This document shows positions 1 to 33,623 of a stretch of DNA of 33,623 nt, one piece after another. Made by a program: the position numbers and the translations under genes. Source of the stretch: Candidatus Udaeobacter sp. Its GTDB lineage: Bacteria > Verrucomicrobiota > Verrucomicrobiia > Chthoniobacterales > UBA10450. Positions within the stretch are counted from its first letter, which is position 1; each line of letters starts with the position of its first letter. The DNA lies in assembly GCA_013372845.1 (NCBI GenBank), contig JAALOD010000022.1, positions 1 through 33,623 of the forward strand. Direction: 5' to 3'. A model generated the notes under the pieces. That model saw only the letters and a list, made by a program, of their open reading frames with translations. It was not told the origin of the DNA and searched no databases.

Positions 1-1
1 T

Positions 2-619
2 TCCGTCATTGACGAAGACCAGCAGGAGGTTGCGCTCGAGATGCGCCTCAAAGGTCATACCCAGGAGGAGATTTCAAAGGCGCTGGAGGTTGCATCCGCG
101 GCCGAGGCCGTGTTTGAGAGCGGTTTCACCAAAGGTTTCGAGCGTTTGGATGCTGTGAGAGCTAAGTACCGCAACGAGCCTTGGTACAAAGATGTGCATG
201 GCAACTATACGCATTTCATTTTGCCGTACACGGCGGCGGAAGCGCGCGAGAAGTTTAAGGATTCTCTCCCCGGCACGCCATTTCGATACGATCCAATGCC
301 TACGCTTCGCGCCGTGAAAACCCCACAGTTATGGATTCTCGGAGAAGACGACCTCGAAGCTCCGAGTGCTGAGACGAGTCGGCGTATCAAGACGCTGATC
401 GTGGAAGGGAAGCCAATTACGCTCGCGCTGTTTCCTCACGCCGAACACGGGATGACCGAGTACGAAATCGCTTCAAATGGCGAGCGTGTCTCGACCCGAT
501 ATGCGCCCGGCTACTTCGCGATGATGCGGGACTTTGCCCGAAATGGCCGGCTATCGGGGTCCTACGGATCGAGGGCGGTTGTCGAACCGAAGACGCATCC
601 CGCCGTTGAGGATCGATAG
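2..619 (+). CDS. alpha/beta hydrolase, C-terminal part (5' end outside the window)
   Basis: The reading frame is open from base 2, so the gene begins upstream; the internal Met at 41 is probably not the start. The visible 205 residues look like the C-terminal half of an alpha/beta-hydrolase-fold protein. PQLWILGEDD is the usual strand-turn carrying the catalytic acid, and LFPHAEHGM, about 60 residues later, carries the catalytic His. A helical cap-like stretch (AAEAVFESGFTKGFERLD) precedes it. The nucleophile Ser elbow must lie outside the window, so substrate and subfamily (esterase, peptidase or dehalogenase) cannot be decided. It ends with TAG at 617-619. The next gene is convergent, on the minus strand. 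Confidence 0.7.
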   Translation, partial: SVIDEDQQEVALEMRLKGHTQEEISKALEVASAAEAVFESGFTKGFERLDAVRAKYRNEPWYKDVHGNYTHFILPYTAAEAREKFKDSLPGTPFRYDPMPTLRAVKTPQLWILGEDDLEAPSAETSRRIKTLIVEGKPITLALFPHAEHGMTEYEIASNGERVSTRYAPGYFAMMRDFARNGRLSGSYGSRAVVEPKTHPAVEDR

Positions 620-754
620 TGAAAAACGGCGGAACGCCGCCCCAGTCCAAGACGCAAGCCGGAGATATTGACTCACATTACGCAACGTTTTGGAGTGCGG
701 CGCTGCTGTGTCGCTTTGGGAAACGCCGCGAATATCCGTTCGAAGCGGCCACTC

Positions 755-2557
755 CTACTGCGGAGAGGCGTGCAGTGCTGTCTGGTATTCTGGCTTTTTG
801 TGATACTCGACCAGGCGGAATCCCCAACCGATTAGTGTTGCGAGATCTTTAGTCTTCGTCTTCTTCTCGTTTAGGAACTTTTCGATTCTGGCTTTCAGTT
901 CCGGCTGTTGATCAGTCGTGTCGAGGATTTCGAAAATTTCCATCGACAACAGCCAATCCTCCGGATGTTCGGCCTGCTGCGTCTCCCAAATTTCGCCGAG
1001 CCGTTCATAACCGGTTTTGCCCTCGCGAATCTTGCGCACCTGCGCGTAAAGATTCTCGAGTCGTTCGCGCTTCGGCGTGGACGGGACCTTGATGGTGCGT
1101 TCCTTTGGAACAAGCGCCACCTGGTTGTAGGCGTCCTTATCTGCCGCGCCATTAAACACCGAGCTGATTCGTTCGCCAACGGCCATATCGAAAAAGCCCC
1201 AGTCAGGCTGGAACAGGACGCGGTCACGATATTTCGCGCTGCAGTTTACGAACGTGATCAACAATAATCTCCCGTCGCGACGTAGAATTTTCTCAACCTT
1301 CCCCGATACGACAATGCCGCTGATGAACTCGATCTTCGCTTTTTTATCTTCAACAATTCCAAGGGCGTGGAGTTGATCGTTGGTGAGCAGCTCCGGCTCC
1401 GTTGATGTTTGTTTCCATTTGCCGACCGGCGAACCGAAACCTTCCTTGTGATAATCGACGCCGTGGCCTTCGAGTTCTTTGCCTTGAAATGCGAGTGCAG
1501 TTTTGCCGGTTGTCCGCAGATAAATCGGCGAATCGTTTTCGTCTGTTATGACTTCAGCGAAAATTCCGCTGACCTGGAGACCGGACGAATACTCACAGGT
1601 CGCAGTGTTGTTACATTCGATGGCTTTGTTAATACCTTCGAGTCCGCCAACTTTGAACGCCATCTTGCTGGCAAATTCTTCAAGTACATCTTTGAGATGC
1701 TGAAAATCGCGGCAGACAAAAAGCTGCGGTTGTTTCGTGGTGATATCGAACGCGCAATTCTGAGCGTCAATGGAGTAGGGGATCTTCTTTACCTCCGGCT
1801 CCAAGCACGAGACCGATTCACCGATCGACGAAAGCAAACCAGCTCCGTAAATTTTTGGATTTTCAAGCGTGCCGATAAGCCCGTATTCGACCGTCCACCA
1901 ATGCAAGCGCGAGAGCAGCGCCATTTCGGAGGGTGCGCCGAGATTTTTCTGACGATGCTCGACCAGCTTGGTTGCTTCCTCGACTTCTTTCGGATCAGCG
2001 TTCGGTCGCTCCTTCAAGATCGACAGGTGGCGGATCGCTTGATACAGCTCGAAATCTTTCCTGGATGACATTGCTTTCGCGCCGACTTCGCCGAAGCGTT
2101 GCAAATAATTCGAGTATTCGCGGTCGACAATGATCGGCGCATGACCGGCGGCCTCGTGCACGATGTCCGGCGCTGGCGTGTATTCGATGTGATGAATTTG
2201 GCGCATGTCGCACGCGATCACCAGCACCTTGTAGGCTTGAAATTCCATGAATGCTGCCGGCGGAATGAAACCATCCACTGCCACCGCGCCCCACTCGATC
2301 TTCGCCAGAATATCATTCATCTCTTCAATGCGCGGGATGCGCTCGAAGGAAATGCCCGTGTTGAGAAGGCCCTGGAAATAAACTTTGTGCGCGTATTCCT
2401 TCAGAAAAAAAGTGTTCTGGCGCATGATGAATCGCCAGACAGCGTGATCGACCGATGTGTAATCGTCGTATCGCTGATCGACTGCGAATTGGAGTAAGTG
2501 TTTCGGACAAGCAGCGACCGCCGCGTTGCTATAGCTGATACCGCCTTTAGAATTCAT
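755..2557 (-). CDS. phhA: phenylalanine 4-monooxygenase, long-form aromatic amino acid hydroxylase
   Basis: Biopterin-dependent, non-haem iron hydroxylase that would convert phenylalanine to tyrosine. Counting from a TTG six bases before the chosen start, the metal ligands are H136 and H141 in VHEAAGHAP and E226 in HWWTVEYGL, the family's 2-His-1-Glu triad. PDIVHEAAGH and YGAGLLSSIGES are further family signatures. The protein is about 600 residues, like the long bacterial form (Bacillus and Bacteroidetes types), roughly twice the short Pseudomonas PhhA. The extra C-terminal half, from about residue 280, has no domain I recognise. I chose ATG 2557 over TTG 2563 because GGAGG at 2564-2568 touches the TTG but sits six bases before the ATG. 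No pterin dehydratase (phhB) is adjacent. Fumarylacetoacetase, the last enzyme of the same catabolic route, lies at 29.9 kb. Confidence 0.92.
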   Translation of the reverse strand: MNSKGGISYSNAAVAACPKHLLQFAVDQRYDDYTSVDHAVWRFIMRQNTFFLKEYAHKVYFQGLLNTGISFERIPRIEEMNDILAKIEWGAVAVDGFIPPAAFMEFQAYKVLVIACDMRQIHHIEYTPAPDIVHEAAGHAPIIVDREYSNYLQRFGEVGAKAMSSRKDFELYQAIRHLSILKERPNADPKEVEEATKLVEHRQKNLGAPSEMALLSRLHWWTVEYGLIGTLENPKIYGAGLLSSIGESVSCLEPEVKKIPYSIDAQNCAFDITTKQPQLFVCRDFQHLKDVLEEFASKMAFKVGGLEGINKAIECNNTATCEYSSGLQVSGIFAEVITDENDSPIYLRTTGKTALAFQGKELEGHGVDYHKEGFGSPVGKWKQTSTEPELLTNDQLHALGIVEDKKAKIEFISGIVVSGKVEKILRRDGRLLLITFVNCSAKYRDRVLFQPDWGFFDMAVGERISSVFNGAADKDAYNQVALVPKERTIKVPSTPKRERLENLYAQVRKIREGKTGYERLGEIWETQQAEHPEDWLLSMEIFEILDTTDQQPELKARIEKFLNEKKTKTKDLATLIGWGFRLVEYHKKPEYQTALHASPQ

Positions 2558-2563
2558 CGGCAA

Positions 2564-2568
2564 CCTCC
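2564..2568 (-). promoter_or_regulatory. ribosome binding site deciding the phhA start
   Basis: On the minus strand GGAGG ends directly against a TTG (2563) and six bases before ATG 2557. Only the ATG has workable spacing, so it is the better start although the frame is open to the TTG. Confidence 0.7.
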
Positions 2569-2643
2569 GGAAAATATAAATAACCTATGACTCGTTTGCG
2601 GAGCGGGCAACAAAGATTCGACTACTGCCGACGCTATTCGATC

Positions 2644-2668
2644 CGGCGCTCACAGAGCGCCGCTACAG
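2644..2668 (-). repeat. TGTAG-ended hairpin repeat, solo copy, supplying the stop codon of the anti-sigma gene
   Basis: On the minus strand the sequence is CTGTAG followed by CGGCGCT-ctgtg-AGCGCCG, a perfect 7-bp stem with a 5-base loop. The TAG of CTGTAG (2663-2665) is the stop codon of the upstream anti-sigma gene. The start and hairpin resemble the elements at 25039-25098 and 29780-29909 (TGTAGGGCGT, then TGTGA or TGTCA in the loop). It may also act as a factor-independent transcript end, although no T-tract follows. Confidence 0.6.
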
Positions 2669-4654
2669 TTTCGATCGAGCGCGAATCGCGCGTCGCGCGA
2701 TCCAGACGATTCCGACAATTGCAATCGCCCACGGCGCGAGAAACGCGATCGCCACGCCAATCATTCGCAAGCTCCACATAATTGCGCTCGCGCTTTGAGC
2801 CAGTGTACGCCGCAGCGTGGCAAGCAAGCCGCTTTCCTCGGTAACAATATTGCCTTGGCTGTAAACCTGGATCGAAACATCCGCCGGTGCATTTGATTCG
2901 TCGATCTGCGCGTCCGCGCGGTCCTGACGTTGCACACTCACGTTTTCGACTCTGCCTAACGAGTTAAGCGATTGCATGAGCGCCGGGTAATTCTTCATCG
3001 CCACGCGCAGCGAAACACTTGCCACTTCACGTCCATTCGGGTCACTGATGAAAGTGGAACTGCGAACACGTCCGCCTTGTTTCTCGGCCAAAGCACGAAG
3101 CTCCTTAGCCCTTTCGTCTACCGACGACGTGCGAATGCGCAGGCTCGTTTGCTGGAAAGCTTGCTCTTGCTCTTCGCGCGAAATGGTGATGTTGAGTTCC
3201 ACCTTGTCGCGCTTGGTCTTCGCATTTTCCGACATCCCACTGCCGCCTTGCGCGAGGCGTTGGGTCTGCATTTGGAAATTTTCAACGCGCCCAAATCCTT
3301 TGACACGGCCAATTACAGCATCGCTTTCTTCCGGAGCGATCAGCATGCTCAGCTGCGCTGAGACGCGTCCAGAATAATCGCGGTTTAGTTGTGCATTAGT
3401 AATCTGCACCTTTGCCGACGCGAGACTCTTGGTCTCGTTGTAAATTTTCTCCACGTCAGGGGTGTAAAGAAAGAGTTGCGCACGCTCCTTGAGCAGAAAC
3501 GCCGCTGGTTCTTCCAAGTCCTTTTCGGTCAGCGAAATCGTTACCGTGGCGAATTGCACCTGCGAATCCCAATATTTCAATTCGCCCTGCATCTTTTCGA
3601 TCTCTTCACGCACGCGGCCCAGTTCCTTCTCCACAAGAAGCAGATCGGACACTTTGCCGGTCTTGGTTTTCAACATGTCGATGAGACGCTGCTCCATTAC
3701 GTGGGCGTTCTTCAGCCGCGCATCGGTATCGAAATACGCCTTGGTCACGTCTTCCGTGCCGAGTGTCTGGTTCTTTAATTCACCGAGACTCCGGATCTTT
3801 TGCAGAAAACGATCCAGGTTTTCGGGCAGCACCTTCACGACGATCTGGCCCTTCAGTTTTCCATTCGCCTGTTTCTCGGAATCTGTCGTAGCAACGTACC
3901 CGTGTTCTTCGTTCGCAAATGCAGTGATCTTCTGGACAGCATTATCAAAGCTGACAATCTCCAGCTCGACTGTCGCGTTGCGAATTAGTTTGCGATTGGC
4001 TAACGCTGGAGCAGTCTCCTGGACTGAAGCTTGCGCGCCTTCTTCCGCAGCAGTCGGAATATTTGATCCAGTAACGATCGTTCGTTCCACCTCAGCGCCC
4101 GCTCGTTCCTCGTCCTTCGACTCGGCTGGAGCCGGTGGCGGTGGCCCCTTTAGCGGCAAATTTCGTGATCGACCAGCGGCGACTTCGTCTGACTTCGCTA
4201 AAGCACCCGATTCAGCTGCTCGCGATGCTGGAACCTGTGACGGTTGCGCGGCAAACTGTTCTCCGACGTAGCGTTCGCGTTCACGCGGCGCAGTTACAGG
4301 TTCACCGGTGATCATCCGTCCGATCTGCACAAGTCCGAGCAACCCGGCGGCGACCGCTGCGATTTGAGCGGCGCGCAAGCGCATTACACTGACAAGCAGT
4401 TTTACAAGTCCGCCCCGTTGATGGACGCGACTGCGAAAACCAGCCAGCATACGCTGTTCGAAAGCAGGATCGGCTTTTTCCTTTGTGAGAGTTTCTTCCA
4501 GAATTTTGTTCATAGTTTTGATTTCCTGATGAGTTTTTCGGCATGCAGCGCAATCGACCAGGTGCGCGTGAAGCGCATCGCGTTCTTTATCAGAAAGCTC
4601 GCCGTGCAAATCGGCAGCCAGCCATGTGTCGATTTCGTCGTGAACCGTTGCCAT
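2663..4654 (-). CDS. zf-HC2 anti-sigma factor with triplicated DUF4349-type module
   Basis: Probable membrane-bound anti-sigma factor for the ECF sigma encoded just upstream. From ATG 4654 (663 residues): residues 29-38 hold an HAHLVDCAAC zinc motif typical of zf-HC2 anti-sigma domains; a membrane segment follows at about 95-115; then a Pro/Ala/Glu-rich linker; a DUF4349-type domain at about 220-376 with a helical hairpin (320-362); a second, shorter module at about 400-465 ending GFGRVENFQMQ; a third at about 505-580 ending LGRVENVSVQ; and a C-terminal membrane segment at about 630-652. The frame is open 29 codons further upstream, but that part overlaps the sigma gene. ATG 4654 leaves 4 bases after the sigma stop, suggesting coupled translation. 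DUF4349 function is unknown; sensing envelope state through the periplasmic modules is inference. Confidence 0.85.
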   Translation of the reverse strand: MATVHDEIDTWLAADLHGELSDKERDALHAHLVDCAACRKTHQEIKTMNKILEETLTKEKADPAFEQRMLAGFRSRVHQRGGLVKLLVSVMRLRAAQIAAVAAGLLGLVQIGRMITGEPVTAPRERERYVGEQFAAQPSQVPASRAAESGALAKSDEVAAGRSRNLPLKGPPPPAPAESKDEERAGAEVERTIVTGSNIPTAAEEGAQASVQETAPALANRKLIRNATVELEIVSFDNAVQKITAFANEEHGYVATTDSEKQANGKLKGQIVVKVLPENLDRFLQKIRSLGELKNQTLGTEDVTKAYFDTDARLKNAHVMEQRLIDMLKTKTGKVSDLLLVEKELGRVREEIEKMQGELKYWDSQVQFATVTISLTEKDLEEPAAFLLKERAQLFLYTPDVEKIYNETKSLASAKVQITNAQLNRDYSGRVSAQLSMLIAPEESDAVIGRVKGFGRVENFQMQTQRLAQGGSGMSENAKTKRDKVELNITISREEQEQAFQQTSLRIRTSSVDERAKELRALAEKQGGRVRSSTFISDPNGREVASVSLRVAMKNYPALMQSLNSLGRVENVSVQRQDRADAQIDESNAPADVSIQVYSQGNIVTEESGLLATLRRTLAQSASAIMWSLRMIGVAIAFLAPWAIAIVGIVWIARRAIRARSKL

Positions 4655-4658
4655 ACGT

Positions 4659-5192
4659 TTAGTCCATTGCGGCGAGAGCAGGGCGAAGTTGTTCACGCAT
4701 GGACGCGAGCGCTCGTCCCAGGATTCCGCGGAGCGCGCCATTAGTTAGCCCAAGGGTGTTTTCGATAGTGCGATAATCCATCTCTTCGAAGTAGCGCAAT
4801 GTAAGCGCCGCCCGATGTAGTTCCGGCAATGCGGCGAGCGCAGACTGCAACTGTTGATCCAAAGCGGTCGTGTTAGCTGGCTCCGGCTCGACCGGTTCGA
4901 TTAGCTGTTCCGAAAAAGGAACAGTGCGGCGTTTGCGAAAAACGTCGCGCGCCTTGTGTCGCGCAATGGTTGCGAGCCAGGCGGGAAGCTTTTCAGGATC
5001 GCGCACTCGCCAACGCGTTTTCCACGCTTTCACGAGCGAGTCCTGCACGACGTCCTCCGCTTCCTCGCGGCTTTGCAGAATGCCGTAAGCGATGGCAAAC
5101 AGTGGCCGGCTATGCGTGCGAATGATCATTTCAAATGCCTCTCGATCGCCGTGAATGGCCGCCCGATATTGTTCGCGTTCGCTGGCATCCAT
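4659..5192 (-). CDS. ECF-family RNA polymerase sigma factor
   Basis: 177-residue sigma-70-family factor of extracytoplasmic-function size. Region 2 spans roughly residues 15-85 (FEMIIRTHSRPLFAIAYGIL, then EEAEDVVQDSLVKAWK, the core-binding and -10 part). Region 4 spans about 112-168 (ALAALPELHRAALTLRYFE, then a helix-turn-helix MDYRTIENTLGLTNGALRG). It is followed 4 bases later by the zf-HC2 anti-sigma gene, the standard arrangement in which the partner holds the sigma factor at the membrane. About 175 bases of non-coding sequence lie upstream, where an autoregulated promoter would be expected. I could not identify the regulon or a convincing ECF -35/-10 pair. Confidence 0.92.
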   Translation of the reverse strand: MDASEREQYRAAIHGDREAFEMIIRTHSRPLFAIAYGILQSREEAEDVVQDSLVKAWKTRWRVRDPEKLPAWLATIARHKARDVFRKRRTVPFSEQLIEPVEPEPANTTALDQQLQSALAALPELHRAALTLRYFEEMDYRTIENTLGLTNGALRGILGRALASMREQLRPALAAMD

Positions 5193-5342
5193 TTTGTTGC
5201 GATCTAAAGCCTAGACGCGTGAGGCGGCGATTCCGCGTGAAATCTTTCCGGGAATTCTCAAGATGGATCGGCTTCTCCGAAGACGATGGGAAGACCACTC
5301 GCCGAAGGCGCAATACTAGGCGGCAAAGCCGCAGTGCTTATC

Positions 5343-5364
5343 AACGCGTTGCGGACAACGCGTT
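5343..5364 (-). terminator. hairpin just after the L,D-transpeptidase gene
   Basis: AACGCGTT at 5343-5350 and again at 5357-5364. Each copy is self-palindromic, so they pair perfectly as an 8-bp stem around the 6-base loop GCGGAC. It starts 4 bases after the minus-strand stop codon at 5369. There is no T-run after it, so it could stabilise a 3' end instead of terminating by itself. Confidence 0.45.
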
Positions 5365-5368
5365 CCAC

Positions 5369-6364
5369 CTAAAAAATGAGGACTGTATTCCCGACACTGA
5401 CCAAGTCTTTCACCCGCGCGGCGTCCCAGTTTGCCAGGCGAATGCAGCCGTGACTGGCGGCACGGCCGATTGTTTCCGGATTGTTCGTCCCGTGAATGCC
5501 GATGCCAGGCTTGTTCAAGCCCATCCAGAGAACACCGACGAGATTGTTCGGGCCTGGTGGAAGATTGTAATAGTTTTCGGTGCGCACACCGTAATTGAGC
5601 ATGCCTTCGTCGTAGCGGAACCACGGCCAAACGTTTGCGCCGAGAATCTTCCACGTGCCCACTGGAGCCGGCAGAGTTTTCGATCCAGGCGTAATCGGAA
5701 AAACACAGACGAGCTGATCGTGGTCGAAGACCTCCAAAAGGTGCTCGTGTGTATCGACAAAAACCTTACGGGAGGCGAATGCCGGATTTTCAGGGACTTT
5801 CCCCTCGGTGAATTTCTCAACCTCGAAGGGCAATACATTCGGCACCTTTAAAGTTTCGCCGGGCTGAAGCTGCTCCCAGTTCTTTCCGGGATTAAGTTTC
5901 TGAATGTAAGACTCGGCCGAATGATAACGCTCGGCGACGAACTCGAGCAGGGACGTATAGGGCAGCCATTTTAATCTGGCCTGCTCGGCACGGCTGCCCG
6001 GCACATTGCCCACCAACTTCAGATCTTCATCCCTGATCGTGTAAGTAGTGTAAGTCACAGGCACTTGATCGAGCATCCATTGATCGACCGCGCCAGTCTT
6101 CGGCATGGCGTGCGCATGCTTGTATGAGATGAGCGCTTTGCGGAAGAATTCGCCCATTCTTCCGTCAATTTTCCCCGGCCCGAAATCGCTGTTGTCCAAA
6201 AAAATTTGCAATCGCGTAGCGGTCTCCTCGTCGTAATTCGGCAACGCGACGGGATATACGCGGGGCGGCGGAGTGGTTTTCTCCTGCGGTGGCGTGGTGT
6301 TCTCCTGCGCCAGCGCGAACATTGCGATCGCGATGATCCCGAAAATGTAAAAAACGACCTTCAT
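5369..6364 (-). CDS. secreted L,D-transpeptidase (YkuD) with peptidoglycan-binding and LysM-like regions
   Basis: Cell-wall enzyme that would make 3-3 crosslinks in peptidoglycan or attach proteins to it. A signal peptide covers residues 1-19 (MKVVFYIFGIIAIAMFALA). Residues 45-100 (RLQIFLDNSDFGPGKIDG and following) look like a peptidoglycan-binding-1 repeat. Residues 133-176 (WLPYTSLLEFVAERY, LNPG, LQPGETLKVPN) look like a LysM module. The YkuD catalytic domain runs from about 200 to 331, with H291 in GIHGTNNP and the H305-G-C307 active site in ASHGCIRL. The length of 331 fits multidomain YkuD enzymes. It is a stand-alone minus-strand gene between the sigma gene and a CPBP protease gene. Confidence 0.9.
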   Translation of the reverse strand: MKVVFYIFGIIAIAMFALAQENTTPPQEKTTPPPRVYPVALPNYDEETATRLQIFLDNSDFGPGKIDGRMGEFFRKALISYKHAHAMPKTGAVDQWMLDQVPVTYTTYTIRDEDLKLVGNVPGSRAEQARLKWLPYTSLLEFVAERYHSAESYIQKLNPGKNWEQLQPGETLKVPNVLPFEVEKFTEGKVPENPAFASRKVFVDTHEHLLEVFDHDQLVCVFPITPGSKTLPAPVGTWKILGANVWPWFRYDEGMLNYGVRTENYYNLPPGPNNLVGVLWMGLNKPGIGIHGTNNPETIGRAASHGCIRLANWDAARVKDLVSVGNTVLIF

Positions 6365-6418
6365 CGGCGGAAGTTATGCGCTGTGAATCCGACAACGCAA
6401 ACGCGATCTTCCTTTTCG

Positions 6419-7330
6419 TTATGCTGGCGGCGCGGTTGTCTCTTCATGCAGCCTGTCGGCCTCATCCTGGCAACCCAACCGTCCCCGCGTCGCCGCAATC
6501 AGCGCTAGTGCCAATACGCACGCGGCTACCGTGAGGTTCGAGTAACTGCCGAGCACGGCCGGAGTGGGGAAAAGCCGGATCAGACCCGTAGCATAGAAGG
6601 TGTTCCAAGACGCGTGCACCAGGATAGCCATAAGCACGCTGTCTCTCGTGTTGTTGACCACCCAGATAATAATTAAACGCAGACCCACAAGAGCCAAGGC
6701 AAACACGGCGAAGTCGAGAACGGTACCCCGCGGAGGAATGTCCCTTACGTCTTCGGACGGGATCAAGAATCCAGGCAAGTGCCACAGCGCCCAGAGGCCA
6801 CCAAGGAAAAGGCCACCGAGCAAAGGACCGTACATTTGCTGCAAGCGCGGCTGTGCGAAACCGGTCCATCCCGGTTCCTCAAACAGCGGTCCGCCGATGA
6901 TGGCCATGGAGACGAAGGCATTTAGATAGGCCAAGGTGATTGGCTGGGCGGAAACGTCGAGCGATTCCAAAGCCCCAGGCCGGATGATAGTAGCAAGAAC
7001 CATTACTGCCGGCAGGCCAATAAGGGCAAACAGGTACCATCGAAGGCCAACACGCCAGCGTACGACCCGCCGCAGCAGGCAACTTATACCCGGTCTCCCT
7101 TCGGTAACGGCGGTCATGATAAATCCTGACAAGATTGGTCCGAGCAAACCAGCGATGGCCGATAAACGGATGACGCTGGGGCTTAGAATCAAAACCCCGT
7201 AATACGTAAGCAGACCGGGCAGGAACATGAACCAGGAAAAAGTGAAGGCGATAAGGAAGTAGGAGACCAAAGGATGACGAGCAGGCCAGTTGCTAAGAAC
7301 GGAGGACGACTGTGCCGATGCTTTATTCAA
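6419..7330 (-). CDS. CPBP-family intramembrane metalloprotease
   Basis: Polytopic membrane protein of 303 residues with several hydrophobic helices. The CPBP (CAAX protease and bacteriocin-processing) signature is complete: E151-E152 in FEEPGWTGF (motif 1; Thr replaces the usual Arg of EExxxR, as in the EEPGW subgroup), H184 in ALWHLPGF (motif 2) and H239/N243 in HASWNTF (motif 3). The first codon is TTG; AAGGAGA at 7341-7347 lies 10 bases upstream, and no Met precedes the first membrane helix, which supports it. The substrate is unknown. Members process membrane proteins or take part in bacteriocin self-immunity, but no bacteriocin gene is nearby. Confidence 0.85.
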   Translation of the reverse strand: MNKASAQSSSVLSNWPARHPLVSYFLIAFTFSWFMFLPGLLTYYGVLILSPSVIRLSAIAGLLGPILSGFIMTAVTEGRPGISCLLRRVVRWRVGLRWYLFALIGLPAVMVLATIIRPGALESLDVSAQPITLAYLNAFVSMAIIGGPLFEEPGWTGFAQPRLQQMYGPLLGGLFLGGLWALWHLPGFLIPSEDVRDIPPRGTVLDFAVFALALVGLRLIIIWVVNNTRDSVLMAILVHASWNTFYATGLIRLFPTPAVLGSYSNLTVAACVLALALIAATRGRLGCQDEADRLHEETTAPPA

Positions 7331-7340
7331 TGTCGTAATC

Positions 7341-7347
7341 TCTCCTT
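7341..7347 (-). promoter_or_regulatory. ribosome binding site supporting a TTG start for the CPBP protease
   Basis: AAGGAGA on the minus strand, 10 bases before TTG 7330. This is one of the few strong Shine-Dalgarno sites in the window. Confidence 0.6.
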
Positions 7348-7536
7348 GAAGGAATTACTCCATTTTTAGGAAGGCGCGCAATGATCGAGTTTGATGACGT
7401 GTCTTCTGTTGTCATGCGACCACAGATTTCCCACAAAACGCGAAGATCGTATCAACAATTACAATACCGAAGCGATCCACGACCGATTCACGTCGGGAGC
7501 GTAGTCGAATGAATATGCTTCGATTCTGTCATTTGA

Positions 7537-7920
<384 letters not shown>

Positions 7921-7937
7921 GGCGCGAGGCGCCCCTG

Positions 7938-8062
7938 CGTTACACCGTTTAATCGTTGAAACGTTAAAGCGAAATGCAATCCAACGACCTAACCTTTTTA
8001 AGAGTCTGCCTCTTTCAATTTCTTAACGCTTCAACGCTGTAACCCTTCAACGCTTTAACGAA
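7938..8062. repeat. two degenerate 8-bp tandem arrays in inverted orientation
   Basis: Between glnB and uppP. Array 1 (7938-7971) reads roughly CGTTTAAT-CGTTGAAA-CGTTAAAG-CG. Array 2 (8023-8062) reads TTAACGCT-TCAACGCT-GTAACCCT-TCAACGCT-TTAACGAA. The second is the reverse complement of the theme in the first, with a perfect 10-bp pair CGTTAAAGCG (7962-7971) and CGCTTTAACG (8051-8060). Related TTNAACGN units occur at 18705-18725 and 28835-28860. Confidence 0.6.
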
Positions 8063-8070
8063 ACAAACTC

Positions 8071-8931
8071 ATGCACGAATACCTGTTGTCAGTCTTTCTC
8101 GGAGTCGTCGAAGGGCTGACGGAATTCCTTCCGGTAAGCTCAACTGCGCATTTGCGCATCTGTGAAGCATTGCTGCATATCGACCTTCACGACGGCTTTT
8201 GGAAAATGTACACCATCGTTATCCAGCTCGGCGCCATTCTGGCGTTACCGGTTTATTTTTGGAACCGCATTCTGCAATTTGTTCGCACGTTTCCAAAAGG
8301 CGAACGCGGCGATCGCACTATTTTCACGCATCCGTTGAGTCTTACCTTAATCGCGTTTGTCGTAACCGCGGTCCCAGCGTGGGCACTTACGAAACAAATC
8401 GGCAAAAACCTGGAAAATCTCTGGGTAATGGCCCTCGCGCTTCTTATCGGTGGAATTGTGATGTGGATCGTTGACGCTGTTTTCACGCGGCCGCGCACGA
8501 TGCATATGGAGGAAATGACTTTGCCGCAGGCGGTTTGGATTGGTGCAGCGCAAATTCTTTCTGCCATTTTCCCAGGGACATCCCGCTCGATGTCCACGAT
8601 CGCCGCCGGCCAGGTCGCAGGCCTGTCGCGTCCAGCCGCGCTCGAATTTTCCTTCTTTTTATCGATGCCAACGATGGTGGTGGCTACGGGGTTTGATTTT
8701 TTGAAGACCGTGATGCCACACCATCACGAGGCGGATATTGCACCGCTGGCAATGAATCCGCACGCGTGGATTGTGCTCGCCATCGGATTCATTGTTTCGT
8801 TTGTCGTAGCACTGGCCGTGGTCGCCTGGTTTATGAATTGGGTGCGTGCCCGCGGGTTTGTGCCGTTCGCCCTTTACCGGATTATTCTCGGCATAGGACT
8901 ATTGACGCTGTTGATGCGTGGCATCATGTAA
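8071..8931 (+). CDS. uppP: undecaprenyl-diphosphatase
   Basis: Inner-membrane enzyme that dephosphorylates undecaprenyl pyrophosphate to recycle the lipid carrier for peptidoglycan and other envelope polymers; overproduction gives bacitracin resistance in other bacteria. It has 286 residues, slightly longer than the family norm, and multiple hydrophobic helices. Signature 1 is VVEGLTEFLPVSSTAHL (residues 12-28) and signature 2 is PGTSRSMSTIAAG (168-180), both holding active-site residues. The start ATG 8071 matches the family N-terminus. The biosynthetic counterpart uppS lies 2.5 kb downstream on the same strand. Confidence 0.95.
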   Translation: MHEYLLSVFLGVVEGLTEFLPVSSTAHLRICEALLHIDLHDGFWKMYTIVIQLGAILALPVYFWNRILQFVRTFPKGERGDRTIFTHPLSLTLIAFVVTAVPAWALTKQIGKNLENLWVMALALLIGGIVMWIVDAVFTRPRTMHMEEMTLPQAVWIGAAQILSAIFPGTSRSMSTIAAGQVAGLSRPAALEFSFFLSMPTMVVATGFDFLKTVMPHHHEADIAPLAMNPHAWIVLAIGFIVSFVVALAVVAWFMNWVRARGFVPFALYRIILGIGLLTLLMRGIM

Positions 8932-8941
8932 TCAATCAGTC

Positions 8942-9349
8942 ATGGGGACCGATGTTATTCTTCCGGATCTGCAAAGTGCTGTTCTTTGTGAGGACGTCCG
9001 ATGCGAGATCAACGGTATGCAAACGCTCGTGGGCGTGCTGAGTGTCGTCCCCGCGCCGGCCTTACCGATCAATTATATCCGGCTCTGCATCTGGACGCGC
9101 TGGTGCAGCGGAGCGGGAAAATTTCGGCAAAAATCCCGCATCGTCGGTGTCGACGAACAACAGGTCATCGCGCAGGCGGAAGTGGAATTTGTTTTGAAGG
9201 AGATGGAAGGCCACGCGACCAACGTCCATTATTTTGGCGGGGTACAGTTTCAGCAGTACGGATTACATCACGTTGAGATTTATCTGGAAAACGAATTGCA
9301 GCTGCGTTTTCCCCTGCCTGTGATCAAGGTCGCGCGGCCAACTGGATAA
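8942..9349 (+). CDS. conserved hypothetical protein (DUF6941-like)
   Basis: 135-residue protein beginning MGTDVILPDLQSAVLCEDVR from ATG 8942, 10 bases after the uppP stop; the frame is open 8 codons further, into uppP. No signal peptide or membrane segment. The pattern LCEDVRCEINGMQTLVGVL near the N-terminus, and a C-terminal beta-rich half (VHYFGGVQFQQYGLHHVEIYL), resemble a family of small bacterial proteins that I recall as DUF6941, of unknown function; I hold the family name loosely. Close spacing suggests co-transcription with uppP. Confidence 0.7.
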   Translation: MGTDVILPDLQSAVLCEDVRCEINGMQTLVGVLSVVPAPALPINYIRLCIWTRWCSGAGKFRQKSRIVGVDEQQVIAQAEVEFVLKEMEGHATNVHYFGGVQFQQYGLHHVEIYLENELQLRFPLPVIKVARPTG

Positions 9350-9359
9350 GCGACGTTTT

Positions 9360-9926
9360 GTGAATGGGGGCTTGCGAACGGGTTGGAGTTGCTTATCACG
9401 ACGATTTATGCCGAGGGGATTTTTCATGGTGCTGCTCTGCAGCTTCATCCTCGTCGGCCACACGCGCGCACAGGAGGTAATCGTTGCTCGCGAGACGAAA
9501 CCGGAAGCTCCCAAGCAAGCAGCGCCACCTCCGGAGCAAACTCCCTCGGAAGCAGCAACACCGGAGCCGGAACGACCTAAACCAAAATCACGCAAAAAAT
9601 CTGCATCGGCAGAGCCCACGCTGGAGCAAATGCGAATGGCGGGAGCCCTTGCCGCGGAGCGGCTGAACAATCCGAGTCCATCACAAACGAAGAGATCTGG
9701 CCAATCGGATTCCGAGGCTGCCCCAACGCCAAGTCCAGCTGTCCCTGAAACCCCAAGGCCGGCAAAGAAGCAAACTCGCGCTGAACAGACAAGCACAGCG
9801 CGTCGGCCAAGTTCACGAACTGCAAAGCCGGACCCGAGTGGCGCCGTGCGGTCAACGTTTATGGAATCCGGAAGACCGGAGCCAAGCACTACTCCTTTGC
9901 CAAAACGGCAAACGCCCGCACCCTGA
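9360..9926 (+). CDS. secreted proline/alanine-rich low-complexity protein
   Basis: The frame opens at GTG 9360. A second start, ATG 9408, would give MPRGFFMVLLCSFILVGHTRA, a textbook signal peptide cleaved before QEV, and I think the ATG more likely. The mature part is about 150 residues of Pro, Ala, Lys, Glu, Ser and Thr with no folded domain; the only ordered-looking stretch is LEQMRMAGALAAERL. Such charged Pro-rich chains often span the periplasm or act as linkers. It follows the DUF6941-like gene by 10 bases. Because it is low complexity, its reality as a gene rests on position, signal peptide and a long open frame in neighbour-like codon use. Confidence 0.55.
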   Translation: MNGGLRTGWSCLSRRFMPRGFFMVLLCSFILVGHTRAQEVIVARETKPEAPKQAAPPPEQTPSEAATPEPERPKPKSRKKSASAEPTLEQMRMAGALAAERLNNPSPSQTKRSGQSDSEAAPTPSPAVPETPRPAKKQTRAEQTSTARRPSSRTAKPDPSGAVRSTFMESGRPEPSTTPLPKRQTPAP

Positions 9927-9938
9927 TCGAAGACTTCG

Positions 9939-11382
<1,444 letters not shown>

Positions 11383-11384
11383 TC

Positions 11385-12101
11385 ATGCCTCCGAACGTGA
11401 AGAGCGTTCCTCGTCACATCGCAATCATCATGGACGGTAACGGCCGATGGGCCAAGGGTCGCGGCCTGCCGCGCATCAAAGGACACGAAGCTGGTGCCCA
11501 GGCTGTTCGCGAATGCGTAGAAGGATGTGGCGAATTAAAAATAGAATATCTCACACTTTACGCTTTCTCCGCTGAGAACTGGCAGCGTCCCAAGACTGAA
11601 GTCCTCGCGCTCATGCGCCTGCTCGAAAAATTCTTGAAAGAGAAGACGCCGGAATTGATTGAGAAAAATGTGCGTCTTCAGGCCATCGGCCGCCTGACTG
11701 ATTTACCCGCGAGTTCGCAGGAACAACTTCATAGAACCATCGAGCAAACTGCTGGCAATACCGGTTTGACTCTCATTCTCGCTCTGAGTTATGGGGGCCG
11801 TCTCGAAATCATCGATGGCATCAAGAGTCTGCTTCGAGCGGTCGAGCTGGGTCACATCGACAGAGCAATGATCGATGTGGAGATGTTTAGTAAACACCTT
11901 TACACACGGTATTATCCCGATCCCGATCTACTCATTCGCACTTCGGGCGAAATGCGTCTGTCGAACTTCCTGCTCTGGCAAACGTCTTATACCGAGATGT
12001 ATATCACGCCCAAACTTTGGCCCGACTTTACAAAAAAGGACCTCGTTGCCGCCGTGGAAGAATTTGGGCGGCGCCAACGTCGTTATGGAGTCGTGGTGTA
12101 G
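11385..12101 (+). CDS. uppS: isoprenyl transferase (undecaprenyl diphosphate synthase)
   Basis: Cis-prenyltransferase that builds the C55 lipid carrier from farnesyl diphosphate and isopentenyl diphosphate. HIAIIMDGNGRWAKGRGLPR (residues 11-30) contains the Mg-binding D17 and the diphosphate-binding GNGRWA. AFSAENWQRP and the C-terminal RTSGEMRLSNFLLWQ also match; MRLSN replaces the usual QRLSN. Its 238 residues are normal. Its ATG is 2 bases beyond the purA stop. Together with uppP it covers synthesis and recycling of the carrier. Confidence 0.95.
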   Translation: MPPNVKSVPRHIAIIMDGNGRWAKGRGLPRIKGHEAGAQAVRECVEGCGELKIEYLTLYAFSAENWQRPKTEVLALMRLLEKFLKEKTPELIEKNVRLQAIGRLTDLPASSQEQLHRTIEQTAGNTGLTLILALSYGGRLEIIDGIKSLLRAVELGHIDRAMIDVEMFSKHLYTRYYPDPDLLIRTSGEMRLSNFLLWQTSYTEMYITPKLWPDFTKKDLVAAVEEFGRRQRRYGVVV

Positions 12102-12148
12102 CCTCGCTTCCTCGACACGGCGCAATGTAAGAAGCTATTTTTCACGTT

Positions 12149-12152
12149 GGAG
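12149..12152 (+). promoter_or_regulatory. ribosome binding site selecting ATG 12162 for the FabG-like gene
   Basis: GGAG is 9 bases before ATG 12162 and overlaps the alternative TTG start at 12147, which therefore cannot use it. Confidence 0.55.
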
Positions 12153-12161
12153 TCCAAGCTT

Positions 12162-12905
12162 ATGAGATTCGAAAATCAAGTTGCAATCGTCACCGGCGCG
12201 GGGCGAGGGATTGGCCAAGCTACCGCCCTGCGACTGGCAAATGAGGGAGCGCGGGTCGCGTGCGTGAGTCGCACGGAAGCGAACGCAAAGAACATCGCGA
12301 ACCAGATCAACGCAATTCGCGCCGACGCGGGAAGGGCCTATACGGTCGATGTTGCGGACCATGCAGCCGTACACAAAATCGGTGCTCAAATCCTCGGCGA
12401 TTTTGGCAGGGCCGACATCCTGATTAACAACGCAGGTGTTACCCGAGATGTGCTTGCCATGCGAATGTCGCTTGAGGACTGGGACGCGGTCATTAATACA
12501 AACCTGCGCGGCACCTTTAGTTTTACCCAGTCGATTATCCGCGCCATGATCAAGCAGCGTGGTGGGCGCATCATCAACATCAGTTCGGTAATCGGTTTGA
12601 TGGGCAATGCAGGGCAGACTAATTATGCGGCCAGCAAAGCGGGCGTGATCGGTTTTACCAAGTCCCTTGCCCGCGAGCTGGCGAGTCGCAATATCACTGT
12701 CAACGCTGTGGCCCCGGGATTTATCACGACAGACATGACTGCCGGACTTTCCGAAGAAGTTAAGAATTCCATCCAATCAAAGATTCCTCTTGGCAGAACG
12801 GGCACGCCTGAAGACATCGCAAACGCAGTGGCATTTCTCGCGTCTTCTGAAGCCGGTTATATCACCGGCCAGGTGTTGTGCGTCGACGGCGGAATTGTGA
12901 TGTGA
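12162..12905 (+). CDS. fabG: FabG-type 3-oxoacyl-ACP reductase (short-chain dehydrogenase)
   Basis: NADPH-dependent reductase of the classical SDR fold, 247 residues from ATG 12162. The cofactor loop TGAGRGIG is at 11-18, the NNAG motif at 89-92, and the catalytic triad is S142, Y155, K159 in SSVIGLMGNAGQTNYAASK. The ending GQVLCVDGGIVM is typical of FabG. The usual acpP-fabF neighbours are missing. Instead it points towards a minus-strand cluster with two ApeI/ApeP-like dehydratases, an acyltransferase, a methyltransferase and a sulfotransferase. It may be the main fatty acid FabG or a pathway-specific reductase (ApeQ-like). The symbol reflects fold and activity, not a proven role. Confidence 0.9.
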   Translation: MRFENQVAIVTGAGRGIGQATALRLANEGARVACVSRTEANAKNIANQINAIRADAGRAYTVDVADHAAVHKIGAQILGDFGRADILINNAGVTRDVLAMRMSLEDWDAVINTNLRGTFSFTQSIIRAMIKQRGGRIINISSVIGLMGNAGQTNYAASKAGVIGFTKSLARELASRNITVNAVAPGFITTDMTAGLSEEVKNSIQSKIPLGRTGTPEDIANAVAFLASSEAGYITGQVLCVDGGIVM

Positions 12906-12962
12906 TGCGCTTACCGTGAAATTCTGCAGCGACGACTCTGAAATTGAGATGGCACCAGTCAC

Positions 12963-13406
12963 TTACGTGCGCTGTATGATGGTAATGCGCCCATTCGCTA
13001 ACAGAATATTGCCGGCTAAAACGCAGCATTCATAAATTGTGTTGGCACCGTCACCAAACAGGCGATTCGCACAAATCCGAAGCGGTGATGCGATGTCATC
13101 CAGACGCGCCGCATGCAAGTGCGCGTCCCGCAAGGCAGCCAGGTAGCCAGGCGGTGCGATCTCACCTACCGAGCGGGCCCGCAAGCCGCCGTGGACTGCC
13201 GCCGCTTGCGCGCCGTATTCGAAAGCGTGCAGAGCAGATAAACGTCCATCGCGGCGTAGTGGATTAGCGGGGTCACGATGCGTGTTAGTGCCGCATGTAA
13301 TCGATCGATCATCCCACTGAGTTACCTCATCCAACAAACACATGAGACCGGAGTGGGGAATCAATGTGCGAATTTCTGCTTTGTTAATCGTCGTGCCGTT
13401 AGTCAT
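12963..13406 (-). CDS. ApeP-like hotdog-fold 3-hydroxyacyl-ACP dehydratase
   Basis: 147 residues. IPHSGLMCLLDEVTQWD at the start, then HRDPANPLRRDGRLSALHAFEYGAQAAAVHGG, match the ApeP-type dehydratases of aryl polyene clusters, in which a NPLR..G.L segment leads into the hotdog helix E-Y-x-A-Q-A-x-A-x-HG. Such enzymes dehydrate 3-hydroxyacyl chains during polyene or unusual fatty acid synthesis, often with a second hotdog protein; one lies at 15661. It is convergent with fabG (57-base gap) and follows the acyltransferase gene on the minus strand after 123 bases. Family assignment is from remembered motif pattern. Confidence 0.75.
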   Translation of the reverse strand: MTNGTTINKAEIRTLIPHSGLMCLLDEVTQWDDRSITCGTNTHRDPANPLRRDGRLSALHAFEYGAQAAAVHGGLRARSVGEIAPPGYLAALRDAHLHAARLDDIASPLRICANRLFGDGANTIYECCVLAGNILLANGRITIIQRT

Positions 13407-13448
13407 TGTGCACGGTCGGTAAGATCCCAGAACTGGTTAATGTCCACG

Positions 13449-13507
13449 AAACACACGAAAGACTCTATGTTTTCCACTAAGACATTTTGGTCTGTATTCG
13501 CGTGTTT
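13449..13507. repeat. imperfect inverted repeat between acyltransferase and ApeP-like genes
   Basis: AAACACACGAA (13449-13459) pairs with TTCGCGTGTTT (13497-13507) over 11 bp with one mismatch, leaving a 37-base spacer. CCACGAAACACACGAAA-type sequence is a common intergenic motif in environmental bacterial genomes. It lies in the only sizeable gap of the minus-strand lipid cluster. Confidence 0.4.
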
Positions 13508-13529
13508 AGCGGGTTAGTTGCCTTCCGAC

Positions 13530-14450
13530 TTAATCCCAAAATGGATAAAAATTAAACCAGTTGTAAGGCGCACGGCGCGCGTAATACTCCAGGCGCTCGG
13601 CGTAGCGCTGCATCCACAGCTGGATCTCTTCAGCTCGGCGATCGCGATCCAAAGTGATCTCATCGGCAAAATGTTCGAAGTAAATTTCGTAACGGTTCCC
13701 GCCGCGGTAGAGACCGAAAAACAAAATAACGGGACGATGCGTCATGGCGGCAAGCACAATTGGGCCGACCGGGAACGCCGCTGGCCGGCCAAGGAATTGG
13801 CATTGGGCTGTCTTACCATCGTTCGACACGCGGTCGCCGAGCGTGCCGACGAAGAATCCCGCATCCAAACTTTCCTTAACTGTCAGCAAAGTATCCATCC
13901 GATCCGGCGCGATTACCGTGCTGGCGATCACAGGGTTCAATGCATCCAGAAAACGGGTGATATTTTGGTTGTGGGTTGCATCCATCAAAACCTTGAGCGG
14001 AAACTTTCCCTGCATCACGCCCAGAGCTCGCAATACCTCGAAACTGCCCAAGTGTGAGCCCAACAGAACGCAACCCTTTCCGCTTTCCATTCGGCCGTGC
14101 AGGATTTCTTTGCCGTGAAGCTTTACGTCAAAGCGCTGGAACTCACCGCGCAACAGGTAAACGCGATCCAGAATGGTCGCGGCGAAGCAATGAAAATGGC
14201 GAGACACATGCCACCAGTGGGCGGGGTAACCGCGCATTTGCTTAAGGTATTCGTACGAAGTTCGGCGGGCCGCGCATGCAGTCATTACATAATAGGCTGT
14301 GATCGGATATAACAGCAGCCTTGCCGCTAAACGCCCGATGTGCGTCGCGATCCAGGCGATCAATTGCAGCGAAGCGAGTGTGCCGCGTTCCGGCAAGCCC
14401 GTCCAACGCAATGTCTCCGAGGTTTTCGTCTCCAAAACGTCCGAGGTCAT
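13530..14450 (-). CDS. HtrB/LpxL-family lipid acyltransferase
   Basis: 306 residues from ATG 14450, whose ATGA overlaps the methyltransferase stop. The frame is open 43 codons further but lies inside that gene. A hydrophobic segment at about 25-60 suggests membrane attachment. The acyltransferase signature is H133-x4-E138 in LLGSHLGSFEVLRAL, and the C-terminal YNWFNFYPFWD is typical of the Lip_A_acyltrans family. Members add acyl chains to lipid A precursors or other lipids; aryl polyene clusters carry a member thought to move the polyene onto a lipid anchor. In this context I favour acylation with the product of the surrounding dehydratases, an inference. Confidence 0.85.
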   Translation of the reverse strand: MTSDVLETKTSETLRWTGLPERGTLASLQLIAWIATHIGRLAARLLLYPITAYYVMTACAARRTSYEYLKQMRGYPAHWWHVSRHFHCFAATILDRVYLLRGEFQRFDVKLHGKEILHGRMESGKGCVLLGSHLGSFEVLRALGVMQGKFPLKVLMDATHNQNITRFLDALNPVIASTVIAPDRMDTLLTVKESLDAGFFVGTLGDRVSNDGKTAQCQFLGRPAAFPVGPIVLAAMTHRPVILFFGLYRGGNRYEIYFEHFADEITLDRDRRAEEIQLWMQRYAERLEYYARRAPYNWFNFYPFWD

Positions 14451-15664
14451 TTGCCGGGCGCGACGTTTTGTCCGCAGATCGCGCCAGTGAAAAAGTGTGG
14501 GTAGATCTCGCGAATACGATCGATGTTCGGCGCAACTTCGGCGCGCTGAAAGCCTGCGCGAGTAAACGCGCGCCGCCAATGCTCTGCAGTTAGAAACCCT
14601 GGATTCGGGCGAATCTCTGGATCTGTCTGGACGTTGGTAAAGCTCTCAAGAATCTGAAACATCAGTTCAGGGTAGATTGGCTGATTGAAATAGGGTCGCA
14701 GGCATTCGCCGATCACGAGCCAGCCGTCGCTGGCCAGAGCCGAGCGTGCTTCGTTCAAGCTGAACAAGAGATCCCTGGAGATATGCATGACGTTAACAGC
14801 GTATATCAGATCGAATTCACCCGGGTTGATGCCTTGAGTGCTCCAAGGCAAATCGAGATTGAGCGCACCCCATTCAAGCGGAAGATCAGGATATTGCCTT
14901 GCGAGTTTGCGCTGGCCGCATCGCAGGAAGAACGCGTTCGGCTCTGTGATGAGATAACGTTCTACCCGCGCCAAGAGCCCGCGTTCATCAAACAAGCGCA
15001 ACAAAATTTCGCTGGCGCTGCCGGGGCCCGCGCCGACTTCTAAAATCCGAAGCGTGCGTTGATTGGAAACGCGCTCAGCGGCGAGTGCGGCGCCGACCCA
15101 GTTATTCACGGCATAGCTTAGATTGTCATTGTGAAAATAATTCAGCCATAGGGGCACGCCTTGCGGACCGAGCAAATTGCGATCACCACTTTGTTCGCCA
15201 TTGGCGACAGCAGGATAGAGGCTCGCGGCGTGATCCAGTAAAGCCAAAGTCGCCGCGTTCGCAGGATCGATTTGCAGACCTGTTGCACGCAGGCTTTCGA
15301 GATCCGGTTTCCGCAACGTGTGGCGCAGATGGTAAAGGCGAGCGTTCGCGTCGGTCCGGGCCTCGACACAATCGATTTCTACCAGACGTTCCAGGATCCA
15401 ATGTAAGGCGAACTTGAAAGAGGGCTGAAACGAAAGGAGACGACACAAGTCATCGACCGATCGCCATTGGCTGAGGTGATCGATCACGTTCAAGCGACGC
15501 GCCAGATCGATAGCCATGTCGACGCTGTAACGCTCCAATAGTTCGATGCTTTGATACAGTCGTTCACTGAACACCGGCGGTGGATATTCCTTCAAGTATT
15601 CGGCCAGGCGCGGATCGCTTGGTTGTACCTTAAACGGCGGCGCGTCGGAGAGTGGCGCGTTCAC
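14447..15664 (-). CDS. SAM-dependent methyltransferase, polyketide-cluster type
   Basis: 405 residues starting at GTG 15664, which overlaps the upstream hotdog gene stop as GTGA. The N-terminal ~190 residues are helical (SVDMAIDLARRLNVIDHL, LCRLLSFQPSFKFALHWIL), like a winged-helix or dimerisation region. A class I methyltransferase fold follows: motif I is ILEVGAGPGSASE (about 207-219), the acidic loop is LITEPN, and FDLIYAVNVMHIS gives motif IV/post. It resembles methyltransferase domains in polyketide and fatty-acid-like pathways, so it may methylate a carbon or oxygen of the chain. The 4-base overlaps on both sides show tight translational coupling with the dehydratase and acyltransferase genes. 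Confidence 0.85.
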   Translation of the reverse strand: MNAPLSDAPPFKVQPSDPRLAEYLKEYPPPVFSERLYQSIELLERYSVDMAIDLARRLNVIDHLSQWRSVDDLCRLLSFQPSFKFALHWILERLVEIDCVEARTDANARLYHLRHTLRKPDLESLRATGLQIDPANAATLALLDHAASLYPAVANGEQSGDRNLLGPQGVPLWLNYFHNDNLSYAVNNWVGAALAAERVSNQRTLRILEVGAGPGSASEILLRLFDERGLLARVERYLITEPNAFFLRCGQRKLARQYPDLPLEWGALNLDLPWSTQGINPGEFDLIYAVNVMHISRDLLFSLNEARSALASDGWLVIGECLRPYFNQPIYPELMFQILESFTNVQTDPEIRPNPGFLTAEHWRRAFTRAGFQRAEVAPNIDRIREIYPHFFTGAICGQNVAPGK

Positions 15665-15981
15665 GAAGTCACCTTTGTCCCGAAATAAATTTCAAGTTGG
15701 CCTTCAACCATTGCGTGGCCTTCTATTCGACAGCAAAAATTGACTCCGGTCGCGTCATCATCGCTCGTGGAAAGGCAGATCGTAAATGGCTGCTCAGGCT
15801 TTAGTGGCTGCAAAAACTTGACCGTGCGGATCGCCGTAAGCTGACAGTCTTTTCGCCAGTCACGCAACGCCGCGAGAACTTCATCGAGAATCAGTACGCC
15901 TGGTACGAGAGGCGCGTCCGGAAAATGTCCGGGCAAGCTGGGATGATCGGCCGTAATCGAGCGGCGTAATTCAAAGGTCAT
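15661..15981 (-). CDS. ApeI-like hotdog-fold 3-hydroxyacyl-ACP dehydratase
   Basis: 106-residue single hotdog domain. HPSLPGHFPDAPLVPGVLILDEV (residues 13-35) is the FabZ/ApeI active-site region, with probable catalytic H19 in GHFP; the FabZ glutamate position falls on D33 or E34. It is shorter than FabZ (about 150), matching ApeI-type partners. Its stop overlaps the methyltransferase GTG start. Two hotdog proteins of different types in one cluster (this and 12963-13406) is the pattern seen in aryl polyene loci. Confidence 0.78.
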   Translation of the reverse strand: MTFELRRSITADHPSLPGHFPDAPLVPGVLILDEVLAALRDWRKDCQLTAIRTVKFLQPLKPEQPFTICLSTSDDDATGVNFCCRIEGHAMVEGQLEIYFGTKVTS

Positions 15982-16045
15982 GTCAGCGAAGTGTTCCTCA
16001 TGCCATTAGTTCCAGCAACTCGACGCTCTTGTAGAGTTGTTGACC

Positions 16046-17332
16046 CTACCTCTTAACCAGCTTTTCCGCTCGCTCGCCAGACGCATGTTTCCTGCGCGCA
16101 ACCAGACCGAACCGGTCGCAATAGGCTGCGAATCGAGCGGCGCTCTCCGCTTCTTGCACGCCGAACTGTGAGAGATCGTACCGATGAAGCCCATTTCGTT
16201 CCTGCAACTGGCTTCCCAGTGCCCGGCGCATCCGTTGCCCTACTTTCGCGGACAACGACCAACCGAAGTGTGTATAAATTCGTCGCACCACCGCGAGAGG
16301 ATCGCGACGGATCTCGGCATAATCCACGTCGCAAATGCGACGCTCTGCCAATCGATCTCGTTCCCGCAAGAATCTATCCAGCGTGTTCGACCAATAATCG
16401 ATCGCCTCGCGGCAAACAGTGAGTGGATCGACCGCGTCGCTAAACACACGGCGGAGGATCGTTATCAAACTCGATACTGAAGTCATGGCATCGAGTGGCG
16501 CTCGATGGGTTTGGACAAAAAGCGCGTCAGGGTAAACAGCCAGCAGACTTGGCGAGGCAAACATGTGCGTGGGGGCTTTGAGCACCCAACGCCGCGCGTT
16601 GTGCCGGACCTGCAGATGTTGAAGAAAACGGCGGTGATACTCGTATACCGGTCGCAAATCCTGGCGAAAGAACCAGGCCCGATACGAAGGGACATAATAC
16701 ATCGCATCGAACTGGTCACTCATGAACGTCGGCGCCATGAGACTGACACATTCTTGCGGAAGCTCTGCACCAACGGGGTGCACCTGGCGAAATGTGGGCG
16801 CCAGCCAGTTGAAGCAATTACAACTGCTAATTGCCCGTTGAATTCGCCGCTTCTCATTATCGCTAGTAGGTGGGGATGGCGTCATGACTTCCCACGTGAG
16901 GGGAACTCGGTGCTCGGGATCTAAGGCGAGCAAGGTGTGCAATACCGTCGTACCGCTGCGGGGCAAACCGACGATGAAGAGCGGTTCGCGAATCTCCTGT
17001 CGCGCAATGCTTGGATACGCCTTCCGATCTCGTTGTATGAACAAACGTGAACACAATATGCGTACGAGATCTGCCCGAAGGACGGTTCTTCCGATCAGGT
17101 TAAGCTGGGCCTCGCGCTGGCAGGAATCGAGTAATCGCGAGAGACCCTCAAAAAAGTCACCTCTTCCAAAATCATCGAGGCCGGAACGGCGCTTTGCTGT
17201 CTCGATTAAATCAACCGCTCGGATGCGAGTCCGCGGAATTCGGCTTTTGTCCAGCAAGGTGCCACAGCCATTGATCAGCCGCACGGGTAATATCGGGCGA
17301 GTTTGATCCAGAGTCGTAGCGGAGGAATTCAT
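16046..17332 (-). CDS. sulfotransferase family protein
   Basis: PAPS-dependent sulfotransferase, 428 residues from ATG 17332; TTG 17371 is an alternative with no ribosome-binding site. Residues 122-129, GLPRSGTT, form the 5'-phosphosulfate loop. A likely 3'-phosphate region follows in the middle (PDALFVQTHRAPLDAMTSVSSL), where the R...S pattern binds the 3' phosphate. The N-terminal ~110 residues are a helical domain with Arg/Lys-rich stretches, seen in many bacterial lipid or polyketide sulfotransferases. It lies 64 bases upstream of the ApeI-like gene on the same strand and would be the first gene of the cluster. Sulfation of a lipid product is inference from context. Confidence 0.85.
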   Translation of the reverse strand: MNSSATTLDQTRPILPVRLINGCGTLLDKSRIPRTRIRAVDLIETAKRRSGLDDFGRGDFFEGLSRLLDSCQREAQLNLIGRTVLRADLVRILCSRLFIQRDRKAYPSIARQEIREPLFIVGLPRSGTTVLHTLLALDPEHRVPLTWEVMTPSPPTSDNEKRRIQRAISSCNCFNWLAPTFRQVHPVGAELPQECVSLMAPTFMSDQFDAMYYVPSYRAWFFRQDLRPVYEYHRRFLQHLQVRHNARRWVLKAPTHMFASPSLLAVYPDALFVQTHRAPLDAMTSVSSLITILRRVFSDAVDPLTVCREAIDYWSNTLDRFLRERDRLAERRICDVDYAEIRRDPLAVVRRIYTHFGWSLSAKVGQRMRRALGSQLQERNGLHRYDLSQFGVQEAESAARFAAYCDRFGLVARRKHASGERAEKLVKR

Positions 17333-17473
17333 TCCTGAAAAGGATTGTTGTTGTTCTGCCAGATTCGGCAACTGTTGGCTACTAGGACTTTAGGGCAATA
17401 TGAACATCGTGAAGAGACGGAAGCAAAATCCCAAACGGTTGCACTGTTATCATAATCATTCCATTTTGCTGCT

Positions 17474-17950
17474 ATGGACACGGAGAAGGCAACATTTGGC
17501 GCCGGCTGCTTTTGGGGGGTCGAAGAGACTTTCCGCAATTTGAAGGGAGTCTTGTCTACGGCAGTCGGTTATGCCGGCGGAGCGAAGGAGAATCCGACCT
17601 ACGAAGATGTTTGCACTGACAAGACAGGCCACGCCGAAGTCGTGGAAGTGGAATTCGATCCATCACAAACCACATACGACGAACTTTTGGACGTTTTCTG
17701 GTCGAACCACAACCCCACGACACTGAACAGGCAGGGTCCGGATGTTGGGACACAGTATCGCTCAGTAATTTTTTATCATTCGCCCGAGCAAAAGTCGGCA
17801 GCGGAAACATCCAGGAAAAAGATCGATATGAGCGGACGTTTTCGCGGGCCAGTGGTAACGCAAATTGAACCTGCGCTGAAGTTCTGGCGCGCGGAAGAAT
17901 ATCATCAGCGTTATCTGCAAAAGCGCGGGAAGTCACACTGCGCGATCTGA
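17474..17950 (+). CDS. msrA: peptide methionine (S)-S-oxide reductase
   Basis: Repairs oxidised methionine (S-sulfoxide) in proteins. The active-site motif GAGCFWG carries catalytic C12. [10 protein letters not shown]-type sequence, [12 protein letters not shown] and [13 protein letters not shown] match the family. The 158 residues are a compact form. A C-terminal Cys in SHCAI could resolve the sulfenic acid. It is divergent from the sulfotransferase gene across about 140 bases. pgl begins 12 bases after its stop, so the two are likely co-transcribed. Confidence 0.95.
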
Positions 17951-17962
17951 TTTTAAGCACGG

Positions 17963-18633
17963 ATGGGTCGGCACGTAATTCGAACCAAGAATTTCGCTAC
18001 CGACGCTGCCGACTTCATTCTCGATGAGGCGCACAAAGCCCTTGGAGAACGCAGCGAATTTCGCATTGCGCTTTCAGGTGGGAACACGCCCGTGTCGATT
18101 TACACCCGGCTTGCCGTAATCGGGCATGATCTGCCGTGGGAACTGGCGCGGATTACATTCGGAGATGAGCGTTGCGTTCCCCCGGATGATCGACAGAGCA
18201 ACTTCAGAATGGCCCGGGAAACCCTTCTCGGGCCTGCAGCCGTTCCTGAAAAATCAATCCTGCGTCTGCGCGGTGAAATCGATCCACAAGTCGCGGCGCA
18301 GGAATATCAGGATCAACTCGACCTTATGGCCACGCAGCGGGGTGAACCGATTTACCGCCATGATCTGATTCTTCTCGGCCTCGGGGACGATGGACACACT
18401 GCGTCGCTTTTTCCCGGAACTGTCGCGTTGGATGAAACGATAGACGAGTCGTTGCAAACTTTGTCCCAAAGTTAGATGCCTGGCGATTGACATTCACATT
18501 CCCGCTCATCAATCACGCGCGGCATGTGTGTTTCCTCATTGGCGCGGCGAAAAAGGCTGATTTAATCGAGCACGTTCTCGAAGGTGACCGGAATTTCCAG
18601 CTTCGAGAGTCAATCCGGCCGCTGGAGATGTGA
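17963..18633 (+). pseudogene. pgl: 6-phosphogluconolactonase, broken by a -1 frameshift near 18455-18465
   Basis: The first ~165 residues match Pgl of the pentose phosphate pathway: LSGGNTPVSIYTRL (substrate phosphate loop), FGDERCVPPDDRQSN and GLGDDGHTASLFPG. The frame then ends at TAG 18473-18475 after TLSQS. Reading one frame over gives NFVPKLDAWRLTFTFPLIN, then VCFLIGAAKKADLIEHVLEGD, ending at TGA 18631-18633. That is exactly the missing C-terminal part, so one base has been lost around 18455-18465. Without it the lactonase lacks its last ~55 residues and is probably inactive, unless this is a sequencing error or programmed slippage, which I cannot exclude. Confidence 0.85.
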
Positions 18634-18685
18634 CGTGGATTATCGGGCAATGATTTTTAAGGCCTCGTAATTCGAAAATCGAGAT

Positions 18686-18703
18686 TCGTGAATCGATTCA
18701 CGA
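18686..18703. repeat. 18-bp perfect palindrome between pgl and zinc-ribbon gene
   Basis: TCGTGAATCGATTCACGA is self-complementary over 18 bases, followed by TTTAACGGTTCAACG, the 8-bp-unit theme also found near 8040 and 28850. It lies between convergent genes, so transcript termination is as likely as protein binding. Confidence 0.5.
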
Positions 18704-18732
18704 TTTAACGGTTCAACGATGGTAACGCGTTA

Positions 18733-19155
18733 TCAGTACTCTTCGCCGTCGTCCTCTTTGGGTGGCGCTACGCGATCGTCCACTGCGTAGGCATGAAGCA
18801 TTACCGCGATGAGGTAGAAGAAAAACAGACCGAGACCCCAGCCCGCGGAAGCGAATGCCGCCAACAACACGAAGATCCCCACTGGGATCGCACCAAACAT
18901 CCATAGAAAGCCCGCGAGCTTGTGTCCCTTATAAATATGTCCAAGGCCGGGAATGATACTGAAGATAACCGCGATGGCGTCACTCGCTTTGCCTTCCGCC
19001 GTTTCAGTCGCCCCGCGCGTCCAATCACACCGGTCGCAGCGCGTGGCATCCTTAGGCAGCAAATGGCCGCAGTATGGACACGGCATTTTATCTCCAGTGC
19101 TCGGCTCAGCGCTAGCCGTTGGCGCATCCGTGTACTCCACACTCATTTCAATCAT
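18733..19155 (-). CDS. zinc-ribbon protein with C-terminal membrane domain
   Basis: About 140 residues from ATG 19155 (MIEMSVEY) or ATG 19146 (MSVEY); neither has a clear ribosome-binding site. The longer open frame, to 19278, would run into the divergent gene and is unlikely. A CPYCGHLLPKDATRCDRCDW zinc ribbon (CxxC-x10-CxxC) precedes two or three hydrophobic helices. The first holds PGLGHIYKGHKLAGFLWM, reminiscent of TM2-type or DUF5683-type proteins, in which a GxGxxY-G turn links membrane helices. The C-terminus is acidic (EDDGEEY). Function unknown. It is divergent from the metallo-beta-lactamase-fold gene with only about 35 bases between likely starts. Confidence 0.7.
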   Translation of the reverse strand: MIEMSVEYTDAPTASAEPSTGDKMPCPYCGHLLPKDATRCDRCDWTRGATETAEGKASDAIAVIFSIIPGLGHIYKGHKLAGFLWMFGAIPVGIFVLLAAFASAGWGLGLFFFYLIAVMLHAYAVDDRVAPPKEDDGEEY

Positions 19156-19188
19156 TGAAGGCAGGCACGCGGAATTCGTCAAGCAAAC

Positions 19189-20160
19189 TTGCAGTTGGCC
19201 GCGATACAACGCTCCGGTAGAATCGGCTGCAAAGGATTGAAAGGCGCGCTTCTTCTTTTCTTCGGATTCTCCACGCAAATCTTAGGCGCGGGGCTGAATT
19301 CTTATACTGACCTGATTGCAAAGGACGCTGGCGCAATGCCACGCAGCGGAGTGCGCGTGACGTACCTCGGCACGAATGGTTACCAATTCGAGTTTCAGGG
19401 GCACGCTCTGCTGGTCGATCCGTACTTTTCGCGCGTGGATCTTTTCAGTATTGCACTCGGTTCGCGTCTTCAGCCGAACATTTCGCGTGTCGAAGGGGGA
19501 ATGCGATATCTCGCGCCCAAGGCGGACGCGATCCTGGTTACTCACGGGCATTTCGATCATCTCCTCGACGTTCCGATTGTCATGTCGAGAACGCACGCGC
19601 GTCTCATTACTTCGGCCTCAGCTGTTGAACTTGCGAAACGAGCAGGCGCTTCATCGCCGAAAGCGTTTGGGGTAAGCGCCGGAGATGTGCGGCGGGTTGG
19701 TCCTTGGAAAATTCGCGTGTTGCCTGCCACGCATGATCGTCTTTTTGGCAAGGTGCCCTTCGATCAACGCCAAATGCGCAGTTCCGGCCCGCCGCAGCAT
19801 CCGGCCGATTGGGTTTGTGGCGAGCCGCTGGCGTTTCTTATCGAAGTTGGAGACCAGCGCATTTATATAGATTCTGGTGGGACACCTACGCAATTGCCGC
19901 CTCGCGAGCGCGTCGATCTCGCAATTCTGGGTATGGCACTGCCAGATTCACGGGCGCGATTGCCTCGCGCGCTCGAACGTCTCGAGCCACGCTACATTTT
20001 GCCGAGTCACCAGGACAATTTCTTTCAGCCGTTGGACGCCGGATTTCAATTCGGCCCGCTTACAGACTTCTCCCGGGTGCGGCGCGATTGCCAGCAAGCG
20101 AATCATGGCCGCTTAATTCTGCTCGATTATTTTCGACCATGGACACTGCGGAAAAAATAA
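19189..20160 (+). CDS. MBL-fold metal-dependent hydrolase, UlaG-like
   Basis: Metallo-beta-lactamase-fold protein, 323 residues if the TTG at 19189 is used; a second TTG at 19237 is preceded by AAAGGA. Either way the N-terminus has a hydrophobic segment (GALLLFFGFSTQILGAG), suggesting export or anchoring. Metal ligands: H119, H121, D123, H124 in VTHGHFDHLLD, H182 in LPATHDRLFG, D228 in IYIDSGGTP and H274 in LPSHQDNF. The layout is that of UlaG/NAPE-PLD-like hydrolases acting on lactones, phosphodiesters or phospholipids; the substrate is unknown. The cyclase gene starts 22 bases before its stop in another frame, so the two are translationally linked. Confidence 0.82.
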   Translation: MQLAAIQRSGRIGCKGLKGALLLFFGFSTQILGAGLNSYTDLIAKDAGAMPRSGVRVTYLGTNGYQFEFQGHALLVDPYFSRVDLFSIALGSRLQPNISRVEGGMRYLAPKADAILVTHGHFDHLLDVPIVMSRTHARLITSASAVELAKRAGASSPKAFGVSAGDVRRVGPWKIRVLPATHDRLFGKVPFDQRQMRSSGPPQHPADWVCGEPLAFLIEVGDQRIYIDSGGTPTQLPPRERVDLAILGMALPDSRARLPRALERLEPRYILPSHQDNFFQPLDAGFQFGPLTDFSRVRRDCQQANHGRLILLDYFRPWTLRKK

Positions 20161-21698
20161 CTCGAACGCGCGAACGCTATGGTCTTCTCATTACCGCGCT
20201 CGCGCCGGTGGTTCCGCAAATTCTCGGGAGCGCGTTCAACATCTGGTACAACACAACGGTAATTCAGCCGTTACTTGTTTCTCCCGCTTTGAAGCAGCGT
20301 TTTTTCGAAACCGTCGTCGTTTACAACTTCGTAGTCTATCCCATCGGCATTTTCTTGTGGCTCAGTCGAATTTTCTCGTTTCGTGATCTGTTCCACCGTC
20401 TTTGCGCGAGATCATCGGTCGATTCTTCGTCACTTATGACTGCGCGCCGTCGACTGATTCATCTGCCATGGTTTGCTGCGGCAATTTGCGGTACTGCCTG
20501 GTTTTTGTGCATTCCCGTTTTTATTGGCGCGCTCCTGCACGTGCAAAATCCACTTGATCCGCGATTGCTCATGCATTTGCCGATTTCGTTCTGCGTTTCC
20601 GGGTTCATCGCAGTGACGCATTCATTTTTTCTGGTCGAACTGGCCAGTTACTGGGGATTGTTTCCCATCTTCTTTAGAGACGAACGCGCCGATCTGATCC
20701 CGGGCGTGTTTACGCTGTCGTTGCGCGGCCGCGGAATCTTGTGGGCGATATCCGCGTCAATCTGCCCGATCGCTTCACTTTTATTGCTTATGTTTGCGCC
20801 GCGGTCACCGACCATTAATACGGAATGGTTCGCCGTCTTTGTAGGTGTCGTCGGTATCGCGTTCGGAATTTTCACCGCATTGATGATGAGCTGGCTGGTC
20901 GCGAAACCGATCGATCAACTGAGTGCCGCAGCGGATGCGGTCGCGCGTGGCAGGTTTGATGTCGATCTCGGGGTAGCGCGGGCGGATGAATTTGGACGGT
21001 TACTTGGCGAATTCGACAACATGGTTCGCGAACTCAGAGACAAGGAGAAATTACGCCAGACATTCGGCTTGCACGTCGGCAAACGCGCGGCCGAACAAAT
21101 TCTGGCGCACGATCCCGGATTGAGCGGCGTCGAGGAAGAGATCACGGTGATGTTTGTGGACATGCGTTCCTGGACCGCACGAACGAGCGTATCTGCACCG
21201 AGCGACGTGGTTGAAGTAATGAATGATTTTTTTCGGGTAACCGTTCGCGTCGTCGAGGAAAAACATCGCGGGATGGTGAACAAATATCTAGGCGACGGAT
21301 TCATGGCGATTTTTGGCGTGGGCGACTTCCGCTCCAATCACGCCGGCGATGCAGTTGCCGCCGGCCGGGAAATTTTGTTCGCGGTAAGGCAGTTGAATGA
21401 CGAGCTTGCGGCAAAAGGTCGCGCACCGATCCAAATCGGAATTGGAATTCATTCGGGGCCGGCGATTGTGGGAAGCATCGGCTCGCCCCAAAGACTCGAG
21501 TTCACTGCCATTGGAAACACCGTGAATATCGCTTCGCGCATGCAGGGCCTGACGAAGACGACCGGAAGACCGCTGCTGGTGACAGCGGCAGTGCGAGATC
21601 GTTCCGGTGATTCGTTCAGCTTCGAGGAACTACCGCCACAGGAAGTCCGCGGCATCGACGGGCGATTGGCGATCTTTGCTGTGCAATACGAGGGCTAA
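20139..21698 (+). CDS. membrane-bound class III adenylate cyclase with HAMP linker
   Basis: 519 residues from ATG 20139; the frame is open 110 codons earlier, inside the MBL gene. About six hydrophobic segments lie in residues 15-250. A HAMP-like linker follows (KPIDQLSAAADAVARGRFDVD, about 256-300), then the cyclase domain from about 330. Metal-binding Asp: D341 (FVDMRSW) and D386 (YLGDGFMA). K382 is the adenine-selecting Lys. T456 sits where mammalian cyclases have Asp and, with N463 and R467 (TAIGNTVNIASR), gives the class IIIb pattern, whose members are often bicarbonate-responsive. All catalytic residues are present, so it should make cAMP. The signal read by the membrane part is unknown. 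Confidence 0.9.
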   Translation: MDTAEKITRTRERYGLLITALAPVVPQILGSAFNIWYNTTVIQPLLVSPALKQRFFETVVVYNFVVYPIGIFLWLSRIFSFRDLFHRLCARSSVDSSSLMTARRRLIHLPWFAAAICGTAWFLCIPVFIGALLHVQNPLDPRLLMHLPISFCVSGFIAVTHSFFLVELASYWGLFPIFFRDERADLIPGVFTLSLRGRGILWAISASICPIASLLLLMFAPRSPTINTEWFAVFVGVVGIAFGIFTALMMSWLVAKPIDQLSAAADAVARGRFDVDLGVARADEFGRLLGEFDNMVRELRDKEKLRQTFGLHVGKRAAEQILAHDPGLSGVEEEITVMFVDMRSWTARTSVSAPSDVVEVMNDFFRVTVRVVEEKHRGMVNKYLGDGFMAIFGVGDFRSNHAGDAVAAGREILFAVRQLNDELAAKGRAPIQIGIGIHSGPAIVGSIGSPQRLEFTAIGNTVNIASRMQGLTKTTGRPLLVTAAVRDRSGDSFSFEELPPQEVRGIDGRLAIFAVQYEG

Positions 21699-21700
21699 TC

Positions 21701-22455
21701 ATGACGTCGCTCTCTGAGATCGTTAACTATACAAATGATTTTCTGCGCATTCGCGAAATAGGCGATTGGGAGAACGCACTTAATGGTCTGCAGATCGAAA
21801 ACTCAGGAGGTGTGAGCAAGATCGGAGCGAGCGTTGACGCTTCGACACGAGTCCTGGAAGCCGCAGTGAAACAGAATGTCGATCTTGTGATCGTGCACCA
21901 CGGTTTGTTTTGGCCAGGTTTGCAACGGGTGACTGGGGTGTTGCGTCGGCAACTGGAACTCGCCTTTGAAAACAACATCGCGCTTTACAGCGCGCATCTG
22001 CCGCTCGATCTCCATCCACAGGTCGGCAACAACGCACAGCTTGCAGCGGTGCTCGGACTTACATCAAATCAGCCGTTCTTCGAAGAAAAAGGCCAATTGA
22101 TCGGCGTGAAGGCAGGCGTTTCGTTGCCGCGCGATGAAGTCGATCGCACATTGCAAAAAGCACTCAGCGGTCCGGTAAAAGCCTTCATGTTCGGTCCGAC
22201 GAAAACTGGAACAATCGGGATCATTACCGGCGGCGCCGGCTCGGAAATCTACAAAGTTGCGCAGGAGGGGATCGACACTTTTATCACAGGCGAAGCGCCG
22301 CATTGGGCGGCAGTGGCGGCCGATGAGCTTGGGATGAATCTCCTGCTCGGCGGACATTACGCCACCGAAGTTTTCGGTGTAAAAGCGCTGGCGGCGCATT
22401 TGTCCAAACGTTTAAAGTTCCATGGGCCTTCATCGATTGCCCAACGGGAATGTGA
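21701..22455 (+). pseudogene. Nif3-like dinuclear metal centre protein with 3' frameshift
   Basis: Nif3/YbgI/DUF34 family, a dinuclear metal hexamer linked in other bacteria to GTP cyclohydrolase-like chemistry. Ligands are present: H66-H67 in IVHHGLFW, D103 in AHLPLDLHP, H219 and E223 in LGGHYATEVFG. After F240 (22420) the frame reads on into unrelated sequence to 22756. One extra C in TTCCATGG would restore KFPWAFIDCPTGM and a TGA at 22453-22455, giving about 251 residues, the family length and its usual ending. So a single C was lost at about 22419-22421. All ligands lie before the break, so a protein with an aberrant tail might still fold. It starts 2 bases after the cyclase stop. Confidence 0.85.
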
Positions 22456-22460
22456 TCTGA

Positions 22461-23349
22461 ATGATCGCGACACACTGTCGAAGCGCGTTCGACGTTTTTG
22501 TATCGTCTTAGCTGTTCTATTGATCATTCCGTCTCCGACTTGGCTCAGTCAAAGGCAAGCCAACACAGCTAAGTGGATACAAGGTTGTTCGAGTCACTAC
22601 AGCCCTTTAAACAAAATGATAATGCCGTCCGCATCAATGGCGGCGGCAAATTTCTGGTGGATACCGGCTCCAATCAAATCATCTGAACGCGGCTGCGCTG
22701 CGTCGTTCGGTGAAACGTCGCAAGGCGCCTGTTTACATCCAGCAAACTCGAATTAACGGCAGCACTCCCGTGGGTTTGCGCAAAGTCTCATAGCTGGCGG
22801 CATGAGTTTTGGCAGCACTCGTGACGCTGCGCAAGTCAGCCAGCCGATACTGCGGCACCCTTGATGGCGTTTGGGTCTGGATTCTCACCCGGCACAAAGC
22901 CGTAATCAATTGCCGGACAAAACTTATTTTCTTTAAAGTGGATCAGCCCGACATGATCTCAGTTCTGTCGCCGAGGAAAAATTTACCGAGAATCCTTTGC
23001 GCGGAGAGAAACGGCGCCTTAACCGTGCCCTGTTCGATCCGTGGCAGCCTCGTCTGTTCGTCGATACGGGCGCATTTATTCGTATTTTCCACGAAGCTTT
23101 CTTAAATCAGTCGCGTTTCGATCGAAGCACACGGTCTCGCACATTTTGCACGCGGTGCTTCGCGGAAAAATCGTGGGCGAATCAACGACTTAAGATTGGC
23201 GCTTCAAAACGCGCCGGCAAATTTGGCGTTACGGCATGCCTAACTTCACCCGGCGCAGGGCAGGCCAGATCAGCGGATCCTGGGATGGATACGCTCTACG
23301 ACTGTCATGGATCATCGACCTCGACAGCATGAATCTCTTTTTGAAATAA
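22461..23349 (+). pseudogene. remnant of a secreted two-domain retropepsin-like aspartyl protease
   Basis: No frame is open throughout, but pieces from different frames make one protein. A signal-like stretch RRFCIVLAVLLIIPS is at about 22486-22530. FLVDTGSNQII (22651-22683) holds the first D-T-G active site, then TGA. With small insertions the text continues LNAAALRRS, RINGSTPVGLRKVS and DGVLGLDFLTRHKAVINC (about 22864-22915), the usual end of a retropepsin domain. A second D-T-G, LFVDTGA, is at 23054-23074. The tail restores to DGILGMDTLYDCHAIIDLD, ending LFLK-TAA at 23347-23349. At least six missing bases are needed. The match to bacterial retropepsin-like proteases (DTG/DTA near the start, G-x-L-G-x-D-x-L with A-I-I-D near the end) occurs twice. 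Confidence 0.7.
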
Positions 23350-23434
23350 TTGTGTGCGCGCTGGCGGTGCCACTTTGTTTTCTCTTTAAAGTTTTTGCTT
23401 TCGTAAATCGTCGGACGCTGTTCTTTGTTCGCCG

Positions 23435-25036
23435 ATGACTGCGGCCGAAGATCGGCGAGGAAGCACCCGCGCGGCAGGAGTGGTGGGCATGGCGATCCTG
23501 TCGAGTCGGGTGCTTGGCTTAATTCGCGAAACGGTTTTTGCCGGTCTTTTCGGCGCGGGAAGAAATCTCGATGCGTTCCTGATGGCGTTTCGATTGCCGA
23601 ATCTGCTGCGCGATTTGTTCGCTGAAGGCGCGCTGTCGACGGCATTCATCACGACGTTTTCGAAGAAAATCGCCGTCGAAGGCGATGAATCGGCGTGGCG
23701 ACTTGCGAACAAAGTTGCCACGCTCACAGCCGTTTTCATGAGCGCAGTCACGCTGCTCGGTATCGCGTTCGCGCCGCAACTTGTGGAGCTTTTAACATGG
23801 GGAAGCTGGTCGCCGGACAAGACCGAACTGACCATCTTGCTCACGCGCATCATGTGGCCCTTCATGTTGCTGGTGTCGCTTGCGGCGCTGGTGATGGGCA
23901 TGCTCAACGCGAAGCACGTCTTCGGCCCGCCGGCGATGGCGTCGAGTTATTTCAATCTCGGTTCGATTATTGGCGGCGTCGCCATCGGATGGTGGCTTGA
24001 TCCAAATTTCGGTGCACGATCGCTGATAGGATTGGCAATCGGGACGCTGATCGGTGGCGCCTGGCAATTAGCAGGACAATTTCCGTCTCTTTGGCGCGTT
24101 GGCTACAAGTATCACGCCGATTTTCAATGGCGTGACGAAGGCGTGCGTACTGTGCTCACGTTAATGGGACCTGCGGTGATTGCTGCAAGCGCCGTGCAGG
24201 TGAACGTGCTCATCAACAGCGGATTTGCGGCAAGCCTTGGCAATGGTCCGGTCAGTTGGTTGAACATTGCGTTTCGTCTGATGCAGTTGCCGCTGGGGAT
24301 TTTCGGCGTGGCGATTGGAACAGTGACTCTTCCGCTGGTATCGAAAAGCGCGGCCGTCGGAAATATGGACGAGTTTCGCGCGATTCTCGCTCGTGGGATA
24401 AGACTCGCATTTTTGCTCACTATTCCATCAGCGATTGGGCTGGCGATGTTCGCCTCCCCCATCATCAGTGTGATCTATCAGCACGGGCGATTTAACGCGC
24501 AAATGACGCGAGAGACTGCCGGCGCGCTGGAGTATTACGCAGTCGGTCTCGTTTCTTATGCAGTGTTGAAGGTGCTAACCCCTGCGTTTTACGCGATCGG
24601 CAAACGCAACACGCCAATGATCATCAGTTTCTTTGCGATTGGCGCGAATCTTTTTCTGAACTGGCTTTTTACATTTCGACTTGGCTGGGGACATCGCGGT
24701 CTGGCGTTTTCAACGAGCCTGGTTGCAACAATCAATTTCCTGTTGCTTTACGCGTTAATGCGACGCCACGTGCGCAGGCTGGAAACACGACAGCTGCTGA
24801 TCGGCCTTGGAAAAATGTGTCTTGCTGGCGCAGTGTTGGCGCTGGTTTGCTGGGCGGCAAACTACTGGTGGCTCGGCGCGTGGTCGGAGCTGCGCTTTTT
24901 CCCAAAACTATGCGAGCTGCTCATTGCAATCGCGTTTGGCGCCGCGGCGTTCTTTGGCTGCGCTTACTTACTGCGCGTGAGCGAGGTGCAGGACATCGTT
25001 GATATTTTTCGGCGAAGGATAAATCGCGCGTTGTAG
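23435..25036 (+). CDS. murJ: lipid II flippase MurJ
   Basis: Inner-membrane flippase that moves lipid II to the periplasmic face for peptidoglycan synthesis. 533 residues with about 14 hydrophobic helices. The N-terminal MurJ/MviN signatures are clear: SSRVLGLIRETVFAGLFG, LDAFLMAFRLPNLLRDLFAEG and ALSTAFITTF. Later come GNGPVSWLNIAFRLMQLPLG and GVAIGTVTLPLVS. It starts at ATG 23435, after the broken retropepsin gene, and ends at TAG 25034-25036, beside a TGTAG-type inverted repeat. Confidence 0.95.
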   Translation: MTAAEDRRGSTRAAGVVGMAILSSRVLGLIRETVFAGLFGAGRNLDAFLMAFRLPNLLRDLFAEGALSTAFITTFSKKIAVEGDESAWRLANKVATLTAVFMSAVTLLGIAFAPQLVELLTWGSWSPDKTELTILLTRIMWPFMLLVSLAALVMGMLNAKHVFGPPAMASSYFNLGSIIGGVAIGWWLDPNFGARSLIGLAIGTLIGGAWQLAGQFPSLWRVGYKYHADFQWRDEGVRTVLTLMGPAVIAASAVQVNVLINSGFAASLGNGPVSWLNIAFRLMQLPLGIFGVAIGTVTLPLVSKSAAVGNMDEFRAILARGIRLAFLLTIPSAIGLAMFASPIISVIYQHGRFNAQMTRETAGALEYYAVGLVSYAVLKVLTPAFYAIGKRNTPMIISFFAIGANLFLNWLFTFRLGWGHRGLAFSTSLVATINFLLLYALMRRHVRRLETRQLLIGLGKMCLAGAVLALVCWAANYWWLGAWSELRFFPKLCELLIAIAFGAAAFFGCAYLLRVSEVQDIVDIFRRRINRAL

Positions 25037-25038
25037 AG

Positions 25039-25098
25039 AATTGTAGGCGTCTGTGTCAGACGCAATCGCGATGGCGTTCACAGAAACGCCCTACAATT
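25039..25098. repeat. TGTAG-ended inverted repeat between murJ and the trans-sulfuration gene
   Basis: AATTGTAGGCGT (25039-25050) pairs with ACGCCCTACAATT (25086-25098) with one base bulged. Inside are CTGTGTCAGACGC and GCGTTCACAG arms. It lies between convergent genes, just after the murJ stop and overlapping the very 3' end of the minus-strand gene, and could act as a two-way terminator. It is related to the copies at 2644-2668 and 29780-29909. Confidence 0.65.
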
Positions 25099-26212
25099 AC
25101 CCAAGCGCTTGATCGAGATCTTCAATCAGGTCTTCCGCGTTTTCCAGACCAATGGACAATCGCAACAGGCCTTCAGGCGACGTTGTCCCTGCTCCCTCGA
25201 TCGATGCTCGATGCTCGATCAAACTTTCCACTCCGCCGAGACTGGTCGCGCGAGTAAAGATTTTTATTTTGGCGGCGACTGACATTGCTGCGTCGCGCCC
25301 GTCCTTCACTTCGAAGGAAAGCATCCCACCAAACGTCGACATCTGTTTTGCGGCAATCTCATGTCCAGGATGCGCCTTCAATCCGGGATAGTGGACGCGT
25401 GACACCTTTCGATGTCGGGAAAGGAAATCGGCGACTTTCATCGCGTTTTCGGAATGCGCACGCATCCGCCAGGGAAGGGTGCGCATACCACGCAGAATCA
25501 GCCAGCAATCAAAAGGCGAGGGGACCGCTCCGCCCTCGTATTGAATACTGCGGATACGTTGGAAAAAATCATTCTCGACTTTGGAAACAACAATTCCTCC
25601 GAGCACGTCACAATGACCGCCGAAATATTTTGTCGTGGAATGCAGGATCAAATCCGCACCGAGGTCAAATGGGCGCTGTAATATTGGCGCCCAGGTATTA
25701 TCACAAACGCAGATCGCACCCGCTGTGTGGACAATCTTCGCGACAGCAGCGAGATCGACAATTTTTAACAGCGGATTAGATGGGGTTTCCATCCAGGCGA
25801 GTTTTGTCTTCGGGCGCAGCGCCTTTTCCGCGGCGCGAAGATCGCTCATGTCGACAAAGCTCATGTCGAGTCCCCAGCGCTGGAAAACTTCTCGCAGTAA
25901 TCGCGATGTTCCGTAGTACGCGTCCACATGCGCGAGGATGTGATCGCCCGGCGCCAGCGCCTGAAAGATGGACATGCTCGCTCCCGTCCCGGAAGCGAAA
26001 GCGGCTGCTGCGGCGCCGCCTTCCAGTGCGCTAATGCCGTGTTCGAGTTCCTGGCGGTTTGGATTGTTGTTGCGCGTGTACATGAACCCGCGGGAGTACG
26101 TGCCCTCGGTGTCTCGCTCGAACGTCGTTGAAAGATGAATCGGCGACGAAACCGCGCCGGTCGCCGGATCAATGGCATGTCCCGCATGGACAGCTAGAGT
26201 CTCGATTTTCAT
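25097..26212 (-). CDS. PLP-dependent trans-sulfuration enzyme (cystathionine gamma-synthase/lyase type)
   Basis: Cys/Met-metabolism PLP enzyme of 371 residues. The PLP lysine is K195 in LILHSTTKYFGGH. Other family features are YTRNNNPNRQELE, the ring-stacking Tyr in DAYYGTSRLL, PSNPLLKIVDL and SLGGVESLIEHRAS near the C-terminus. Members include cystathionine gamma-synthase (MetB), gamma-lyase and O-acetylhomoserine sulfhydrylase, which cannot be told apart reliably by eye. The size and SLGGVESL match MetB/gamma-lyase. It is divergent from the glutamate dehydrogenase gene across about 170 bases containing a 13-bp direct repeat. Confidence 0.88.
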   Translation of the reverse strand: MKIETLAVHAGHAIDPATGAVSSPIHLSTTFERDTEGTYSRGFMYTRNNNPNRQELEHGISALEGGAAAAAFASGTGASMSIFQALAPGDHILAHVDAYYGTSRLLREVFQRWGLDMSFVDMSDLRAAEKALRPKTKLAWMETPSNPLLKIVDLAAVAKIVHTAGAICVCDNTWAPILQRPFDLGADLILHSTTKYFGGHCDVLGGIVVSKVENDFFQRIRSIQYEGGAVPSPFDCWLILRGMRTLPWRMRAHSENAMKVADFLSRHRKVSRVHYPGLKAHPGHEIAAKQMSTFGGMLSFEVKDGRDAAMSVAAKIKIFTRATSLGGVESLIEHRASIEGAGTTSPEGLLRLSIGLENAEDLIEDLDQALG

Positions 26213-26279
26213 TGTGGTTGGTTTTTCGAACGGACGCTACGGGTTGCAAATGCGGTTGTCGACCTTATGCTGTTGCGGC

Positions 26280-26315
26280 TTTCGGGGTTGACTCACGAAC
26301 GGTTTCGGGGTTGAC
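26280..26315. promoter_or_regulatory. 13-bp perfect direct repeat in a divergent promoter region
   Basis: TTTCGGGGTTGAC occurs at 26280-26292 and 26303-26315, 23 bases apart start to start, about two helical turns. It lies between the divergent trans-sulfuration and glutamate dehydrogenase genes. It could be a tandem operator. No regulator can be named. Confidence 0.4.
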
Positions 26316-26385
26316 GGCTCCATTCGCCCGGCGCAAATAGCAGCTGCATTTGGCGACCGACCGGTCCAGCGTGCGAGTTTATTTC

Positions 26386-27648
26386 ATGAGTATTTACGAC
26401 GACGACGTGTTTCAAATGGCGTGTGACCAATTTCAGGTCATCGCCGATTACCTCAGCATCGATAAGAATGATCGTGAACGGTTGATGTATCCAAAGCGTG
26501 CCATCGCAGTGACCCTGCCGGTCCACATGGATGATGGCAGCACGAGAACTTTTCAGGGCTACCGCGTTCAGCATCATTTGACTCTCGGCCCGACAAAAGG
26601 CGGGACTCGCTTCGCTCCGTCCCTGTCCATGGGCGAAACTGCCGCTCTGGCCATGTGGATGAGCTGGAAATGTGCGCTGTCCAATTTGCCGTACGGCGGG
26701 GCGAAAGGCGGGGTGACGGTGGATCCCGCTAAACTGTCGCGCACTGAGTTGGAGTCGGTTTCGCGCCGTTACATGCAGGAGATGATTCCGTTTGTCGGAC
26801 CGCACACCGACGTAATGGGCCCCGACATGGGCACGAACGAACAGGTCATGGCGTGGTTCATGGATACTTATTCAGTTTACCAAGGCCATTCCGTAAGTGA
26901 AATCGTGACCGGCAAGCCGGTCGCCATAGGCGGAACGGAAGGCCGCCGGGAAGCAACCGGGCGCGGTGTCGTTTACCTGATCGAGCGCGCGATGAACATG
27001 CTTAAAATGGATCCTGAAAAATGCACCGCTATTGTGCAGGGATTCGGCAACGTCGGTTCCGTCGCGGCTCTTTCATTGGCCTATAAGAGTGGCGTCAAAG
27101 TAGTTGGAATTAGCGACGCACACGCAGCGATCTACAATCCAAAAGGAATAGATATCCAGGCCGCCGAACAGCACGTCTTGAAGAAAGGGACGTTACGGGC
27201 GTTCGCTCAGGACAATCATGTCGATCCCAACGAACTCCTCACGATGCCGTGCGACATCCTTGTGCCCGCCGCCGTCGATCGCGTAATTCATGGAAAGAAC
27301 GTCAGTCAACTCAAATGCCGCATCCTCGCCGAAGCGGCCAATGGCCCGACAACACCGGAGGCAGATCTGATTCTTGAAAAACGCTGGGACGAAATCTTTG
27401 TGATCCCGGACATTTTATGTAACGCGGGTGGCGTAATTGTTTCCTACTTCGAATGGGTGCAGGGCTTACAGTCCTACCTCTGGACGGAAATAGAAGTGAC
27501 CGACAAGCTTTTCCGCATCCTGGAACATTCGTTTGCGCAGGTGATCAAACGCGCAAAAGCGCATAAGATTTCTCATCGCACTGCGGCCATGGCCATTGGC
27601 GTCGAGCGTGTTCTAAAAGCTAAAAAGATGCGCGGCCTGTTCCCGTGA
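26386..27648 (+). CDS. Glu/Leu/Phe/Val dehydrogenase, NAD-type glutamate dehydrogenase
   Basis: Oxidative deaminase interconverting glutamate with 2-oxoglutarate and ammonia. 420 residues from ATG 26386, the usual size; TTG 26350 would add 12 residues unlike the family. Substrate and catalytic lysines lie in LGPTKGGTRF (K71), WMSWKCALSN (K95) and PYGGAKGGV (K107). The dinucleotide loop is VQGFGNVGSVAA. Sequence style (MSWKCAL, PDMGTNEQVMAW) is that of the hexameric NAD or dual-cofactor class (GudB/RocG-like), unlike the NADP-type enzyme at 32.2-33.6 kb. It may serve glutamate catabolism. Confidence 0.92.
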   Translation: MSIYDDDVFQMACDQFQVIADYLSIDKNDRERLMYPKRAIAVTLPVHMDDGSTRTFQGYRVQHHLTLGPTKGGTRFAPSLSMGETAALAMWMSWKCALSNLPYGGAKGGVTVDPAKLSRTELESVSRRYMQEMIPFVGPHTDVMGPDMGTNEQVMAWFMDTYSVYQGHSVSEIVTGKPVAIGGTEGRREATGRGVVYLIERAMNMLKMDPEKCTAIVQGFGNVGSVAALSLAYKSGVKVVGISDAHAAIYNPKGIDIQAAEQHVLKKGTLRAFAQDNHVDPNELLTMPCDILVPAAVDRVIHGKNVSQLKCRILAEAANGPTTPEADLILEKRWDEIFVIPDILCNAGGVIVSYFEWVQGLQSYLWTEIEVTDKLFRILEHSFAQVIKRAKAHKISHRTAAMAIGVERVLKAKKMRGLFP

Positions 27649-27685
27649 CCTGCGACGAAGAGCGATTTACGCGCCAAATACTCGG

Positions 27686-27795
27686 CCTCTCCCTTTGGCG
27701 AAGGGGAGAGGATTGAGGTGAGGGGATCGAAGGCGCCTATGGGTAACAATGCCGCTGAACCCTCACCCTGGTCCTCTACCTTGCGATGGGAGAGG
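27686..27795. repeat. double-hairpin CCTCTCCC/GGTGAGGG intergenic element
   Basis: CCTCTCCCTTtggcgAAGGGGAGAGG (27686-27711) and CCTCTACCttgcgatGGGAGAGG (27773-27795) are two small hairpins. The segments GGGGAGAGGATTGAGGTGAGGG and CCTCACCCTGGTCCTCTACC between them are near reverse complements, so the whole can also fold as one long arm. It is a type of intergenic repeat seen in many bacteria. It lies between the dehydrogenase and the epimerase genes. Confidence 0.6.
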
Positions 27796-27819
27796 CGACA
27801 GTCTGGCTGAGCAGCTACA

Positions 27820-28767
27820 ATGAAATTTTCGCACAGCGAAGAAGACCGTCAGGGAAAACATCTCGACGTTCTGACCGATGAGGAGAACGGTCTTCGGATC
27901 ATTGTTTCGCGGCTAGGTGCCGAATTGGTTAGCCTTGCGCGAATAAACCAGGACGGCGGATGGACGGGGTTTCTTTACCGCGACAACGACCTTTCAACTC
28001 CCTCACAAGGATGGGCGAATCATGCAACGGTGATGGGTTACTATCTCCACCGGCTCAAAAACGGGCGCAGTTTCTACCGGGGCCGCGAGATCAAAGGCGG
28101 CAATCACGGTTTCCTCCGCTCCAAAACGTGGCACTTCGCCGGAACTTCTCTCGAGGGAAGCGGCGCGTCACTGGAATATCGTATCACGCCGGATGATTTC
28201 TCAGTCGAAGAATATCCGCTAAAAGTCAGCGTAAACCTGACCTACAGGATCGACGCGAGTAAAGTGTCCGTGCTTTTCGAGTTTCGAAACGACGAGCCTG
28301 AGTTGACTGCGCATGTTTCTTTTGGATTGCATCCTGGATTCGCAGCGACCTCGTTCGAAAGCTTTCATCTACAAATGCCCAGAGGCCTTTACCGTCGTCA
28401 CTTTTCGCCTGGAAATTACCTTTCGGGCCAGACGCGTGATATCGAGTTCGCCGGTGGCGAAATGCCGTTTTCCAAAACAGAATTACCTGGCTCGATTATC
28501 CTGGAACTCCTCGATGTGCCGAGGCGTCAATTCTCCTATGTCGATCCGCCCAGCGGTCGCTGGGTGACCCTCGATTTAACGAGCGTGCCGTACCTGACAC
28601 TGTGGTCTGACGGCGGACCATTCCTTTGCGTCGAACCATGCTGGGGGCTCACCGACCATCATCAACAGCGCGCCTTTGAAAATAAGGAAGGGATTCAAAC
28701 AATCGCGCCCGGCGGCGTACTGCGCGCGTCGCTCAGCATGGCCCCGGAACTTGCCTCGTCTGATTAG
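27820..28767 (+). CDS. aldose 1-epimerase family protein
   Basis: 315-residue galactose-mutarotase-like beta-sandwich protein. Candidate catalytic residues: H96 in KGGNHGFLRS, H171 in SFGLHPGFA, and the Glu in FLCVEPCWGLTD. The LacX/YeaD-type family interconverts anomers of sugars or sugar phosphates. ATG 27820 comes directly after the double-hairpin repeat. Neighbours give no sugar pathway, so the substrate is unknown. Confidence 0.85.
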   Translation: MKFSHSEEDRQGKHLDVLTDEENGLRIIVSRLGAELVSLARINQDGGWTGFLYRDNDLSTPSQGWANHATVMGYYLHRLKNGRSFYRGREIKGGNHGFLRSKTWHFAGTSLEGSGASLEYRITPDDFSVEEYPLKVSVNLTYRIDASKVSVLFEFRNDEPELTAHVSFGLHPGFAATSFESFHLQMPRGLYRRHFSPGNYLSGQTRDIEFAGGEMPFSKTELPGSIILELLDVPRRQFSYVDPPSGRWVTLDLTSVPYLTLWSDGGPFLCVEPCWGLTDHHQQRAFENKEGIQTIAPGGVLRASLSMAPELASSD

Positions 28768-28869
28768 CTTATTAATTGACGACCGATGACAGACCAGAGA
28801 TTCGTAATGGGAGATTCGTAACTCGGTATCAAATTACGATGTAACGATTGAACGAATTACGGAACCACC

Positions 28870-29784
28870 ATGCCAGCTGCTTCACTTCGTGCCTTGCTCG
28901 CGCACTCAATTGATTATGCGGGAATGTTCCCGCCCTGCAGTCTCGGGCTCGACTCAGCGCTGAGAAATCAGGCTGAATATGTCCTCTCTCCGGACGAATG
29001 GATGCTTGGTGCGTTCGTTCTCCCTGCTGAACAATTCGATGCCACGAAACAACTCCTTTCTCAATTTGATGCTCAACATCCACTTCGCATTGCTGCGCTC
29101 GGACCGAAGACTGCGAGCGCGAATGCGTTTCTTGAAGCGCTCGATGATGCAGATGCGGCGACTCGCTCGTTATCGAGACACAACGTCGATCTCATATCAA
29201 TCAGTCACCTGGAGATGTTTCTGCCAAAGGACGTCGATGTCGCGTCGCTGAATGAGGCGCGATCGATTGTCGGTGATTTGCCAGTTTTCTGGGAAGCGCC
29301 CCCGGATAGAGCGGAGCAGACCATCGCGTTGCTCGCCGAATTTAACTCCGATGCCGACTCGCCGACCTTCGGTTACAAATTGCGCACCGGCGGGGTGACT
29401 GCGGACGCATTTCCAACTTCGATGCAGATTGCCAAAGCGCTAGTGACCCCGGCTACGCATCAACTGCCGCTCAAGTTTACAGCCGGTCTCCACCATCCGC
29501 TGCGACAATACCGAGAGGAGGTCGAAACCAAGATGCACGGTTTCCTGAATGTGTTGGGCGCTGCGGTGCTCGCTGCGGAGCATCGGTGGGACGCGAATCA
29601 AACCGCGATCATGCTCGACGAAGAAAATGCGGATTCATTTTCGTTCACGGACGATTTTTTTGCGTGGCGCGAGTGGCGGATCGACACCAAACGCCTGCAA
29701 TATCGTCGCCGATTCGTTGTGTCGTTTGGCAGTTGCAGCTTCGATGAGCCGCGCGATGATTTGCGCGCGTTGAACCTGCTGTAG
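28870..29784 (+). CDS. uncharacterised protein, possible TIM-barrel enzyme, upstream of fumarylacetoacetase
   Basis: 304 residues, no signal peptide or membrane helix; I recognise no named family. It opens with LRALLAHSIDYAGMFPP, and alternating strand/helix text suggests a beta/alpha barrel: LPVFWEAPP, FGYKLRTGG and LPLKFTAGLHHPLRQ look like consecutive strand ends with Glu, Lys, Arg and His available for catalysis. HGFLNVLGAAVLAAEHRW and a Cys near the C-terminus (SFGSCSFDEPRDDLR) look like conserved motifs. It precedes the fumarylacetoacetase gene by 131 bases on the same strand, separated by a TGTAG-type repeat whose first TAG is its stop codon. A role next to aromatic breakdown is inference from position only. 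Confidence 0.8.
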   Translation: MPAASLRALLAHSIDYAGMFPPCSLGLDSALRNQAEYVLSPDEWMLGAFVLPAEQFDATKQLLSQFDAQHPLRIAALGPKTASANAFLEALDDADAATRSLSRHNVDLISISHLEMFLPKDVDVASLNEARSIVGDLPVFWEAPPDRAEQTIALLAEFNSDADSPTFGYKLRTGGVTADAFPTSMQIAKALVTPATHQLPLKFTAGLHHPLRQYREEVETKMHGFLNVLGAAVLAAEHRWDANQTAIMLDEENADSFSFTDDFFAWREWRIDTKRLQYRRRFVVSFGSCSFDEPRDDLRALNLL

Positions 29785-29909
29785 GGCGTCTATGTCAGCT
29801 CCGAAAGCTTTCGGAGTTCACAGAAGGGAGCCGGCGGTCGCCGAGCGACATAGACGGGAAGCCCGAAGGGTGAGCTCGCTGGCGCGAGCGAATCAAACGC
29901 CCTACAATT
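29780..29909. repeat. long TGTAG-ended inverted repeat with nested palindromes, carrying a stop codon
   Basis: TGTAGGGCGT (29780-29789) and ACGCCCTACAATT (29897-29909) are the inverted ends. Nested inside are CGTCTATGTC/GACATAGACG (29787-29796, 29847-29856), the 18-bp perfect palindrome CTCCGAAAGCTTTCGGAG (29799-29816) and GCTCGC-tggc-GCGAGC (29874-29889). The TAG at 29782-29784 ends the upstream gene. The start codon of the next gene (29916) lies 6 bases after the element. Confidence 0.65.
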
Positions 29910-29915
29910 GGCCGG

Positions 29916-31178
29916 ATGTCACTGAAATCATTTATCGACGTTTCGCCTGATTCGCATTTCCCCATCCAGAATCTTCCCTTCGGCATCTTTCAGCCGAAAG
30001 GAGGCAAACCGCGCGCCGGAGTCGCCATCGGCGATTTAATTGTCGATCTTTCTGTTCTCGAAGAACTCGGTCATTTCCGCTCACCGGAATTTCAGGGCCG
30101 AAAACCCTTTTCAGAAGACTCGCTGAATGCGTTCCTCGCGCTTGGTCGTCCTGCGTGGCGCAAGGCGCGCGCGGTCCTTCAGCGCCTTCTCTCGTCCAAA
30201 ACGCCGATTCTGCGTGACCACGCGAGGCTGCGCGCGCGGGTCTTTCATCCGCAAAAGAGTGTCACCATGAAATTGCCCGCGCGCATTGCGAATTACACCG
30301 ATTTCTATTCCTCCTATCACCATGCGCACAACGTGGGCACGATGTTGCGTGGGCCCGAAAACGCGCTGATGCCAAATTGGAAATGGCTGCCCGTAGCCTA
30401 TCACGGACGCGCCAGCTCGGTTGTGATCAGTGGGACCGATGTGCGGAGGCCGCAGGGCCAAGTCAAACCGCCCGATGCGTCGGCGCCGAGTTTCGGTCCG
30501 ACGAAAAGCCTCGATTACGAACTTGAAATGGCGTTCCTGGTTGGCCCGGGAAATTCGTTAGGCGAACCGGTGCCGATCGATCGCGCGGTCGATCATATCT
30601 TCGGCCTGGTTTTAATGAACGATTGGAGCGCGCGCGATATTCAGGCGTGGGAGTACCAGCCGCTCGGTCCGTTCCTGGCGAAGAATTTTTGCACCAGCAT
30701 CTCACCATGGGTGGTGACACTGGAGGCACTTGAGCCTTTCCGGAGACCGCTCCCGACGCAGGATCCCAAGCCGATGCCATACTTGCGAGCAAAGGAGGAT
30801 TTCACATTCGACATCCACCTCGAAGCGTCTCTTCAAACGGCGTCACTGAATTCTCCGCACGTCATCACGCGTACGAACTTCCAAAATCTTTACTGGAGTA
30901 TTGCGCAGCAACTTGCGCATCACACAGTGAACGGATGCAATCTGCAGCCTGGCGATTTGCTGGCCAGCGGCACCATCAGCGGACCAAGTGAAGCATCGCG
31001 CGGTTGCATGCTGGAGCTGACCTGGCGCGGCGCAAATCCCTTAAAGCTGCCCAATGGCGAAACGCGCAAATGGATCGAAGACCGTGACCGACTGACCATC
31101 ACCGGCTGGTGCCAGGGCGACAGCTATCGAGTCGGCTTTGGTGAAGTGAGCGGCGGCATTGTTGGAAGCGGCAAGTGA
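29916..31178 (+). CDS. fahA: fumarylacetoacetase
   Basis: Hydrolyses fumarylacetoacetate to fumarate and acetoacetate, the last step of phenylalanine/tyrosine breakdown through homogentisate. It has 420 residues, the normal length. NYTDFYSSYHHAHNVGTMLRG holds D129 and H136, equivalent to the metal and catalytic residues (D126/H133) of the mouse enzyme. LPVAYHGRASSVV, KSLDYELEMAF and NDWSARDIQAWEYQPLGPFL are further signatures. The other enzymes of the route (hydroxyphenylpyruvate and homogentisate dioxygenases) are not in the window; phenylalanine hydroxylase is at its left end. Confidence 0.96.
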   Translation: MSLKSFIDVSPDSHFPIQNLPFGIFQPKGGKPRAGVAIGDLIVDLSVLEELGHFRSPEFQGRKPFSEDSLNAFLALGRPAWRKARAVLQRLLSSKTPILRDHARLRARVFHPQKSVTMKLPARIANYTDFYSSYHHAHNVGTMLRGPENALMPNWKWLPVAYHGRASSVVISGTDVRRPQGQVKPPDASAPSFGPTKSLDYELEMAFLVGPGNSLGEPVPIDRAVDHIFGLVLMNDWSARDIQAWEYQPLGPFLAKNFCTSISPWVVTLEALEPFRRPLPTQDPKPMPYLRAKEDFTFDIHLEASLQTASLNSPHVITRTNFQNLYWSIAQQLAHHTVNGCNLQPGDLLASGTISGPSEASRGCMLELTWRGANPLKLPNGETRKWIEDRDRLTITGWCQGDSYRVGFGEVSGGIVGSGK

Positions 31179-31188
31179 CAAGTGAACC

Positions 31189-31776
31189 GTGACAAGATCG
31201 AGCTCAAGCCGGACCGTTGTCTTTGCACGATGGGTTTCCTGGATGGGGCATCCGTTGGTTTTCATCAGTCTTTCCGTTGGCATTATCATTGCCTTGCGCC
31301 TCGCTAATCGGACCGGTCTGGCACTTTCGCTGACTCTGTTGGCAACGGTGATTTTGCCGATGGCGCTTTTACTTTTTCGCGGGTTCCAATCAGGCCGGTG
31401 GAGCGATCCGGATGTTTCCGTTCGCGCTGAACGCGTTCGATTTTACCCACGGGCGATTTCAATTTCGGCGGTGGCCGTGATTGCACTTCTGCTCTCGCAT
31501 GCGCCAGCTTTCGCGTTGCGCGGGGCCACGGTGACGTTGTTTCTGCTGATTATGGCTGCGCTAATCAATTTTCGGATCAAGCTGTCGTTGCACGCGCTTT
31601 TCGCTTTCTATAGCGGGGTCATTCTGTTTGTGGTCAATCCGCTCGTCGGCGCGGTAGCCTTCGCGCTGGCTCTGCTCGTTTTCTGGTCACGCCTTTATCT
31701 AAGGCGCCACGATTTTCTTGAAACGCTCGTCGGCGCTTTTCTCGGTTTGGTGGGTGGCCTGGTCACGGCCTGGTAG
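31189..31776 (+). CDS. PAP2-like integral membrane protein
   Basis: 195 residues from GTG 31189, 10 bases after the fumarylacetoacetase stop. It has five or six hydrophobic helices. WSRLYLRRHDFLETLVG contains S167-R168-x5-H174-x3-E178, which follows the third PAP2 motif (SRx5Hx3D) with Glu for Asp. KLSLHA (H135) sits where PSGH would be, with Leu for Gly. A Arg-rich stretch (DPDVSVRAERVRFYP) may stand for the first motif. It looks like a diverged phosphatidic-acid-phosphatase-type lipid phosphatase. Activity is uncertain because two of the motifs are altered. Confidence 0.65.
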   Translation: MTRSSSSRTVVFARWVSWMGHPLVFISLSVGIIIALRLANRTGLALSLTLLATVILPMALLLFRGFQSGRWSDPDVSVRAERVRFYPRAISISAVAVIALLLSHAPAFALRGATVTLFLLIMAALINFRIKLSLHALFAFYSGVILFVVNPLVGAVAFALALLVFWSRLYLRRHDFLETLVGAFLGLVGGLVTAW

Positions 31777-31796
31777 CCCACCGACGTGGAAGAGGT

Positions 31797-32147
31797 TTAG
31801 TATCCTCGCGCGACGTAATGGCCGTGTATCCAGACTCTCTGGCCGTATCGATACCTCCAATGTCCCGGCCTCCAAACGTAATACACGCGGCCCGACCAGT
31901 AACCGGGACCACGAACATAATACGGCCGATCCTCAACCCCGACTACGACCGAGCCTCCTCCATAATATGGCCCCCGACCGTAACCATAGTTAGGTCCGTA
32001 ATAACCTGGGGAAGCGCTGTAATAGCCTTCACAGCCTCCAGCCCAGAACAGGGCTGAAAGCAAGAGAACCAACAGAATCCCTCGTCTCGGTTTGGTTTCC
32101 GTTTCGTTCCCATTCGCCATTCCGAGATAAACAGTGCTCATCTTCAT
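31797..32147 (-). CDS. YXWGXW-like lipoprotein
   Basis: 116 residues if MKM (32147) is the start; ATG 32120 (MANGNE) is an alternative. A basic stretch (KPRRG) and hydrophobic LLVLLLSALFWAGGC end in a lipobox-like Cys, so it should be a lipoprotein. The mature part is rich in Gly and Tyr (YYSASPGYYGPNYGYGRG), then has aromatic motifs YYVWRPGHWRYRYGQRVW and IHGHYV, as in YXWGXW-repeat proteins of the cell surface. Function unknown. It is convergent with the PAP2-like gene. Confidence 0.75.
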   Translation of the reverse strand: MKMSTVYLGMANGNETETKPRRGILLVLLLSALFWAGGCEGYYSASPGYYGPNYGYGRGPYYGGGSVVVGVEDRPYYVRGPGYWSGRVYYVWRPGHWRYRYGQRVWIHGHYVARGY

Positions 32148-32225
32148 ATCATCATATTCGGTTTCGGCAGAGTTTTACGCGCCTGCATTTGCCACAGCGA
32201 GACGTCGTCTTTTGTGGCTGAGAAT

Positions 32226-33623
<1,398 letters not shown>

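Follow-up and report, generated by a model that had tools for sequence, protein, structure and literature searches.

A conserved hotdog, methyltransferase and acyltransferase gene cassette of probable proteobacterial origin in Candidatus Udaeobacter, and its candidate partners in a proposed polyenyl lipid pathway

Gene content and conservation of the locus

The window analysed here is a stretch of 33,623 nucleotides from Candidatus Udaeobacter sp. (contig JAALOD010000022.1 of assembly GCA_013372845.1), in which an earlier note had placed six open reading frames (ORFs) between positions 12162 and 17332; all six are present there. On the minus strand, a gene for a sulfotransferase (ST, 16046–17332) is followed after 64 bp by hdI (15661–15981), the first cassette gene, which encodes a predicted single-hotdog ApeI/FabZ-like dehydratase of 106 amino acids. 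Then come MT (14447–15664), which has a GTG start and encodes a predicted stand-alone PKS-type C-methyltransferase of 405 amino acids, AT (13530–14450), encoding an LPLAT/HtrB-like acyltransferase, and, after another 123 bp, hdP (12963–13406), encoding an ApeP-like hotdog protein of 147 amino acids. On the plus strand, fabG (12162–12905), for an ordinary FabG-type ketoreductase, converges on the cassette and is separated from hdP by 57 bp. The overlaps described previously are genuine, GTGA joining hdI to MT and ATGA joining MT to AT; for AT the ATG start was chosen, and the same ORF is readable from a TTG at 14579. Compared with the orthologues at locus L069 (a single pair per gene), the six genes have dN/dS values of 0.07–0.22, and they are therefore not chance ORFs.

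Gene order was compared across 37 named Verrucomicrobia loci with hdP (two of them from one MAG, AV71; the set overlaps the genomes given G numbers below) and is kept. Among loci with sufficient contig, AT and hdP adjoin in 32 of 32, hdI-MT-AT is found in 25 of 26, a convergent fabG lies within 3.5 kb in 34 of 35, and ST is upstream in 21 of 23. The proposal that an acyltransferase and a methyltransferase form one set with the hotdog genes is borne out. In a single family of Verrucomicrobia (f1), which very probably comprises Candidatus Udaeobacter and its kin, hdI-MT-AT-hdP forms a block that is conserved and evolves under purifying selection. In some MAGs (G107, G138, G145, G147, and G186) MT is interrupted by a stop or split, reflecting either error or decay. 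From the alignments, L070 and L072 were omitted from 18 loci (A1), L072 and L087 from 20 (A2), L070 and L083 from 19 (A3), and L071 from 15 (A5); all 18 were used in A4, with L078 and L087 already excluded for in-frame stops.

Predicted functions of the cassette proteins

The two hotdog proteins had been regarded as kin of ApeI and ApeP, and profile comparisons agree, with the corresponding Pfam scores falling below cut-off. HdI matches FabA in Pfam at 27.2 bits (cut-off 23) and ApeI-like at 19.8 bits (cut-off 28.5), and its profile matches FabZ (7e-8) and ApeI (6qsr_A, 6e-6) in the PDB. It has His19 in a GHFP motif and Asp33/Glu34 on the helix; in a 19-row alignment, H19 and E34 are invariant and D33 is present in 18 rows. 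HdI can be excluded as the housekeeping FabZ, since a 441-amino-acid frame on contig C124 has a stronger FabA-family match (115.5 bits vs. 23.1 bits for HdI), and HdI is therefore additional to it. The sole Pfam match of HdP is ApeP-like, at 14 bits (cut-off 27), and a 17-row HdP profile matched ApeP (6qsr_B) at 6.1e-7, with weaker hits to a FabZ (0.003) and a ribosomal protein (0.36). Its Glu63 sits in the Glu column of FabZ and ApeP, and the GHFP-type His is absent. HdI and HdP thus provide the two distinct hotdogs of ApeI and ApeP kind that characterize aryl polyene (APE)/xanthomonadin clusters.

MT matches Methyltransf_12 in Pfam (1.3e-8), and its profile matches CurJ (9.7e-28), DisA (2e-19), AprA MT2 (1e-17), and 7dmb (5.8e-11), the last of which we take to be AmxMT1. 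Over 296 profile positions aligned to the CurJ C-methyltransferase, H294 and E320 fall in the same columns as CurJ His and Glu residues that presumably form its catalytic dyad, and both residues are invariant in MT (19 of 19 rows). Judged by sequence and by these conserved residues, MT is a member of the PKS C-methyltransferase family. In members of the order other than f1, the sequences that match it are domains within large proteins. AT matches Lip_A_acyltrans (31.7 bits, cut-off 22.3; 1.2e-7) and is 54–58% identical to AT of 11 Competibacteraceae-like clusters.

Flanking sulfotransferase and fabG genes

ST belongs to Sulfotransfer_3 (PF13469, 5.8e-42), and FabG matches adh_short_C2 (9e-68) and TIGR01830 (332 bits, cut-off 298). 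In six loci of the family that lack the block, ST and fabG are themselves convergent neighbours, 55–79 bp apart in four of these; in a seventh block-free locus, from the rearranged genome G195, ST is apart from fabG, and in this genome it lies on a different contig from the block and fabG (L252, L079). ST occurs in 41 of the 197 genomes of the order (E up to 1e-60), including 11 without hdP, and in 30 of the 32 genomes with hdP, the exceptions being G184 and G131 (the block contig of G131 is cut). By tblastn, ST was not found in 43 non-verrucomicrobial loci among the hdP-scan matches listed. Because ST and fabG adjoin where the block is absent, the block is flanked by older neighbours, and there is no support for a sulfated product. 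The earlier assignment of ST to the cluster is therefore not upheld: by descent, ST looks like an older neighbour outside the cassette. Of the claim made for fabG, a converging FabG-type reductase stands, but the gene is an older neighbour as well, scores as an ordinary fatty-acid FabG, and might act as a shared ketoreductase. A neighbouring gene that resembles a pathway member, such as the sulfotransferase, can mark the edge of an insertion site.

Distribution and probable origin of the cassette

Among the 197 order genomes, hdP is found in 32, all of which also have MT (orthologues in 34), and was not found outside f1 (E up to 1e-5). A contig scan covering the best 80 of 392 confirmed HdP relatives showed that HdP shares 55–64% identity with proteins encoded at 14 proteobacterial loci (L170–L181, L183, and L184) among the matches listed. 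One proteobacterial genome (G210) has the same order on two contigs, with AMP-ligase-hdI-MT on L259 and MT end-chorismatase-ACP-AT-hdP-MMPL-KS-KR on L177. In the AT tree, the Verrucomicrobiota form a single clade amid Proteobacteria, with 11 Competibacteraceae-like rows as its sister group (SH-aLRT 96); the HdP tree, which has few columns, shows two changes and is compatible with one Verrucomicrobiota clade or more than one. Since hdP is confined to f1 within the order and its nearest outside relatives among the matches listed are proteobacterial, transfer is likely, and comparison of these sequences suggests that the source of the cassette was a proteobacterial cluster resembling the Competibacteraceae ones. 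No published description of an hdI-MT-AT-hdP cassette was found in the available text of the literature searched.

Condensing enzymes and other candidate partners elsewhere in the genome

The earlier statement that there is no ketosynthase or ACP holds for the locus but not for the genome. As had been predicted of the condensing enzymes, a genome-wide check found them elsewhere, with an isolated KS-CLF pair on contig C77 and an orphan ACP on contig C66. The KS retains Cys-His-His, and the CLF has none of the three residues. CLF is present in 30 and ACP in 28 of the 32 hdP genomes, and both are missing from no genome among them. Across the order, CLF matches occur in 145 of the 197 genomes (1e-10) and ACP matches in 130 (1e-12), the weakest being distant; such wide occurrence means that their presence is no proof of serving the cassette. 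KS-CLF and the cassette were never together in the 37 named cassette loci or in 20 KS-CLF loci examined. The tree neighbours of the KS are verrucomicrobial (in a quick tree without a mixture model, in which FabF and L206 are long branches and part of the "dispersed" group rows are CLFs picked up by the KS query), so that a joint transfer of KS-CLF with the cassette is not supported. By eye, a glycosyltransferase follows the C66 ACP in the window's genome, and no other pathway genes lie beside this ACP in four relatives.

Two further components were searched for in 26 genus genomes. A close ApeH-like AMP-ligase was not found in these incomplete genomes; matches in 25 of them were generic (best 54.6 bits, 29–30%), the one in the window's own genome reaching 38 bits over positions 315–430. 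The failure to find a close counterpart of the donors' AMP-ligase makes an aryl head less probable here than in those clusters. Likewise, a dedicated RND/MMPL exporter was not found, with weak matches in six of the 26 (best 31.7 bits, 27%).

A proposed pathway and its alternatives

Gene order, conservation, homology, the conserved His and Glu positions, the genomic KS-CLF and ACP, and the ST-fabG neighbourhood together favour, in our view, a reduced APE/xanthomonadin-type cassette of proteobacterial origin, set between the older ST and fabG, that probably draws on type II enzymes from other parts of the genome. In this model, the KS-CLF pair would extend the chain on the orphan ACP, and FabG would reduce the ketone. 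A heterodimer of HdI and HdP, in which HdI would contribute the His and HdP the Glu, may then dehydrate the intermediate to give conjugated double bonds. In one or more rounds, MT would methylate the alpha carbon of the beta-ketoacyl-ACP, and AT would move the finished polyenyl chain onto a membrane lysolipid or glycolipid. The predicted product is a C-methylated lipid with a polyenyl chain, in which the usual hydroxybenzoate starter is probably missing. Of the methylated and sulfated lipid or polyene sub-cluster envisaged earlier, this retains hotdogs, acyltransferase, and methyltransferase as one set with condensing enzymes elsewhere, but not the sulfotransferase.

One alternative, which we regard as rather unlikely, is that the cassette acts on ordinary fatty acids: housekeeping FabF and AcpP would supply a methyl-branched, partly unsaturated fatty acid for AT to place in lipid A or phospholipid, while KS-CLF and the orphan ACP would belong to a different pathway, shared across the order. 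CLF and ACP do occur in most genomes of the order, the majority of those lacking the cassette; AT belongs to the acyltransferases of lipid A type, the genome also contains FabF and a stronger ACP match, and the AMP-ligase matches are only generic. However, the proteobacterial clusters with the same genes carry their own KS and ACP in an APE-type layout, and two extra hotdogs have been retained despite an existing FabZ.

That all six genes cooperate to make a polyene lipid both sulfated and methylated appears improbable, although ST lies 64 bp upstream on the same strand here, is upstream in 21 of 23 named loci, and accompanies hdP in 30 of 32 genomes. Its pairing with fabG in six block-free loci, the 11 of 41 ST genomes without hdP, the block without ST in G184, the separate contigs in G195, and the lack of a tblastn match in the 43 non-verrucomicrobial loci among the hdP matches listed all count against it. 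There is a similarly slight chance that the partner is a further FabF-like KS, which in genus relatives overlaps a Polyketide_cyc protein and would imply a cyclised product. A full-length copy of this KS is present in 18 of 31 genomes of the genus, with a cyclase-like neighbour in all four loci examined (PF03364 on one), but a search of the genome to which the window belongs (83% complete) found none, and none lies near the cassette in the loci examined.

Returning to the polyenyl lipid model, a broader reading, which we put forward tentatively, is that this genus, among the most abundant of soil bacteria, might have a type II polyene pathway of two histories, with a dispersed, order-wide KS-CLF/ACP core and an imported four-gene cassette that supplies paired dehydration, alpha-C-methylation, and transfer to the membrane. 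The resulting membrane lipid would be polyenyl, C-methylated, and non-aryl, and would have no described counterpart. Such a pathway would easily be missed by cluster-based genome mining, since core and cassette are not neighbours. It suggests that a polyketide cluster can lose all but its enzymes for dehydration, methylation, and transfer and still be maintained by selection, presumably through association with a core that the host encodes elsewhere. If true, Ca. Udaeobacter, a dominant uncultured soil group, would contain an undescribed membrane lipid, and the split pathway would be testable from purified parts.

Comparison with known systems

Two hotdogs and an LPLAT acyltransferase are likewise found in the characterised E. 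coli ape and Azoarcus arc clusters, the arc genes being listed at two chromosomal places in the available text of PMC3949708, and in the Competibacteraceae-like APE/xanthomonadin-type clusters (L174, L177 with L259, and L184), some of which also share the stand-alone MT and the gene order. Unlike APE/xanthomonadin clusters, the block has no AMP-ligase, chorismatase, ACP, exporter, KS, or KR of its own. An ApeH-like AMP-ligase and a dedicated RND/MMPL exporter are represented in the incomplete genus genomes by generic and weak matches, respectively, and the genome's KS is of a different, verrucomicrobial lineage. For a Ca. Udaeobacter MAG, weak antiSMASH arylpolyene and ladderane cluster calls are given, with no locus, in the accessible part of PMC7343977.

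Within the same order, three clustered verrucomicrobial KS-CLF-ACP loci (L214, L216, and L221) have the KSs nearest to that of Udaeobacter among clustered ones, together with hotdog, LPLAT-like, and MMPL-like neighbours (by eye, with the hotdogs in L214 and L221 identified by Pfam). They differ in that their genes are clustered rather than dispersed, and no hdP occurs outside f1 in the order. For the methyltransferase, the available text of PMC9821293 describes AmxMT1, from anammox type II clusters, as a single-domain C-methyltransferase that binds ACP and has a His-Glu dyad, H304-E308. MT and AmxMT1 are both stand-alone C-methyltransferases, but AmxMT1 is from ladderane loci and its dyad is spaced unlike H294 and E320 of MT.

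Gene content and predicted enzymes

The four genes hdI-MT-AT-hdP are a real, conserved and reduced cassette of the aryl polyene (APE) type that carries a C-methyltransferase. On the minus strand lie the sulfotransferase gene ST (16046-17332), the hotdog protein gene hdI (15661-15981), the methyltransferase gene MT (14447-15664), the acyltransferase gene AT (13530-14450) and a second hotdog protein gene, hdP (12963-13406), on which the plus-strand reductase gene fabG (12162-12905) converges; hdI and MT overlap by GTGA, and MT and AT by ATGA. Families of the window genes were assigned with Pfam and NCBIfam. Two glutamate-dehydrogenase-like ORFs are also present in the window (26350-27648 and 32226-33602, translations judged by eye).

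The earlier note had described the hotdog proteins as ApeI- and ApeP-like, which our profile comparisons support but Pfam scores do not. The short hotdog protein hdI scores above the Pfam cut-off for FabA and below that for ApeI-like proteins, and hdP falls below the ApeP cut-off, whereas the hdI profile (19 rows) matches FabZ (7e-8) and 6qsr_A (6e-6), and the hdP profile (17 rows) matches 6qsr_B (6.1e-7); we take 6qsr to be the ApeI:ApeP pair from Xenorhabdus. In the profile alignments, Glu63 of hdP aligns with the Glu of FabZ and 6qsr_B, and Arg55 replaces the GHLPG His of 6qsr_B; on these grounds, His19 from hdI and the Glu63-bearing hdP would form a composite active site. The AT product is HtrB/LPLAT-like by Pfam. 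The best solved relatives of MT are polyketide synthase C-methyltransferases (CurJ at 9.7e-28). His294 and Glu320 of MT do not vary in any of 19 rows and fall in columns where CurJ also has a His and a Glu, presumably its dyad. A His-Glu dyad and a Tyr are described for enzymes of this kind in a portion of PMC9821293.

Conservation and distribution

That relatives might share this gene order was borne out (20 relatives compared, 37 named loci counted). Within the 37 named Verrucomicrobiota hdP loci, among the matches listed and counting those with enough contig, AT adjoins hdP in 32 of 32 and the order hdI-MT-AT is kept in 25 of 26, with fabG convergent at ≤3.5 kb in 34/35 and ST upstream in 21/23. 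Against locus L069, dN/dS ranges from 0.07 (fabG) to 0.22 (hdI), from one pair for each gene. In genome G184 the block sits elsewhere in the permuted order AT-hdP-hdI-MT (L082:101-3057), and G107 probably has the same permuted order elsewhere, with its halves ending two contigs (L087 and L123). MT contains stops or is in pieces in G107, G138, G145, G147 and G186.

Among the 197 genomes of the order, hdP occurs in 32, every one in f1, the family of the window's genome. MT orthologues (at least 53% identity, whole or partial) occur in 34, accompanying hdP in 32 of 32 and standing without it in G179 and G193; the remaining MT matches in the order lie inside open frames of 1136-2839 codons. The chain-length factor (CLF) query matches 145 of the 197 genomes at 1e-10, the acyl carrier protein (ACP) 130 at 1e-12 and ST 41 at 1e-60, and the 32 hdP genomes include 30, 28 and 30 of these, respectively. 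The MAG of isolate AV71 has two hdP loci (L148 and L149), reflecting a duplication or a mixed bin.

Probable insertion between older neighbours

The sulfotransferase had been proposed to belong to the pathway, a proposal that block-free relatives argue against, as both ST and fabG look like older neighbours of the cassette. Nine f1 loci where the block does not follow ST were examined (L242-L249 and L252). In six (L242, L243, L244, L245, L246 and L248), pgl-msrA-ST converges on fabG, with pgl cut by the contig end in L244; ST and fabG are 55-79 bp apart in L243, L245, L246 and L248, and a single gene separates them in L242 and L244. L246 is from G107, whose block sits elsewhere. The contigs of L247 and L249 stop 0.9 and 2.1 kb past ST. 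No fabG lies within 8 kb after ST in L252, from the congeneric genome G195, which has the block and fabG together on a different contig (L079), an arrangement that is a rearrangement; nor was fabG seen in two loci from another family (L250 and L251). Because they are convergent in six f1 loci without the block, ST and fabG are most simply read as long-standing neighbours that the block now separates, and from the distribution we infer that the block was gained by insertion rather than lost from relatives.

Candidate partners for chain building

Condensing enzymes had been expected outside the locus, and a search of the window's genome (3.22 Mb, 145 contigs, 83% complete) recovered a ketosynthase (KS) and CLF overlapping by four bases on contig C77, with no further pathway gene seen nearby, and an ACP followed by a glycosyltransferase on C66; FabF is on C81. 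The C77 KS retains Cys-His-His, and the CLF lacks all three. No cassette gene was found by tblastn on 20 KS-CLF loci of relatives, and no pathway genes were seen in the five of these examined by eye. On a 3.8 Mb contig of G042 (C2), KS-CLF and ACP homologues (CLF 38%, ACP 61%; L107 and L227) are ~115 kb apart, and therefore their dispersal there is not due to assembly. In other families of the order (L214, L216 and L221), related KS-CLF-ACP genes are clustered, by eye, with LPLAT-like, hotdog, MMPL-like and halogenase-like genes. The Udaeobacter KS is closest to dispersed KSs of the order and next to these clustered ones, with proteobacterial KSs farther. Since it is nearer to KSs of its own order than to proteobacterial ones, a native KS-CLF/ACP core would build the chain, and the best explanation is a putative partnership of the cassette with the dispersed KS-CLF and ACP.

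In 26 genus genomes, donor-type AMP-ligase and MMPL produced no more than weak matches. An 891-aa frame on C135 of the window's genome (L118:4553-7228) reads as AMP-ligase/PP-binding/PlsC-like acyltransferase (PP-binding by search, the others by eye); it could serve to activate a chain or to attach one. Another FabF-like KS, full-length in 18 of 31 genus genomes, did not turn up in the window's genome at its 83% completeness; in all four loci examined (L263:2771-4596, L262, L264 and L265) a cyclase-like protein is encoded next to it or overlapping it, that of L263 being PF03364 (Pfam; one protein tested).

Relation to proteobacterial clusters

The best 80 of 392 confirmed hdP relatives from a genome contig scan comprise 37 from Verrucomicrobiota, 42 from Pseudomonadota and 1 from another bacterium. 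Proteobacterial hdP, among the matches listed, sits within APE/xanthomonadin-type clusters; that of L184 holds AMP-ligase, hdI, chorismatase, ACP, AT, hdP, MMPL, KS and ketoreductase (KR), with Pfam used for the ligase, chorismatase (FkbO/Hyg5), MMPL and AT. A search of 16 such genomes for MT gave none in 11 and matches in five, stand-alone in four (G205, G207, G210 and G214) and within a 2133-codon frame in G206. One G210 contig (L259) reads AMP-ligase-hdI-MT and a second (L177) the MT end, chorismatase, ACP, AT, hdP, MMPL, KS and KR; L181 differs, with MT-AMP-ligase-hdI. In a quick AT tree (66 rows, SH-aLRT only), Verrucomicrobiota form a single clade (100), with 11 Competibacteraceae-like rows as sister (96) and other Proteobacteria outside. 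Because this tree is rooted at the midpoint, the direction of transfer rests on the narrow Verrucomicrobiota spread and the complete proteobacterial clusters.

Known systems are covered, each in an excerpt, by PMC8253772 (ape genes and pathway of E. coli), PMC8358021 (APE ketosynthases and the ishigamide KS-CLF) and PMC3949708 (arc genes). The block falls short of a full APE cluster in KS/ACP, ligase and exporter. Compared with the proteobacterial clusters, the Udaeobacter block omits the rest of the set and retains hdI-MT-AT-hdP, which in our reading may act like the dehydration and attachment steps of APE pathways.
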